64,000 bases of DNA, from assembly GCF_005886145.1 (NCBI RefSeq), contig NZ_CP040504.1, forward strand, positions 806,001-870,000, in the 5' to 3' direction. The notes beneath the pieces are model-generated. The model saw only the letters and a program-made list of their open reading frames with translations. It made no database searches and was not told the DNA's origin. The position numbers were made by a program, and so were the translations under genes. The DNA comes from Neisseria sp. oral taxon 014 str. F0314 (GTDB lineage Bacteria > Pseudomonadota > Gammaproteobacteria > Burkholderiales > Neisseriaceae). Below, piece after piece: positions 1-64,000 of the stretch (positions are counted from its first letter, which is position 1; every line of letters starts with the position of its first letter).

Positions 1-211
1 CCCCGTATTCAAAGACGAAAAAAACGGCAAATACAAAATCATCAGCTTCTACGCCAAACGCGCCCGCGGCCTGATGGTACGCTACGCCGCCGAACACGGC
101 ATCACCGACCCCGAACAACTGAAAGGGTTTGACTGCGAGGGCTACCGCTTCAACGAAGCCGCTTCCGGCGCGAACGAGTGGGTATTTCTGCGTGAAGAAC
201 AATCCAAGTAA
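1..211 (+). CDS. yaaA: peroxide stress protein YaaA, C-terminal part (5' end outside window)
   Basis: An open frame enters from the left edge (frame beginning at base 2) and ends at TAA 209-211, giving the last 69 residues of a protein. The residues [20 protein letters not shown], followed by GLM and, further on, [13 protein letters not shown] and EWVFLR, match the conserved end of the YaaA/UPF0246 (DUF328) family. In E. coli that family lowers intracellular free iron during hydrogen peroxide stress. Only the C-terminus is visible, so completeness of the gene cannot be judged. It is followed directly by the serine tRNA cluster on the same strand. Confidence 0.8.
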
Positions 212-291
212 AAACAAAACGCTAAAAGCCTCCCGCCAAAAACACCTTGGCAAAAGCAGCGGATTTCATTAAGATACGCGTTTCAAGAAAC

Positions 292-382
<91 letters not shown>

Positions 383-406
383 ATCTTGAATATTTTTTTA
401 TCTGAT

Positions 407-496
407 GGAAACGTGGCAGAGAGGCTGAATGCAGCGGACTCGAAATCCGCTGAGGGTGCAAATCCTCCGTGGGTTCGAATCCCACCGTTTCCGCCA
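407..496 (+). tRNA. tRNA-Ser (anticodon CGA)
   Basis: Acceptor stem GGAAACG pairs with CGTTTCC, with CCA encoded. The anticodon loop is CTCGAAA (CGA, reading UCG), and a class II variable arm is present. It lies between the two identical TGA copies and is probably co-transcribed with them, since no terminator lies between the three genes. Confidence 0.95.
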
Positions 497-507
497 GAAC
501 CTACTAA

Positions 508-598
<91 letters not shown>

Positions 599-604
599 AA
601 TCCG

Positions 605-629
605 AAAACCGCCGCTTTGGCGGTTTTTT
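605..629 (+). terminator. intrinsic terminator of the tRNA-Ser cluster
   Basis: Stem AAAACCGCC / GGCGGTTTT with loop GCTTT, followed by further T residues. Classic Rho-independent form immediately after the last tRNA. Confidence 0.85.
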
Positions 630-666
630 GTATCCGTATCAAATCTTTTCCGTCTTCGGAATCATA

Positions 667-703
667 AAAGGCCGTCTGAAAAACCTGTTTCAGACGGCCT
701 TTT
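667..703. terminator. inverted AG-DUS pair, bidirectional terminator
   Basis: AGGCCGTCTGAA and its reverse complement lie head to head within an AAAA...TTTT context. This is downstream of the tRNA cluster (+) and of the acyl-CoA dehydrogenase-like gene (-), so it can serve both strands. Confidence 0.8.
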
Positions 704-717
704 CACCTAGCTGCCGA

Positions 718-1806
718 TTAATTTCCTTCCCATGCCGCGATTTCTTTACGCAGATGCTTCAAAGCGGGGGTAACGATGGCGACGAACATCGCTTCGCGCA
801 GCCGGCGCTGTGCCGGACTGCGCATCAGATAACCTTTCGCTCCGGCATGTAAGGCGGCGGATTGTGATGCGGCCAAAGCCAGCTCGGAAGCGGCGGCACG
901 CAGTTTCAGCGTTGCCAGATTATCGGGCCGGTTGTTCCAAGCAAGGTCGGCCAGCCGTTCGGTTTCCGCCCAAGCGCCGTCCAACTTGGTTTTCAGGCTG
1001 TCATAATCATCGTCAAGATACCGGTTGGCTTCGGCATGGGCGGCATCGGCTTCACGGATAACCTCCAAACTGCCGTCGATAACGCCCGCACCGATACCGA
1101 TTTGCAGCAGGATGAAACCTGCTTTGATGCTCTGGATATAGGCGGCAAACTGTTCGGGCGCAGCGATAACGTCCTCATCTTCGATAAATACGTCCTTAAA
1201 AGTGAGGCCGTAGGTACGCGTACCTTCCAACGCACAAAATTCCGGACAGTTTTGCAGGCTGACGCCGTCCCATTCTCCGCCGGTGATAAACATCACATAA
1301 CCGCCGTCGGTCTGCGCGGTATTTGCCCAGATATGTTCTTCGCCGATATTCGACACCCACGGCAAGGTTCCGTTGACAATATAGCCACCGTCGGCGCGCA
1401 CTGCCTGAAGGTTGTGTTTTTCAATCTCGGCCAAATGCTTGACAGTATTGGACATGCCGGTACCGGCCAAAATACCGCCCTGCAAAATTTCCGCCAAATA
1501 CTTTTCCTTCACTTCAGGGTTGGGCGACCGGTGCAGATACCATGCGCAAGCCGCCTGACACCACGCGCTGAACGAGGTCGCGCCGCATTCTTTGGCTACC
1601 TCGCGCAATACGGCAATCTGCGTCGCCAACCCGTAGCCCGTACCGCCCTCTTCGGCGCTGCCGACCGACGCAAAACCGCCGATGGCTCCCAAATTACGTA
1701 AAAAATCTTCGGGATACAGCCCCTTGCGGTCAATGTCCTCCACCAAAGGTTTGAGTTGGTTTTTCACCAGCTCGGTTACATTGTTCAACAAAGTCTCACG
1801 CGACAT
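718..1806 (-). CDS. acyl-CoA dehydrogenase family flavoprotein
   Basis: A 362-residue protein resembling FAD-dependent acyl-CoA dehydrogenases, which oxidise acyl-CoA or related substrates in the cytoplasm. Visible are the helical N-terminal domain (about 1-110), the beta-domain FAD motif GTGMSN (115-120) with GGYIVNGTLPWVSN (140-153), and an Ala-rich helical C-terminal domain (about 235-362). The ATG at 1806 has CAGGAGAA about 8 nt upstream; the frame stays open further upstream, but that stretch runs through the DUS hairpin and into the next gene. Length is slightly below the usual 380 or so. It lies downstream of an AhpD-like gene on the same strand, separated by a DUS pair. The true substrate is unknown; such paralogs may act as flavin monooxygenases rather than beta-oxidation enzymes. 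Confidence 0.8.
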   Translation of the reverse strand: MSRETLLNNVTELVKNQLKPLVEDIDRKGLYPEDFLRNLGAIGGFASVGSAEEGGTGYGLATQIAVLREVAKECGATSFSAWCQAACAWYLHRSPNPEVKEKYLAEILQGGILAGTGMSNTVKHLAEIEKHNLQAVRADGGYIVNGTLPWVSNIGEEHIWANTAQTDGGYVMFITGGEWDGVSLQNCPEFCALEGTRTYGLTFKDVFIEDEDVIAAPEQFAAYIQSIKAGFILLQIGIGAGVIDGSLEVIREADAAHAEANRYLDDDYDSLKTKLDGAWAETERLADLAWNNRPDNLATLKLRAAASELALAASQSAALHAGAKGYLMRSPAQRRLREAMFVAIVTPALKHLRKEIAAWEGN

Positions 1807-1821
1807 TCGTTTTCTCCTGTT

Positions 1822-1860
1822 TAAAAGGCCGTCTGAAATTTCCTGTTCAGACGGCCTTAC
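1822..1860. terminator. inverted AG-DUS pair between two same-strand genes
   Basis: AAGGCCGTCTGAA and its complement flank a short loop. The hairpin lies between the AhpD-like gene and the dehydrogenase-like gene, so it would end or attenuate read-through between them. Confidence 0.7.
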
Positions 1861-1894
1861 ATTTCCAAATCTTTCAGAAATCCCGAATTTCGAT

Positions 1895-2443
1895 TTAGGC
1901 GAATGCCTGCAATTCAGGGTTGATTTCTGTCTGCGCCACGTTGTTGACGTAGTTGCACAAAGTCGCCAAGGCAACGCCCATTACAACCTCCACAGCCTGC
2001 TGCTGGTTGTAGCCGGCGTCGAAGAAGGCTTTGAGTTCGGCATCGGATACCGCGCCTTTTTTCGACATCACGGCTTGGGTAAACGCGGCGAGCGCACCCA
2101 GTTTGGCATCGTCAAATTCGCCGGCCGCCAATGCGCGCGCGGCTTTGATGGATTGTTCGGACAGAAGTTTTTTCAGGGTTGCCAGCTTGGTGTGGCCTGC
2201 CACGCAGAAACCGCATTCGTTGGTGCGGGCGGCGATGATTTGGATGACTTCCACTTCGCCGGCGGTCAGGCTGTTGGCGGCGTTCAGTTTGCCGACTTCC
2301 TGATAGAAGGCCAAGGCTTCGGGCGCGTTGGCCAGTACGCCGATGAGGTTGGGGATGAAGCCGTTGTTTTTCAGCGCGGCTTCGACGCGGGGTTTTGCTG
2401 CTTCGGGAGCGGTTTCGACGGTGTGTACGGTTAAGCGTGCCAT
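1895..2443 (-). CDS. carboxymuconolactone decarboxylase family protein (AhpD-like)
   Basis: 182 residues, all-helical by composition, with the AhpD-type redox motif ECGFCVAGH at 76-84 (Cys77, Cys80, His84). In AhpD and relatives, the CxxC with the nearby Glu and His carries out disulfide reduction of peroxiredoxin partners or peroxides. The ATG at 2443 begins MARLTVHTVE; an upstream in-frame start would add 37 residues unlike the family, so this start was chosen, although its ribosome site (AAAGGCA) is modest. The next gene on the same strand is a flavin dehydrogenase-like gene, which hints at a shared redox or detoxification role. The family assignment is firm; substrate and partner are not known. 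Confidence 0.85.
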   Translation of the reverse strand: MARLTVHTVETAPEAAKPRVEAALKNNGFIPNLIGVLANAPEALAFYQEVGKLNAANSLTAGEVEVIQIIAARTNECGFCVAGHTKLATLKKLLSEQSIKAARALAAGEFDDAKLGALAAFTQAVMSKKGAVSDAELKAFFDAGYNQQQAVEVVMGVALATLCNYVNNVAQTEINPELQAFA

Positions 2444-2553
2444 ATTTATGCCTTTGTTTTCAGTGTATTGAACGGAATATGGCATACTACTCCGATTGGC
2501 ATTTGTCGGGAAAGACTGATTGGTTATGTGCTGCAAACCAAAAGTTATAAGCA

Positions 2554-2623
2554 AAAAAAGGTCGTCTGAAAACGAGCGTAGCGAGTTTCGCTAAAAACCT
2601 GATTCGCTTTCAAACGACCTTTG
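2554..2623. terminator. degenerate inverted DUS pair (AGGTCGTCTGAA dialect)
   Basis: AGGTCGTCTGAA at 2559-2570 faces a one-base variant, TTCAAACGACCT, across a longer loop that itself contains the palindromic CGAGCGTAGCGAG. It lies downstream of the DUF2628 gene's 5' side and upstream of the AhpD-like gene. Confidence 0.5.
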
Positions 2624-2640
2624 GCTTCAAAATGCCTGAT

Positions 2641-3003
2641 TTAATTTTTTTCGTATTCGGAAATATATTGTGCAACGGCGGCTTCCGGGTTACCAGCCTG
2701 AATAACTTGGGGCACTTCCTGATAACCACGTTTTTTCAGGTTGCCTTCACGCAGCTTATTGCCTTGCATGCCAAGTACGATGCCAACACCTAAACTCAGT
2801 ATGCTGACTAAAACATTCATCACCTCATTATCGCCGGCCATTACATTTAAAATAATAAATACGATAATAATCCCGATCCCCAAACCCCACATTTTTTTCA
2901 CACATGCCCAAATGCCTGCAAAGAAAAACGCCGGCCAAGACCAACCTTGTTTGACTGCTTCGTATTGACCCGTCGGGTTTTTAAAGATTTTGTAAGTCTT
3001 CAT
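2641..3003 (-). CDS. DUF2628 domain membrane protein
   Basis: 120 residues beginning with the DUF2628 pattern MKTYKIFKNPTGQYEAVKQG, then WSWPAFFFAGIWACVKKMW. Hydrophobic segments lie at about 23-34, 38-56 and 61-80, followed by a polar tail (81-120). The family is a small inner-membrane protein of unknown function in many proteobacteria. The gene stands alone between two DUS elements, with AAAGATAG as a weak ribosome site before ATG 3003. No functional role can be inferred from its neighbours. Confidence 0.75.
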   Translation of the reverse strand: MKTYKIFKNPTGQYEAVKQGWSWPAFFFAGIWACVKKMWGLGIGIIIVFIILNVMAGDNEVMNVLVSILSLGVGIVLGMQGNKLREGNLKKRGYQEVPQVIQAGNPEAAVAQYISEYEKN

Positions 3004-3085
3004 AAACTATCTTTCTTTTACGCTTAAAAATGGAAAAACGGGGAATTGTATCACGAACACATAAATGATTTGAATCATTAGGAAA

Positions 3086-3133
3086 TAAAAGGCCGTCTGA
3101 AACCTCCATATGGTTTTTCAGACGGCCTTTATC
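3086..3133. terminator. inverted AG-DUS pair downstream of dld
   Basis: AAAGGCCGTCTGAAA...TTTCAGACGGCCTTT with a loop of about 14 nt containing CATATG. It lies 22 nt after the dld stop and upstream of the DUF2628 gene. Confidence 0.8.
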
Positions 3134-3154
3134 ATTGACACAATCCTAACCTTA

Positions 3155-4846
3155 TCATTTAGCCCAGTTTTTCTTCTTACTGGTTTTACCTATGCCTGGA
3201 TTGAAGCTGTTGGTCGGGTCGAGTTTGCGGTAGAACTGTTTGAGCGCGGGTTTCGCTTCGTATAAATGGCCAACGTTGTGTTCGGCCGGATATTGCGCGC
3301 CGCGTTGGTCTAAGAGATGCAGCATTTCGTGTTCCAATGCCATGCAGTCGTTGCCTTTTTTGATGATGTAATCCTGATGGAAAACGTGGCACATGAAATG
3401 TCCGTAGTAAAGTTTGTGGATAATTTTATTGTCGATTTCCGACGGCAGTTTTTCAAACCAATCGCGGTCGTCGCGGCGCAGGGCGATGTCCAGTGCAACC
3501 AAATCTTCCACTTCGTCGTCATGCACGGCGCGGTAGCGGATGGCGGCGGAGGCGACGGCAAAACGGTGCAGCATGGCGGCTTGGGTTTCTTCGGCGTTGC
3601 ATTCGAAAAACGCGCCGCCGTGGTGCGCAAAATACTCTTTCAGGAACGCACGCGCTTCATCGACGCCTTTTCCGCCCATTTTCAGAATTAAATGGTGTTC
3701 GTATTTGTCGCGGTAATCGCGCATGGATTTGGGCAGGTGGTCGGGCAGGTATTTGCTGACGAACTGCATGGCTTTGTCGGAAAAATGTTTGGGCAGGAAG
3801 CTGACTTTTTTGCCGAATCGGTCAACTTTGGCTTTGAAATCAAATAATTTCGGCAGTTGGTGCGTACCGAATTTTTTGATGACGTAGAACGTGTCTTTGC
3901 CGTACACATCGGCAATATCGAAAGCGTCGCGATGGATGTATTCGCCGGAAACGGGCAGGTTTTCAAATTCGCCCAAGGCGGCGCGGCGGATGTCGGTCAA
4001 TTCATTAATATCGTTAGTGCCGATGTAGAACACCGCGGTTTGCTTCTCTTGCGGGAAGGTGTCCAAGCGGACGGCGAAAACCATCAGCTTGCCCGCGCAA
4101 CCGGACGCTTCATAATGGCGCGCGGGGTCGGCGTTGAAACGCGCGGCGGTAGGCTCGTCCACTTGGCGAACATGGTCGCAATAGGCGTGGTCGTGTCCTT
4201 TGCCTGCATCTTGCGTGATGTCTTTTCTCTGATAATGATGGCCTTGAAGATTGGTCAGGATTTCTTCGGGCGTGTCGCCCAAATCTATACCCAAATGGTT
4301 GACCAGCTCCAGTTTGCCCTCTTCGTTGATTTGGGCGAACAGCGCCATTTCTGTGTAGGCAGGGCCGCGCTGCACCAACGCGCCGCCGGAGTTGTTGCAC
4401 ACGCCGCCCAAGACGGACGCGCCGATGCAGGATGAACCGATGACCGAATGCGGTTCGCGCCCCAAAGGTTTCAGCAGTAATTCGAGCTGGTTCAGGGTCG
4501 AGCCGGGCAGGCAGACGACTTGTTCGTTGTTGTTGATGGTTTGGATGATGTTCATCCGCATGGTGTTCACGATCACGATGTCGCGGTCGTAATCGTTGCC
4601 GTCAGGGGTCGAGCCGCCTGTCAAACCGGTATTCGCCGCCTGCGTAATCACAATCACGTCCGCTTCAACGCAAGCCTGCAAAATTTTCCACATTTCTAGA
4701 ATGGTTCCGGGGCGCACCACCGCCAACGCCTTGCCCTCGCCGAAACGGTAGCCTTGGCGGTATTGTTCGGTTTTCGCGGGATCGGTGATAATGTATTTTT
4801 CGCCGACGGTTTGGGTCAGGCTGCTGATTAATTGCGAGACGGTCAT
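3155..4846 (-). CDS. dld: quinone-dependent D-lactate dehydrogenase
   Basis: 563 residues, close to the usual length of membrane-associated Dld, an FAD flavoprotein that oxidises D-lactate to pyruvate and passes electrons to the quinone pool. The N-terminal FAD-binding type 4 domain shows TQAANTGLTGGSTP at 69-82 and the SVIGSSCIGASVLGGVCNNS stretch. The C-terminal half carries the Dld-specific membrane-binding and cap regions, with HRDAFDIADVYGKDTFY and a KKGNDCMALEHEMLHLLD stretch. ATG 4846 has AAGGAG 8 nt upstream, so the 20-residue upstream extension was rejected. Monocistronic: pgeF lies upstream with an 84-nt gap and a DUS terminator follows. Confidence 0.93.
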   Translation of the reverse strand: MTVSQLISSLTQTVGEKYIITDPAKTEQYRQGYRFGEGKALAVVRPGTILEMWKILQACVEADVIVITQAANTGLTGGSTPDGNDYDRDIVIVNTMRMNIIQTINNNEQVVCLPGSTLNQLELLLKPLGREPHSVIGSSCIGASVLGGVCNNSGGALVQRGPAYTEMALFAQINEEGKLELVNHLGIDLGDTPEEILTNLQGHHYQRKDITQDAGKGHDHAYCDHVRQVDEPTAARFNADPARHYEASGCAGKLMVFAVRLDTFPQEKQTAVFYIGTNDINELTDIRRAALGEFENLPVSGEYIHRDAFDIADVYGKDTFYVIKKFGTHQLPKLFDFKAKVDRFGKKVSFLPKHFSDKAMQFVSKYLPDHLPKSMRDYRDKYEHHLILKMGGKGVDEARAFLKEYFAHHGGAFFECNAEETQAAMLHRFAVASAAIRYRAVHDDEVEDLVALDIALRRDDRDWFEKLPSEIDNKIIHKLYYGHFMCHVFHQDYIIKKGNDCMALEHEMLHLLDQRGAQYPAEHNVGHLYEAKPALKQFYRKLDPTNSFNPGIGKTSKKKNWAK

Positions 4847-4930
4847 AATGCGCTCCTTGGGATTTTCATAGTTCAAACAGTAATGATAAATATTTATTGC
4901 AGGCAAGGGATTTTATGGAGTAAACAATTA

Positions 4931-5704
4931 TCACTGTTTCTCCAACCAAACCACACTGACCATGCGTCCCGTCTGTCCTTCACGGCGATAAGAGAAAAAG
5001 GTGTTTCTTTCTAAGACCGTACAATAGTCTCCGCCATAAATCATGCTGACGCCTTCACGCTGCAAAATCATTCTGGCCAAAGCATAAATATTGGCAAGGA
5101 ATTTACCGCCGCCAATGCTTTCAAACGCACTTTCCGATTCGGGCATGGATTGGTAAAACACATCGACGACATCCCGCCCAACCTCGAACGCATCAGGACC
5201 AATGGCGGGACCGAGATAAGCCATAATTTCAATAGGAGCGACATTCATCGCACGAATAGTATTTTGCAGTATCCCGCCCGCCAAGCCTTTCCAGCCCGCA
5301 TGTGCAGCGGCAACAACCGTTCCGGCCTTGTCGCAAAACAAGACCGGAAGGCAGTCGGCGGTCATACTTGCGCAGGCAGCACGCCCCGTATTGTCCACGG
5401 ACGCATCGGCATCTGTAAGTCGCTCCAAAGCATCGGTTGCCAACACCACTTTATTACTATGTATTTGGTTCAGATACGCTACCGGCACGCTGATTTGCTG
5501 CTGTACAATTTCTCTGTTATGAGTGACGTGCTCGGGATTGTCTCCGACATGGATACCGACATTCAGACTTCGGTATACTCCGTTGCTTACTCCGCCGTTT
5601 CGAGTGGTTAACAAAGTTTTTACATTATCCGGTGCCGGCCAGTCGGCATGGAGAAAATTACTTTTCACAGCGGCAATACCCAAGCTTTCGCTTAATGTTT
5701 TCAT
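4931..5704 (-). CDS. pgeF: peptidoglycan editing factor PgeF (YfiH/LACC1 family)
   Basis: 257 residues of the Cu-oxidase_4/YfiH family. Members remove or hydrolyse aberrant L-Ser from the peptidoglycan precursor UDP-MurNAc (PgeF in E. coli), and several act on purine nucleosides. The metal-binding residues are visible: His82 in LNQIHSN, Cys118 in MTADCLPVLFCD (114-125), and His135 in AAHAGWKGLAGG (133-144). The start at 5704 follows AAAGAAAG. rluD lies upstream on the same strand, the common rluD-yfiH order in proteobacteria, separated here by a DUS pair. Confidence 0.88.
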   Translation of the reverse strand: MKTLSESLGIAAVKSNFLHADWPAPDNVKTLLTTRNGGVSNGVYRSLNVGIHVGDNPEHVTHNREIVQQQISVPVAYLNQIHSNKVVLATDALERLTDADASVDNTGRAACASMTADCLPVLFCDKAGTVVAAAHAGWKGLAGGILQNTIRAMNVAPIEIMAYLGPAIGPDAFEVGRDVVDVFYQSMPESESAFESIGGGKFLANIYALARMILQREGVSMIYGGDYCTVLERNTFFSYRREGQTGRMVSVVWLEKQ

Positions 5705-5717
5705 CTTTGCTTCTTTC

Positions 5718-5748
5718 TTTCAGACGGCCTTAAAAGGCCGTCTGAAAA
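5718..5748. terminator. inverted AG-DUS pair between rluD and pgeF
   Basis: TTTCAGACGGCCTT-AA-AAGGCCGTCTGAAA, two DUS separated by only 2-4 nt, just past the rluD stop codon. The near-perfect palindrome could also extrude as a cruciform. Confidence 0.75.
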
Positions 5749-5752
5749 CTGT

Positions 5753-6874
5753 TTAATCCCTAGTATAAACAACCTCTACATCGTAATCGTCTTCATCCCA
5801 ATCACCATCATCTTCTTCATTTAGCTTGTTGAACCATTCTTCTTCATGGCTCAACGACGAATCTAGCCCTGCCTCCAAACGTAGCACGGACAACAAATGA
5901 TACATATCTTCGGGAATCGCTGCTTCAAACGATACAGCTTTTTGAGTTTTAGGATGAAGGAAACTCAAGCGGTAAGCATGAAGCGCCTGACGGCCCAAAG
6001 CCTTGACCGCTTCTTTCACCATTTCACTACACGGATGACGGGGATTCCCGTAAATAGGATCGGCAGCGAGAGGATGGTTTGCTTCACGCATATGCACGCG
6101 GATTTGGTGGGTACGTCCGGTTTCAAGCGAGCACTCTATGTAACTGTGTGCAGGATAACGTTCCAACACCTTGACATGCGTTATTGCCGGTTTACCGCCG
6201 TATTTAACCACCGCCATTTTCAGGCGATTATGAGGATCACGGCCTATTAATGTTTCGATTTTACCGTCAAAAGGCACTATCCCGTTGGCCACAGCGCGAT
6301 AAATCCGTTTCACCGTCCGTTCCTGAAGCTGCCGTACCAAAGAATTTTGGGCAGGCAAGGTCTTGGCAACCACCATCAGCCCACTGGTTTCCTTATCCAA
6401 TCGATGCACAATACCTGCCCTTGGAATCTGCCCTAATTCAGGACAATGCGCCAACAAACCGTTAAGTAACGTACCCGACCAATTACCCGCAGCAGGGTGA
6501 ACGACCAATCCGGCCGATTTATTGACGACAATTACGGTATCGTCCTCATATACAATGTCCAAATCCATTTTTTCAGGCAAAAACGCAAGACTCTCTTCAC
6601 TTGAACGTACCGTTACCGTAATAAACTCGCCGCCAATCAATTTCTCTTTGGGTCGCGCCGGTTTACCATTTACAATGACCAAGTCTTCTTTTATCCAAGT
6701 AGCTAGGCGGCTGCGCGAATAATCAGGCATCAATTTGGCAAGTGCGCTATCGAGGCGTAATCCCGCCATATCCAATGGAACAGTTAACTTAACACAACTT
6801 TCTGCTTCAAGGGCTGCCGCAAAATCCAAATCATCGTTATAATCGGCTTCATTATCAAAGGAAGTATTCTGCAT
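5753..6874 (-). CDS. rluD: 23S rRNA pseudouridine(1911/1915/1917) synthase RluD
   Basis: 373 residues. An S4-type RNA-binding domain (about 30-90, with LRLDSALAKLMPDYSRSRL) precedes the RluA-family catalytic domain, whose signature HRLDKETSG (157-165) includes the catalytic Asp160. RTHQIRVHM is the second conserved motif. The C-terminal tail is very acidic (EEDDGDWDEDDYD), unlike E. coli RluD. The ATG at 6874 overlaps, on the opposite strand, the ATG of bamD (6873-6875), so the two genes diverge from overlapping start codons. A start 57 nt further upstream is open but would run inside the bamD signal peptide. Confidence 0.9.
   Translation of the reverse strand: MQNTSFDNEADYNDDLDFAAALEAESCVKLTVPLDMAGLRLDSALAKLMPDYSRSRLATWIKEDLVIVNGKPARPKEKLIGGEFITVTVRSSEESLAFLPEKMDLDIVYEDDTVIVVNKSAGLVVHPAAGNWSGTLLNGLLAHCPELGQIPRAGIVHRLDKETSGLMVVAKTLPAQNSLVRQLQERTVKRIYRAVANGIVPFDGKIETLIGRDPHNRLKMAVVKYGGKPAITHVKVLERYPAHSYIECSLETGRTHQIRVHMREANHPLAADPIYGNPRHPCSEMVKEAVKALGRQALHAYRLSFLHPKTQKAVSFEAAIPEDMYHLLSVLRLEAGLDSSLSHEEEWFNKLNEEDDGDWDEDDYDVEVVYTRD
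6857..6864 (+). promoter_or_regulatory. bamD ribosome binding site inside rluD codons
   Basis: AAAGGAAG about 9 nt upstream of the bamD ATG. It lies within the first codons of rluD on the other strand, so bamD's leader and promoter must be encoded within rluD. Confidence 0.6.
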
Positions 6875-7676
6875 GAAAAAAATTCTTTTAGTAGTTTCTC
6901 TAAGTTTGGTACTCAGCGCGTGCGCCAGCAAAGGTACAGTTGATAAAGACGCCCAAATTACTCAAGACTGGAACGTGGAAAAACTTTATGCCGAAGCACA
7001 AGACGAGCTGAACAGCAACAATTATACGCGAGCCATTAAGTTATATGAACTTTTGGAATCACGCTTTCCCAATGGTCGTTATGCACAACAATCCCAACTA
7101 GACACCGCCTACGCTTACTACAAAGATGACGAACCGGAAAAAGCATTGGCTGCTATCGAACGTTTCCAACGTCACCACCCGCAACATCCCAATATGGATT
7201 ACGCCTTATATTTAAAAGGCCTAGTATTGTTTAATGAAGATCAGTCCTTCTTAAATAAACTGGCTTCCCAAGACTGGTCCGACCGAGATCCCAAGGCCAA
7301 CCGAGATGCATACCAAGCATTTTCCCAACTGGTTCAACTTTATCCCAACAGCAAATATGCTCCCGATGCCACAGAACGTATGACCAAATTGGTCGATGCA
7401 TTAGGTGGCAATGAGATAGCCATTGCCCGTTATTACATGAAACGCGGAGCGTATCTCGCTGCCATCAACCGTGCTCAAAAAATTGTCGAACAATACCAAA
7501 ATACACGTTATGTTGAAGAATCGTTGGCCATGATGGAACTGGCGTATAAGAAGCTGGGCAAACCGCAGCTGGCAGCGGACAGCAGACGCATTCTGGCCGG
7601 CAACTTTCCGGCCAGCCCCTACCTGCAAAAACCGTGGCGCCCCGACGATATGCCGTGGTGGCGCTATTGGCGTTAG
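6873..7676 (+). CDS. bamD: outer membrane assembly lipoprotein BamD (ComL)
   Basis: 267-residue lipoprotein of the BAM complex that inserts beta-barrel proteins into the outer membrane; in gonococci it is known as ComL. The signal peptide ends in the lipobox LSAC (14-17), so Cys17 is lipidated. TPR-like helices follow, e.g. LYAEAQDELNSNNYTRAIKL and SQLDTAYAYYKDDEPEKALA. The length matches neisserial BamD. It starts at ATG 6873 with a strong AAAGGAAG. Transcribed divergently from rluD with overlapping starts; a perfect hairpin terminator follows 31 nt after the stop. Confidence 0.93.
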   Translation: MKKILLVVSLSLVLSACASKGTVDKDAQITQDWNVEKLYAEAQDELNSNNYTRAIKLYELLESRFPNGRYAQQSQLDTAYAYYKDDEPEKALAAIERFQRHHPQHPNMDYALYLKGLVLFNEDQSFLNKLASQDWSDRDPKANRDAYQAFSQLVQLYPNSKYAPDATERMTKLVDALGGNEIAIARYYMKRGAYLAAINRAQKIVEQYQNTRYVEESLAMMELAYKKLGKPQLAADSRRILAGNFPASPYLQKPWRPDDMPWWRYWR

Positions 7677-7707
7677 CCCGGCCATTTCCGGCCGTATAAA
7701 CGGCATC

Positions 7708-7735
7708 AAAGCCGGAACAGCTGTTCCGGCTTTTT
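7708..7735 (+). terminator. intrinsic terminator after bamD
   Basis: A perfect palindrome GCCGGAACAGCTGTTCCGGC at 7711-7730, preceded by AAA and followed by TTTTT. One of the few terminators in the window not built from DUS. Confidence 0.9.
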
Positions 7736-7781
7736 CCTGCACCGCCGCCGCAAGGGCCGTCGCCCCGCCGGCGCGACACGG

Positions 7782-8072
7782 TTACTGTTGTTTCACCGCC
7801 GGCACGGCCTTTTTCGCCGCCGGCGGCGCCACCGACGCCTCATCCTTCAGCTTCGAGAAGATACCCTCGCCGATACCCTTCACCTTCTTCAAATCCTCCA
7901 CCGTTTTGAACTGGCCGTTCTGCTGGCGGTAGGCCACTATCGCCTTCGCTTTGGCCGGACCGATGCCCGGCAACGCCTCCAATTCGGCCGCCGTCGCCGT
8001 ATTGATATTGACCGCCGCCAACGCCAACGGTACGGCCAACAATGCCAGAATGCCAAACAGTATGTGCTTCAT
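7782..8072 (-). CDS. comEA: competence protein ComEA/ComE, helix-hairpin-helix DNA binding
   Basis: 96 residues: signal peptide (about 1-20, MKHILFGILALLAVPLALAA), then two helix-hairpin-helix motifs, LEALPGIGPAKAKAIVAYR and LKKVKGIGEGIFSKLKDE, and a Lys/Pro/Ala-rich tail. ComEA is the periplasmic DNA receptor that ratchets incoming DNA during transformation. The ATG at 8072 follows AAGGATAAAGAAG; a GTG 18 nt upstream is less likely. It lies just downstream of the 5S gene. In N. gonorrhoeae and N. meningitidis comE is likewise found next to rRNA operons in several copies, so more copies are expected elsewhere in this genome. Confidence 0.93.
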   Translation of the reverse strand: MKHILFGILALLAVPLALAAVNINTATAAELEALPGIGPAKAKAIVAYRQQNGQFKTVEDLKKVKGIGEGIFSKLKDEASVAPPAAKKAVPAVKQQ

Positions 8073-8222
8073 CTTCTTTATCCTTGTCACTCAATCAAAG
8101 TCTACACGGCAACCGCCGCAACAGTCAGCATCATAACAGATCGGCAATCCATATCAACAACAAACTTATAATCACACCCTTTATAATACATATTTGTCTG
8201 CATCATGCCACACCTCCCGCAC
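8073..8222. other. comEA upstream region
   Basis: About 150 bp between comEA and the rRNA operon terminator. It is AT-rich around 8150-8195 (TATAAT-like words on both strands), a plausible place for the comEA promoter. No ORF is supported. Confidence 0.3.
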
Positions 8223-8257
8223 AAAAAATAACCCCCGATACTTTTCGTATCAGGGGT
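8223..8257 (-). terminator. rRNA operon terminator
   Basis: Read on the minus strand, stem ACCCCTGATAC / GTATCGGGGGT with loop GAAAA, followed by TATTTTTTGT. It lies about 12 nt after the 5S 3' end. Confidence 0.88.
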
Positions 8258-8269
8258 CCGGTATGGGTG

Positions 8270-8383
8270 TTTGGCAGTGACCTACTTTCGCATGGAACAA
8301 CCACACTATCATCGGCGCTGAGTCGTTTCACGGTCCTGTTCGGGATGGGAAGGCGTGGGACCAACTCGCTATGGCCGCCAAAC
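8270..8383 (-). rRNA. rrf: 5S ribosomal RNA
   Basis: The minus strand reads GGCGGCCATAGCGAGTTGG near its 5' end and ends in GAAAGTAGGTCACTGCC, the conserved neisserial 5S. About 114 nt; ends are placed by alignment to memory and may be off by 1-3 nt. Confidence 0.92.
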
Positions 8384-8476
8384 TTAAACTGTACAAATCG
8401 GTAAAGCCGATAATCAATGATGGGTAATGACTGAATCAGTCAGTAAGCTTTTCTATTTGAAGTTCTTCAAATGATA

Positions 8477-11366
<2,890 letters not shown>

Positions 11367-11721
11367 TCTATCATTTCAAGAACCTCTCTGACTTCGTCCG
11401 ACATTCCGTTGACTAGAACACCAGACTTGAACTTCCTACTCTGATAAAGCTTACTGCTTGTTGTGTCTTAATCCCGCCTTTTGTCTTTCGGGATTAAGTC
11501 GATACAATCATCACCCAAATACTGTACCTGTTTTTCTTTTCCTTTTAAGGAGACAACTGACCGTTTGCAATCGGCCAATCGTCAAAAACAGACACATTGT
11601 CTTTGTTTGTTGATTTCGGCTTTCCAATTTGTTAAAGATCGATGCGTTCAATATTGCTATTTACTTCGCAAATCAAAATAAGCTGCACTTCGCTGCAACT
11701 CGTTTTGATTTGGGAAATATT
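11367..11721 (-). ncRNA. 23S leader / tRNA-23S internal transcribed spacer
   Basis: 355 nt of transcribed spacer. It contains a boxA-like antitermination element at 11629-11640 (GATCTTTAACAA on the minus strand), a hairpin at about 11466-11497 (CTTAATCCCG / CGGGATTAAG), and the 5' arm of the 23S processing stalk. No ORF is supported. Confidence 0.7.
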
Positions 11722-11797
11722 TGGTGGAGGCAAACGGGATCGAACCGATGACCCCCTGCTTGCAAAGCAGGTGCTCTACCAACTGAGCTATGCCCCC
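11722..11797 (-). tRNA. tRNA-Ala (anticodon TGC)
   Basis: 76 nt with encoded CCA. The minus strand begins GGGGGCATAGCTCAGTTGG, and the anticodon loop CTTTGCAAG contains TGC. It is the usual second spacer tRNA of rRNA operons. Confidence 0.96.
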
Positions 11798-11819
11798 GTA
11801 TCCTGCAGACCGTAGCTTC

Positions 11820-11896
<77 letters not shown>

Positions 11897-11952
11897 TTCC
11901 TGCCGCATCTTACAGTTTACCGATAAGTGTGGATGCCCAAACCCCTTCTCTC

Positions 11953-13497
<1,545 letters not shown>

Positions 13498-13580
13498 ATC
13501 TCTAACTTCTTAACTTCTGGTCTGCTTCAAAGAAACCAACAGAACAATGTCTACTAACATCGTCTTGTCTTCTTCTCAAC

Positions 13581-13605
13581 AGTGTGGGGCCTCGGCACCC
13601 ACACT
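13581..13605 (-). ncRNA. 16S leader hairpin
   Basis: AGTGTGGG / CCCACACT with a short loop in the 16S leader, about 85 nt upstream of the 16S 5' end. Probably a structured leader or processing element. Confidence 0.45.
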
Positions 13606-13620
13606 TATCGGTAATCTGTA

Positions 13621-13633
13621 TTGTTAAAGAACC
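13621..13633 (-). promoter_or_regulatory. rRNA leader boxA antitermination site
   Basis: The minus strand reads GGTTCTTTAACAA, matching the rrn boxA core (TGCTCTTTAACAA). This site is bound by NusB-NusE to prevent premature termination; nusB itself is in this window at 18022-18450. Confidence 0.75.
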
Positions 13634-13698
13634 CGTGCTTCGTGCTATAATTAATAATTAACAGCCCGAAACACCGCCGCAGCGCAGCGAAGAACCGA

Positions 13699-13728
13699 AC
13701 TATACCCCTCCCACACCCCACCAGTCAA
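13699..13728 (-). promoter_or_regulatory. rRNA operon promoter
   Basis: On the minus strand, -35 TTGACT (13723-13728) and -10 TATAGT (13699-13704) with an 18-bp G-rich spacer and a GC-rich discriminator. AT-rich sequence lies farther upstream (about 13741-13795), as for an UP element. The transcript start would be near 13691. Confidence 0.7.
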
Positions 13729-13880
13729 GTCAAACAACCGCAAAAATTTACCCCAACCGGCAAATATCTGTTATTCAAAGAAATATTTCGATAAAAATCC
13801 TCATGCCGTTCTGTATTATTTTTTAACTTTTCCCATATGCTATATTTAGCAGTCTATCTTTTCGACAAATCAAACCATTC

Positions 13881-15071
13881 ATGATGAACAAACACATCCT
13901 TTTGGGTATCAGCGGCGGAATTGCCGCTTATAAATCCTGCGAACTGGTCCGCCGTTTGAAGAAGGCAGGACACTCGGTTACGGTTGCCATGAGCCGCTCT
14001 GCGGCCGAATTTGTTTCTCCGCTTACATTTCAGGCATTGAGCGGAAACCCCGTGTTATCCGACACTCACGATGGAGAAGGTACGGGAAAGAACGGAATGG
14101 CGCATATCAATCTGACGCGCGAGGCCGATGTTTTTCTGATTGCTCCGGCGACGGCCAATACAGTTGCCAAAATCGCCAACGGGATTGCGGACAGTTTGCT
14201 GACCAATTTGGCGGCAGCCCGGAAATGCCCGCTGGCTGTGGCGCCTGCGATGAATGTCGAGATGTGGTTCAATCCGGCCAACCAGCGCAATATCAGGCAA
14301 CTGGTTTCAGACGGCATCACGGTGTTCCAGCCCGACAGCGGGGAACAGGCTTGCGGTGAGACGGGTGTGGGCCGTATGCCCGAAGCGGCCGAATTGGCCG
14401 ATTTGCTGCCCGATTTGTGGACACCGAAAGTTTTAAACGGCAAAAAGGTTCTGATTACCGCCGGTGCGACTTTTGAGGCGATTGATCCCGTACGCGGCAT
14501 TACCAATATTTCCAGCGGACGGATGGGCATGGCGCTTGCCGCCGCCTGCCGTGCGGCCGGAGCGCAGGTAACTTTGGTTTACGGCCAGCTTCAAACCGCC
14601 GTTCCTGCCGGATTGGCACATACCGTTCAGGCGGTGAGTGCGGAGGAAATGTACCGCGCGGTACACGGCTGCATTGCTTCTCAAGATATTTTTATTTCGG
14701 TGGCGGCCGTTGCCGACTATAAGGTCAAGAACAGCAGCAATCAAAAGCTGAAAAAAGACGGAACAGGAACGCCGCCCGTTATCGAATTGGTTGAGAATCC
14801 CGATATTCTGGCCTCTGTCGCGGCTTTGCCGAATCCGCCGTTCTGTGTCGGATTTGCGGCGGAAAGTGAGAACGTATTGGAACACGCCCGCGCCAAGCGT
14901 TTAAAGAAAAACGTTCCGATGCTGGTCGCCAATCAGGTTTCGCAGGCAATGGGCAAGGCGACCAACCAGATTACGATTATCGACGACCGGCAGGAAACTT
15001 CCTTTCCCGAGTCCGACAAACGCCGGGCGGCGGAAGAGATTGTCAAACGTTTGGCCGAACTGCTTGGCTAG
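13881..15071 (+). CDS. coaBC: bifunctional phosphopantothenoylcysteine decarboxylase / phosphopantothenate-cysteine ligase
   Basis: 396 residues performing two steps of coenzyme A synthesis. The CoaC half (about 1-180) is an FMN decarboxylase with ISGGIAAYK (10-18), catalytic His75 in AHINL, PAMNVEMW (122-129), and the flap ACGETGVGRM (157-166) with Cys158. The CoaB half (about 183-396) has LITAGATFEAIDPVRGI, ITNISSGRMG (207-216), and the KLKKDGT loop. Tandem ATGs at 13881 and 13884 leave the start ambiguous by one codon. A strong DUS terminator follows 9 nt after the stop. It is transcribed away from the rRNA operon. Confidence 0.95.
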   Translation: MMNKHILLGISGGIAAYKSCELVRRLKKAGHSVTVAMSRSAAEFVSPLTFQALSGNPVLSDTHDGEGTGKNGMAHINLTREADVFLIAPATANTVAKIANGIADSLLTNLAAARKCPLAVAPAMNVEMWFNPANQRNIRQLVSDGITVFQPDSGEQACGETGVGRMPEAAELADLLPDLWTPKVLNGKKVLITAGATFEAIDPVRGITNISSGRMGMALAAACRAAGAQVTLVYGQLQTAVPAGLAHTVQAVSAEEMYRAVHGCIASQDIFISVAAVADYKVKNSSNQKLKKDGTGTPPVIELVENPDILASVAALPNPPFCVGFAAESENVLEHARAKRLKKNVPMLVANQVSQAMGKATNQITIIDDRQETSFPESDKRRAAEEIVKRLAELLG

Positions 15072-15079
15072 TTAATAAT

Positions 15080-15122
15080 AAACAGGCCGTCTGAAAAACC
15101 GGTTTTTCAGACGGCCTGTTTA
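15080..15122. terminator. inverted AG-DUS pair between coaBC and era
   Basis: AAACAGGCCGTCTGAAAAACC and its complement form a stem of about 19 bp with almost no loop. It serves the convergent genes coaBC and era. Confidence 0.85.
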
Positions 15123-15134
15123 TACCGTATCGGT

Positions 15135-16061
15135 TTACAACCCCAACTCCCTCAGAAAGCGCACGTCGTCCGCCCAGCCGGATTTCACTTTTGCCCAGAC
15201 TTTCAAGAACACTTTGGTATCAAACAGTTTTTCCATGTCCAGCCGCGCTTCGGTGGAGATTTTTTTCAGTCTCTCGCCGCCTTTGCCGATAAGGATGGCC
15301 TTCTGGCTGTCTTTGTCCACCAGAACGGCGATATAAATGCGGTAGAGGCCGCTCGGCTCTTCTTCAAATTGTTCGACTTCCACATTCATCGCATACGGCA
15401 GCTCTTCGCCCAAGTAGCGGAACAGTTTTTCACGCACGATTTCCATCGCCAGAAAACGGCCGGATTTGTCCGTAACCATATCTTCGGGGTACATCGGCAC
15501 GCTTTCGGGCAGGTAGGGTTTCAGCCGTTCCAGCAGTCTGGCGATGCCCAGACCGTGTTTCGCGCTGACCGCCTCGTGTCCGGCAAACTCAAATTCCGCG
15601 CCGACTTCCCGAATAAACGCCTCCAACCTGTATTTGTCGGCCTTGCCCTTATCGATTTTGTTGACCACCAAAATCACGGGCGTATGCTTAGGTAATTGTT
15701 TTATAACGGTTCGGTCGGCTTCGGTGAAACGCATGGCCTCGACCACGAACACTACTGCGTCCACGCCGCTCAGGGCTTCGGTAACGTTTTGGTTCAGGCG
15801 GTCGTTGAGCGCGTTGCGGTGGTTGGTTTGAAATCCGGGCGTGTCCACAAACACAAACTGCGCCGTATCGTCGGTATAAATACCGGTAACGCGGTTGCGC
15901 GTGGTTTGCGCCTTTTTGCTGGTAATGCTGATTTTCTGGCCGATTAGATGGTTCATCAGCGTGGATTTGCCGACGTTCGGGCGGCCGACGATGGCGATAA
16001 AACCGCAGCGGTAGCCTGCTGCGCGGCCCGATTCGTTGTTTAAAAAGGTTTCGATGTCCAT
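15135..16061 (-). CDS. era: GTPase Era
   Basis: 308 residues. The GTPase motifs are G1 GRPNVGKST (26-34), G3 DTPG (73-76) and G4 NKID (134-137). The C-terminal KH domain has GKGGERLKKI, which binds the 3' end of 16S rRNA during 30S assembly. The start ATG 16061 follows AAGAAAG; the frame is open farther upstream, but that part runs through a DUS pair and lies in rnc. It lies directly downstream of rnc, the conserved rnc-era operon, with an inverted DUS pair in the gap. Confidence 0.95.
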   Translation of the reverse strand: MDIETFLNNESGRAAGYRCGFIAIVGRPNVGKSTLMNHLIGQKISITSKKAQTTRNRVTGIYTDDTAQFVFVDTPGFQTNHRNALNDRLNQNVTEALSGVDAVVFVVEAMRFTEADRTVIKQLPKHTPVILVVNKIDKGKADKYRLEAFIREVGAEFEFAGHEAVSAKHGLGIARLLERLKPYLPESVPMYPEDMVTDKSGRFLAMEIVREKLFRYLGEELPYAMNVEVEQFEEEPSGLYRIYIAVLVDKDSQKAILIGKGGERLKKISTEARLDMEKLFDTKVFLKVWAKVKSGWADDVRFLRELGL

Positions 16062-16080
16062 AAAGCAATCTTTCTTAAAT

Positions 16081-16122
16081 TCAGACGGCCTCTTGCCCCG
16101 TTTCGGCAAAAGGCCGTCTGAA
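16081..16122. terminator. inverted AG-DUS pair in the rnc-era gap
   Basis: TCAGACGGCCT...AGGCCGTCTGA with a second inverted pair inside (TTGCC / GGCAA), starting 2 nt after the rnc stop. It could attenuate era relative to rnc. Confidence 0.65.
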
Positions 16123-16123
16123 A

Positions 16124-16843
16124 TCATTTTTTGTTTTTCTTCAAAGGCAGTTGCCGCTCCAGCCATATCAGCGCCTCCGCAGCGGCTTCCTGTTCCGCCG
16201 CCTTGCGGTTGGTTCCCTGCGCCCTACAGATGAAACCCAGCTCGCCCAAGTCGCACGACACGACGAAACGGCTGTCCTTCACGCCGCCGACCTGCTCTTC
16301 GATGCGGTATTTCGGCAACGGCAGATGGCGCGCCTGCAAGGCTTCCTGTAAAACCGTTTTGTTGTCTTTGCCCTGGTTTTTGAAATCCACCCGTTTTACG
16401 CGTTCGGCAAACAGGTGGCGCACTACTTCTTCCGCCGCGGCGAAACCGGCATCGAAACTGACGGCGGCAAACATGGCCTCCATCGCGTCCGCCAGTATCG
16501 AAGGCCGTCTGAAACCGCCGCTCTTCAATTCTCCCGCCCCCAGATACAGCCCGTCGCCGATGTTCATTTCCAGCGCGATTTCCGCCAGCACATGCTCGTT
16601 GACCAGGTTTGCGCGCAGACGGGAAAGCTCGCCTTCGGTCAGCTTAGGGAAGGCGTCGAACAGCATTTTGGCGATGCTGTAATTTAAAATCGCATCGCCT
16701 ACAAATTCGAAACGCTCATTGTTTTTCGCATTGAAACTGCGGTGGGTCAATGCCTGCTGCAACAGCTCGATACGGACGAACTTATGGCCCAGGCGCCGCT
16801 GAATCGCCTGATGTGCCTGCTGCCGGACTAAATCGGGTTTCAT
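16124..16843 (-). CDS. rnc: ribonuclease III
   Basis: 239 residues, the usual neisserial length. The catalytic RNase III signature NERFEFVGDAIL is at 42-53 with metal-binding acidic residues, and a C-terminal double-stranded RNA-binding domain occupies about 160-235 (DSRFVVSCDLGELGFICRAQ). The enzyme processes rRNA precursors such as the 23S stalk seen in this window. ATG 16843 begins MKPDLVRQQA; the 90 residues open upstream are unlike the family. A DUS word (AGGCCGTCTGAA) inside the gene encodes part of GGFRRPS. Confidence 0.95.
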   Translation of the reverse strand: MKPDLVRQQAHQAIQRRLGHKFVRIELLQQALTHRSFNAKNNERFEFVGDAILNYSIAKMLFDAFPKLTEGELSRLRANLVNEHVLAEIALEMNIGDGLYLGAGELKSGGFRRPSILADAMEAMFAAVSFDAGFAAAEEVVRHLFAERVKRVDFKNQGKDNKTVLQEALQARHLPLPKYRIEEQVGGVKDSRFVVSCDLGELGFICRAQGTNRKAAEQEAAAEALIWLERQLPLKKNKK

Positions 16844-16927
16844 ATCCCTGCTTTCTGCAAAGCAGCCCGAACGCGTTTCTGCACTTGCGCGCAAATACAG
16901 AAAAACTTTAGGGCTGGCAAGGTGGTA

Positions 16928-16939
16928 AGGCCGTCTGAA
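16928..16939 (+). repeat. single AG-DUS upstream of rnc
   Basis: One 12-mer AGGCCGTCTGAA followed by a partial complement CAGACGG, in the divergent region between rnc and the DUF2185 gene. Confidence 0.7.
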
Positions 16940-17054
16940 ACAGACGGTTCGGACGAGCGGTATTGTACCATCAAAGCACCGGCCCACGATGGCGGGAAAG
17001 TGCGGAAAACAGCCGAATCGTGTAAAATCCATCCTTATTTTGACTGCAACCGAC

Positions 17055-17378
17055 ATGAACACTTTTGCCCAAGCCCTCTCCCACGCGCTCGACCGCTGCA
17101 TCGCCGCCCGCACCGTGTATAACCAAGGCGATGCGGTAGGGTTCCTCTACCGCGAAGAGCCAGTATTCGAACACGACAGCGGCTGGCGTTTCTTCAGCGG
17201 CGAAGAAAGCGACGAATACGCCGCCGACCCCGCCAACTTCACCGTATGCAGCGTATCCGAAATCGTGCAGGCCAATCCCGCCGTCGCCCCGCTGCTGGAG
17301 CAGCCCGCAGGCGGCGCATGGGAAGCGGACGGAGAAGGCGGCTTCCGCACCGTGGACGACTGGCAGCCGCAAGACTGA
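17055..17378 (+). CDS. DUF2185 domain protein (Imm33-like fold)
   Basis: 107 residues with the pattern GDAVGFLYREEP...DSGWRFFSGEESDEYAADP...NFTVCSVSEIVQANP, which resembles the DUF2185/immunity protein 33 family. Some members are immunity proteins, but this one sits in a stable housekeeping context upstream of ribH-nusB with no toxin nearby, so that role is not implied. ATG 17055 gives a start typical of the family; a longer frame begins at 16989. Strongly acidic protein. Followed by a DUS pair. Confidence 0.65.
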   Translation: MNTFAQALSHALDRCIAARTVYNQGDAVGFLYREEPVFEHDSGWRFFSGEESDEYAADPANFTVCSVSEIVQANPAVAPLLEQPAGGAWEADGEGGFRTVDDWQPQD

Positions 17379-17405
17379 TTTCCCCAATCCCCCCGACAGC
17401 AACCA

Positions 17406-17438
17406 TTCAGACGGCCTATCTTGCAAAGGCCGTCTGAA
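17406..17438. terminator. inverted AG-DUS pair before ribH
   Basis: TTCAGACGGCCT (17406-17417) and AGGCCGTCTGAA (17427-17438) around a 9-nt loop, between the DUF2185 gene and ribH. The ribH ribosome site lies just beyond it. Confidence 0.65.
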
Positions 17439-17459
17439 CATTCAAAAAAAGGAACCGAC

Positions 17460-17939
17460 ATGAACATCATCCGACCGAACCTGGACGGCAGCCGGCTGCG
17501 CATCGGCATCGTACAGGCGCGTTTCACCAACGAAATCGGCAGCAAAATGCTGGAAGTCTGCTGCCGCACACTCAAAGAACTGGGCGTCGCCGACGAAAAC
17601 ATCACCGCCGCCACCGTTCCCGGCGCGCTGGAAGTGCCGCTGGTGCTGCAAAACATGGCCGCCAGCAACCAATATGACGCATTGGTCGCCATCGGCGTCG
17701 TCATCCGCGGCGAAACCTATCATTTCGAGCTGGTTTCCAACGAGTCCGGCGCGGGCGTTACCCGTGTCGGCCTCGACCACAACATCCCGATTGCCAACGC
17801 CATCCTGACCACCGAAAACGACGACCAAGCCGTTGCCCGCATTGAAGAAAAAGCCTCCGACGCCGCCAAAGTCGCCGTCGAATGCGCCAACCTCGTCAAC
17901 CTGCTGCTGGAAGAACAATTTAACGAAGAAGACGAATAG
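17460..17939 (+). CDS. ribH: 6,7-dimethyl-8-ribityllumazine synthase
   Basis: 159 residues, normal for lumazine synthase, the penultimate enzyme of riboflavin synthesis, which assembles as pentamers or icosahedra. Conserved active-site elements are FTNEI (22-26), PGALEVP (54-60), and [12 protein letters not shown] (79-90), including the catalytic His88. ATG 17460 has AAGGA 7 nt upstream. nusB follows 82 nt downstream on the same strand, the common ribH-nusB arrangement. Confidence 0.95.
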
Positions 17940-17986
17940 CCGTCCGCACGCTTTTCCAAACGGCACCGCCATCGGTCGGAACCGCA

Positions 17987-17998
17987 AGGCCGTCTGAA
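17987..17998 (+). repeat. single AG-DUS between ribH and nusB
   Basis: One uptake word AGGCCGTCTGAA with no facing complement, so it does not form a terminator. This is consistent with ribH-nusB co-transcription. Confidence 0.75.
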
Positions 17999-18021
17999 TA
18001 TCCCGAACTCAAGGAAAACCC

Positions 18022-18450
18022 ATGAAAACACCCCGCCGCCGCGCACGGGAGCTTGCCGTACAAGCCCTGTACCAAGCCGCCGTCAACAACATTCCCGCCG
18101 CCGAAGCCGCCAAAAACATCCGCGAGATGGCCGAATTCGGCAAGGCGGACGAAGGACTCTTCAACAAACTGGTCATCGGCACCGCCGACAACGCCGCCGC
18201 CTACATGCAGCAAATCCGCCCGTTGCTCGACCGCGACGAAAAAGACCTCAGCCCCATAGAGCGCGCCGTTTTGCTGATGGCCTGCCACGAATTGAGCGCC
18301 ATGCCCGAAACACCCTACCCCGTCATCATCAATGAAGCCATCGAAGTGACCAAAACCTTCGGCGGCACCGACGGCCACAAATTCGTCAACGGCATCCTCG
18401 ACCGCCTCGCCGTCCAACTCCGTCCGAACGACCCCAAACGCGGGGCATAG
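18022..18450 (+). CDS. nusB: transcription antitermination factor NusB
   Basis: 142 residues, all-helical NusB. Conserved features are the Arg-rich N-terminus (KTPRRRARELAVQALYQA), LSPIERAVLLMACHEL, and PVIINEAIEVTKTFGGTDG followed by HKFVNGILD. NusB binds boxA with NusE (S10); the boxA target is visible in the rRNA leader of this window. The ATG at 18022 has AAGGAAAA at good spacing. A DUS terminator follows. Confidence 0.95.
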   Translation: MKTPRRRARELAVQALYQAAVNNIPAAEAAKNIREMAEFGKADEGLFNKLVIGTADNAAAYMQQIRPLLDRDEKDLSPIERAVLLMACHELSAMPETPYPVIINEAIEVTKTFGGTDGHKFVNGILDRLAVQLRPNDPKRGA

Positions 18451-18497
18451 CGTTATTGGGTCGCATGTCCGATTAAACGCCCCCGTTGTGCCAACTC

Positions 18498-18536
18498 GAA
18501 AAGGCCGTCTGAAAACAATCTTTCAGACGGCCTTTT
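18498..18536. terminator. inverted AG-DUS pair between nusB and tetR-like gene
   Basis: AAAAGGCCGTCTGAAA...TTTCAGACGGCCTTTT with a short loop. It serves the convergent nusB and tetR-like genes. Confidence 0.85.
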
Positions 18537-18560
18537 CCATACCCCGCTTCCCTGCGCCGC

Positions 18561-19187
18561 CTATTCATCCTTCTCTCCCGCCAAACCGTGCAGCAACAAT
18601 CCCAATATATCCTGCGGCAGCTTTTGCGGCGCAACGGCATAGAGCGCGGCCAGTTGCGGATGGCGCATTAACACGTCCGCCTGACGGATGAACAGGTCGA
18701 TGAGTTCCACCGGCAAATCGGGCTGGATCAGGCGGCGTTGTTGCAGGGTGTGGAAGAAGCTGCGCATAAAGGCGTATTTTTCTTCGTTCAACTCATGGAA
18801 AAACCGCTCCAGCTCCAAATCGGTGTTTTCTTCGATGTCACGCAGGAAGGCGGCGGAATAAAGCTCGTCGAACGACTGCCGTTGCAGGGCGAAAACGGCT
18901 TCGGCGGCTTCGCGCAGGTTGCATTGCCGTGCAAGCAGCGCCTCAAATTCGGCACGGACGCGGTTTTTCTGTTCGGTAACGATTTCCTGCAAGAGCGCGT
19001 TTTTGCCGCTGTAATATTTGTAAAAAGTAACGCGGCTGACGGCGGCCTCGGCGCAGATTCCGCCTACGGATACGGCGGAAAAGCCGTGTTCGCGGAACAG
19101 GCGGCGGGCGGTATCGGCGATGGTTTGTTGTTTGCTGGCAGTCATGACGGTAGGAAGGTTTTGATTTTGTTCATAAAGGGTTTTCAT
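18561..19187 (-). CDS. TetR/AcrR family transcriptional regulator
   Basis: 208 residues. The N-terminal helix-turn-helix has SAVSVGGICAEAAVSRVTFYKYYSGKNALL (about 37-66, quoted in parts: SAVSVGGICAEAAVSRVTFY), the TetR signature; the remainder is the helical ligand-binding and dimerisation domain. Three starts are possible: TTG 19202, ATG 19187 (chosen, weak GGAT upstream) and ATG 19145. The gene is divergent from a TonB-dependent receptor, and the shared 400-bp region contains an inverted repeat over that receptor's promoter, so it probably represses the receptor. The ligand is unknown. Confidence 0.8.
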   Translation of the reverse strand: MKTLYEQNQNLPTVMTASKQQTIADTARRLFREHGFSAVSVGGICAEAAVSRVTFYKYYSGKNALLQEIVTEQKNRVRAEFEALLARQCNLREAAEAVFALQRQSFDELYSAAFLRDIEENTDLELERFFHELNEEKYAFMRSFFHTLQQRRLIQPDLPVELIDLFIRQADVLMRHPQLAALYAVAPQKLPQDILGLLLHGLAGEKDE

Positions 19188-19350
19188 TAAAGTTATCCGC
19201 AAGTCGGATACTCATCATATTTCCCCACGACGGCAATGGCAATACGGCGGCGTTTCAGACGACCTCTTTCCTTATCCCGCCGCTCCGCCCTGCGGACAGG
19301 GGGCTGTCGGATGCTTAGCAGGCCAAAATCATAAAGGTTACAGAATCGCC

Positions 19351-19386
19351 CTCCCCCAACCTTCTCCCGCCGAACGGGAGAGGGAA
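19351..19386. repeat. short palindromic repeat in the tetR-receptor gap
   Basis: TCTCCCG / CGGGAGA hairpin within a C-rich stretch (CCCTCCCCCAACC). It resembles small intergenic repeats seen in many beta-proteobacteria. The rest of the 404-bp gap holds a degenerate DUS at about 19253 and the promoter described separately. Confidence 0.35.
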
Positions 19387-19442
19387 TTGTTTTTGAGATG
19401 GTTCACTATAAAAAGGGGGGAAGTAAAGTGAATGATAAACAC

Positions 19443-19471
19443 TTGCATTCCTGTTTTTTGTTTCTTATACT
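19443..19471 (+). promoter_or_regulatory. predicted promoter of the TonB-dependent receptor
   Basis: TTGCAT (19443-19448), a 17-bp spacer, and TATACT (19466-19471). It lies 120 bp before the receptor start in an AT-rich stretch. A degenerate Fur-like word (AATGATAAACACTTGCATT) overlaps the -35 and is weak evidence for iron control. Confidence 0.5.
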
Positions 19472-19498
19472 TTACATTAATAGTTTGTTTTATGTAAA
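19471..19498. promoter_or_regulatory. inverted repeat, candidate TetR-type operator
   Basis: TTTACAT (19471-19477) and ATGTAAA (19492-19498) form a perfect 7-bp palindrome separated by 14 bp, covering the predicted transcript start of the receptor. Position and symmetry fit an operator for the divergent TetR regulator; no binding data can be inferred. Confidence 0.4.
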
Positions 19499-19591
19499 TG
19501 TGTAAACAACAAATATTTGCATACTGATGGAGCGGTTGGATTGTCTGATGTTCAATCCGCTCCGACGTATGTCGTCTGAAAGGATAAGGAA

Positions 19592-21637
19592 ATGCAGAAA
19601 CACACCCTCCGCCGCCTCCCCCTATTGATTGCCGCCGCCTTTGCCTCCGAATGGATTTATGCCGCCGATGCGGCGCAAGATGCGGAACAGGTGCAGTTGG
19701 AAGAAGTCGTCGTAACCGGCGAACGCACCAACCGCAGCGGCTTTGAAACCGCCACGTCCAACCGCGTCTTCACCACGCCGAACATCGACCGCAGCGGCCA
19801 CAATCTTTCCGCGACCGACCTGCTCAAACAGACCGTAAACACGGTGGACTTGGGCAGCGGCAACGATTTGCCGACCGTGCGCGGCGTAGACGGCTCGGGA
19901 CCCGCCGTCGGCGCGGTGGCGTTTTTCGCGGGCACGAGGCCGCGCCTGAACCTGTCCATAGACGGCCGCTCCGCTACTTACAACGAATACGCCTTCGGCA
20001 CGCAGTCGCTGTGGGACATGCAGCAGGTGGAAGTCTTGCGCGGGCCGCAAAGCCATGTGCGCGGGCAGAATGCGGTGGCGGGTGCGGTGGTGATGCGTTC
20101 CAAAGACCCGACCGACGAATGGGAAGGCGCGCTGCGCTTGGGTTTGGGCAACCAGAAAACGCGCAACATCGCCGGCGTAGTGTCCGGCCCGATTGTGAAA
20201 AACAACCTTGCCTTCCGCTTGAGTGCGGAGCGGCAGCAACGCGAAAGCTACGAGCCGTTCGTGTCCTATGAGCCGACCGGCAACCCGCGCCGCGTGGAAA
20301 ACACCAACGTGCGCTTCAAACTCCTGCTCACGCCCGAAAACCATCCCGATTTTTACAGCCGCCTGACGCTGAACCACATCCGTTCGCGCGCGCCGCAAAA
20401 CGAAATCATGGGCAACACCGCCAGCCGCCGTTTTTTAAAAGAAAAGCCCGTGTTCGTAACCGGCTCGACATCGGGCATCTGGGACGTATCGTGGCAGCTT
20501 AACGACTATCTGAAACTGGAAAACAAACTGGTTTACGGCCGCTACCACAACGAGCGGCTGCACCTGCCGATGACCGTCAGCCCGCAAGGCGTGCCCGCCG
20601 AACTCAAAGGCCGCGAACTGCAATGGGAGCCGGTATTGCATTTTTCCAACAAAGGCCGTCTGAAAGGCCTTGCCGGACTGCACTACTTCCGCAGCAAACA
20701 AGACGAATGGGTGGATATCCGCAGCGTCGGCGGCCGCAACACCTTTGATGACCGCAACAGCGTGCGCGCCCTGTTTGCCGAAACCACATACAGCCCCAGC
20801 GAAAAATGGGACATCACAGCCGCCGCCCGCCTTGAAAAAGAAACGCACAAACGAAGCGGCGGCAGCGGCGTACTGCACCTTGATTTAGACAAAGGCCAGA
20901 CCGTGTTCCTGCCCAAAATCGACATCGCCTTCAAACCCACCGACCAATGGGTCAGCGGCATCAAAGCCGCGCGCGGCTACAACCCCGGCGGCGCGGGCAT
21001 CACCTTCGGCCGCCCCGTCGTAACCTACACTTATGAGCCCGAATATGTGAACAACTACGAGTGGTACACCCGCTGGCGCAGCGCAGACCGCCGCCTGCAA
21101 CTCTCCGGCAACCTGTTCCTGAACCACTACCGCGATATGCAGCTCCCCTTCTATCTCGGCACCAACTCCGTCGTTATCCGCAACGCCAAAAAAGTCCACA
21201 CCTACGGCGCAGAACTTGCCGCCGACTGGCAGGCCACCGACAGCCTGAAACTCACCACCGGACTGGGACTGCTCAACACCAAAATCAAAAGCTATCCCAA
21301 CAGCGGCATCGAAGGCAACAAACTCGGCCGCGCGCCCAAATACACCGCCAACATCGGCGTGAAATACCTGAACGACAAAGGCTGGGAAGCCGGCGGCGAC
21401 GTGCGCTTCTACGGCGGCTACTATTCCGCCGCCGACAATGCCGAATCAGGCAAAATCGGCGCGTACAACCAAGTCAACCTCTACACCGCCTACAACTTCA
21501 AACAAGGCCGCATCTCGCTCTACGCCGACAACGTGTTCAACCGCCGCCGCCCCATATTCATTTCCAGCGCCGACCGCCAAGACGCGCTCTACCAACGCCC
21601 CAGAAGCGTAGGCGTGAGCGCGGAATGGAAGTTTTAG
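19592..21637 (+). CDS. TonB-dependent outer membrane receptor
   Basis: 681 residues. Signal peptide (about 1-25), TonB box region EEVVVTGER (37-45), plug domain (about 50-165, with EVLRGPQS), and a 22-strand-type barrel ending in the outer-membrane signature ...SAEWKF with terminal Phe. NVFNRRRPIF near the end is typical of siderophore or haem receptors. RBS AAGGATAAGG precedes ATG 19592. It is regulated, by inference, by the divergent TetR protein and perhaps Fur. Substrate unknown; a xenosiderophore is possible. It does not contain haemoglobin or transferrin receptor hallmarks. Confidence 0.85.
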   Translation: MQKHTLRRLPLLIAAAFASEWIYAADAAQDAEQVQLEEVVVTGERTNRSGFETATSNRVFTTPNIDRSGHNLSATDLLKQTVNTVDLGSGNDLPTVRGVDGSGPAVGAVAFFAGTRPRLNLSIDGRSATYNEYAFGTQSLWDMQQVEVLRGPQSHVRGQNAVAGAVVMRSKDPTDEWEGALRLGLGNQKTRNIAGVVSGPIVKNNLAFRLSAERQQRESYEPFVSYEPTGNPRRVENTNVRFKLLLTPENHPDFYSRLTLNHIRSRAPQNEIMGNTASRRFLKEKPVFVTGSTSGIWDVSWQLNDYLKLENKLVYGRYHNERLHLPMTVSPQGVPAELKGRELQWEPVLHFSNKGRLKGLAGLHYFRSKQDEWVDIRSVGGRNTFDDRNSVRALFAETTYSPSEKWDITAAARLEKETHKRSGGSGVLHLDLDKGQTVFLPKIDIAFKPTDQWVSGIKAARGYNPGGAGITFGRPVVTYTYEPEYVNNYEWYTRWRSADRRLQLSGNLFLNHYRDMQLPFYLGTNSVVIRNAKKVHTYGAELAADWQATDSLKLTTGLGLLNTKIKSYPNSGIEGNKLGRAPKYTANIGVKYLNDKGWEAGGDVRFYGGYYSAADNAESGKIGAYNQVNLYTAYNFKQGRISLYADNVFNRRRPIFISSADRQDALYQRPRSVGVSAEWKF

Positions 21638-21655
21638 GCGAAGCTGAAATGATGG

Positions 21656-21667
21656 AGGTCGTCTGAA
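21656..21667 (+). repeat. single AGGTCGTCTGAA (mucDUS-type) after the receptor
   Basis: A variant uptake word followed by a run of ten A, with no partner arm. It lies 18 nt past the receptor stop. Confidence 0.6.
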
Positions 21668-21714
21668 AAAAAAAACGTAGTTCGGACATTTATGCCCAAC
21701 CTACCATTTCCGTC

Positions 21715-21814
21715 ATTCCCGCGCAGGCGGGAATCCAGAATGAAGACTCGAAGGTACTTCTTTATCTGATAAGTTTCTGTGCGGATAGGTCTGGATTCCC
21801 GCCTGCGCGGGAAT
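21715..21814. repeat. dRS3-flanked NIME-type element
   Basis: Two 20-bp dRS3 palindromes, ATTCCCGCGCAGGCGGGAAT (21715-21734) and ATTCCCGCCTGCGCGGGAAT (21795-21814), fit the consensus ATTCCC-N8-GGGAAT and lie in inverted arrangement around a 60-bp RS-like core. In meningococci such arrays form neisserial intergenic mosaic elements, and dRS3 is used by filamentous prophages as an integration target. Confidence 0.8.
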
Positions 21815-21898
21815 GACGGCACAAGAAGTCTAATAAAAGCCAAGCATAAATGCCCAACTATTGACCTACCCTGCTTCCCCAACACCCAAAGGAGCCCC

Positions 21899-22297
21899 AT
21901 GCACTACTTCACCCCCGCCAAAACCCTGCCCGAAGGCACCATCTACCTGACCGACCTGACCCACGTCGCCGACTTTTCCGACTGGCTGTCCGAATTCGAA
22001 ACCCTGTTAAACCAAAACCGCCGCTTCGCCACCGTCTGTACCCCGATGCGGCGGCAGGTGAGCGACGAACAGCGCATTGCCGACCGCAAAACCTACATCG
22101 AATGGATAAAGGCACACCGGCCGCAACTCGCCGAACGCTGCGCCGCCATGCTCCTTATCGAACCCGACGCGGCGCAACTGGCGTTCTTCCGCGAACAATC
22201 GTCCAAACTCGCCCCCGCGCTGGGCGTGAACTACATCGTCGAAGCCGACGAGCAAACCGCCCTGCTGCGGGCGGAAGAAGCGTTGAAGGCCGTCTGA
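21899..22297 (+). CDS. conserved hypothetical protein, 132 aa
   Basis: 132 residues beginning MHYFTPAKTLPEGTIYLTDL, with good ribosome site AAAGGAG 4 nt before ATG 21899. No signal peptide or membrane segment; mixed alpha/beta composition with an acidic C-terminal half. I do not recognise the family. The stop codon TGA lies inside a DUS (GCC GTC TGA), so the last residues Ala-Val come from the uptake word. It follows the TonB receptor but a NIME element separates them, so it is probably not in one operon. Confidence 0.65.
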   Translation: MHYFTPAKTLPEGTIYLTDLTHVADFSDWLSEFETLLNQNRRFATVCTPMRRQVSDEQRIADRKTYIEWIKAHRPQLAERCAAMLLIEPDAAQLAFFREQSSKLAPALGVNYIVEADEQTALLRAEEALKAV

Positions 22298-22318
22298 AAA
22301 GTTTTCAGACGGCCTTTC
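22285..22318. terminator. inverted AG-DUS pair overlapping a stop codon
   Basis: AAGGCCGTCTGAAAA-GTTTTCAGACGGCCTT. The first arm supplies the stop codon of the 132-aa gene, and the hairpin also faces the convergent EamA gene. Confidence 0.8.
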
Positions 22319-22353
22319 CGGTGTTTGCTTATCATAGCAACGATTAATTCGGG

Positions 22354-23202
22354 TTATCTCACCGCCTTTTGCACGCCGAATATCGATACCAACACCAACG
22401 CAAAGCCTGACAGCGATTTTGCGTCCATACCCTGTCCCAAAAACAGCCAGCCCAACACAAATGCCGAAACAGGGCTTAACAGGCCCAGCGATGAAACCGC
22501 GGCAGGCGAGAGTTTCACGATACCGTTGAAAAACAGCACATAAGCAAATACCGCGCCAAACAGGCACAAATACAGATAGCCGCCGATATTGGCGGGGCTT
22601 AAAGATTCAAGCGGCGGTTCGGCCAAAAGGGCGACAGGCAGCAAAAACACGCCGCCGATGAAAAGCTGCCAGCCGGTAAATGCCAAAACAGGCAGCGAAG
22701 TTTTTTTGTGTTTGGAGAGGTACACACCCAAAGCCATCGCCGCCGCCCCAGACAACGCCGCCAAAATCCCCGTGCCGTCATAACGGGCAGACGGCGATAA
22801 AACCAACATCGCGATTCCCAAAACACCCGTTGCCGACCAAGCCCAAGCGGCTTTGGGCGGCATGGTTTTGTCAATCAGCCAAGTGAACACCAGCACCATC
22901 AGCGTCTGCGTGGAACTCAGCACCGCCGCCAAACCGCCCGGCAAGCGATACGCCGCCACAAACAGCATGGCCTGGAAAAAGCCGATGTTCAAAAAACCGA
23001 GCAAAACAACCGTCGGCCATTCGCTGCGTTTAGGTATCCGCCGCGTCCACGCCAAAAGCAAAAGTCCTGCGGGCAAAACACGGATTAAAGCGGCAGTAAA
23101 CGGCCGGTTTGGCGGCAGAAATTCGGTGGTAACCAGATAGGTGCTGCCCCAAATCAGCGGGGCAATCGCGGTGGTGAAAATGGCAGCGGTGCGGTTGGGC
23201 AT
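22354..23202 (-). CDS. EamA/DMT family inner-membrane transporter
   Basis: 282 residues with ten hydrophobic segments in two EamA repeats (first about 5-135, second about 145-280; e.g. IAPLIWGSTYLVTTEF at the start of repeat 1 and the GGYLYLCLFGAVFAYVLFF segment in repeat 2). It belongs to the drug/metabolite transporter superfamily, whose members export metabolites such as amino acids or purines. ATG 23202 follows AGAGAA. Single gene; substrate unknown. Confidence 0.85.
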   Translation of the reverse strand: MPNRTAAIFTTAIAPLIWGSTYLVTTEFLPPNRPFTAALIRVLPAGLLLLAWTRRIPKRSEWPTVVLLGFLNIGFFQAMLFVAAYRLPGGLAAVLSSTQTLMVLVFTWLIDKTMPPKAAWAWSATGVLGIAMLVLSPSARYDGTGILAALSGAAAMALGVYLSKHKKTSLPVLAFTGWQLFIGGVFLLPVALLAEPPLESLSPANIGGYLYLCLFGAVFAYVLFFNGIVKLSPAAVSSLGLLSPVSAFVLGWLFLGQGMDAKSLSGFALVLVSIFGVQKAVR

Positions 23203-23718
23203 GGCGATTCTCTTGATGTTTTTTATTCACTGATTTTGATTTTCAGACGGCCTCTATTCCGTTTGCTTAATTACGGTTTCGCAGGCCAACTGAAAGATAA
23301 AATCCGCCCATTAAGCCTAATTAAAAAGCACCGTCTAATCAAGTATACGAATCCGCCACATAATGAGCTCAAGCAAACAGGCCGCGCCTGCAGGCTTGGG
23401 CGCTGCGTTGCTACCCAAAATTAGGGGGTAAAGCGTTGGATGACGGCGCATTGTACGCAGTGCTGCCAAGCGATTGGCAGGCAGGGAAAGACACGTTTCA
23501 TGCGGTTTCCACCCCAAAACAGCGCGTTGCCTGCGGTAAAATGCTGCTGGATTTTTGAGCGGAGAAGTTTGAGAAGACTAGCGGCGCGGCTTAACCAAGA
23601 GGCCGTCTGAAAATATAGGGACTTCCTGAAAACATAAAACCAAGACTTTTCTGCATACGAAACCCGCCCATAGACAAACAATGGACTTTACACAAACCCG
23701 CTTTGTGCAGACTTACGC
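23203..23718. other. 516-bp intergenic region with possible gene remnant
   Basis: It contains single DUS words at about 23241 and 23600 and a possible broken small ORF on the plus strand (listed separately). Where hsdS would be expected downstream of hsdM, no HsdS-like sequence is seen in any frame. Confidence 0.5.
23363..23558 (+). pseudogene. possible small frameshifted ORF
   Basis: From ATG 23363 a frame reads MSSSKQAAPAGLGAALLPKI then stops within a GGGGG tract (about 23423-23428). In the next frame, after the tract, 41 codons read ALDDGALYAVLPSDWQAGKD and onward to the end KMLLDF at TGA 23556-23558. Removing one G would give a single ORF of about 64 codons. The composition of the second part looks protein-like, but there is no clear ribosome site and I do not recognise a family. 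It could be a chance reading or a decayed gene. Confidence 0.25.
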
Positions 23719-24905
23719 TTACCCGTTAAATTTCAGCGTTTGCAGCTTTTCTTTAATCTCTTTTTCCAATTCGGCAGATTCCGTGAAGAGTTTGTCCAAA
23801 TCCGCCGAAAATTCCGCCATTTTTTGCGCAAATTCATCGGCGGAAATATCCACATAATCAATCTTTACCTCGAAATACTGCCCCGCCGACAGGCTGTAGT
23901 TTTTGGCTTTAATTTCATCGTAGCCGACCACCACGCTGAAATCTTCCACTGCCTGTTTGTGTGTGAAGGTATTGCAGATTTTTTGTTCTTCTGCGCGGGA
24001 AAGTACGGTTTTTTGGTTTTTGCCGTCTTTGATTTTTTCGCCCAAGCCCGATGCGTCGATTAATACCACTTCGTCTTTATTGGCTTTATCGATAAACAGG
24101 ATGGAAACGTTGGTTCCCGTCGTGGCGAAAATATTGGAAGGCATGGACACCACACCGGCGAGCATTTTGTTTTCCACCAAATATTCGCGGATTCTTTTGT
24201 CGATGCCCGATTGGGCGGTGATAAAGCCCGTTGGCAATACAATTGCCGCCTTGCCGTTTTCTTTCAGGCTAAACAAGATATGCTGGATAAATAATAAGAA
24301 AATGGGCATTTTTTTCCGACTTTCCTTTTCTTTAATCTTGTCTTCATGATTTGGTGTTTTCGGGATACCGGCAAAAAAACGTTCGCGATTTTCCTCGCCT
24401 TCCAATTGGTCGCGATAAGCGCTGAAATCCAATTTAAACGGCGGATTAGAAACGATGAAATCAAATTTTTTCAGACGACCTGAAGCGTCTTTATGGGCGG
24501 GCGACAAAATCGTATTGCCGTGAACCACATTATTCAAGGAATGCACCAAATTGTTCAAAATCAGATTCAGCCGCAAAAGATTGGACGATTTTTGCGAAAT
24601 ATCCTGCGTATAAATCATGCATTTATCTTCGCCGATGGCATGGGCGACGTTCATCAACAGTGTTCCCGAACCAGCGGAGGGGTCGTAAACGTCCACGCTG
24701 CGGATTTGTCCGCGCACCTCCGCTGGCACCAAAATATCTGCCATAATCCGCGCCACCGCGTGCGGCGTGTAGTATTCGCCGTATGTGCCGCCCGAATTGC
24801 TGTTGTAGTCTTTAATCAGGTATTCAAAAATCGTGGCAAAAAAATCGAATTTTTGGGCAAAAATCGCCTCGAAACTGAAACCCGCCAGCTTGGAAATCAG
24901 CGCGC
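23719..24905 (-). pseudogene. hsdM: Type I restriction-modification methyltransferase subunit HsdM, 5'-truncated
   Basis: Contains the catalytic core of an N6-adenine HsdM: the region EYYTPHAVARIMADILV, SAM motif I DPSAGSGTLLMNVAHAIG, and motif IV SNPPF, through to a natural C-terminus (KLQTLKFNG). The usual helical HsdM N-terminal domain of about 150 residues is missing. The frame continues upstream to 24993 only as the shadow of a SWIM-finger gene, and there is no start codon with a ribosome site at the junction. No hsdS is present. It is therefore probably inactive. The gene contains an AGGTCGTCTGAA-type uptake word near 24474. Confidence 0.8.
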
Positions 24906-25208
24906 AGCAAAAATCATCGCGTCGATTTCGTCCGGCTGCCCATCCGGCGTTTGGGCGTGCACCGCATACCACAACGCCGCCATATGTTTGCACGCCCCGC
25001 CATAAGGGCAGTCGCAGAAGCCGTCTTTAATGTACAAATCACTATCCAGCTTCTGCCATACCCAATAGTTTTCCGAACCGCACACCTGCGCCCGATAACG
25101 CCCTGCGGAAGTTTTTTGGATATCGCGAACCTTGCCCTGCTGAAAATACAGCAGTCCGCGTTTGGCGATATGGGGCGGAAATAGGCGGGGTAGGTAGATA
25201 CCGGACAT
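24897..25208 (-). CDS. SWIM zinc finger protein, short
   Basis: 103 residues from ATG 25208 to a TGA at 24897-24899. The SWIM motif is seen as DGFCDCPYGGACKHMAALWY, i.e. CxC-x(n)-CxH, a zinc-binding element of DNA- or protein-interacting proteins. The N-terminal part GLLYFQQGKVRDI is typical of SWIM proteins, which normally continue for a hundred or more residues after the finger. Here the frame stops exactly where HsdM-like sequence begins, so it is probably a truncated gene fused head-on to the hsdM remnant by a deletion. Confidence 0.6.
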   Translation of the reverse strand: MSGIYLPRLFPPHIAKRGLLYFQQGKVRDIQKTSAGRYRAQVCGSENYWVWQKLDSDLYIKDGFCDCPYGGACKHMAALWYAVHAQTPDGQPDEIDAMIFAAR

Positions 25209-25304
25209 GGTTTGCTTCCAAGAAGTTGTTGAAATATAATAAGTTTACTGGTTTGGGCGACGTTTGGGGAGATGGTGGTGGGAAGATTTGTTTTGTAAGG
25301 TGGC

Positions 25305-25341
25305 AAAAGGTCGTCTGAAAATGGGTTTCAGACGACCTTTT
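25305..25341. terminator. inverted AGGTCGTCTGAA pair
   Basis: AAAAGGTCGTCTGAAA...TTTCAGACGACCTTTT, 5-nt loop. Both arms are in the mucosa-type dialect, unlike most of the window. Confidence 0.75.
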
Positions 25342-25372
25342 GGGGTGGTTGGAAAGAGGAGTAGTTTAGAAG

Positions 25373-25458
25373 ACCGCGTGCGTGCATACCGCACACACCC
25401 TACATACGGGTTTTGTGGGATTGCAGGTAGGGCGTGTACCCAAAGGCACGCACGCGGT
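25373..25458. repeat. 86-bp inverted-repeat element
   Basis: Terminal 13-bp perfect inverted repeats ACCGCGTGCGTGC (25373-25385) and GCACGCACGCGGT (25446-25458) enclose a second, imperfect pair (CACACCCTAC / GTAGGGCGTG). It resembles a small non-autonomous or palindromic intergenic repeat. No coding capacity. It lies between the SWIM fragment and the Type II endonuclease gene. Confidence 0.5.
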
Positions 25459-25589
25459 TGCAGGCTACGGCTTGCTACACTGACTAGGTTTGCTCCGTTA
25501 ATGGTAGGTTAATTACGTCATTCAAATAATACAAGCTAATCTGAGTGCTACTAATAGAATGTAGACTTATATTCATCAAAAAATAAAAT

Positions 25590-25595
25590 AGTACT
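25590..25595. promoter_or_regulatory. AGTACT palindrome abutting the endonuclease start codon
   Basis: The hexamer AGTACT ends one base before ATG 25597. No Shine-Dalgarno sequence precedes this start, so the message may be leaderless or very short-leadered, as known for several controller-protein genes. Whether it is a methylation or binding site is speculation. Confidence 0.25.
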
Positions 25596-25596
25596 T

Positions 25597-26358
25597 ATGG
25601 AAATAATACATACTTTTGGACAAAATGTGCGTTTAATGAGAACGCAAAGAAATATTTCACAAGAATTACTAGCAGAAAAGTCAGGGTTGCATAGAACCTA
25701 TATTGGTTCTGTTGAGCGAGGAGAACGTAATATCACATTGAAAAATGCAGAAAAAATTGCAAAAGCTTTGGGAACTTCTTTAATTATATTATTTTCATTG
25801 GAAATTAATACCATGAGCATGATAGATGAACAGTTAATAGACTTAATGAAACGATACCAGCTTTCGTTTAACCATAAGAGGCATAGTGAATTCAATAATG
25901 AAAATGACATTTTAATGAATGCTTTTGGTATATCTCCAGAGTTAAAAAGACAAAATCCACAATATTGGGGACGAGAGTTAGGTATGTTATGGCAACTTTT
26001 AGTCATAAATTCTTGTTCTCATTTAGAAGCATTTAAGCCAGCTTTAAAAATTGGGAATGATGAACCTTGTGACTTAAGGATTGATCAATATGCTATTGAT
26101 ACTAAATATAGAGTAGGTTCTGGAGATTCAGGTACATTAAAGAAATTTCGTTTATATGCTAATCTTCTAAAGGAACAGGGTTATGAGCCTGTTGTCCTTT
26201 TTTTGAGAGAAGATAATTTAATACATGCCGAAAGAGCCTTTTCTGACTGGATAATTTATAAAGGACAAGAATCTTTTGATTTTATTAAACAAATATCTGG
26301 GTATGATTTAAAGAACTTTTTAGAACAAGCCGCATTTCAATACCAGATTATTAGATAA
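25597..26358 (+). CDS. HTH-restriction endonuclease fusion (C-R type)
   Basis: 253 residues. Residues 1-70 form a controller-type XRE helix-turn-helix ([20 protein letters not shown], then [20 protein letters not shown]). Residues 71-253 resemble a Type II endonuclease, with a PD-D/ExK-like core at Asp159...Asp168-Thr-Lys170 ([14 protein letters not shown]) and the [11 protein letters not shown] patch, reminiscent of the ApaLI-like family. Natural controller-endonuclease fusions are known, e.g. CR.NmeSI of N. meningitidis, so the protein would both regulate itself and cut DNA. It is AT-rich relative to its neighbours, indicating transfer. It converges on the methyltransferase gene. The recognition site is unknown. 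Confidence 0.7.
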
Positions 26359-26364
26359 ATAATG

Positions 26365-26393
26365 AGGAGAGCTTTTTAATGTTAAGCTCTCCT
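26365..26393. terminator. bidirectional hairpin terminator between the convergent R and M genes
   Basis: GGAGAGCTT (26366-26374) and AAGCTCTCC (26384-26392) with a 9-nt loop, not DUS-derived. This fits the foreign origin of the pair. Confidence 0.8.
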
Positions 26394-26402
26394 TCTATTT
26401 AT

Positions 26403-27311
26403 CTACTGAGATAACTCTAATCTTTTATTTATAATTTCAATATACTTAGGTTCAATTTCGATCCCAAGAAAATTTATTCCCATTTTTTTTGCAGCTACTA
26501 AAGTAGTACCAGAACCGGAAAACGGATCCAAAACAATAGCATTTTCGTTTTTAGGAACAAAAATATCCAATAAATTTATCATTAAATCTAAAGGTTTGAT
26601 CGTTGTATGTATATTAAAATCTAAAGGGGCATCTTTTTTAATATTTTCAATAATATTGGATCTAAACCCTCCATTTTTCATTTTTGTATAAAAAAGACCT
26701 GTTCCATATTCTATATATGTTTGCAAATAGTTGTTTTTTAGAGGTTTTTGCAGCACACAAATTGCTTCCCACTCATTACGCAGACAGCTGTGCAAACCTT
26801 CAGCATTTTTATTATAATAGCCTTGTTTTTCTAATTTTCTTTTTAAATTCAACCCTTTTGGAATCCCACTGGCCCTTCGATAAACTATTATATCTCGGGT
26901 ATAGAATCCAGCTTGCTCTAAAGCAACTTGAACATGTGCTACAGTTCTAGTGCTGTTAAATATTACAACACTGGCACCTGGCTTACAAATACGGAATAAC
27001 TCTGCTCCCCAATCTAAACACCATTGCTGATATTCTAAAATATTATCTCTATTTTTTTTGTACCATTTTTCATTTCTCACTCCCCCTGATAGTCCACTAC
27101 CATAAGGTATGTGTTTTATTAGTGTATTATTACTAGAATTATTAATGCGATTTTTTCTACGTTGAATTTCTTTCTCATCCCAATTATTATGTCCTATGAA
27201 TTCATAATTATAAGGTGGATCTGTAACACAACTTGAAATAAATTCATTAGGGATTTTTTTCATAATATCTCTACAATCCCCATGAATAACCGAGTTAATT
27301 ATATCATTCAT
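26403..27311 (-). CDS. site-specific DNA methyltransferase, beta class (N4-cytosine or N6-adenine)
   Basis: 302 residues. Motif IV DPPY (31-34) precedes the SAM motif I DPFSGSGTT (262-270), the order that defines beta-class amino-methyltransferases. Between them lies a variable target-recognition region. It protects host DNA from the convergent fusion endonuclease. AT content is much higher than in the surrounding genes. ATG 27311 lies 73 nt downstream of the hsdR stop, on the same strand. The base modified and the target sequence cannot be read from the protein. Confidence 0.85.
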   Translation of the reverse strand: MNDIINSVIHGDCRDIMKKIPNEFISSCVTDPPYNYEFIGHNNWDEKEIQRRKNRINNSSNNTLIKHIPYGSGLSGGVRNEKWYKKNRDNILEYQQWCLDWGAELFRICKPGASVVIFNSTRTVAHVQVALEQAGFYTRDIIVYRRASGIPKGLNLKRKLEKQGYYNKNAEGLHSCLRNEWEAICVLQKPLKNNYLQTYIEYGTGLFYTKMKNGGFRSNIIENIKKDAPLDFNIHTTIKPLDLMINLLDIFVPKNENAIVLDPFSGSGTTLVAAKKMGINFLGIEIEPKYIEIINKRLELSQ

Positions 27312-27383
27312 GATTCAACAACCAAAAGATACTTATAGTCTTCATTTTATTATATTAGCTTGTGAACGTCAATTTGTCTGAAA

Positions 27384-29960
27384 TTATTCATTCCACACCT
27401 TCAACAACCGCTTCACCGACACCGGATACGGTGTCTTCAATTCCTGCGCAAACAGCGACACTCTCAATTCTTCAATCATCCATCTAAACGCGGCGAGGTC
27501 GTCTGAAACGGGTTGTCCTTGTTTCACCAAGCTGTCGGTTTTTTCCTGCCACATTTGTTCCAGTTCTTGAATATCGGCTTCGCGGGCGGCATCGCGTGAT
27601 GGGTTGCCGCTGTATTTTTCGAGGCGCAGGGTCATGGCTTTGAGGTAGATGGGGAGGCGCGGCCATTGTGCCCACGGGGTTCGGGTGGCGAAGCCGGCGG
27701 CGAGCAAGGTTTGCAGGGCTTTTTTTAAGGCTAGAAGCTGTTTTTTGTCTGCTATTTGGCTAATTTGGCTGCAAAATTCTTCGGCGTTTTCGGTATCGAA
27801 ATCAAACAGGGCGTTTTTAATGTCTGCAATTTCCTGTTCGATTTCTTCGGCAGTTTTGAAAAGTTGGCTGTAACTGCCGATTTCGTCGCCCAATTCGTTA
27901 GAAAGTTCGTCCCAATAGGCGCGGTTGGTTTTGTCGAATTCGCATTCGATGTCGGCAAAATCGACAACATAGCCGTAACGGTAAGATTTGTAGGTGCGGT
28001 TGACGCGGGTCAGGGTTTGCAAAAGGTTATGGGCTTTGATGAGCCTGCCCAAATAGAGTTTTTTTAGGCGCGGCGCGTCAAAGCCGGTCAAAAGCATGTT
28101 GTACACAAACAGGATGTCGGTTTTGCCCGCTTTGAAATCTTTAACCCATTGATCACGTTCGTCCTTAGTGCCAACGTCGTGCAATATCAGCGTAGCGGTG
28201 AGGTTGTGGTCTGAGGCCGTCTGAAAATGGTCAAAGAGTTGCCGCGCCTGTTCTGCGCTGTCGCAAACGACCATGGCGCCGAGGCTCTCGTCTTGGTTGG
28301 TTTTTCTGAATTTGGCGAAGTCGTCCAAGATGTAGTCGAGCATCGGGCGGACGAAGTGCGGATGGGCGTAGATTTCTTTGCGGTCAAAGCTGCCTTTTTC
28401 GACTTCAAGCTGCGCCAGTGCTTCTTGTAATTGGGCTTTGTATTGGCTGCTGATGGCTTCGCGAATCAGGCGCAGGGTGTAGCCGTCGGCGATGGAGGCG
28501 TCGTAATAGTATTTGTGGATGTAGTCGCCGAAGAGCTCGCGGGTATTAACGTTGCCTGCGGTTACGCCGATAAGCGGCGTGCCGGTCAGCCCGATTTTGA
28601 CGGCGTTTACGTCGGACTGGTTGAGGTTAGCTAAAAATGAGCCTTTGGGGTTGTAGCTGCGGTGTACTTCATCGAGAAAATAAACGCGCTGAATGGCGAG
28701 GTCATAGTCGTTACGGGCGACGACATTGGGGTCATCTTGGAATTTTTGGATGTTAACAACGGTGATTTCCGCTTTGCCTGCGTGGTTGTGCAAAGTTTGG
28801 GCGGATTTGATGTCGACAGCGAAGGCTTCGCGGCTGTCGATGGTATGGACGACTAAATCGCGGGCGGTAAATTCGCGCTGCGCCTGTTTCAATAAATCGA
28901 GCCTGTCCACGATGAAATAGAATTTCGGCACGATGCCCTGTTTGGCGTAATAGTGTGTCAGATAACGGGTGTTGTAGTAGGCAAGCGCGGTTTTGCCGGA
29001 GCCTTGAGTGTGCCAAATCACGCCTTTTTTGCCGCCGTTTACCAAATGTTTTTCAATGGCGAGAGTGGCAAATAGCTGCGGATAGCGCATGATGTGTTTT
29101 TGCAGCGCGCCTTGACTTGCTTTGACGTAAGTCAGCCCGTGTTGTAGAAGAAAAGCGAGGCGTTCGCGGCAAAGCAGCGAAGTTAGGATGCGGTTGGTCG
29201 GCGTATCGGGCGATTTATTGCTGATAAATTCGGGGCTGTGTTTGATAACGGGCAGATTATTGTCTTGCAGGACGTTGTTTTCGAGGTCGTCTGAAAGCGT
29301 GTTCAATAATTCGGCAAGATTTAATTTGTGCTCTTCGCGGAAGTAGTTGAACACTGGCTTGCCGTAAGCAGACGAAGCGTAAAACGCGCCTTGTGCCGGT
29401 TCGGTTGCACCGTCGTCGTATTCCATGTTGTTGGAAAAAATCATGAATTGGGTGATGTTGATGAAACGGCGGAATTTGGGATTTTTCGCACGTTTGCCCA
29501 TGCGCTCCCGCTCTTCGCCAATACCCCCTTTATTGTTGGGCTTTTTGACTTCGATAAAGACCAAAGTCATGCCGTTTACCAGCAGGGTAATGTCGGGGCG
29601 GAATTCTTCATCGCCGTTGATGCAGGGCAATTCGGTTACAACATGGAAACTGTTGTTATCAAAATTTTGGAAGTCGATCAGTTTCTTGCCACCGGATTGA
29701 TTGGTGAGGCGTTCGTAAAATTTTTGCCCCAAGTCTTCGTTATCCAGCTCAATAGTAATGTCGGTCAGCAAACGGCGTGCATCGTCCGGTGATAAATCGG
29801 GATTGATGCGGCAGAGGCTTTCTATAAAGATTTCGGGGAAGATGTTGGTTTGTTTGTCCCAATTTTCGTTTTTGAGCGAGAGGTAATCGTAGCCCAACCG
29901 CATCAGGTGCAAAACGGCGGGGATTTTGACGCGGGAATTTTCGTTGTGGGTTTGGGACAT
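27384..29960 (-). CDS. hsdR: Type I restriction enzyme subunit HsdR
   Basis: 858 residues, apparently complete. An N-terminal nuclease domain with RPDITLLVNG (121-130) and EVKKP (137-141) provides the PD-ExK core. A superfamily 2 translocase follows with Walker A HTQGSGKTALAY, the DEVHRSYNPKGS box, and GLTGTPLIG, then a helical C-terminal domain. ATG 29960 has TAGGAAAC upstream; a start at 29999 is less likely. Its partner methylase is truncated and no specificity subunit is present, so this subunit is likely an orphan here. It contains two AGGTCGTCTGAA words (about 27497 and 29285). Confidence 0.88.
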   Translation of the reverse strand: MSQTHNENSRVKIPAVLHLMRLGYDYLSLKNENWDKQTNIFPEIFIESLCRINPDLSPDDARRLLTDITIELDNEDLGQKFYERLTNQSGGKKLIDFQNFDNNSFHVVTELPCINGDEEFRPDITLLVNGMTLVFIEVKKPNNKGGIGEERERMGKRAKNPKFRRFINITQFMIFSNNMEYDDGATEPAQGAFYASSAYGKPVFNYFREEHKLNLAELLNTLSDDLENNVLQDNNLPVIKHSPEFISNKSPDTPTNRILTSLLCRERLAFLLQHGLTYVKASQGALQKHIMRYPQLFATLAIEKHLVNGGKKGVIWHTQGSGKTALAYYNTRYLTHYYAKQGIVPKFYFIVDRLDLLKQAQREFTARDLVVHTIDSREAFAVDIKSAQTLHNHAGKAEITVVNIQKFQDDPNVVARNDYDLAIQRVYFLDEVHRSYNPKGSFLANLNQSDVNAVKIGLTGTPLIGVTAGNVNTRELFGDYIHKYYYDASIADGYTLRLIREAISSQYKAQLQEALAQLEVEKGSFDRKEIYAHPHFVRPMLDYILDDFAKFRKTNQDESLGAMVVCDSAEQARQLFDHFQTASDHNLTATLILHDVGTKDERDQWVKDFKAGKTDILFVYNMLLTGFDAPRLKKLYLGRLIKAHNLLQTLTRVNRTYKSYRYGYVVDFADIECEFDKTNRAYWDELSNELGDEIGSYSQLFKTAEEIEQEIADIKNALFDFDTENAEEFCSQISQIADKKQLLALKKALQTLLAAGFATRTPWAQWPRLPIYLKAMTLRLEKYSGNPSRDAAREADIQELEQMWQEKTDSLVKQGQPVSDDLAAFRWMIEELRVSLFAQELKTPYPVSVKRLLKVWNE

Positions 29961-30246
29961 GATGTTTCCTAGCTGATTGATTTTCTTTGTGTTGCCCATT
30001 ATATATTTTCTACCGGTCTGGAATCACTATTTCAGATAAACCCTCAAGTGGGTCCATGTCGGGATTGGGAAGGCCGTCTGAAAAAACTTCAGACGGCCTT
30101 CTACCCAAATAAATTCACCCTTCCGACAATTCCACCCGTGCCCGATGTCTTTCAAAAAAATGTACGGAATATGACTCGGCCTCAAATTTTATCCAAATGC
30201 TGTCGAACAAGCTGTTGAAAATTAACTCTCTACTCTACTTTCCTTT
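29961..30246. other. intergenic region between prfA and hsdR
   Basis: 286 bp, AT-rich near 30170-30240. It contains the DUS terminator listed separately and, on the minus strand, the likely hsdR promoter. No ORF is supported. Confidence 0.4.
30070..30100. terminator. inverted AG-DUS pair near the prfA-hsdR junction
   Basis: AGGCCGTCTGAA (30071-30082) and TTCAGACGGCCT (30088-30099) with a 5-nt loop. Confidence 0.75.
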
Positions 30247-31323
30247 TCAATCGCCCATTGCCGCCAGAAGCTCGGCTTGATGTTCGGCAATCAGGGCATT
30301 GGTGATTTCTTCCAAGTCGCCGTCCATCACAAAATCGAGCTTGTGCAGGGTAAGGTTGATGCGGTGGTCGGTCACGCGACCTTGCGGGTAGTTGTAGGTA
30401 CGGATGCGCTCGCTGCGGTCGCCGCTGCCGATAAGGGATTTGCGTTCGGCGGCTTCTTTGGCTTGGGCTTCGCGTTTTTGCGCGTCGTTCAGGCGGGCGG
30501 CGAGGACTTTCATCGCCTGTGCCTTGTTGGCGTGTTGGCTGCGGCCGTCTTGGCACTCGACCACCATGCCTGTGGGCAGGTGGGTGATGCGGACGGCGGA
30601 GTCGGTTTTGTTGATGTGCTGACCGCCCGCGCCGGATGCGCGGAAGGTATCGATACGCAGGTCGGCAGGGTTCAGCTCGATGTCTTCGAGTTCGTCCGCT
30701 TCGGGCATGACGGCGACGGTGCAGGCGGAGGTGTGGATACGGCCTTGGCTTTCGGTAGCGGGGACGCGCTGCACGCGGTGGCCACCCGATTCGAATTTCA
30801 GACGACTGTAGGCGCCCAAACCGACGATACGGGCGATGACTTCTTTATAGCCGCCCAGTTCGCTTTCATTAGCGGAAACGATTTCGACCTGCCAGCGGTT
30901 GCGTTCGGCGTAGCGGCTGTACATACGCAGCAAATCGCCTGCAAACAGCGCGGCTTCGTCGCCGCCCGTTCCGGCGCGCACCTCGATGAAGATGTTTTTG
31001 TCGTCGTCGGCATCTTTGGGCAGCAGCAGTTTTTGCAGTTCGGTATCGAGCGTGTCGATTTTGGCTTTTGCCGCTTCGATTTCTTCGGCGGCAAAGTCTT
31101 TCATTTCGGGGTCGGACAGCATTTCTTCGGCATCGGCCAAGTCGCTTTGCGCCAGCTGATAGTTTTGGAACACTTCGACCACGGGCGTCAATTCGGCGTG
31201 TTCGCGCGTGAGCTTGCGGTAGTTGTCCATATCGGACGTGGCTTCGGGCTGTCCGAGGAGGTGGGTGACTTCTTCCAGTCGGTCGCTGAGTTGTTGTAGT
31301 TTTTCTAAGATAGACGGCTTCAT
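30247..31323 (-). CDS. prfA: peptide chain release factor 1
   Basis: 358 residues. It carries the RF1 stop-codon recognition motif PAT (188-190, PxT) and the catalytic GGQ (233-235) in [11 protein letters not shown]; the Gln is the usual target of PrmC methylation. The N-terminal coiled region is full length. GGAAG precedes ATG 31323. It reads UAA and UAG in the ribosomal A site. It stands alone here: hemA, its common partner elsewhere, is not adjacent. A DUS pair lies upstream. Confidence 0.96.
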
Positions 31324-31336
31324 AGATTCTTCCGAT

Positions 31337-31370
31337 AAAAGGCCGTCTGAAAATCTGTTTCAGACGGCAT
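31337..31370. terminator. inverted DUS pair with mixed dialect
   Basis: One arm is AGGCCGTCTGAA, the other is the complement of ATGCCGTCTGAA (ends ...CAGACGGCAT). It lies downstream of tatD and upstream of prfA. Confidence 0.7.
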
Positions 31371-31409
31371 CAATAAGTTAAGTTGGTCATTATAATACGT
31401 TTTCGGCTT

Positions 31410-32207
31410 TTATATAAGCTCCGGTTCGTCAGGCAGGCCTTTGCGGTATTCCAGCAATCCGTCCGCGTTCCGTTCGGTCTGCGCCGCGACTTCTTCAACG
31501 GCGATACCGCGCAGTTGTGCCACGGTTTCCGCTATCCGGCGCACGTTGGCCGGTGTGTTCACTTCGTTTTTCAACATAAACGGGCTGTCGGTTTCCAGCA
31601 CCATATCGCGCAAATCCAAGGCCTGCACCACTTTGCGGATTTTCCGTGCGGACGGGTTGAGCAGCAGCGAGCCGATACCGATTTTGAAACCAAGTCGGAC
31701 AAAGGCCGACGCTTCCTCCGCGCTGCCCGAAAACGCATGGATGATGCCGCCTTGCCCGAAACCGGCCTCGACGATTGCCGCCGCGGCTGCCGACGACGAT
31801 TTCAGATTATGCACCACCACTCTGCGTTTCAGCGACTCGGCCAATACGAGCTGGCGGACAAACAGTTTTTGCTGGCACTCGCGCTGCGCCGCAGTCTGGC
31901 TTTTGTCATAGAAATCCAAACCGATTTCCCCGACCCATGCCTGCGGATGGCGGCGCAGCAGCGATTCGAGTTCGGCCAAATCCTGCTCCGGCGTTTCTTC
32001 GGCAAACCACGGATGGATGCCCAAAGCGATGCGGATGTTTTCAGACGGCCTCAATGACAAATCCGCAACGTCATACCAATCCCGACGGCAGGTCGCAGGA
32101 ACGAGAAACCGCCATACGCCGCACGCCCGCGCCTCGCGTATGATGCGGTCGAGGTTTTGCCGCAAAGCGGGTTCGGCAAGATGGCAGTGGGTATCGGTAA
32201 ACTTCAT
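31410..32207 (-). CDS. TatD family metal-dependent hydrolase
   Basis: 265 residues with TatD metal-binding motifs: DTHCHLAEP at the start, GEIGLDFYDK, the HAFSG loop, and LETDSPF. Such enzymes are amidohydrolase-fold DNases or exonucleases with 3'-5' activity. It has diverged from TatD and YcfH and is one of several possible paralogs, so no symbol is given. ATG 32207 follows a purine-rich site. It begins 13 nt after the MFS transporter stop, so the two are probably co-transcribed. A DUS near 32041 encodes LRPS within the gene. Confidence 0.85.
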   Translation of the reverse strand: MKFTDTHCHLAEPALRQNLDRIIREARACGVWRFLVPATCRRDWYDVADLSLRPSENIRIALGIHPWFAEETPEQDLAELESLLRRHPQAWVGEIGLDFYDKSQTAAQRECQQKLFVRQLVLAESLKRRVVVHNLKSSSAAAAAIVEAGFGQGGIIHAFSGSAEEASAFVRLGFKIGIGSLLLNPSARKIRKVVQALDLRDMVLETDSPFMLKNEVNTPANVRRIAETVAQLRGIAVEEVAAQTERNADGLLEYRKGLPDEPELI

Positions 32208-32220
32208 TTCCGCCCTTCCC

Positions 32221-33453
32221 TCAGCCGCCGGCCGCTTTACTGTTTTCCTTCCACGCCTGATGCGAACAGCTCCGCAACAATATGATGCCGCACACGGTCG
32301 AAGCCAGCATCATAAACGGCATAATCTGCGCCGTGCCGTTGTGCAGCCAAGTCGTCAGCATGCCGACGCTCGCGCCGATAACCGACTGGCACACGCCCAG
32401 CACCGCATTCGCGCTGCCGCCCTCTTCCTTGAAATAACCCATGAAGCAGGCTTGCGTGTTCGCCGACACCAAACCCTGCGTGCCCACCGAAAACATCACG
32501 CAGCCGACCAGCAGCCAAAAAGGCGGCAAATCAAAAGCGGCCGCCGACACGGCCATCAGCAGGTTGGCGCCAAGTTGCACGATAATCCCCCATTTGAGGA
32601 TGGCCTGCGGGTGCGTACCCGTTTTCAGTCGCCAAGCGGTAATGCGGTTGAACGTCGCCATCGTGATGATGTTCAGGCCGAACATCCATGCGTAAAGACG
32701 CGGAGAGACGCCGTAGAGTTTCATATAGACGAACGACGATTCGGTCAGAAACACAAACATCGACGAAAAACTGAACGCCTGAAAAAACAGATAGCCCATT
32801 GCGGCACGGGTCTGCAACACCCGTTTGAACCGTCCGGCCACCACGGCGAAGATGTCCCGGCCGATTTTTTCCGTTTTCGCCGGTTTGGGCAGAAACCCCG
32901 CCATCAGGCCGAGCAACAGCACCGCATAAGCCAGCAGAAAGACAAAAATGGCCCGCCAGCCGCCCAGTTTTTGCAATTCCGCCCCCAACATCGGTGCGAC
33001 CAGCGGCACCGCCATCATGATGATGCCGATAAGTGCGAACATCTGCGCCGCCTCGCGCCCTTCGTAATAGTCGCGGACCAGCGCGCCGACCACCACCACC
33101 GTCATTCCCGCCCCGAACGCCTGCACCATGCGCAGCAGCAGCAACTGTCCGCCCGTCTGCGCCATCGACAACAGCAACACGCTGACCAGATAAACCGCCA
33201 GTCCGACCAATGCCACCGGCCTGCGCCCCTTGATGTCGGACACCGAACCGCCGACCACCTGCCCCACCGCCACGCCGAACATAAACGTGCTGAGGCTCTG
33301 CTCGATAAGGTGGATATCCGCTTTCAGGCCTTGCGCCATTTCGGGAATTGCCGGCAGGTATGCATCGACCGAAAAAGGCATCAGTGCGACCAGCATCGCC
33401 ATCAAAACGGCCATCTGTTGGCGGCTTAAAGGGGAACGGGGGGCTGCATTCAT
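32221..33453 (-). CDS. Bcr/CflA-type multidrug efflux MFS transporter
   Basis: 410 residues with about 12 hydrophobic segments. The MFS motif A is visible as GGSVSDIKGRRPVAL, after DAYLPAIPEM, which is characteristic of the Bcr/CflA subfamily that exports bicyclomycin, sulfonamides or other drugs by proton antiport. ATG 33453 follows GGAAGA; an upstream extension is open but has no ribosome site. Upstream of tatD in a likely two-gene operon. The substrate cannot be inferred. Confidence 0.88.
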   Translation of the reverse strand: MNAAPRSPLSRQQMAVLMAMLVALMPFSVDAYLPAIPEMAQGLKADIHLIEQSLSTFMFGVAVGQVVGGSVSDIKGRRPVALVGLAVYLVSVLLLSMAQTGGQLLLLRMVQAFGAGMTVVVVGALVRDYYEGREAAQMFALIGIIMMAVPLVAPMLGAELQKLGGWRAIFVFLLAYAVLLLGLMAGFLPKPAKTEKIGRDIFAVVAGRFKRVLQTRAAMGYLFFQAFSFSSMFVFLTESSFVYMKLYGVSPRLYAWMFGLNIITMATFNRITAWRLKTGTHPQAILKWGIIVQLGANLLMAVSAAAFDLPPFWLLVGCVMFSVGTQGLVSANTQACFMGYFKEEGGSANAVLGVCQSVIGASVGMLTTWLHNGTAQIMPFMMLASTVCGIILLRSCSHQAWKENSKAAGG

Positions 33454-33793
33454 TTCAATCTTCCATAACACGGCAATAAAATAACCGCCCTCAGGCAACT
33501 TTGCGGCCGCAGGCGGTTGATATGGAAACGGATTATACAGGATTTTCAGACGGCCTCAAAGCAGGCAGGCCGTCTGAACTGTCGCTTTCGGACAGTCTGC
33601 CTGCTTCATACCGATACAACCGCTCGATTTGCATACAGGTTCAATCGGCAAGGTTATCTTGCACGCTTGGTCGGACAATTTCTGCTGCCTTCCGGATTAC
33701 GGCCGCAAGCCCTGCCGCCTCCGATTTGCGCCCCACCCTGTTTCATAAGAAAATACGGCTTTCAATCTTCACCACCTTCCGAAAGAGAAACCC
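33454..33793. other. divergent 340-bp intergenic region
   Basis: Between the MFS gene (-) and the HerA/YjgR-like gene (+). Apart from the DUS pair, it holds only short open frames without support. It presumably holds both promoters. Confidence 0.4.
33545..33578. repeat. inverted AG-DUS pair upstream of the MFS gene and yjgR-like gene
   Basis: TTCAGACGGCCT (33545-33556) and AGGCCGTCTGAA (33567-33578) face outward in a divergent intergenic region (33454-33793), where neither gene ends; uptake rather than termination seems its role. Confidence 0.7.
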
Positions 33794-35323
33794 ATGACGA
33801 CTTTCCAAATTGCCCGTGCATACGGGAAAACGCTCGAAATCCAAGGCAAAATGGCGAACCGCCACGGCTTGATCGCCGGTGCGACCGGTACGGGTAAAAC
33901 CGTGACCCTGCGCCGTATGGCGGAGGCCTTCAGCAGCGAGGGCGTTCCCGTATTTTTGGTTGACGTCAAAGGCGATTTGTCGGGCATCGCGCAAGCGGGT
34001 GCTGCCAGCGGCAAAGTGGGCGAACGCATTGCCGAGTTTGGTCTGGGCGAGCAATGGCTGCAAAGTTTCCCCGTGCGCTTTTGGGATGTTTACGGCGAAA
34101 CCGGCATTCCGGTGCGCGTGACCGTTTCGGAAATGGGCCCGCTGCTGCTGGCGCGTTTGATGAACCTGAACGACACGCAGGAAGGCTTGTTGAACCTTGT
34201 GTTCAAAGTTGCCGACGATAAAGGCTGGCACATTCTGGACTTGAAAGACTTGCGCAGTATGCTGAAACACGTTTCCGACCACGCTTCGGAATACCGCACG
34301 CAATACGGCAACGTCTCCGCCGCCAGTATCGGCGCGATTCAGCGGCAGCTTTTGACGCTGGAGAACGAAGGTGCGGAAAAATTCTTCGGCGAGCCGTCGC
34401 TCAACCTGCAAGATTGGATGCAGACCGACAACGGCAAAGGCGTCATCAACGTCCTCAATTCGGAAAAACTGATGCGCTCGCCGCGTATGTACAGCGCGTT
34501 TTTGCTGTGGATGTTGGCGGAGTTGTTTGAAACCTTGCCCGAAGTCGGCGATTTGGACAAACCGAAATTCGTGATGTTCTTTGACGAAGCGCATTTGATG
34601 TTCGACAACGCCGCCAATGCGCTGGTGGAGCAGGTCGAACAAGTCGTGCGCCTGATTCGTTCCAAAGGCGTGGGCGTGTATTTCGTGACCCAAAACCCGC
34701 TCGATTTGCCCGACACCATCCTCGGACAACTCGGCAACCGCGTGCAACACGCCCTGCGCGCCTTCACGCCGCGCGACCAGAAAGCAGTCAAAGCCGCGGC
34801 CGAAACCTTCCGCAGCAACCCGAATATCAAAGTTGCCGAAGCGATTGCCGAACTGGGCGTCGGCGAAGCACTCGTTTCCTTCCTCGACGAAAAAGGTATG
34901 CCCGAGCCGGTAGAGCGCGCGCTCGTCCTGCCGCCGCAATCTTCCTTGACCCCGCTTGTCGCCGAAGAGCGCAACCGCCTGTTCCAAAATGATGATTTGT
35001 ACCCGACCTATAAAGACATGGTGGACAACTATTCCGCTTTTGAAGCCTTAGCCGAAGCCGACAGTCAGGCAGCGGCGGAGAAAGAGGCGGCAGCAGCGGC
35101 AAAAGAGCAGGAAAAAGCGCAAAAAACCGCTGAAAAAGAAGCCGCCAAAGCCGATCCCGGCATACTCGGCGGACTCTTGGGCGGGCTGAGCGGCGGACGC
35201 AAAAAGTCCAACCAAGGCATTGCCTACGATTTGGCCGACTCGGTCGGCAGTCAAATCAACCGGCAGGTGACTAACGCCATCTCGCGCAGCATCATGGGCG
35301 TGATTAAGAATCTGTTGAAGTAA
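33794..35323 (+). CDS. HerA/YjgR-type ATPase (DUF853 family)
   Basis: 509 residues. Walker A is GATGTGKT (29-36) and Walker B is MFFDEAH (261-267), with the sensor Asn-Gly in VTQNPLDLPD and an arginine finger in LGNRVQHALRAFTPRDQ. This is the YjgR/DUF853 branch of the HerA helicase-translocase superfamily. A Glu/Ala/Lys-rich coiled segment (about 412-450) precedes the Gly-rich LGGLLGGLSGG. Ribosome site AGAGAAA. Function poorly known; it might translocate DNA or act in DNA processing. Monocistronic. Confidence 0.85.
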   Translation: MTTFQIARAYGKTLEIQGKMANRHGLIAGATGTGKTVTLRRMAEAFSSEGVPVFLVDVKGDLSGIAQAGAASGKVGERIAEFGLGEQWLQSFPVRFWDVYGETGIPVRVTVSEMGPLLLARLMNLNDTQEGLLNLVFKVADDKGWHILDLKDLRSMLKHVSDHASEYRTQYGNVSAASIGAIQRQLLTLENEGAEKFFGEPSLNLQDWMQTDNGKGVINVLNSEKLMRSPRMYSAFLLWMLAELFETLPEVGDLDKPKFVMFFDEAHLMFDNAANALVEQVEQVVRLIRSKGVGVYFVTQNPLDLPDTILGQLGNRVQHALRAFTPRDQKAVKAAAETFRSNPNIKVAEAIAELGVGEALVSFLDEKGMPEPVERALVLPPQSSLTPLVAEERNRLFQNDDLYPTYKDMVDNYSAFEALAEADSQAAAEKEAAAAAKEQEKAQKTAEKEAAKADPGILGGLLGGLSGGRKKSNQGIAYDLADSVGSQINRQVTNAISRSIMGVIKNLLK

Positions 35324-35334
35324 GCACAACGTTA

Positions 35335-35380
35335 AGAGGCCGTCTGAAAACCCGTTTAACGGATTTTCAGACGGCCTTTA
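35335..35380. terminator. inverted AG-DUS pair after the YjgR-like gene
   Basis: AGGCCGTCTGAAAA...TTTTCAGACGGCCT around CCCGTTTAACGGA, itself partly palindromic. It is followed by TTTATATATATA. Confidence 0.8.
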
Positions 35381-35481
35381 TATATATACAGCGCATTTTC
35401 CTTTGCATCGTGCCCTAGCGGAAGTTTAGACTTTCTTATTTGATATTTCTGAACAAGACAAACAAACCAAGCCCTGCTCCC

Positions 35482-35506
35482 TGGATTCCCGCCATATGCA
35501 GGGATG
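35482..35506. repeat. degenerate dRS3-like word
   Basis: CTGGATTCCCGCCATATGCA-GGGATG keeps the ATTCCC and GGGA arms but has lost the end of the dRS3 palindrome. A remnant of a NIME element in the 283-bp yjgR-metE gap. Confidence 0.45.
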
Positions 35507-35552
35507 AAAATGGTAAAAAGTTAAATATCAATGCAATCCAAACGCAGCCGAT

Positions 35553-35594
35553 CAAAAAGGCCGTCTGAAAGATTAACTTTCAGACGGCCTTTTA
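35553..35594. terminator. inverted AG-DUS pair after metE
   Basis: AAAAGGCCGTCTGAAAG...CTTTCAGACGGCCTTTT with a small loop, 12 nt from the metE stop. Confidence 0.85.
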
Positions 35595-35606
35595 CCTTAC
35601 AGCCAG

Positions 35607-37880
35607 TTACTTAGCCAGTTCGGCACGCAGTTTCTTGGTTACTTTGACCATGTTTTCCAACGCTGCCACGGTTTCCGGCCAACCGCGGGTTTTCAGGCCG
35701 CAGTCGGGGTTGACCCACAGGCGGGCGGCAGGAATCACATCCAGCGCTTTGCGCAGCAGGTGCTCGATTTCGGCTTCAGCCGGAACGCGCGGGCTGTGGA
35801 TGTCGTATACGCCCGGACCGATGTCGTTCGGATATTTGAAGTCGCCGAACGCAGCCAACAACTCCATATCGGAACGCGAAGTCTCGATGGTGATGACGTC
35901 GGCGTCCAAAGCGGCAATCGCAGGCAGGATGTCGTTGAATTCGGAGTAGCACATGTGGGTGTGGATTTGCGTGCTGTCTTCGCAACCGGCAGACGACAGG
36001 CGGAACGCTTCGCCCGCCCAGTTCAGGTAGGCATCCCAGTCGGCGCGTTTCAACGGCAGGCCTTCGCGGATGGCGGGTTCGTCGATTTGGATGACTTTGA
36101 TGCCTGCTTTTTCCAAATCCAAAACTTCGTCGTTCAAAGCCAATGCGATTTGTTTGCACACGGTAGCGCGCGGAATATCGTTGCGGACGAACGACCATTG
36201 CAGGATGGTTACGGGGCCGGTCAACATGCCTTTCATCGGGCGTTTGGTCAGGCTTTGCGCGTAAGTGGACCAAGCGACAGTCATGGCTTCGGGGCGGCTT
36301 ACATCACCGAAGATAATCGGCGGTTTCACGCAGCGCGAACCGTAGCTTTGTACCCAGCCGTATTGGGTGAACGCGAAACCGCTCAGCAGCTCGCCGAAGT
36401 ATTCGACCATGTCGTTACGCTCGGCTTCACCGTGTACCAATACGTCCAAATCCAATTTTTCCTGCTCTTCAACCACATAGGCGATTTCTTTTTTCATCGC
36501 GGCTTCGTAATCGGCAGCGGAAAGTTCGCCTTTTTTGAAGGCGGCGCGTGCTTGGCGGATTTCGGTAGTCTGCGGGAAAGAACCGATGTTGGTGGTCGGC
36601 AATGGAGGCAGGTTCAACCATGCCTGTTGCGCTTTGATGCGGTCGGCAAACGGAGATTTGCGTTGGTCTGCGTTGGCAGGCAGGTCGGCAAGGCGTTTGG
36701 CGACTTCCGCGCGGTGGATTTCGCTGCTGTTGGCGCGGGAATCGGCGGCAGCGCGGCTGGCGGCCAGTTCGGCGGCAACGGCTTCGCGGCCGTCTGAAAG
36801 CGCGGCTTTCAATACTTTCAGTTCCTGTGTTTTTTGCAGGGTGAAGGCCAGCCAAGAGTACAAGTCGGGCTTGTTGGCTTTCAGTTTTTCCTCAACCGAC
36901 AAATCGTAAGGGGTGTGCAGCAGCGAACATGAGCTGGAAATCCACAAGCGATCGCCCAATTTCGCTTTCAACGGTTCCAACACGGCCAAGGCTTTATCCA
37001 AGTCGGCACGCCAAATGTTGCGGCCGTCAATGATGCCGGCGGACAAGACTTTGTCGTAGTCGGCGAATGCGGCCAACTGTTCGGGCGCACGCACCAAGTC
37101 GATGTGCAAGCCGTCGACAGGCAGAGATTTCAGCAGGGAGGCGTGTTCGGCTACCGAACCAAAATATGTACTCAACAGGATTTTGGCGTTTACTTTGCTC
37201 AAAGCGGCGTAAACGTTTTGGTAAGCCGCCACCCACTCTTCGGGCAGATCGAGGGTCAGGGCGGGTTCGTCGATCTGAATCCACTCCGCACCCGCTTCTA
37301 CCAAAGCATTCAAGAGTTCCGCGTATACCGGCAGCAGTTTCGGCAGCAGGTCGAGGCGGTTGAACGCCGAACCTTTTTCTTTGCCCAGCCACAGGAACGT
37401 CAGTGGGCCGACTACGGTCGGCTTGGCTTTCAGACCCAATGCCTGCGCCTCTTTAAGCTGCTGCACATAATGCGCGGGGTTGGCTTTAAATTCGGTATCG
37501 GCGTGAAATTCCGGCACGAGGTAGTGATAATTGGTGTCGAACCACTTGGTCATTTCGATGGCAAACTGGTCTTTATTGCCGCGTGCCAGTTGGAAGTATT
37601 GTTCCAAAGTCAGCTTCTGGCTGTCGAAGCCGAAACGGGCGGGAATCGCGCCGGTGGCAACTTGCAGGTCGAGGATGTGGTCGTAGAAAGTGAAGTCGGC
37701 CGCAGCCACGAAATCGGCATCGGCAGCCGCCTGATGTTTCCAGTTTTTCTCACGCAAACCTTTGGCCGTATCCAGCAGCTCCTGTTCGCTCAATTCTTTG
37801 CGCCAGTATTTTTCTTGGGCGAACTTCAATTCGCGGAATGCGCCTACGCGCGGGAAACCTGAAAAATGTAATGTTGTCAT
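35607..37880 (-). CDS. metE: cobalamin-independent methionine synthase
   Basis: 757 residues, the normal length for the two-domain MetE that transfers the methyl group of 5-methyl-tetrahydropteroyl-polyglutamate to homocysteine. The N-terminal barrel begins with [20 protein letters not shown]. The C-terminal barrel holds the zinc ligands in [20 protein letters not shown], and [21 protein letters not shown] precedes ATG 37880. metF lies 55 nt upstream on the same strand, so the two steps (making methyl-THF and using it) are encoded together. No SAM riboswitch is visible. Confidence 0.96.
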
Positions 37881-37935
37881 ATTGCTCTCCTGGGGAAATG
37901 GGATTTATCCGTTAATTCAAAGGGATTCGTGTCAT

Positions 37936-38829
<894 letters not shown>

Positions 38830-38931
38830 TTATATTTTATTACCTTATTCTGCTTATCTTAAATCTTCGACTTGCATGAGTCAATTTACAAATTTTCCGA
38901 TTTAGCATGAATTATTTTAATAAATCAGCCA

Positions 38932-39129
38932 TCATTCCGTTTCCTCAATCCATGCCTGCTGCACAGCTTCGAGGATACGTTCGCCGCAACGGGCGGGGTC
39001 GTCGTCAAAGTCAGGCAACGCCATAATCAGGTCGCGCAGTTGGGTGAAGCGTACGGTTCTGGGGTCGATGCTGTCGCCGTGCAGATCGTAGAGTTCTTCG
39101 GCAATACGCCGGGTATCAGTCCATTTCAT
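38932..39129 (-). CDS. iscX: Fe-S cluster assembly protein IscX
   Basis: 65 residues, acidic, matching IscX (YfhJ): MKWTDTRRIAEELYDLHGD, then RFTQLRDLIMALPDFDDDP and EAVQQAWIEE. It binds IscS and acts as a regulator or iron adaptor in Fe-S cluster assembly. AAAGGAC precedes the ATG. It is the last gene of the hscA-(TIGR02328)-fdx-iscX string, separated from fdx by a DUS pair. Confidence 0.93.
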   Translation of the reverse strand: MKWTDTRRIAEELYDLHGDSIDPRTVRFTQLRDLIMALPDFDDDPARCGERILEAVQQAWIEETE

Positions 39130-39161
39130 GATTTGTCCTTTGTATTTCGGGATTGCGTTAT

Positions 39162-39206
39162 CAGGCCGTCTGAAAATCCCGCCCTGAGTTTTTTCAGACG
39201 GCCTTT
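39162..39206. terminator. inverted AG-DUS pair between fdx and iscX
   Basis: AGGCCGTCTGAA (39163-39174) and TTCAGACGGCCT (39193-39204), 18-nt loop. Likely reduces but may not abolish read-through into iscX. Confidence 0.7.
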
Positions 39207-39212
39207 ATGGGA

Positions 39213-39554
39213 TTAATGCTCTTCGCGCGCGTGGTTGATGGTGTATTTTGGGATTTCCACCACCAAGTCTTCGTCGGCAACAACCGCCTGACAGCTCAGG
39301 CGCGAGTCGGCTTCTAGGCCCCATGCCTGGTCGAGCAGGTCTTCTTCCAATTCGGTCGGTTCTTCCAAGCTGTCGAAGCCTTGGCGGATGATGACGTGGC
39401 AGGTGGTGCAGGCACAGGATTTTTCGCAGGCGTGATCGACTTCGATGTCGTGGTCGAGCAGCACGTCAAGGACGGTTTTGCCTTCGGGCGCGTCTTCGAT
39501 GACAGCGCCTTCGGGACATAATACGGCGTGTGGGAGTACGGTGATTTTGGGCAT
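39213..39554 (-). CDS. fdx: ISC-type 2Fe-2S ferredoxin
   Basis: 113 residues. Ligand cysteines are seen in ACEKSCACTTC (42-52: Cys43, Cys49, Cys52, with an extra Cys47) and Cys88 in SRLSCQA, the CX5CX2C...C pattern of adrenodoxin-type ferredoxins. It provides electrons for Fe-S cluster assembly on IscU. It sits between hscA (plus an unrelated small gene) and iscX, as in the isc operon of proteobacteria. Confidence 0.94.
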   Translation of the reverse strand: MPKITVLPHAVLCPEGAVIEDAPEGKTVLDVLLDHDIEVDHACEKSCACTTCHVIIRQGFDSLEEPTELEEDLLDQAWGLEADSRLSCQAVVADEDLVVEIPKYTINHAREEH

Positions 39555-39598
39555 TTTTATTGTCTCGGTTGTTTAAAAGTGGTTGTGGTCGGATTGTT

Positions 39599-39638
39599 TT
39601 CAGACGGCCTGACAAATGAAACCATAAGGCCGTCTGAA
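39599..39638. terminator. inverted AG-DUS pair between the TIGR02328-like gene and fdx
   Basis: TTCAGACGGCCT (39599-39610) and AGGCCGTCTGAA (39627-39638) enclose a 16-nt loop. Confidence 0.7.
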
Positions 39639-39643
39639 ACTGT

Positions 39644-40006
39644 CTACAACACGATGCCTTTGTTTTTTAAATTTTCCAGACATTCGTCCAGATAAGCATC
39701 ATCGTGTTCGGGGTAAATCGGCGAATCGGCGGCTTCGGTATCGTGTGCGGGATAAGGGACAACCGTTTTTCCGCGGTACAGCGGGTCTTTCCACAGCGGA
39801 TCGGGTTTGTAACCGCGTTTTTCCATTTCTTCCATAATCAGCGCGTGATACAGATAGAGCTTGTCAGGCGAATAGGTGAAAACGTAATTCACCGTCGCGT
39901 GCGGCCTGCCCCAGCCTGCTCCGCGTAAGGCGGCGCATTCGCGGTGTTGCCCTAAAAGCTGGGCGCGGGGGAGTAGCGGGATGAGGGTCTGGTGCCAGAG
40001 GCGCAT
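39644..40006 (-). CDS. TIGR02328-like protein (DNA glycosylase-related family)
   Basis: 120 residues beginning MRLWHQTLIPLLPRAQLLGQ, then HRECAALRG, followed by the pattern NYVFTYSPDKLYLYHALIMEE and EMEKRGYKPD. This matches the TIGR02328 family, related to pyrimidine-dimer DNA glycosylase/endonuclease V. Whether it has repair activity is unknown. It is inserted between hscA and fdx on the same strand, flanked by DUS pairs on both sides, which makes it look like an addition to the isc cluster rather than a member of it. No strong ribosome site is seen before ATG 40006. Confidence 0.65.
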   Translation of the reverse strand: MRLWHQTLIPLLPRAQLLGQHRECAALRGAGWGRPHATVNYVFTYSPDKLYLYHALIMEEMEKRGYKPDPLWKDPLYRGKTVVPYPAHDTEAADSPIYPEHDDAYLDECLENLKNKGIVL

Positions 40007-40036
40007 AGAAATCGAATCAGTTTGGATATTATTTTT

Positions 40037-40072
40037 TCAGACGACCTCCGACATTTTTCGAGGTCGTCTGAA
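40037..40072. terminator. inverted AGGTCGTCTGAA pair between hscA and the small gene
   Basis: TTCAGACGACCT (40037-40048) and AGGTCGTCTGAA (40061-40072). Both are in the mucosa-type dialect, in contrast to the AG-DUS pairs on the other side of the small gene. Confidence 0.75.
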
Positions 40073-40084
40073 ACCGGTTAATCA

Positions 40085-41947
40085 TCAAATATTATCGACA
40101 CTTTGTCCTGTCAGCGCACGTTGGATATTGCGGTTCATGCGTTTGGCGGCGAAGTTGTCGGTGCTGCGGCTGAGTTTGGCGACGGCGGCGCGGATGTCTT
40201 CAGCGTTGCCGTCTTTCAGACGACCTTGCAAATCGGCGATGTCTTGCTGAATCTGTTGCAATTCTTCGGCATCCAGCAAATCGCTATCCAACTCAAGGGC
40301 AGCGTTGACGGCGTCGGTCAGGCTTTCGGCTTCGACCACAGCTTCGGCGCGTGCGCGTGCCGCCATGTCTTCGGCGGCGTTGCTCATGCTGTCTTTGAGC
40401 ATTTGGGTGATGGTGTCGTCGTCCAAGCCGTAGGAAGGTTTGACTTCGATTTGCGCCTGTACGCCGGTGCTTTGTTCTTGGGCGGAAACGGATAGCAGGC
40501 CGTCGGCGTCAACTTGGAAGGTAACGCGGATACGCGCCGCGCCTGCGGTCATGGGCGGAATGCCGCGCAGGGTGAATTTGGCAAGGCTGCGGCAGTCGGA
40601 AACGAGTTCGCGCTCGCCTTGTACGACGTGTATCGTCATGGCGGTTTGGCCGTCTTTGAAGGTGGTGAAATCCTGCGCGCGCGCGGTGGGGATGGTGGAA
40701 TTGCGCGGGATGATTTTTTCGGCGAGTCCGCCGTAGGTTTCCAAGCCGAGCGACAAGGGGGTAACGTCCAGCAGCAGCCATTCGCCGTCGGTTTTGTTGC
40801 CGGCAAGGACGTTCGCCTGTATGGCGGCGCCGAGCGCGACGACTTCGTCGGGGTTGAGGTTGTTCAGCGGGGTTTGTCCGAAGAAGGTGGCGACCGCTTG
40901 TTGAACGTGCAGCATACGGGTGGAACCGCCGACCATAATCACGCCTTTAATGTCGGCTTTGGTCACACCTGCGTCTTTCAGGGCTTGTTTGACCGGCTCT
41001 ATGGTTTTTTGCACCAGATTTTGCGTCAGGTGGTGAAATTCTTGGCGGGTAATGACGGTATGGATTTTGCGGCCGTCTGAAAGCGTGGCTTCGACAACGG
41101 CTTCGGTTTGGCCGGTCAGTTGTTCTTTGGCGGCGCGGACAAGGGAAAGCAGAAGCTGGCTGTCGCGCTCGTTGAGTTTGGAGAGGTCGTTTTGTTCGAG
41201 CAGGTGGCAGAACAGGCGGTGGTCGAAATCGTCGCCGCCCAATGCGCTGTTGCCGCCGGTGGCTTTGACTTCAAACAGCCCTTTGGTCAGTTGCAATACG
41301 GATACGTCGAATGTGCCGCCGCCCAAGTCGTAAACGACAAACGTGCCTTCCGAGGCGTTGTCCAGCCCGTAGGCAATCGCGGCGGCGGTCGGCTCGTTGA
41401 GCAGGCGCAATACGTTCAAGCCCGCCAAACGCGCGGCATCTTTGGTGGCTTGGCGTTGGGCATCGTCGAAATAGGCGGGAACGGTAATGACGGCGCCGAC
41501 CAAATCGCCGCCTAAGGTTTCTTCGGCACGCGATTTGAGGGCTTTGAGGATTTCAGACGACACTTCGATAGGCGTTTTGGCACCTTGGCGGGTGTTCAGC
41601 TCGACAATATGGCCGCTCTCGCCGAAACGGTAAGGCAGGTAATGCCTTTCCTGTGACAAATCATCCAACACCCGTCCGATAAGGCGTTTGGCAGAACTGA
41701 CGGTGTTCACAGGATCGGTTTTCTGCGCCTTCAAGGCGCCGTAGCCGATTTCCATATCGCCGTTTTCAGCATAGCGCACAACCGAAGGCAGGGTAACGCG
41801 CCCTTCTTTATCGGGCAGACAGGCCGCACTGCCGCTGCGCACGGTTGCGACAAGGCTGTTGGTCGTACCCAAATCAATGCCTACGGCTAAACGGTGCTGA
41901 TGCGGTGCGGCAGACATGCCAGGTTCGGAAATCTGCAAAAGTGCCAT
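40085..41947 (-). CDS. hscA: Fe-S assembly Hsp70 chaperone HscA
   Basis: 620 residues of the Hsp70 family. ATPase motifs: GIDLGTTNS (23-31), [12 protein letters not shown], and VGGSTRM, then the substrate domain with [20 protein letters not shown]. The divergent substrate domain, length and neighbours identify HscA rather than DnaK; it binds IscU-type LPPVK peptides and drives cluster transfer together with HscB. The tail [20 protein letters not shown] is typical. Start ATG 41947. hscB is not in the window. Confidence 0.93.
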
Positions 41948-42123
41948 GATTTGTGTGCCTTTTTGGTTTTATTCGGTATGGCCTGCCATTTTAGCAGATT
42001 TTGCCGCTGATAGTTGAGTGGTTTGGTCAGGATTATTCGGCTGCATCATTCCTTGCGGAACGTGTTTCGGACTGTCCGGCGGGAAACCCGTCCGCCTACC
42101 CTCTCCAAGACGTCCAGCGAATC

Positions 42124-42158
42124 AAAAAGGCCGTCTGAAATTTGCTTTCAGACGGCCT
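42124..42158. terminator. inverted AG-DUS pair after xfp
   Basis: AAAAGGCCGTCTGAAA...TTTCAGACGGCCT. It lies 30 nt after the xfp stop on the minus strand, ahead of hscA's promoter region (41948-42190, otherwise nothing supported). Confidence 0.8.
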
Positions 42159-42189
42159 CTATCAGTCTTTCAAATACCGATTTATTTTA

Positions 42190-44559
42190 TTATTTCAGCG
42201 CTTCCCATTTCCAGTTGCGTACTTCAGGGATGTCTTCGCCGTTTTCACGGATGTAGCTGTGGTGGAACGCCAGCGTGTCATCCATTTTCTTAGCAAAGTC
42301 TTGCGCTTTGTCGCCGTATACGGCCAGCGCCGCATCTTTGGCAACGTGGAAACGGTCCATTTCCGATAACACGCGCATATCGAACGGAGTGGTAATATCG
42401 CCGTTTTCGCGGTAGCCGTGGATACGCAGGTTGTGGTTGTGGCGGTCGAAGAAAATGTCGCGAACCATGCCTTCGTAACCGTGGAAACAGAAGATAACCG
42501 GTTTGTCTTTGGTAAACAGGGCATCGAACTGCTCGTCGGTCAAGCCGCGCGGATCAACTTTCGGATGGCGCAGCTTGAGGATGTCCACCACGTTGATGAA
42601 GCGGATTTTCAGTTCGGGGAACTGTTTGTTCAAGATGGTAATCGCAGCCAACGCTTCCAAGTTCGGTTCGGTTGCGGCAGCGGCAATCACGACATCAGGT
42701 TCACCGCCTTTGTCGGTAGAAGCCCAATCGATGACTTTATAACCTTCGCGCACCAGCTCTTCCGCTTCGGCGGCAGAGTAGAATTGCGGACGCGGATGTT
42801 TCGACGACACAATCAGGTTCACCTTGTCTTTGGAAGACAATACTTCCGACATCACCGCCAGCAGGCTGTTGGCATCGGCAGGCAGGTACTCGCGGATAAA
42901 TTCCGGTTTTTTCTCCGCCAAATGGGTCAACATACCCGGGTCTTGGTGGGTATAACCGTTGTGGTCTTGCTGGAACACGGTCGAAGTGGCAATCAGGTTC
43001 AGCGACGGATAAGACTTGCGCCACGGAGCGTGGGTTTTGCATTTGCGCAGCCATTTGAAGTGCTGGGTTGCCATAGAGTCAACCACGCGCAGGAAAGATT
43101 CGTAGCTGGCAAAGAAACCGTGACGGCCGGTCAATACATAACCTTCCAAGAAACCTTCGGCCTGGTGTTCGGAAAGCTGGGAGTCAATCACGCGTCCTGC
43201 CGGAGACATCCATTCGTCGTAGGCTTTGTCGATAGGTTCCAGCCATTGGCGGTTGGTTACTTTGAACACTTCGTTCATACGGTTGGATTTGGTTTCGTCC
43301 GGACCGAAGATACGGAAGTTGTCAGGGTTGGCTTTAACCAATTCGGCAGCGTATTTACCAAATTCAATCATGTCTTGAGCCATGATTGAACCACGGTCGG
43401 AATTATCCAAGGCAAATTTTTTCCAATCCGCAGTATTCAGCGGACGCGGATTGATACCGCCGTTGGTAATGGGGTTGGTCGACATGCGGCGGTCGCCTTT
43501 GGGCGAAATTTCACGCAGTTCGGCTTTGAATGTACCGTTTGCATCGAACAATTCTTCGGGACGGTAAGATTTCAGCCATTCGACCAAAGAGTCTACAGTC
43601 GCCATATCGTGCGAGCTGGCGGGAATCGGCACTTGGTGCGCACGGAAACCGCCTTCGATAGGTTCGCCGTTCCATACTTTCGGGCCGGTCCAGCCTTTGG
43701 GCAGACGGGCAACCAACACCGGCCATTTCGGCATAACGGCCTCTTCGGCTTTGCCTGCACGCGCTTTGGTTTGGATGGCTTTGATTTTTTCAATGGCTTC
43801 GTCCAGTTTCTGAGCCATCACTTTGTGAGTGGTTGCGTAGTCGGTGGCCTCTACGAAAATCGGATCCCAGCCCAAACCTTCGAAGTACAAACGCAGACTT
43901 TCGTCGGATTTACGCGCCAGAATAGTCGGATTGTGGATTTTGCCGCCGTTCAGGTACAGAATCGGCAATACAGCACCGTCGTTAACCGGATTGATGAAGA
44001 CATTGGAGAACCAGCCAGCAGACAGAGGACCTGTTTCCGCCTCACCGTCACCGATAACTGTGGCAGCGATTACGTCGGGATTATCCAAAACGGCACCGAC
44101 TGCATGGGACAGAGCGTAACCCAGCTCGCCGCCCTCATGGATGGAACCCGGAGTTTCAGGTGCGGCGTGGGATGCGATGCCGCCGGGGAATGAGAAGATT
44201 TTGCACAACTGTTTCAAGCCGGCTTCGTCTTGGGTAATGTTCGGATAGATTTCGGAGTAACTTCCGTCAAGATATGAGTTTGACACCATCACTTGGCCGC
44301 CGTGTCCGGGACCTTCGATGTAAAACATATTCAAATCATATTTATTGATGGCTCGGTTTAAGTGGGCATAGATAAAGTTTTGACCTGCAATCGTACCCCA
44401 GTGTCCGATTGGATGAGCTTTAACGTCGGAAGCCTGAATCGGACGCATGAGCAGCGGATTGTCTTTCAGGTACATCTGCGCTACGGAAATATAGTTGGCA
44501 GCGCGCCACCATGCATCGACTTTGTTTAAATAATCGGCTGAATCATATTGTGCTGACAT
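42190..44559 (-). CDS. xfp: phosphoketolase (xylulose 5-phosphate / fructose 6-phosphate)
   Basis: 789 residues, the usual length. This thiamine diphosphate enzyme splits xylulose 5-phosphate (and often fructose 6-phosphate) into acetyl phosphate and a triose or tetrose phosphate. ThDP/Mg motif GDGEAETGP is at 170-178, with catalytic histidines in [12 protein letters not shown] (49-60) and EGPGHGGQV (82-90). The remaining domains are of the transketolase type. CTAGGAGAA precedes ATG 44559. Monocistronic, with a 370-bp upstream region. Confidence 0.95.
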
Positions 44560-44929
44560 AGCATTCTCCTAGTTGATAAATCTTCCTACTTGAAAGAATA
44601 CTACCATTCATAGTAAAAATAAACTGTTTTTACATTTAAATTCTATTACATCCACCTACATAATTATCTGTACTATAAAGAAGATTATCAGACGTCCTCT
44701 TTACCATTTTCCCTTTTTGAAGTTTAATTACATTAACTAGAGTAAAAAGTCAACCAAAATTCAAGGACGACTACATAACTTGATACCTTATGCCGTTTTT
44801 CTGCTTGTTTGACTATTGCATTGATAGGAAATATCAAAATGCCGTCTGAAAACGGAATCCCTATTTGGAAATCGTGTTTTCAGACGGCCTTTTGCAACAA
44901 AACGCAAACTGCTTTTTGTAACCGGATAA
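44560..44929. other. xfp upstream / mtgA downstream region
   Basis: 370 bp. The part adjacent to xfp (44580-44760) is markedly AT-rich and should hold the xfp promoter on the minus strand. A DUS terminator sits at 44836-44894. No ORF is supported. Confidence 0.4.
44836..44894. terminator. mixed-dialect inverted DUS pair after mtgA
   Basis: One arm is ATGCCGTCTGAA (44839-44850, the meningococcal AT-DUS), the other is TTCAGACGGCCT (AG-DUS, 44879-44890). The loop is 28 nt. Confidence 0.65.
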
Positions 44930-45625
44930 CTATTCCGTATCCGGCAGCTCTGCCGAACCCATGCGGCGCAAAATAATATTCGTTTTCGCACGCAGGCGTT
45001 TGCTCTTCGGATTATTCGCATAAAATAACGGGGCAGGTACGCGCGCGGCAAGGGAGGCGGCCTGCTGTCTGCTCAGGTTGGCGGCGGGTTTATGGAAAAA
45101 TTTCTGTGCCGCAGCCTCCGCACCAAACACGCCGTAATGCCACTCAATTGAATTCAGATAAAGCTCGAAAATGCGGTCTTTGTCGGTAACCGCCTCCATC
45201 ATTGCCGTAATCGCCGCTTCTTCGCCTTTGCGGATATAACTGCGGCTTTCGTTCAAAAAAAGATTTTTGGCAAGCTGCTGGCTGATGGTCGAGCCGCCCG
45301 CCTTCACCTTGCCAGTTTTGCGATTGCGTTTGATGGCATACTGAATACCGCCCCAGTCGAATCCCGCATGCTCGGCGAACTTGGCATCTTCCGAGGCAAT
45401 CAGTGCTTTTTTCAGGTTTGGCGAAATCTGGTTATACGACACCCAACGGTAGTCCAGCGGCACATCGCTCCCTTCCTGCGCAAACTGCTTCATCCTCATG
45501 CTCATGAACGCGGTTTGGTATGGGGCGACGGCGCGGTAAGTAATGATATTGCCGTACACATAGGCATTAAAGAAAATAAACACGCCGACCGGCAGAGCAA
45601 TCAGCCATTTGATGATGCGGAACAT
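44930..45625 (-). CDS. mtgA: monofunctional biosynthetic peptidoglycan transglycosylase
   Basis: 231 residues. An N-terminal membrane anchor (about 5-25) is followed by a GT51 domain with SEDAKFAEHAGFDW (78-91; catalytic Glu79) and GGSTISQQLAKN (110-121). It polymerises lipid II glycan strands at the inner membrane. Its ATG lies one base after the aroE stop codon (TGACATG), so its translation is coupled to aroE. Confidence 0.95.
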   Translation of the reverse strand: MFRIIKWLIALPVGVFIFFNAYVYGNIITYRAVAPYQTAFMSMRMKQFAQEGSDVPLDYRWVSYNQISPNLKKALIASEDAKFAEHAGFDWGGIQYAIKRNRKTGKVKAGGSTISQQLAKNLFLNESRSYIRKGEEAAITAMMEAVTDKDRIFELYLNSIEWHYGVFGAEAAAQKFFHKPAANLSRQQAASLAARVPAPLFYANNPKSKRLRAKTNIILRRMGSAELPDTE

Positions 45626-45626
45626 G

Positions 45627-46439
45627 TCAGCGGCCCCTCATATATTCAATCACGGATACGGCGTCCGGTTCGAATCCGCGCCAAAGCCGGTAGGAAACTG
45701 CGGCCTGTCCGACCAGCATTCCCAACCCGTCGGCCGTTTTCGCCGCACCGCTCCTGCGGGCGAAATCCAAAAACGGTTTCGCCCCCTTTCCATAAACCAT
45801 GTCGTAAGCCAAACCGCATTTACCGAACACTGCGGACGCAATATCGGGAAGCTGCCCGCTCAACCCGCATGAAGTACCGTTGATAACGACATCGAAATAT
45901 CCTGCGGTCAAGTCCTGCATTAAGGCCGTCTGAACGCCGAACCGCCCTGCCAACGCGCGTGCTTTTTCAGGCGTGCGGTTGGCGACGGTAACGCTTGCTG
46001 GACGTTCGTCCAGCAACGAGGGGAGCACACCGCGTACCGCCCCGCCCGCGCCCAGCAGCAGGATATGCTTCCCCTTCGGAGAAACGCCCTGCCGCACCAT
46101 ATCGCCGACCAAACCCGCGCCGTCGGTGTTGTCGCCGAGAAACCTGCCGCCGCCCAAAGGGATAACAGTATTGACCGCTCCGGCGGCGGCCGCGCGTTCG
46201 GAATGTTCGTCCACCCAGTCGAAAGCATCGGTTTTGAAGGGAACGGTAACATTCGCCCCCTGCCCGCCTTCGGCGAAAAACCGTTCTGCCGCCTGCACGA
46301 ATCCGCCGATTTCGGCGCAAATCCGGACATATTCGATTTCAACACATTCCTGCGCGGCAAACTGCCGATGTATTTCCGGCGACCTGCTGTGCGCAACAGG
46401 ATTGCCGATTACGGCATAACGGGGCTTGTCGTTCATCAT
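45627..46439 (-). CDS. aroE: shikimate dehydrogenase (NADP+)
   Basis: 270 residues. The substrate site SRSP lies in [12 protein letters not shown] (13-24), the catalytic Lys in [12 protein letters not shown], and the Asp in [10 protein letters not shown]; the NADP fold begins GAGGAVRGV. It reduces 3-dehydroshikimate in aromatic amino acid synthesis. The double ATG at 46439 and 46436 leaves the start ambiguous. Co-transcribed with mtgA, a pairing common in beta-proteobacteria. A DUS inside the gene (about 45925) encodes part of the chain in this species. Confidence 0.95.
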
Positions 46440-46837
46440 TCGTATGCTCTCGAACCGGAATTTAAAGATGCGCTATTATAGCCATGTTTTTAACCGCATA
46501 CTTTCTTTGTTTTTATTTCGGCTCCGATACCTATCCGCACGTTCCTGCAAAATTTCCCGCAGGCCGTCTGAAACTTTGCCGCGGGCAGCGCGAACAAATA
46601 AAAACGTTGCGGCAAACCCTGCCCGCCATATAGATGCCTGATAAATTGTTGACAATCAGGCCGTCTGAAACTATATTTTACCGCTTAAACTCTCTGTTGG
46701 TTTCAGACGGCCAAGTCCGTCATTTCTCACGCCGCCCCGTGTTTTTCGCACCCGTCTTATGGCAAAATGGCGTTATCGGGAAACCAGCGGAACCACGCAC
46801 TTGCCGAATTCCATTTCTTACTTTTTAGGAGCCGAAA
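46440..46837. other. divergent aroE-glnA region with DUS words
   Basis: 398 bp. It contains a single AG-DUS at 46561-46572, a pair at 46658-46712 with a long AT-rich loop, and the glnA leader with ribosome site TTTAGGAG. No convincing promoter or ORF can be named. Confidence 0.45.
46658..46712. repeat. inverted AG-DUS pair upstream of glnA
   Basis: AGGCCGTCTGAA (46658-46669) and TTCAGACGGCC (46702-46712), 32-nt loop. It lies between divergent genes, so it is not an obvious terminator. Confidence 0.65.
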
Positions 46838-48256
46838 ATGTCCATCAAAAACGCCGTCAGGCTGATTGAAGAAAGCGAAGCCCGCTTCGTAGATTTGCGC
46901 TTTACCGATACCAAAGGCAAGCAGCACCACTTCACCGTCCCCGCACGCATCGTCCTCGACGACCCTGAAGAGTGGTTTGAAAACGGTCAGGCGTTTGACG
47001 GCTCGTCCATCGGCGGCTGGAAAGGCATTCAGGCATCCGACATGCAGTTGCGCCCCGACCCTGCAACCGCCTTCATCGACCCCTTCTACGACGACACCAC
47101 CGTCGTCCTCACCTGCGACGTCATCGACCCCGCCGACGGTCAAGGTTACGACCGCGACCCGCGCTCCATCGCCCGCCGCGCCGAAGCCTACCTCAAATCC
47201 TCCGGCATCGGCGACACGGCATACTTCGGCCCCGAACCCGAATTCTTCGTCTTCGACGGCGTAGAGTTTGAAACCGATATGCACAAAACCCGTTACGAAA
47301 TCACGTCCGAAAGCGGCGCGTGGGCAAGCGGCCTGCACATGGACGGTCAAAACACCGGCCACCGCCCCGCCGTCAAAGGCGGCTACGCCCCCGTCGCCCC
47401 GATTGACGCCGGACAAGACCTGCGCTCCGCCATGGTGAACATTTTGGAAGAACTCGGCATCGAAGTCGAAGTCCACCACGCCGAAGTCGGCACCGGCAGC
47501 CAAATGGAAATCGGTACGCGCTTCGCCACCTTGGTCAAACGCGCCGACCAAACCCAAGACATGAAATACGTCATCCAAAACGTCGCCCATAACTTCGGCA
47601 AAACCGCCACCTTCATGCCCAAACCCATCATGGGCGACAACGGCAGCGGTATGCACGTCCACCAATCCATCTGGAAAGACGGTCAAAACCTGTTCGCAGG
47701 CGACGGCTATGCCGGCTTGAGCGACACCGCGCTCTACTACATCGGCGGCATCATCAAACACGCCAAAGCCCTGAACGCGATTACCAATCCGTCCACCAAC
47801 TCCTACAAACGCCTCGTACCGCACTTTGAAGCGCCGACCAAACTCGCCTACTCTGCCAAAAACCGTTCCGCGTCCATCCGCATCCCGTCCGTGAACAGCA
47901 GCAAGGCTCGCCGCATCGAAGCGCGTTTCCCCGACCCGACCGCCAACCCATACTTGGCGTTCGCCGCCCTGCTGATGGCGGGTTTGGACGGCATTCAAAA
48001 CAAAATCCATCCGGGCGACCCGGCCGATAAAAACCTCTACGACCTGCCGCCGGAAGAAGACGCACTCGTTCCAACCGTCTGCGCCTCTTTGGAAGAAGCC
48101 CTCGCCGCCCTCAAAGCCGACCACGAATTCCTGCTGCGCGGCGGCGTGTTCAGCAAAGACTGGATCGACAGCTACATCGCCTTCAAAGAAGAAGACGTAC
48201 GCCGCATCCGTATGGCGCCGCATCCGTTGGAATTTGAAATGTATTACAGCCTGTAA
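46838..48256 (+). CDS. glnA: glutamine synthetase type I
   Basis: 472 residues. GSI motifs are present: [17 protein letters not shown], the [12 protein letters not shown] metal site, [20 protein letters not shown], and [18 protein letters not shown]. The adenylylation loop NLYDLPPEE, with its Tyr about 75 residues from the C-terminus, implies control by GlnE. The enzyme makes glutamine from glutamate and ammonium as a dodecamer. Ribosome site TAGGAG. A long DUS terminator follows. Confidence 0.96.
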
Positions 48257-48281
48257 AACCGGATTTTAGGTTTCCGGCTTA

Positions 48282-48325
48282 ATAGAGAGGCCGTCTGAAA
48301 AACAAATTTCAGACGGCCTCTCTAT
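48282..48325. terminator. extended inverted AG-DUS pair after glnA
   Basis: ATAGAGAGGCCGTCTGAAA...TTTCAGACGGCCTCTCTAT, a stem of about 19 bp that extends beyond the DUS on both sides. Confidence 0.88.
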
Positions 48326-48448
48326 GTATTTATCGACGGAACGGACAATCCCGTCCGACAACCCTCCGGTTTGCCCGACAATTTCTAAAAGGACAGAATC
48401 GCAGCAAAAAATCCCGCATTGCCGCGTTCCCGTTACAGAACAATTTCT

Positions 48449-48488
48449 AGGCCGTCTGAAACCGTCACACAAGTTTTCAGACGGCCTG
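48449..48488. repeat. inverted AG-DUS pair upstream of the fimbrial operon
   Basis: AGGCCGTCTGAA and TTCAGACGGCCT, 15-nt loop. It isolates the fimbrial operon from glnA. The rest of the 478-bp gap is AT-rich and holds no supported ORF. Confidence 0.7.
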
Positions 48489-48599
48489 CCATCAGGAAAA
48501 ATTACCGTTTATCATATACAATTTGCAAAAATACTACACAAAATATTTACAAAAATAACAGACAGAACAATAGATTACAAAATAAGAAACAATATCGCG

Positions 48600-48628
48600 T
48601 TGCAACAGTCAGCCTAAAGAATAATAAT
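48600..48628 (+). promoter_or_regulatory. candidate promoter of the chaperone-usher operon
   Basis: TTGCAA (48600-48605), 17-bp spacer, AATAAT (48623-48628), about 107 bp upstream of the pilin gene in a very AT-rich stretch. Confidence 0.4.
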
Positions 48629-48734
48629 GCCATCACATACCGTTCAGGCACAAAAACTGACCGCGTAAAACATCATACAGGCTCAAAAACCTGTTTTTCT
48701 AACACTTAAAAACGTTCATTACGGAGATAATCAT

Positions 48735-49370
48735 ATGAAAACCCGATTCACCTTAACCGCTCTGGCTTTGACTTCTGCTCTCGCATTCAGCACTTCTGCG
48801 ATGGCGGCATCCAATCCTGCAACGGGAGAATTCAACGTTACAATCAAACTGACAGGCGTGTGTGAAGTCGAGACCAACAGCGGTCTCACCACTGCCATCA
48901 ATAGCGATAACCATGCATCAGCAGGTGCCGATATTAACTTTGGTACACATGAAGCTCAAGCAAACAGTGCCCTTATCACTGGTAAAAGTACAGCCGGAAC
49001 AGGGGAAGGCCTGAATATTAAATGCAGTAAAAACACCCCATTCTCTATTGGTCTTCTTCCGCAAAATTCTGGAGCGACTACTGCAGGGGCCGGTGTAATG
49101 ACTGGCGTTAATTTAAACGGCGGTTCGCATTCCGACACAGTTAAATACCAGCTTTATCAACCTGCAACCTCTGCAGGAGCAATTGCAGACAACGGTTCCC
49201 ATACATCAAAACCTTGGGGTAACGATAAAGGGACCAATACTGTAGATTTAATCGGTAAAGGTTTAAATGACGTGATAAAAGTACCCGTCTATGCAGACGT
49301 ACCAGCTGGCGAATTAGATAAAACACCTGATCGTTATCAAGACCGTGTTACCGTTAGCGTTTCTTATTAA
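48735..49370 (+). CDS. spore coat U domain major pilin subunit (archaic chaperone-usher)
   Basis: 211 residues. The signal peptide ends at AMA (22-24), and one SCPU domain follows: VTIKLTGVCEVET, DINFGTHEAQ, LNIKCSKNTPFSIGLLPQNS, VKYQLYQP, and the ending DRYQDRVTVSVSY. The paired cysteines likely form a disulfide; the fold lacks its last strand until donor-strand complementation. It is comparable to CsuA/B, the major pilin of archaic pili. Ribosome site GGAGATAA. First gene of the operon, followed 32 nt later by the chaperone. Confidence 0.82.
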   Translation: MKTRFTLTALALTSALAFSTSAMAASNPATGEFNVTIKLTGVCEVETNSGLTTAINSDNHASAGADINFGTHEAQANSALITGKSTAGTGEGLNIKCSKNTPFSIGLLPQNSGATTAGAGVMTGVNLNGGSHSDTVKYQLYQPATSAGAIADNGSHTSKPWGNDKGTNTVDLIGKGLNDVIKVPVYADVPAGELDKTPDRYQDRVTVSVSY

Positions 49371-49402
49371 TCCCGATTAAAACAAAACAAACCAAAAACC
49401 CC

Positions 49403-50128
49403 ATGCAAAAAACAATCAGCACACTAGTCGGTATGCTGGCGGCGGCAACGGCTTTACACAGCCAAGCCGCCGGTTTGCAGGTCAGTCCGACATCTTTGTC
49501 CCTGCCCGCCAAACAGCGGGCGGGCATTTTTACTTTGGGCAATACGGGCAGCGAACCGTTAACGGCGCAAGTGCGCGTTTACGGTTGGTCGCAGGACGAA
49601 AAAGGGAACGAAGTCCTTACTCCCACTAATGCGGTGATTGCCAGCCCGCCTATGGTCAAACTCGAAGCGGGAGCCAAGCAACAGTTCCGCGTGATACGCA
49701 TCAGGCCGTCTGAAAAACCGGTGGAAGAAGCCTACCGCCTGATTGTGGACGAACTGCCCGCACCGCAGGCCAAACCGCGCAAAGGTTTGCAATTTGTCAT
49801 GCGCTATTCCCTGCCGCTGTTTACCAATGTCCAAAACAATGCCGAAGCCAAGTTGCACTGGCGCGCGGAAAAAACCGCCAACGGAAAAACGGTGCTGGTC
49901 GCCGAAAACAGCGGTACCGCCTACGCGCAACTGAGCAATATCAACCTTCAGACGGCCTCAGCCAAAGAACCGCTGACTTTGGCCGGCGGCTTGGCCGGTT
50001 ATGTATTGCCCGGCAATACATGGAAACGCGAACTGGACGTTTCTCCCGCCGTATTCAGCCAAGGCCGTCTGAATGCCACGGTAAACGGCGGCGCAACCCA
50101 GCCGGAGGTCCGGTTTGCTACCCCTTGA
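49403..50128 (+). CDS. periplasmic pilus chaperone (PapD-like, archaic type)
   Basis: 241 residues. Signal peptide with cleavage near residue 23 (LHSQAA-GLQVSPT). The two Ig-like domains are seen as LQVSPTSLSLPAKQRAGIFT, RVYGWSQDEKGNE, and FRVIRIRPSEKPVEEAYRLI, then the VMRYSLPLFTN segment. It would stabilise the pilin by donating a strand and deliver it to the usher. A DUS within the gene (near 49700) encodes IRPSEKP. The usher start overlaps its end. Confidence 0.82.
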   Translation: MQKTISTLVGMLAAATALHSQAAGLQVSPTSLSLPAKQRAGIFTLGNTGSEPLTAQVRVYGWSQDEKGNEVLTPTNAVIASPPMVKLEAGAKQQFRVIRIRPSEKPVEEAYRLIVDELPAPQAKPRKGLQFVMRYSLPLFTNVQNNAEAKLHWRAEKTANGKTVLVAENSGTAYAQLSNINLQTASAKEPLTLAGGLAGYVLPGNTWKRELDVSPAVFSQGRLNATVNGGATQPEVRFATP

Positions 50129-52583
50129 CCCCAAGATACGGCTCAGTCGGCTGACTGCCGCACTGATGCTGTGTCTGTACGCCCTGCCCACGCCTGCACA
50201 GGACATCCTGCCGCAGGCCGCGCCCGTTGCCTACGAGCAAGCGTGGCTGACCGTTTATCCTCAGGTAACGGTCAACGGCAGTGTGCGCGACGGCACCGCC
50301 CCCTTTATGTCGCGCAACGGCGTACTGTATGCCCGCACCGAATCGCTGCGTGCCTACGGTGTCGTATTGCCGTCTGAAACCGCTGCCGAAGCAGGCAAAG
50401 GCGGAGTTACGCCTGAAATACAGGACGGTGCGTCCGCACCCGGCGCAGGCGTATGGTTCGATCTCGCCTCCGTGCCCGGCTTACAGGCAAAATACGATGC
50501 CGCCACGCAAATCCTGGACATTACCGCGCCGTTGGAATGGCAGCCCGATCTGAAAACCACCCGTATCGGCGAACAAAAAGAAAACCGCTACCCAATCGGC
50601 CGCCCGGGTTTTGCAGCCGTGTTGAACTATGACACCAATTTTTCGCGCAACAATTCCGGCGGCGGCACCCAAGGCGTATTCGGCGAACTGCGCCTGACCA
50701 CGCCTTGGGGTTATCTGAACCACACCCAGTTTGCCAACCGCAGCCATGCCCGCGACGGCGAAAACCATCGCAGCGACGCCCGCTTGGATACCTACTGGCG
50801 CACGGTTTGGCCGGAGCGCGGCCTGTCGCTGACCGTCGGCGACACACTGACCGGGCAGTTAGGTTCGTGGGGCGGAACCCGCATCGGCGGCATCAAACTT
50901 TCCCGCACCTACAATACGCAACCGTGGAAACAGACCGCACCGCTGCGCTCCTATCTCGGCCGCAGTACCCTGCCCGGCACCGTCGACCTCTATCTTGACG
51001 GCGTGAAACAGATGAGCCGCGACATTGCGGCAGGCGAATACGAACTGGTCCTCCCCCCCACCATCAGCGGCCGCAGCAACGCGCAAGTCGTCGCCACCGA
51101 CGTTTTAGGGCGTACCGTCGTCGTCGATATGCCGCTTTACGGCGGCAGCGGCCTGCTGGCCAAAGGCCTTAACGAATGGTCGCTTGAAGCAGGCTATGTC
51201 CGCCGTGACTACGGCGTCCGTTCCGCAAAATACCAGTCCGATCCTGCCGCCAGCGGCACCCTGCGCTACGGCCTGACCAACTTCCTGACCGCGCAAATCC
51301 ACGGTGAGGCCGCACACGGCTATCGCCAAATCGGCATTTCCGCCGACACCCTGCTCGGCTCGTTGGGCCAAATCAACCTGACTCATGCCCAAAGCCGCTT
51401 CGCCGGACAAACCGGACAACGCAGCAGCGCGTTTTTCAGCACACAATGGCACCAAACCTCTTTCAGTGCAGGCTGGAACAAATCCGACGGCCGTTTCGCC
51501 GAGCTGGGCGATACCGCCTATGACGACCGACGCCCAACCGACGACAGACACGGCAGCACCTCCGCTTCCGTATCCGCAGGATGGAGCAGCGACAAACTCG
51601 GTTCGTTCAGCCTGTCGTACCTGCATTCGCGCACTGAAGGACGGCCTGCCGACAGCATCGGTTCTTTCAGCTGGAGCCGCAATCTGAAAAAACGCGCCAG
51701 CCTCTATACCAGCGCCGCCAAAAATTTCAACGGCAAACACGAACTGAGCCTCTATGCAGGTTTGTCCGTCAACTTGGACAAAGGCTATTCGGCTTCGGCA
51801 GGCGCAGGCCGTAACGGCCGCGACAACAGCTACCAAATGACGCTGAACAAAACCGGCAGCGGTCTGAACAGCACCAACTGGGGCTTGAGCTGGCAGCAAA
51901 CCGAAGACACGACGGGACGTCGAAAAAATACGCTTAACGCCAACATCCGTTACCACAGCGTTTACGGCGACGGATGGGCAAACACCTACAGCCACGCCGA
52001 CAGTAACAACTGGAACGCAGGCTGGCGCGGCGGCATCGTGTTGATGGGCGGCGGCCTGTTCGCCACCCGCCAAGTCAACGACAGTTTCGCCGTCGTCAGC
52101 ACCGGCGGCATGGCGGACGTTCCCATCCGCGCGGGCGGCATGCCTGTAGGCAAAACCAACCGCAGGGGGCTGGCACTTATCCCCAATCTCTCCGCCTACC
52201 AGAAAAACACCGTCAGCGTTGATATTACCGAGTTGCCGCTGGACGTACAGCTTGAACACACCGTCGCCGAAATCGCCCCGTCCGAACGCTCCGGTATGCG
52301 CGTCGAATTTAAAATACACCGTACCCGATCCGCCACCATGACCTTGAAAGACGGACAAAACCAATGGCTGCCGGGCGGCGGCACCATCGCCGATGCACAA
52401 GGCGACCCCGTTGCCGTTACCGGCTTCGACGGCAAAACCTATATCGAAAACATGCAAGAGGGTAAAAACAACTTCACGGTTACACTGCCTGAAAACGGCG
52501 GCAACTGTTCGTTTGAAGCCGATTACCCCGAAGAACGCAATCCGGACACTCTGCCGGATTTGGGAGACATCATATGCAAATGA
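50115..52583 (+). CDS. outer membrane fimbrial usher
   Basis: 822 residues. The start is TTG at 50115, with GGAGG 7 nt upstream inside the chaperone gene, overlapping its last 14 nt. A signal peptide (SRLTAALMLCLYALPTPAQ) follows. Conserved usher features: VTVNGSVRDG, VLNYDTNFSRNN, GDTLTGQLGSWGGTRIGGI, SRSTLPGTVDLYLDG region, and C-terminal DGKTYIENMQEGKN. It forms the secretion pore and assembles pilin-chaperone complexes. It ends overlapping the tip gene by 10 nt. The family is PF00577-like, archaic branch. Confidence 0.82.
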   Translation: MLPLDPKIRLSRLTAALMLCLYALPTPAQDILPQAAPVAYEQAWLTVYPQVTVNGSVRDGTAPFMSRNGVLYARTESLRAYGVVLPSETAAEAGKGGVTPEIQDGASAPGAGVWFDLASVPGLQAKYDAATQILDITAPLEWQPDLKTTRIGEQKENRYPIGRPGFAAVLNYDTNFSRNNSGGGTQGVFGELRLTTPWGYLNHTQFANRSHARDGENHRSDARLDTYWRTVWPERGLSLTVGDTLTGQLGSWGGTRIGGIKLSRTYNTQPWKQTAPLRSYLGRSTLPGTVDLYLDGVKQMSRDIAAGEYELVLPPTISGRSNAQVVATDVLGRTVVVDMPLYGGSGLLAKGLNEWSLEAGYVRRDYGVRSAKYQSDPAASGTLRYGLTNFLTAQIHGEAAHGYRQIGISADTLLGSLGQINLTHAQSRFAGQTGQRSSAFFSTQWHQTSFSAGWNKSDGRFAELGDTAYDDRRPTDDRHGSTSASVSAGWSSDKLGSFSLSYLHSRTEGRPADSIGSFSWSRNLKKRASLYTSAAKNFNGKHELSLYAGLSVNLDKGYSASAGAGRNGRDNSYQMTLNKTGSGLNSTNWGLSWQQTEDTTGRRKNTLNANIRYHSVYGDGWANTYSHADSNNWNAGWRGGIVLMGGGLFATRQVNDSFAVVSTGGMADVPIRAGGMPVGKTNRRGLALIPNLSAYQKNTVSVDITELPLDVQLEHTVAEIAPSERSGMRVEFKIHRTRSATMTLKDGQNQWLPGGGTIADAQGDPVAVTGFDGKTYIENMQEGKNNFTVTLPENGGNCSFEADYPEERNPDTLPDLGDIICK

Positions 52584-53698
52584 TAATGAAAAAAGGCCGT
52601 CTGAAAACTGCAAACCGCCTTTTGCAGCAGACTGCATTGCCTGCCACATTCGGGCTGCTGTCGCTGTTTGGAGAACCGGCTTGGGCAGACAGCGGCGTAG
52701 CCGGAAGGTTTGTGCAATGTACGGCGAGGGTACAAGGCAACGGAACCTTCAACGGCAATCCTGCCTTGGTATTCGGAAGCCAAGGCAACGGCGTCAACCT
52801 TCTGAACAATAACCAGCCGGAAGATATTCAAGCTACCATCCACTACCAATGCACCAATAACGATGCTTATACCGTAAAAGTACGCCTGTGCTTCAATATT
52901 GACGGTGGACGCAGATCGCCAAACATATATACCCCCAGAAAAATGGTTCATAGCAGGAATAACGCCCAAACACTGCAACTATCATTACTTAAACCCGATA
53001 ATACCAATTGGGGAACGGATAACACTGCAAACTCCCCCAGCAGCTTTGGAACCGGTGTCTTTCATATCGGACTCAACAGCTCGGTCAGCGGAACCATCCC
53101 CATCAAAGCCAGATTGATTAGCGGGCAAAACAACGCCATTCCCACAAACTTAGGATCTTACCTCGCAGACTTTACCAGCGGTTCCACCGCCTTAAGCTGG
53201 AAGGCTGAACGTTATGCTATAGGTCCCAACCCTTCAGATTGTGGAAACATCTTGACCAACAACCGCTTCCCCTTCGTCGTCCAAGCCCATGTCGCGCCCG
53301 TCTGCGAAATCACCGCCGCCGACGACATTGACTTCGGTACGCACACCGCAGGCAGTACGGATCTGAAACAGTCGGGCAACCTGACCGTCCGCTGCACCAA
53401 CAGCACCCCCTATTCCATCGGGCTGGTTCCCTCCAACGGCAACCAAGATGGCAAAGGCGAAATGAAATCCCTCAACCATGCCGCGACCAATACCGACAAA
53501 GTCCCTTACCAATTACGCAAATCTTCCTCATCAAATGCCCATTTCTGGGGCAACAACGAAAGCGGTTCGGGCAGCGTCAAATCCAATCAGACCGGCGACG
53601 GCAACGAACAGACGCATACTGTCTATGCGGAAGTGAGGAGCACCGACTACACCCCCGACGAATACCGCGACAAAGTAACGGTGCATGTGAAGTATTGA
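52574..53698 (+). CDS. two-domain spore coat U tip subunit / adhesin
   Basis: 374 residues. The signal peptide's basic n-region (KKGRLKTANR) is encoded by a DUS embedded in the gene; cleavage is near AWA-DSG (about 37). An N-terminal SCPU-like domain (about 45-210) with Cys pairs QCTARVQG, YQCTNN and RLCFN is the candidate receptor-binding domain. A C-terminal SCPU domain (about 235-374) mirrors the major pilin (VCEITAADDIDFGTHTAG, LTVRCTNSTPYSIGL, EYRDKVTVHVKY). The layout resembles CsuE, the tip adhesin of archaic pili. Ligand unknown. Last gene of the operon. Confidence 0.8.
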   Translation: MQMIMKKGRLKTANRLLQQTALPATFGLLSLFGEPAWADSGVAGRFVQCTARVQGNGTFNGNPALVFGSQGNGVNLLNNNQPEDIQATIHYQCTNNDAYTVKVRLCFNIDGGRRSPNIYTPRKMVHSRNNAQTLQLSLLKPDNTNWGTDNTANSPSSFGTGVFHIGLNSSVSGTIPIKARLISGQNNAIPTNLGSYLADFTSGSTALSWKAERYAIGPNPSDCGNILTNNRFPFVVQAHVAPVCEITAADDIDFGTHTAGSTDLKQSGNLTVRCTNSTPYSIGLVPSNGNQDGKGEMKSLNHAATNTDKVPYQLRKSSSSNAHFWGNNESGSGSVKSNQTGDGNEQTHTVYAEVRSTDYTPDEYRDKVTVHVKY

Positions 53699-53723
53699 TA
53701 ACGCGGATGCGGTATTTATGGAG

Positions 53724-53830
53724 AGTCGTCATTACCGTGCAGGCGTAAATCCAGACTTTGTAAGGCTGCCGCAATGTTTAAATATTGCGGCAACGCCTGA
53801 AACCTAAATTTCTGCCTGCACGGGAATGCC
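53724..53830. repeat. degenerate NIME/dRS3 remnant after the fimbrial operon
   Basis: CATTACCGTGCAGGCGTAAATCCAG and a facing CTGCCTGCACGGGAATGCC, quoted in parts, retain traces of two inverted dRS3 units (ATTCCC-N8-GGGAAT) with several mismatches. Confidence 0.45.
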
Positions 53831-53878
53831 CCTTCTTTTCGTGTAAAGAACGTCACTCGACCATTAGCCTGCATAAAA

Positions 53879-53919
53879 ATTTTCAGACGGCCTCTAATTT
53901 AAAGAGGCCGTCTGAAAAC
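53879..53919. terminator. inverted AG-DUS pair between tip gene and dusA
   Basis: TTTTCAGACGGCCTCT-AATTTA-AGAGGCCGTCTGAAAA, 8 nt from the dusA stop; it serves the convergent tip gene and dusA. Confidence 0.85.
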
Positions 53920-53927
53920 CATTTTCC

Positions 53928-54965
53928 CTATTCCCAAATATTCGCCTTTTCCACTTCCCGCCAAGCATCGAGAATCAGGCTGCCGTCGTTGTTCTTCAGC
54001 AATGCAGCATCGGAAAGCATACGCCGCCAGGTTCGGGCGTTTTTCAATCCGTGCATGAGGCCGAGGCTGTGGCGGACGATATGGCGCAGAATAGTGCCGC
54101 GTCCGGCCTGAATCTGCGCGCGGCTGTATTCGTATAGCTTCAGAACCAAATCGGCATACTCGACCGGCGGGCTGCTTTCGCCGTAAAACAACCGGTCCCA
54201 GTCGCGCATAATCATCGGATTATGGTAGGCTTCGCGGCCGACCATAACGCCGTCAACATGCTTTAAGTGTTCCGAAATTTGTTCGTTGGTGGTAATCCCG
54301 CCGTTGATGATGATTTCAAGTTCGGGAAAATCTTGTTTGAGACGGTAGACATAATCGTATTTGAGCGGCGGCACTTCGCGGTTTTCTTTTGGCGACAGGC
54401 CGTCCAACCATGCGTTGCGCGCGTGGACGATGAAAGTCCGACAGGCCGTTTTTTCATACAGCGTACCGACGAACTCGGCGGCGACACCGTATTCCGTCTG
54501 GCGGTCGACACCGATGCGATGTTTGACGGTAACAGGAATATCAACGGCATCCTGCATGGCGTTGAGGCAATCGGCAACCAATCCGACCTCGTTCATCAGA
54601 CATGCACCAAACGCGCCTTTTTGTACGCGCGGGCTGGGGCAGCCGCAATTAAGGTTGATTTCGTTGTAGCCGTATTCTTCGGCAGCCTTGGCGGCTTTGG
54701 CCAAATCGGCCGGTTCGCTGCCGCCCAGTTGCAGGGCGACGGGCTGCTCGCCTTCGTTAAACATTAAAAAACGGTCTTTATCACCGTAGATGATGGCTCC
54801 GGCATTAATCATTTCGCTATAAAGCCATGCGTTTTCAGTAATTTGTCGCGCCATATAACGAAAATGGCGGTCCGTCCAGTCGAGCATGGGCGCAACACAT
54901 ACCCGCCTTGTTCCTTTATAATCAATAACTTCCTTGTTTATTAACGGAATTTCGTAATTTTCCAT
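53928..54965 (-). CDS. dusA: tRNA-dihydrouridine(20/20a) synthase DusA
   Basis: 345 residues. Dus motifs are APMLDWTDR (25-33, FMN barrel start), NCGCPSPRVQKGAFGACLM (106-124) with the catalytic Cys109, and the NGGITTNEQI and GVMVGREAYHNP strands. It reduces U20/U20a of tRNA with FMN and NADPH. The first 20 or so residues (MENYEIPLINKEVIDYKGT) differ from typical DusA N-termini and lie next to a prophage integrase, so they may be phage-supplied. Gene otherwise intact. Confidence 0.93.
   Translation of the reverse strand: MENYEIPLINKEVIDYKGTRRVCVAPMLDWTDRHFRYMARQITENAWLYSEMINAGAIIYGDKDRFLMFNEGEQPVALQLGGSEPADLAKAAKAAEEYGYNEINLNCGCPSPRVQKGAFGACLMNEVGLVADCLNAMQDAVDIPVTVKHRIGVDRQTEYGVAAEFVGTLYEKTACRTFIVHARNAWLDGLSPKENREVPPLKYDYVYRLKQDFPELEIIINGGITTNEQISEHLKHVDGVMVGREAYHNPMIMRDWDRLFYGESSPPVEYADLVLKLYEYSRAQIQAGRGTILRHIVRHSLGLMHGLKNARTWRRMLSDAALLKNNDGSLILDAWREVEKANIWE
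54867..54893. other. candidate prophage attachment core in the 5' end of dusA
   Basis: The codons for APMLDWTDR (54867-54893) are the region known to be used by dusA-associated phage integrases. A matching direct copy at the far prophage end, outside the window, would define attL/attR. The assignment is by position only. Confidence 0.3.
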
Positions 54966-55028
54966 ACTGATTATTCTAGTCTATTTAGTATATTTTTAAC
55001 CCATTTTGCGTTTTAACGTGTACCATAC

Positions 55029-55063
55029 TGCCACCATAATTTTAAACATTGGGAATGGTGGCA
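55029..55063. promoter_or_regulatory. inverted repeat over the integrase start
   Basis: TGCCACCAT (55029-55037) and ATGGTGGCA (55055-55063), perfect 9-bp arms, 17-bp spacing. The right arm ends on the A of the integrase ATG, so the hairpin could hide the start or act as an operator or recombinase arm site. Confidence 0.35.
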
Positions 55064-56220
55064 TGGGCACAATCTCAAAACGCATCAATCCTTCCGGTAC
55101 AACCGTCTATCGGGCGGTTATCCGTATCCGAAAAAACGGCTATCCGAATTTTACCGAAAGCCGAACGTTCAGTAAAAAATCAATGGCGGCGGAATGGGTA
55201 AAGCGCAGAGAAGCGGAAATAGAATTAAACCCTGATATTCTGTTCGGTCAGAAAAATAAACTGTTCCCCACTCTACATGAAGCCGTGGACCGTTATCTAA
55301 CGGAAGCCGCCAACGCCGGACGCTCGAAGCAAATGGGCTTGCGGTTTTTATCATCATTCCCCATCGGCAGCAACCGCATTAATCGGCTGCGCCGCGCGGA
55401 CTTCGCCGAACATGTCATGTTGCGCCGTCGGGGCATGCCGCAAGATGGCATCAAGCCGATTGCAGCATCTACCGCGCTGCAAGAACTGCAATATATCAGA
55501 ACGGTTCTGAAACACGCATTTTACGTTTGGGATATGCCAGTAAGCTGGCAGGAATTGGACTTTGCAGCGGAAGGCTTGGGTAAATCAGGAATCATAGCGA
55601 AATCAACGAAACGGAACCGCTTGCCAACAAGCGACGAATTGCAACGCCTAACCACATTTTTTTATCAAAATTGGACTAACTGGCGGCAAACAAATCTGAT
55701 TCCGATGCACCTGATTATGTGGCTTGCAATCTACACGACCAGACGGCAAGACGAAATATGTCGGATGATGCTGGACGACTACCACCCGGACAGCGCGGAA
55801 TGGCTGATACGCGACGTCAAGCATCCGCAGGGCAGCAAAGGGAATGACAAAAAGTTCGACGTCCGCCCGCAGGCGTTACCCGTGATTGCGGCCCTATCGG
55901 AACCCGAAACCCGCCGCCGGATGCTGAAATGCAACGGAACGCCGAACAGCTTGGTTCCACTTGACCCCAAAAGCATCAGCGCGGCATTTACCCGCGCCTG
56001 TCATGTACTGGGCATTGATGATTTGCGCTTTCACGACCTGCGACATGAAGGCGCGACGCGGCTTGCCGAAGACGGCGCAACCCCGCCGCAGATGCAGATG
56101 GTAACTTTACATAACACTTGGGCAAGTTTAGAACGATACGTCAATCTGCGCAAACGACCGCAGCGGTTGGAATTTGACGAAGCAATAAAGAATGCCGAAA
56201 ACGACTTGAATTTATCCTGA
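55063..56220 (+). CDS. int: tyrosine recombinase / prophage integrase (dusA-associated)
   Basis: 385 residues from ATG 55063. A SAM-like core-binding domain (about 70-165) precedes the catalytic domain with Arg227/228 in TTRRQDEI, the HDLRH box (324-328), His350 in VTLHNTW, and the nucleophile Tyr359 in LERYVNL. An Arg/Lys-rich N-terminus suits arm-site binding. It lies about 100 bp from dusA's start, facing away, as in known dusA-targeting prophages. It converges with the lysis genes. A longer frame begins at 55006. Confidence 0.9.
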   Translation: MGTISKRINPSGTTVYRAVIRIRKNGYPNFTESRTFSKKSMAAEWVKRREAEIELNPDILFGQKNKLFPTLHEAVDRYLTEAANAGRSKQMGLRFLSSFPIGSNRINRLRRADFAEHVMLRRRGMPQDGIKPIAASTALQELQYIRTVLKHAFYVWDMPVSWQELDFAAEGLGKSGIIAKSTKRNRLPTSDELQRLTTFFYQNWTNWRQTNLIPMHLIMWLAIYTTRRQDEICRMMLDDYHPDSAEWLIRDVKHPQGSKGNDKKFDVRPQALPVIAALSEPETRRRMLKCNGTPNSLVPLDPKSISAAFTRACHVLGIDDLRFHDLRHEGATRLAEDGATPPQMQMVTLHNTWASLERYVNLRKRPQRLEFDEAIKNAENDLNLS

Positions 56221-56232
56221 TCCGTATTTCTA

Positions 56233-56252
56233 GGGCGGTATCTTGCCGCCCC
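56233..56252. terminator. hairpin between int and the lysis genes
   Basis: GGGCGG / CCGCCC stem with a 7-nt loop in the 44-bp gap between convergent genes; no U-tract on the plus strand. Confidence 0.4.
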
Positions 56253-56264
56253 AGAAATGCGGTT

Positions 56265-56774
56265 TTATTTTGACTGCTCAATTACCGTTTGTCCATATGC
56301 CTGCCATTCCTTTAAATCCGCGGCTTGTCCGTCGGCAGTTTCTGCCAGTCCAGCATATTCAGCCGCGCACTTTCCGAAAAGCTGCCAACCATAGGAATCT
56401 GCCGCGCCATCAGATGCGGCGGCGGTTGTAGCGGTTGCGGGCATGTTTCGGACGCTACTTTGATGTTTGGCGTACTGCTGCAAGCGGTCAAGCTCAAAAC
56501 GCATAGCAGTAACAGTTTGTTTCGCATTTTCTTTTTCCTTTTCAAGTTTGGTTTGGCGGTCGGCCAGCGCAGCAGCCGCTTTTTGCTCCGCTTCACGCGC
56601 CGTTTTCGCCTGTTCGATATAGCCGTCTTTCAGACGGTTTGAAATTTCGGCGGCCATCGCATCGCGCCCGCGTTGATATTTCTCCGCACGGTCAAAATGC
56701 CGCGCAGCAAAAATAACGGCCAACAACGCCACTATCGCTAGTGGCTTCCAGTATTTCAGTAAATCGCTAACCAT
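56265..56774 (-). CDS. Rz: phage inner-membrane spanin subunit (Rz-like)
   Basis: 169 residues. An N-terminal membrane segment (about 10-24, KPLAIVALLAVIFAARHF) is followed by a long Ala/Glu/Lys-rich coiled coil (about 30-110), the layout of i-spanins that with an outer-membrane partner disrupt the outer membrane at lysis. ATG 56774 overlaps the endolysin's last 8 nt; GAAGGAG lies upstream. It carries the o-spanin gene nested in another frame. Confidence 0.78.
   Translation of the reverse strand: MVSDLLKYWKPLAIVALLAVIFAARHFDRAEKYQRGRDAMAAEISNRLKDGYIEQAKTAREAEQKAAAALADRQTKLEKEKENAKQTVTAMRFELDRLQQYAKHQSSVRNMPATATTAAASDGAADSYGWQLFGKCAAEYAGLAETADGQAADLKEWQAYGQTVIEQSK
56312..56527 (-). CDS. Rz1: phage outer-membrane lipoprotein spanin (Rz1-like), nested in Rz
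   Basis: 71 residues in a different frame, entirely inside the Rz-like gene. The signal peptide MRNKLLLLCVLSLTAC ends in lipobox LTAC (13-16), so Cys16 is lipidated; the mature part is Pro-rich (CPQPLQPPPHL). A nested, lipidated, Pro-rich small protein is the hallmark of Rz1. The start at 56527 follows an AAAAAG-rich stretch. This is one of the few overlapping genes in the window that is clearly real. Confidence 0.75.
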   Translation of the reverse strand: MRNKLLLLCVLSLTACSSTPNIKVASETCPQPLQPPPHLMARQIPMVGSFSESARLNMLDWQKLPTDKPRI

Positions 56775-57237
56775 TTCTGAAAAACTCCTTCTGTTCTGAC
56801 GACCGCCTGTTTGCAAGACCGGGTATTACCCTACCGCCTGCTTTATTCCACATTGCGAACGCATCACATGCAGCTTTGTATTTGCGTTCATTCAAACGGC
56901 GAACAACCGTTGATTTTGCAAATGCGGCAACGCCGATGTTGTAACACAAAGATACACAGGCATTGAATTGCGATTGAGTCAAAGGGACTTTCACAACTTC
57001 TTTTACGCCGTTCTCATACGATTTTATTTGATTCAGAAATTCCGCTTTGATTTCTTCATCCGTCATCGTATCGCCCATGCACACTTTATGACCTGCACGC
57101 GCGCCCAGCGTATAACGCACAAAACCAATCCCAATAGTCGGAATGCGCACACTATCCAAGTAAGAGTGATTGCGCTTACCCTCCCAGCCGACAATCAGTT
57201 CATAACCGCTGCCGTCCAGATGTAGATTTTCATTCAT
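56767..57237 (-). CDS. phage endolysin, GH24 lysozyme (T4-lysozyme-like)
   Basis: 156 residues. The catalytic triad Glu19-Asp28-Thr34 lies in WEGKRNHSYLDSVRIPTIG, with further conserved TQSQFNACVSLCYNIG and NKAGGRVIPGLANRR. It cleaves the MurNAc-GlcNAc bond. No N-terminal signal-anchor is present, so a holin is needed for export; candidates lie just upstream. AAGGAAAG precedes ATG 57237. A DUS pair separates it from the upstream gene. Confidence 0.93.
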   Translation of the reverse strand: MNENLHLDGSGYELIVGWEGKRNHSYLDSVRIPTIGIGFVRYTLGARAGHKVCMGDTMTDEEIKAEFLNQIKSYENGVKEVVKVPLTQSQFNACVSLCYNIGVAAFAKSTVVRRLNERKYKAACDAFAMWNKAGGRVIPGLANRRSSEQKEFFRNG

Positions 57238-57251
57238 TATCTTTCCTTACA

Positions 57252-57282
57252 AAGAGGCCGTCTGAAATTCAGACGGCCTCTT
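57252..57282. terminator. inverted AG-DUS pair within the lysis cassette
   Basis: AGAGGCCGTCTGAA-ATTC-AGACGGCCTCT between the 93-aa membrane gene and the endolysin. An uptake-word pair inside a prophage. Confidence 0.8.
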
Positions 57283-57283
57283 A

Positions 57284-57565
57284 TCAATGTTTCAAACCGC
57301 GCCAACGCTGCCACTTCTTCACCCGCAATGAACGGCTGCCAAAGTATATGCAGGCGGCAATATCCATCATGAACTTACCAACCGTAGGCATAAATCCGTA
57401 AACGAATGCGACATAAAACGTATATATCGCCCCGCCCAAAAAGAACAAATACGTCCAACCTTCAGGCGACGCCGCACTCCATTTGCGCGCATTCAGACGG
57501 CAAAGCATCAGATATGACACAATTACCGACGGCATAGCCGATGCCAACAACAAAATCAATTTCAT
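57284..57565 (-). CDS. small phage membrane protein, candidate holin or antiholin
   Basis: 93 residues with three hydrophobic segments (about 5-23, 38-58 and 62-78) and a strongly basic C-terminus (RVKKWQRWRGLKH). This is the layout of a class I holin. Position, just upstream of the endolysin, supports a lysis role. ATG 57565 overlaps the upstream stop as ATGA. I do not recognise the family, so holin is an inference. Confidence 0.55.
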   Translation of the reverse strand: MKLILLLASAMPSVIVSYLMLCRLNARKWSAASPEGWTYLFFLGGAIYTFYVAFVYGFMPTVGKFMMDIAACIYFGSRSLRVKKWQRWRGLKH

Positions 57566-57987
57566 TTTTTCGGTCTCCACGGCAGAAGATTCAGCAGCCA
57601 TTCCACAATATCGTCCGCGTGGTTTTCGAACGACGGCCAGACGGTGCGGGCAAATTTCAACAACACCTGCCACAGTAATCCGACCACTACGGGCGCGAAC
57701 ACATGCGCCAACTGGAGACGCTGTTCGCCCAAAGACGGATGGCTGCCGATGGCTTCGCCGATTAAAAAATGGGTCAGCGGCGGCGCGAACGCTCCGCCTA
57801 GAAGCCCGCCGATGATTGTATAGGCCACAACTAACCACCGGCTTTTCGGTTCGCTTATCATGGTTACAGCAGCCGAAGCAACCGCGCCTAGCACGACCGC
57901 ATCAACCGGCATACCCAACAAATGACCCGCGCCGACCACGCCGCCGAAAGTATAGATGGCGGCAGGGGTTATAATCGGTTCCGACAT
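57562..57987 (-). CDS. phage membrane protein, candidate holin
   Basis: 141 residues with hydrophobic segments at about 8-26, 29-44, 52-78 and 94-113, followed by a charged amphipathic tail (PSFENHADDIVEWLLNL). It starts MSEPIITPAAIYTFGGVVGA after a strong AAGGAAATGGAAA site. Translationally coupled to the next membrane gene through ATGA. Together they may form a holin-antiholin pair. No family is recognised with certainty. Confidence 0.55.
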   Translation of the reverse strand: MSEPIITPAAIYTFGGVVGAGHLLGMPVDAVVLGAVASAAVTMISEPKSRWLVVAYTIIGGLLGGAFAPPLTHFLIGEAIGSHPSLGEQRLQLAHVFAPVVVGLLWQVLLKFARTVWPSFENHADDIVEWLLNLLPWRPKK

Positions 57988-58003
57988 TTTCCATTTCCTT
58001 ATG

Positions 58004-58036
58004 TGAAAGGCCGTCTGAACTTCCAGACGGCCTTTG
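58004..58036. terminator. inverted AG-DUS pair upstream of the candidate holin
   Basis: AAAGGCCGTCTGAA-C-TTCCAGACGGCCTTT, nearly loop-free, one mismatch in the right arm. Confidence 0.75.
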
Positions 58037-58048
58037 ATTTTTTTTGAA

Positions 58049-58417
58049 TCAGACGGCATCGGGCAAATCGGCATAAACCAAATCTGCGCCGGTCAGGCTG
58101 TTTGCCAATACCGGCGCACCCGCCGAATCGGTTGTACCCGCTTCAATTTCGGCCACAATCGAACGATACGCCCAATCTTGAATATCGGAACCGCGCGGCG
58201 GTTTACCCGTCAAATTGAACTGCATACTGCCAACAGCACGCCCACCCCTGTCAAACGTTGATTTACGGACATAACTGTCCACAGTAACGGAATGAAACCC
58301 GCTCGCCACATCAAGCGATAAATAACGGATGACGTGGAAAGCCGCCGAACTGTCGGTTTCTGTATCAACGATTTCACGGGAGATACCTACAATGATTTGA
58401 TTTTTGTCTTTAGACAT
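58049..58417 (-). CDS. hypothetical phage protein, 122 aa
   Basis: 122 residues beginning MSKDKNQIIVGISREIVDTE, with AAAGGAAA 7 nt before ATG 58417. It contains FHSVTVDSYVRKSTFDRGG and ends ...YADLPDAV, its last codons running into an ATGCCGTCTGA word (GCCGTCTGA = Ala-Val-stop). No signal peptide or membrane segment. It lies in the tail-to-lysis interval, so it may be a tail accessory. I do not recognise the family. Confidence 0.6.
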   Translation of the reverse strand: MSKDKNQIIVGISREIVDTETDSSAAFHVIRYLSLDVASGFHSVTVDSYVRKSTFDRGGRAVGSMQFNLTGKPPRGSDIQDWAYRSIVAEIEAGTTDSAGAPVLANSLTGADLVYADLPDAV

Positions 58418-58437
58418 GATTTTTCCTTTCAGGTTGA

Positions 58438-58464
58438 AAAAAGGCCGTCTGAAATCAGACGGCC
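58438..58464. terminator. inverted AG-DUS pair in the prophage late region
   Basis: AAAGGCCGTCTGA-AA-TCAGACGGCC, almost loop-free, 8 nt past the stop of the 448-aa gene. Confidence 0.75.
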
Positions 58465-58471
58465 CGATAAG

Positions 58472-59818
58472 CTAAACGTCATAAGCGATAACACCCATGT
58501 ACCCGCCCATATCGTTAATGTTGTTCCAGTTGCTATAGTAAAGCCGTTCATTCCTTGCCATCGTCGGATCCATAACCCGCGTCTCATCTCTTTCAGCAAA
58601 TAAAGCAGGCGCATCAGACAGCATTCGTTGTGGATATGCTGCGTCTGTAAACATGCCTACAAAACTACTGCCATAATTGGCATAAAAACTATGGACATTT
58701 GATTCCCAGCCTATCATACAGACGAAATTGTAATTAACCCGGTATTCATCAAGCCACATCACCGCCGGCAACACAACCGTACCAGCCGGAACATTTATTG
58801 ACTGCTGGTCACTTATCCTGTCGATAACAAGGTTCCGAATATTGCTGAATACCACCGCCGTTTTGTATGGCGAAACCATAAAATTAAGCGGCGGTCCAGA
58901 ATAACTTACCCAAATTGGAATCATCAGCGGCTGACGGCTGTCAAACTTCGACACCGTCCCCTTTATCTTGATACCGTATTTGCTATTAAAATGGACAGGA
59001 ATCCTTTTTTCGTCCGGATTATTCGTGTATCTATACACTCTCAATTCCGCCGAATGCGCACCAACACAAACGTATATCTCATGAGAGGTGCTTTTGTGAT
59101 ATAGCGCAACAATAACACCGGGTGTACGGCACTGAACCGCCAAAACCTCATTCGGACTGCAAGGAATGGATATGACGCTTGCCGCCCGTTCCATCTCCAT
59201 AGCCCGACGCATCGCAGCGCGGGCGGCTTCTTTGGTTTTTCCCACATCGCTAAATTCAATCGTGTTCGGGTCAAACACTTGCCGATAAGTGTTTATTTGC
59301 GACGTAATATATCCTTCAACCGCAACCAATTTGTACGCATTAACAGATGTCGCAAGGTGCAACAAATTATCCTTACCAAACAGCCCGTAGGCAGATTTTG
59401 GCAAGCCGGCAGCGATTGCCTCGTAATTACTTGCACCATTGATATTATTCGAACAGCCAACCAACGGATGAGAACTAGACGAAATATGCTTCCCATCGGA
59501 TGTTAGCTGTTGAGTAACCCGCGCACTTCTTATTAAGTTTAAATAGCGTTCGTTTTTTTCAGGACTAGAATAAAAGTTGATTCCGTCAAAATTCTTGTCA
59601 AAATCATACCCATCATTAAACGCAGACACTACCGCCGCCGTAGTATAGTCGCCGAAAATTGACGCCACACTAGCCGCAGGCAACGGGAAGTCCACTTGCG
59701 AAAACTGGCCGTGCGGCACATTATGCGAATCGCCGTAAAGCCGGAAAACACACCCCATCCGATTTGTATCCAGCAATTCAATACCACCACTTTTTACTTT
59801 CAAACCGTATTTAGCCAT
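58472..59818 (-). CDS. hypothetical phage late protein, 448 aa
   Basis: 448 residues, starting MAKYGLKVKSGGIELLDTN, beta-rich in composition, no signal peptide. It lies between the gpJ-like tail protein and the lysis genes, flanked by DUS pairs on both sides. The N-terminal pattern (KYGLKV...GIELLDTN...FRLYGDS) is reminiscent of phage proteins found beside central tail fibres. Its role is not known; a distal tail or receptor-binding accessory is likely. Adenine-thymine content is a little above that of chromosomal genes. Confidence 0.65.
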   Translation of the reverse strand: MAKYGLKVKSGGIELLDTNRMGCVFRLYGDSHNVPHGQFSQVDFPLPAASVASIFGDYTTAAVVSAFNDGYDFDKNFDGINFYSSPEKNERYLNLIRSARVTQQLTSDGKHISSSSHPLVGCSNNINGASNYEAIAAGLPKSAYGLFGKDNLLHLATSVNAYKLVAVEGYITSQINTYRQVFDPNTIEFSDVGKTKEAARAAMRRAMEMERAASVISIPCSPNEVLAVQCRTPGVIVALYHKSTSHEIYVCVGAHSAELRVYRYTNNPDEKRIPVHFNSKYGIKIKGTVSKFDSRQPLMIPIWVSYSGPPLNFMVSPYKTAVVFSNIRNLVIDRISDQQSINVPAGTVVLPAVMWLDEYRVNYNFVCMIGWESNVHSFYANYGSSFVGMFTDAAYPQRMLSDAPALFAERDETRVMDPTMARNERLYYSNWNNINDMGGYMGVIAYDV

Positions 59819-59831
59819 AAAACACCACTAC

Positions 59832-59864
59832 GAAAGGCCGTCTGAAATTTCAGACGGCCTTTAA
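59832..59864. terminator. inverted AG-DUS pair after the tail protein gene
   Basis: AAAGGCCGTCTGAAA-TTTCAGACGGCCTTT, loop-free palindrome immediately after the tail gene stop. Confidence 0.8.
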
Positions 59865-62800
59865 TTACCAATCAGTCAACAATCCGAACTGCGCTTGCAA
59901 CACCCCGTTTTCATCATAAACGTTGATATTGTCGTTCGTTATCTTCATTCCAACATTGCCGGAAGAAGCCGAAATCGACACCTGTCCCTCGCTGTTTACC
60001 GCAAACCGACCGTTGCCGATATTCAGGCTGCCGCCGTTGATAACCGGCGCCTGAAACGTTTGAGCCGCCGCGACATGGCGTCCTAGTATAGTACCGTCAG
60101 CCACCAAATCCCCGTTCAGCGCCTGTTTCGCCCTGCCGTTTTCAATCACGGTAACAAAGGCGGGCGTTACGGATTTGTCGCGCGGGTCAACATAGGCTAC
60201 CTTGTCGGCCATCAGCAGAATTTCGCCGCTGCCGGTTTTACCATCAGCGCCCAGCGCAATTCCCGCAATCGCTTTACGACCGCCTGATATTGCTTCGGTC
60301 TTCAGCGTATATAAAGATTGCACCTTGCCGCCAAGCTCGGTAACTGCGGTGCTGGTTTGTTGCACCACCGCCGCCAAGTTGGATGCCGCAGCGGCGCCGT
60401 CTTCGGGTGCAGGCGTCCAGTCCGTCGCCACAGTGCCGCGTTCCAACTTGATGCGGTCAATGCGCGATACTGTCTTACCAGTGTTCGGGCCGCAATAAAT
60501 CAGCAGGCGGTCGTTGGGCGGGTTGTTCTTCGAACGTTTCCATGTCGTAACAATCCGGTAAACACCGTCGGACACCTTTTTCATGACGCCCAGCCAGTTC
60601 CACGAATCCGAATTAAACGGCCAGAACGCCTCACGGTCTGAACCCAATTCGCCCCACAGTGTCAGTACGACCGGTTCGCCTTCCTGCAACGTTCCGTCCG
60701 ACAGGGAATAGGTTTGCATCAGGTAATTCGCGTTCCGCACTTCGGCAGCCGAATCCCGAATGAGATTCCGCCCACCGACCCGCATCCCGTCCAGCTTCGC
60801 CGTCAGCGTGTTGATTTCCGACGCCCGCGCCGAATCCTGACGGGTTACGGTTTCGGACAAACGGTCAACCTTCGCCGATACCTCGCGGTTCAGGCCGTCT
60901 GAATACGTTTTGGCCGCACTCAACGCAGCATCCGCCTTGGCTTTGGCATCTGCCGCTGCCTGTTGCTTGACGACCGCGTCTTTCGCTGCCGCATCGGCAA
61001 TCGCCGCCGCTTTCGCTGCATCGGCTTTGGCTTGGGCAGTACCCGCCGCGGATGCGACCGCTGCCGTCTTAGCCGCCTCCGCTTTGGCTTGCGCCGCCGT
61101 TTCGGCTGCCACCCGTGCGGCGTCCGCCTTGGTTTTGGCATCGGCTTGCGCGGCGGCAATGGCTGCCGTTTTGGCCGCATCTGCCGCGGATTTCCATTCG
61201 GAAGCCAGCGTCGCACGCGCCAATGCCGCTACTTCGGACTTGTCGGCCTTCGTGGTTTTGATGGACGTGATGTCGGCAACAGCACCAGCCAGCGCGGACT
61301 TGGCCGCCGTAAGGTCGGCAGTCTGCGCCTTGTCGACTTCAGCCTGCGCGGTTTTATGGGCGGCCAACTGCGCCGCTACTTCGGACGCCGCAGTGGCGCC
61401 GTCTTCGGGCGCAGGCGTCCAGTCCGTCGCCACAGTGCCGCGTTCCAGCTTGATACGGTCAATGCGCGATACTGTCTTACCAGTGTTCGGGCCGCAATAA
61501 ATCAGCAGGCGGTCGTTGGGCGGGTTGTTCTTCGACCGTTTCCATGTCGTAACAATCCGGTAAACACCGTCGGACACCTTTTTCATGGCGCCCAGCCAGT
61601 TCCACGAATCCGAATTAAACGGCCAGAACGCCTCACGGTCTGAACCCAATTCGCCCCACAGTGTCAGTACGACCGGTTCACCTTCCTGCAACGTTCCGTC
61701 CGACAGGGAATAGGTTTGCATCAGGTAATTTGCGTTCCGCACTTCGGCAGCCGAATCCCGAATGAGATTCCGCCCACCGACCCGCATCCCGTCCAGCTTC
61801 GCCGTCAGCGTGTTGATTTCCGACGCCCGCGCCGAATCCTGACGGGTTATGGTTTCCCGCAAGGCAGTAATGGCACTTTCCGTATTGCCAACGCTGGTTT
61901 TCAAGGCGGCAGTTTCTGCCGCTTGGGCTTTGTTGATATTGTCGTTCGTTATCTTCATTCCAACATTGCCGGAAGAAGCCGAAATCGACACCTGTCCCTC
62001 GCTGTTTACCGCAAACCGACCGTTGCCGATATTCAGGCTGCCGCCGTTGATAACCGGCGCCTGAAACGTTTGAGCCGCCGCGACATGGCGTCCTAGTATA
62101 GTACCGTCAGCCACCAAATCCCCGTTCAGCGCCTGTTTCGCCCTGCCGTTTTCAATCACGGTAACAAAGGCGGGCGTTACGGATTTGTCGCGCGGGTCAA
62201 CATAGGCTACCTTGTCGGCCATCAGCAGAATTTCGCCGCTGCCGGTTTTACCATCAGCGCCCAGCGCAATTCCCGCAATCGCTTTACGACCGCCTGATAT
62301 TGCTTCGGTCTTCAGCGTATATAAAGATTGCACCTTGCCGCCAAGCTCGGTAACTGCGGTGCTGGTTTGTTGCACCACCGCCGCCAAGTTGGATGCCGCA
62401 GCGGCGCCGTCTTCGGGTGCAGGCGTCCAGTCCGTCGCCACAGTGCCGCGTTCCAACTTGATGCGGTCAATGCGCGATACTGTCTTACCAGTGTTCGGGC
62501 CGCAATAAATCAGCAGGCGGTCGTTGGGCGGGTTGTTCTTCGAACGTTTCCATGTCGTAACAATCCGGTAAACACCGTCGGACACCTTTTTCATGACGCC
62601 CAGCCAGTTCCACGAATCCGAATTAAACGGCCAGAACGCCTCACGGTCTGAACCCAATTCGCCCCACAGTGTCAGTACGACCGGTTCGCCTTCCTGCAAC
62701 GTTCCGTCCGACAGGGAATAGGTTTGCATCAGGTAATTCGCGTTCCGCACTTCGGCAGCCGAATCCCGAATGAGATTCCGCCCACCGACCCGCATCCCGT

Positions 62801-64000
62801 CCAGCTTCGCCGTCAGCGTGTTGATTTCCGACGCCCGCGCCGAATCCTGACGGGTTACGGTTTCGGACAAACGGTCAACCTTCGCCGATACCTCGCGGTT
62901 CAGGCCGTCTGAATACGTTTTGGCCGCACTCAACGCAGCATCCGCCTTGGCTTTGGCATCTGCCGCTGCCTGTTGCTTGACGACCGCGTCTTTCGCTGCC
63001 GCATCGGCAATCGCCGCCGCTTTCGCTGCATCGGCTTTGGCTTGGGCAGTACCCGCCGCGGATGCGACCGCTGCCGTCTTAGCCGCCTCCGCTTTGGCTT
63101 GCGCCGCCGTTTCGGCTGCCACCCGTGCGGCGTCCGCCTTGGTTTTGGCATCGGCTTGCGCGGCGGCAATGGCTGCCGTTTTGGCCGCATCTGCCGCGGA
63201 TTTCCATTCGGAAGCCAGCGTCGCACGCGCCAATGCCGCTACTTCGGACTTGTCGGCCTTCGTGGTTTTGATGGACGTGATGTCGGCAACAGCACCAGCC
63301 AGCGCGGACTTGGCCGCCGTAAGGTCGGCAGTCTGCGCCTTGTCGACTTCAGCCTGCGCGGTTTTATGGGCGGCCAACTGCGCCGCTACTTCGGACGCCG
63401 CAGTGGCGCCGTCTTCGGGCGCAGGCGTCCAGTCCGTCGCCACAGTGCCGCGTTCCAGCTTGATACGGTCAATGCGCGATACTGTCTTACCAGTGTTCGG
63501 GCCGCAATAAATCAGCAGGCGGTCGTTGGGCGGGTTGTTCTTCGACCGTTTCCATGTCGTAACAATCCGGTAAACACCGTCGGACACCTTTTTCATGGCG
63601 CCCAGCCAGTTCCACGAATCCGAATTAAACGGCCAGAACGCCTCACGGTCTGAACCCAATTCGCCCCACAGTGTCAGTACGACCGGTTCACCTTCCTGCA
63701 ACGTTCCGTCCGACAGGGAATAGGTTTGCATCAGGTAATTTGCGTTCCGCACTTCGGCAGCCGAATCCCGAATGAGATTCCGCCCACCGACCCGCATCCC
63801 GTCCAGCTTCGCCGTCAGCGTGTTGATTTCCGACGCCCGCGCCGAATCCTGACGGGTTATGGTTTCCCGCAAGGCAGTAATGGCACTTTCCGTATTGCCA
63901 ACGCTGGTTTTCAAGGCGGCAGTTTCTGCCGCTTGGGCTTTATCCGCTTCAATGCGCGCTGCCTCTTCCTTAGCAATACTGCCTTCTGCTGTGGACACAC
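59865..64000 (-). CDS. gpJ-like central tail protein with internal tandem duplication (5' end outside window)
   Basis: More than 1,377 residues, entering from the right edge. The C-terminus, KITNDNINVYDENGVLQAQF, and the earlier LGADGKTGSGEILLMADK and VAYVDPRD resemble the C-terminal half of phage host-specificity protein J (DUF1983 region). A unit of 670 residues (bases 61932-63941 and 59922-61931) is repeated exactly; each unit contains two copies of a module of about 155 residues beginning TRQDSARASEINTLTAKLDG, differing at single positions (e.g. LGAMKK versus LGVMKK). An Ala/Lys-rich coiled segment lies between them. It probably binds the host surface. Confidence 0.8.
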   Translation of the reverse strand, partial: VSTAEGSIAKEEAARIEADKAQAAETAALKTSVGNTESAITALRETITRQDSARASEINTLTAKLDGMRVGGRNLIRDSAAEVRNANYLMQTYSLSDGTLQEGEPVVLTLWGELGSDREAFWPFNSDSWNWLGAMKKVSDGVYRIVTTWKRSKNNPPNDRLLIYCGPNTGKTVSRIDRIKLERGTVATDWTPAPEDGATAASEVAAQLAAHKTAQAEVDKAQTADLTAAKSALAGAVADITSIKTTKADKSEVAALARATLASEWKSAADAAKTAAIAAAQADAKTKADAARVAAETAAQAKAEAAKTAAVASAAGTAQAKADAAKAAAIADAAAKDAVVKQQAAADAKAKADAALSAAKTYSDGLNREVSAKVDRLSETVTRQDSARASEINTLTAKLDGMRVGGRNLIRDSAAEVRNANYLMQTYSLSDGTLQEGEPVVLTLWGELGSDREAFWPFNSDSWNWLGVMKKVSDGVYRIVTTWKRSKNNPPNDRLLIYCGPNTGKTVSRIDRIKLERGTVATDWTPAPEDGAAAASNLAAVVQQTSTAVTELGGKVQSLYTLKTEAISGGRKAIAGIALGADGKTGSGEILLMADKVAYVDPRDKSVTPAFVTVIENGRAKQALNGDLVADGTILGRHVAAAQTFQAPVINGGSLNIGNGRFAVNSEGQVSISASSGNVGMKITNDNINKAQAAETAALKTSVGNTESAITALRETITRQDSARASEINTLTAKLDGMRVGGRNLIRDSAAEVRNANYLMQTYSLSDGTLQEGEPVVLTLWGELGSDREAFWPFNSDSWNWLGAMKKVSDGVYRIVTTWKRSKNNPPNDRLLIYCGPNTGKTVSRIDRIKLERGTVATDWTPAPEDGATAASEVAAQLAAHKTAQAEVDKAQTADLTAAKSALAGAVADITSIKTTKADKSEVAALARATLASEWKSAADAAKTAAIAAAQADAKTKADAARVAAETAAQAKAEAAKTAAVASAAGTAQAKADAAKAAAIADAAAKDAVVKQQAAADAKAKADAALSAAKTYSDGLNREVSAKVDRLSETVTRQDSARASEINTLTAKLDGMRVGGRNLIRDSAAEVRNANYLMQTYSLSDGTLQEGEPVVLTLWGELGSDREAFWPFNSDSWNWLGVMKKVSDGVYRIVTTWKRSKNNPPNDRLLIYCGPNTGKTVSRIDRIKLERGTVATDWTPAPEDGAAAASNLAAVVQQTSTAVTELGGKVQSLYTLKTEAISGGRKAIAGIALGADGKTGSGEILLMADKVAYVDPRDKSVTPAFVTVIENGRAKQALNGDLVADGTILGRHVAAAQTFQAPVINGGSLNIGNGRFAVNSEGQVSISASSGNVGMKITNDNINVYDENGVLQAQFGLLTDW
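59922..61931. repeat. tandem duplication copy A (2,010 bp)
   Basis: Starts at GTTGATATTGTCGTTCG and ends at GCTTGGGCTTT. No difference from copy B was found in the stretches compared, and the translated copies are identical. 2,010 is a multiple of three, so the frame is kept. Confidence 0.9.
61932..63941. repeat. tandem duplication copy B (2,010 bp)
   Basis: Directly abuts copy A. The novel junction reads GGGCTTT|GTTGATATT. Upstream unique sequence continues as ATCCGCTTCAATGCG at 63942, downstream unique sequence as the gene's C-terminus before 59922. Confidence 0.9.

Follow-up and report, generated by a model that had tools for sequence, protein, structure and literature searches.

An archaic chaperone-usher pilus operon in Neisseria with apparently exchanged pilin and tip modules

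Does the genus Neisseria, whose surface biology is centred on type IV pili and phase-variable outer-membrane adhesins, also encode a fibre of an unrelated kind, and how would such a fibre vary between species? The question is raised by a locus of Neisseria sp. oral taxon 014 str. F0314, situated in a 64,000-nucleotide stretch of contig NZ_CP040504.1 (positions 806,001 to 870,000), the whole of which is called the window below. A preliminary description of this DNA had claimed four tightly coupled genes for a pilin, a chaperone, an usher and a tip protein with two spore coat U (SCPU) domains, and its coordinates proved exact. The features, numbered within the window, are as follows.

48522..48734, + strand: 5' leader, probable promoter region, with a match to the leader of sicca-group operons
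48735..49370, + strand: pilin with a single SCPU domain (211 aa; PF05229, 43.1 bits)
49403..50128, + strand: PapD-like chaperone, archaic (241 aa; PF00345, PapD_N, 67.4 bits)
50115..52583, + strand: outer-membrane usher (822 aa counted from a TTG start; PF00577, PF13953)
52574..53698, + strand: two-domain tip, putative adhesin (374 aa; PF05229 in two stretches)

The domain content of these genes is clear from Pfam profiles. The pilin domain scores 43.1 bits against a cut-off of 22.4, the usher matches both Usher (126.9 bits) and PapC_C (30.2 bits), and the two SCPU stretches of the tip sum to 95.6 bits, so that the profile check confirms an SCPU domain in both the first and the last gene. A whole-genome profile search placed just three SCPU domains above the cut-off in the 2.5-Mb genome, all within the operon (the pilin holding one and the tip the other two), and a genome search returned no further usher. 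The earliest possible start of the usher is a TTG that makes a 14-nt overlap with the chaperone gene, and a TTG or GTG usher start overlapping the chaperone recurs in 14 of 14 Neisseria operons; in the window the tip and usher genes overlap by 10 nt. Across 134-139 nt the leader matches those of three of the four sicca-group operons (G023, G026 and G019) at about 76% of nucleotides and is absent from the other, G007, while a promoter scan of the leader gave 5 hits against 3.7 expected in shuffled sequence, which is not above the shuffles. A C7 tract in the usher was considered as a phase-variation tract and rejected, since it is unique to the window, the 13 other ushers having A7 tracts or none.

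The class of the system was read from a maximum-likelihood tree of 30 ushers: 14 from Neisseria, six from SCPU operons of other genera, and classical ushers along with those of other Neisseriaceae. The Neisseria ushers and the six from other genera form one set with support of 100/100, and outside it fall FimD, ElfC, HtrE, FaeD and six other Neisseriaceae ushers. Rows of a quick tree that were left out of the 30-usher tree are EcpC and G051 (very long branches), G049 and AggC; the quick tree gave the archaic set a support of 99, with EcpC, of the alternative type, adjoining it on a very long branch, and long branches persist in the 30-usher tree for FaeD, E. cloacae and A. vitis. For G049 (locus L072, another genus) the usher alone was taken into account. 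The usher thus lies in the archaic clade, not in another secretion family, and with all four components found, the complete archaic (spore coat U) system of the preliminary description is borne out. Ushers outside the archaic clade were also seen in other Neisseriaceae, at loci L056 (G006), L057 (G041), L073, L074, L076 and L077, that of G006 being additional to its archaic usher.

The chaperone gives the same indication. Among solved structures CsuC matches it best (E 3e-19), ahead of CupB2 (2.3e-6). According to PMC4654587, the archaic carboxylate anchor consists of R89, Y196 and R174, and the donors are V110, F112, M114 and Y116. The window chaperone keeps the archaic donor-strand positions and two of the three anchor residues, R174 being replaced by Gln, and in the alignment equivalents of R89, Y116 and Y196 are present, and that of R174 is Gln, in all 14 Neisseria chaperones. 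Outside Neisseria, five of six archaic chaperones hold R or K at the R174 position, and the one from Psychrobacter has Gln there as well. Classical chaperones in the alignment have R89 in none of five cases and Tyr at 196 in one of five; EcpB, of the alternative type, has all three of R89, Y196 and R174. Judged by the usher tree and its SCPU domains, the operon is a member of the archaic (sigma-clade, spore coat U) chaperone-usher class, with an anchor that matches in two of three residues.

The two SCPU proteins appear to differ in what they can contribute to a fibre. Counted back from Cys43, its first mature Cys, the window pilin has a large hydrophobic residue at each of positions -4, -6 and -8, spaced as in the donor strand of CsuA/B. 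This N-terminal pattern, with the Cys pair of archaic pilins, was found by script in 13 of the 14 pilins and by eye in the last (G002), whose script row was dropped after a signal-peptide Cys had been picked. Ahead of the first mature Cys of the window tip there is no such pattern, and among the 10 of 13 tips that could be counted (G044, G011 and G012 being uncounted, with a signal-peptide Cys picked by the script) none of the three positions is hydrophobic in eight and one of the three in two. The missing donor strand implies that the tip should accept a strand, not give one, and would therefore cap the fibre. The tip C-domain matches CsuE (E 1e-5), and the pilin found no match up to E 1 among solved structures. 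The window pilin gene has a GC content of 46.0% and a GC3 of 36.0%; third positions are AT-rich in the pilin genes generally (GC3 below 46% in 12 of 14, the exceptions being G011 and G012), with chaperone and usher GC3 at 50-77%.

How widely is this operon carried? Counting the window's own, 14 of 46 genus genomes have an usher ortholog (at least 48% identity) accompanied by SCPU genes, or 14 out of 41 if the count is confined to genomes of good quality. Gene order is identical in all 14 carriers, with the tip of G007 interrupted, and a distribution of this breadth with an unvarying order excludes chance. A fifteenth genome, G041, has a distant usher only (22% identity). At the level of the family some usher match was found in 21 of 83 genomes, several of them distant, and an ortholog at 48% occurs in G049, outside the genus. 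At the level of the taxonomic class, an SCPU survey found the domain in 5 of 67 genomes, one of them the window's own, a number that does not allow operon layouts to be ranked.

These counts bear on several earlier statements. The operon had been called unexpected in Neisseria, which does not agree with its presence in nearly a third of the genus genomes, and database names are already of the Csu or fimbrial kind ('Csu type fimbrial protein [Neisseria sicca]', 'fimbrial biogenesis chaperone [Neisseria wadsworthii]'); automated annotation, that is, already labels such Neisseria proteins Csu type. Among the open-access papers listed by full-text search (subscription papers lying outside this scope), titles and abstracts give no description of a Neisseria system of this kind, and such an operon goes unmentioned in passages from PMC5717340, PMC10210955, PMC7643975 and PMC4471445. 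The operon had also been described as a Csu operon reduced to the minimum. That idea had to be dropped, because the pilin-chaperone-usher-tip layout is found in 5 of 6 archaic operons of other genera (Psychrobacter, A. variabilis, E. cloacae, Caballeronia and A. vitis; six operons hand-picked from two plasmid listings with incomplete gene tables), and no reduction within Neisseria is needed. Of these, A. variabilis has one SCPU gene more, on the opposite strand, and the remaining operon, from K. variicola, has a second pilin gene. Nor are the orthologs syntenic, as had been expected: when ORFs are called mechanically in about 4-6 kb of flank on either side, the 14 carriers show about eight different neighbourhoods. 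In G019, G023 and G026 the operon sits between an alcohol-dehydrogenase-like gene and asd, two genes that are unlinked in the window's genome.

The variation among carriers is concentrated in the pilin and tip. Out of 91 genome pairs, eight have a chaperone and usher averaging at least 93% nucleotide identity, a cut that was set after seeing the data. The pilins are less than 65% identical in six of these eight pairs, the tips less than 80% identical in three of the five pairs that have both tips intact, and at least one of the two modules is clearly different in seven of the eight. As six of the pairs come from four genomes, they represent three independent groups only. The divergence is not universal either, because G025 and G040, just below the cut (chaperone 92.7%, usher 89.7%), share both pilin (95.8%) and tip (98.1%). 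The tip is shared and the pilin different in G023-G026 (91.6% and 60.6%) and in G006-G045 (99.0% and 64.1%), and in G011-G012 the pilin is shared (95.4%) and the tip different (77.2%); going by these alleles, pilin and tip switch independently between pairs. Where an allele is shared, its dS is close to that of the machinery (G023-G007 and G011-G012 pilins, G023-G026 tip) or below it (tips of G006-G045 and G025-G040). Clusters at 90% identity, counted by eye, number 6 for the chaperone (at least 73% identity, 99% query coverage), 18 for the pilin at near-full length (20 if two shorter clusters are counted; at least 42% identity), and 33 for the tip (at least 46% identity, 99% query coverage), counts that are supportive at most because search sensitivity and cut-offs differ. 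Related species, in short, have near-identical export machinery with exposed fibre parts that have apparently often been swapped.

Larger pieces of the operon seem to move as well. Identity between G006 and G045 is only 81.7% for asd and 73.4% for dusA; their chaperones, by contrast, are 93.6%, their ushers 97.4% and their tips 99.0% identical, so by these comparisons one operon segment is common to two distant species. G040, the nearest carrier to G006 by dusA (95.6%), has a tip 59.2% and a pilin 87.3% identical to those of G006. The contrast with asd, dusA and G040 indicates that either G006 or G045 had its chaperone-to-tip segment replaced and kept its own pilin. The glnA genes of G006 and G045 are 93.4% identical, so other genes travel too. 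The genomes involved use different dialects of the uptake word (DUS): wadDUS copies number 2349 in G006, 2375 in G025 and 2365 in G040, and 62 in G045. Of the ten DUS inside the operons of the three wadDUS genomes, eight are canonical, which would fit import across a dialect border, though the flanks are mixed too, canonical DUS being frequent there at 9 to 10 per locus.

Uptake words also bear on how long the operon has been resident in the window's lineage. Those within it are:

49705..49714, + strand: DUS in the chaperone gene
49947..49956, - strand: DUS in the chaperone gene, its codons shared with mucDUS in four of four sicca-group operons
50064..50073, + strand: DUS in the chaperone gene, its codons shared with mucDUS in four of four sicca-group operons
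50369..50378, + strand: DUS in the usher gene
52596..52605, + strand: DUS opening the tip gene (GRLK codons), with a mucDUS match in four of four sicca-group operons

DUS had been reported earlier for the chaperone and tip genes, where they are indeed found, with one more in the usher. Their density is ordinary, as there are five DUS 10-mers in the operon and 71 across the 64-kb window. Three of the five align with DUS in all four sicca-group operons (G007, G019, G023 and G026): a pair lies at matching codons of the chaperone gene, and the third over the GRLK codons with which the tip gene begins. They are spelled AGGCCGTCTGAA in the window and AGGTCGTCTGAA in the sicca-group operons, each spelling being that of the local dialect (dialects as in PMC3630211). 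Uptake words at homologous codons in group-specific dialects support long residence in the window's lineage. The earlier view that the operon is long resident and not newly acquired therefore stands for this lineage, with the qualification from G006 and G045 that the operon also moves between species.

Could the divergence of pilin and tip have arisen in place, by accelerated point mutation under immune selection and with no exchange of alleles? It is concentrated in the exposed subunits, as this would have it, and replacement differences between G026 and G019 are high (pN 0.33 for the pilin and 0.30 for the tip). Silent differences between the same two genomes are hard to explain in this way: pS is 0.607 for the pilin and 0.572 for the tip (0.742 in its N-domain, 0.326 in its C-domain), near that of unrelated alleles, and 0.061 and 0.083 for the adjacent chaperone and usher. 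The islands of divergence are also sharp-edged, identity in 100-nt windows dropping from nearly 100% to about 43-58% within the pilin and to 47-51% within the tip N-domain before it recovers to 98%, with a smaller dip at the tip end and in the spacer behind it, and the two modules switch independently among pairs. In-place evolution is accordingly very improbable, and allele exchange would be the better explanation of the pilin and tip divergence.

A somewhat less improbable, though still unlikely, alternative is that the window operon arrived recently, as an acquired or a mobile island. Its neighbourhood is unlike that of the 13 other carriers, its pilin has low GC, though as in 12 of the 14 pilins, a phage-type integrase lies 1.3 kb downstream, beyond dusA, and glnA and asd are 96-98% identical to the sicca group, so imports do occur nearby and housekeeping genes have been exchanged too in the same genomes. 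Against this, chaperone and usher are 78.5-80.4% identical to the sicca group at the nucleotide level, as diverged as dusA (79.7-81.1%) and two stretches upstream of glnA (79-81%), three DUS occupy homologous codons and are written in the dialect proper to each group, and operon and integrase are on opposite sides of dusA; a recent island in the window's species was rejected. Two further alternatives concern function. The SCPU proteins could form a non-fibrous surface coat, as do spore coat proteins secreted by chaperone-usher in Myxococcus; the domain name and export machinery are in common, and the fibre is a prediction from the genes. That is about as doubtful as in-place evolution, for the donor-strand pattern of the pilin and a CsuE-like tip that lacks it point to ordered, end-capped polymers. 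Least probable of all is a decaying remnant without function, a reading that can draw on the IS genes and missing leader of G007 and on the absence of the operon from 32 of 46 genus genomes, but which has to contend with open reading frames in 13 of 14 genomes and a pN/pS of about 0.1 in the machinery genes.

Several observations were made on the flanks and damaged copies. The window's glnA (46824-48301) is about 97% identical to those of G019, G023 and G007, with the stretches upstream of it and dusA at 79-82%, and in two of three comparisons this import patch stops at a DUS pair near 48290/48308. The tyrosine integrase (55006-56220) starts 41 nt past the 5' end of dusA, a minus-strand gene, and is followed by an Rz-like gene; the stretch 53928-56816 is probably the border of a prophage inserted at dusA. 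In G007 (L044) two copies of an IS4/5-type gene pair lie in opposite orientation (4219-4966 and 9251-9998), one just upstream of the pilin and the other breaking the tip gene. G024 has a second, broken glnA (C1:14234-15648) and a second, identical-scoring dusA near the same contig end, with intact glnA and dusA near the other, probably overlapping ends of an unclosed circle.

The favoured reading, to which we give a probability of roughly 0.75, is that of a complete archaic pilus operon with a conserved chaperone-usher base, on which the pilin and the tip N-domain are modules exchanged by recombination. Gene content, clade, key residues, module divergence and the segment common to distant species are read from the DNA; what follows is a model. 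The chaperone would hold pilins in the periplasm by donor-strand complementation, and the usher would thread them outward, so that the single pilin polymerises into a fibre capped by the two-domain tip, which has no donor strand of its own and whose N-domain may bind a surface. Homologous recombination in the conserved sequence on either side would swap the mature pilin and the tip N-domain from strain to strain and from species to species, most likely by way of DUS-guided natural transformation, and immune or receptor selection could keep the alleles diverse. A broader proposal, that the operon is a genus-wide exchange platform on which transformable Neisseria trade pilin and adhesin-domain cassettes over a chaperone-usher base, with uptake words of the local dialect adjoining, has about an even chance of being correct.

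If this proposal holds, commensals would diversify a non-type-IV pilus through a shared gene pool. This would be unlike PilE, which diversifies by intragenomic gene conversion; a whole-genome search found no silent SCPU copies in the window's genome. A predicted second fibre, of unrelated kind and encoded by roughly one genus genome in three, would count as a colonisation factor that has gone unstudied. The part to pursue is the way its pilin and tip modules reassort while the base stays conserved, which would amount to a natural experiment on the diversification of surface antigens by transformation.

The closest known system is the Csu pilus of Acinetobacter baumannii (CsuA/B, A, B, C, D, E), a thin, zigzag fibre according to PMC9452303. 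Both have an SCPU pilin, a CsuC-like chaperone, an archaic usher and a two-domain tip, with a CsuE-like C-domain in Neisseria. The Neisseria operon differs in its single pilin gene, without equivalents of the minor pilins CsuA and CsuB, in a pilin that is not recognisable against the solved Csu chains, and in the replacement of anchor residue R174 by Gln. 'Csu-type', as the operon had been called, is thus apt as a class name and does not describe a strict Csu operon. Classical pili (FimD, HtrE, ElfC, FaeD and the other Neisseriaceae ushers) share the PapD-like chaperone and usher families, but their ushers fall outside the archaic clade and classical chaperones lack R89. In gene order the Neisseria operon is identical to the archaic operons of Psychrobacter, Acinetobacter variabilis, Enterobacter, Caballeronia and Agrobacterium, whose ushers belong to the same clade, though at just about 27-32% identity to those of Neisseria.
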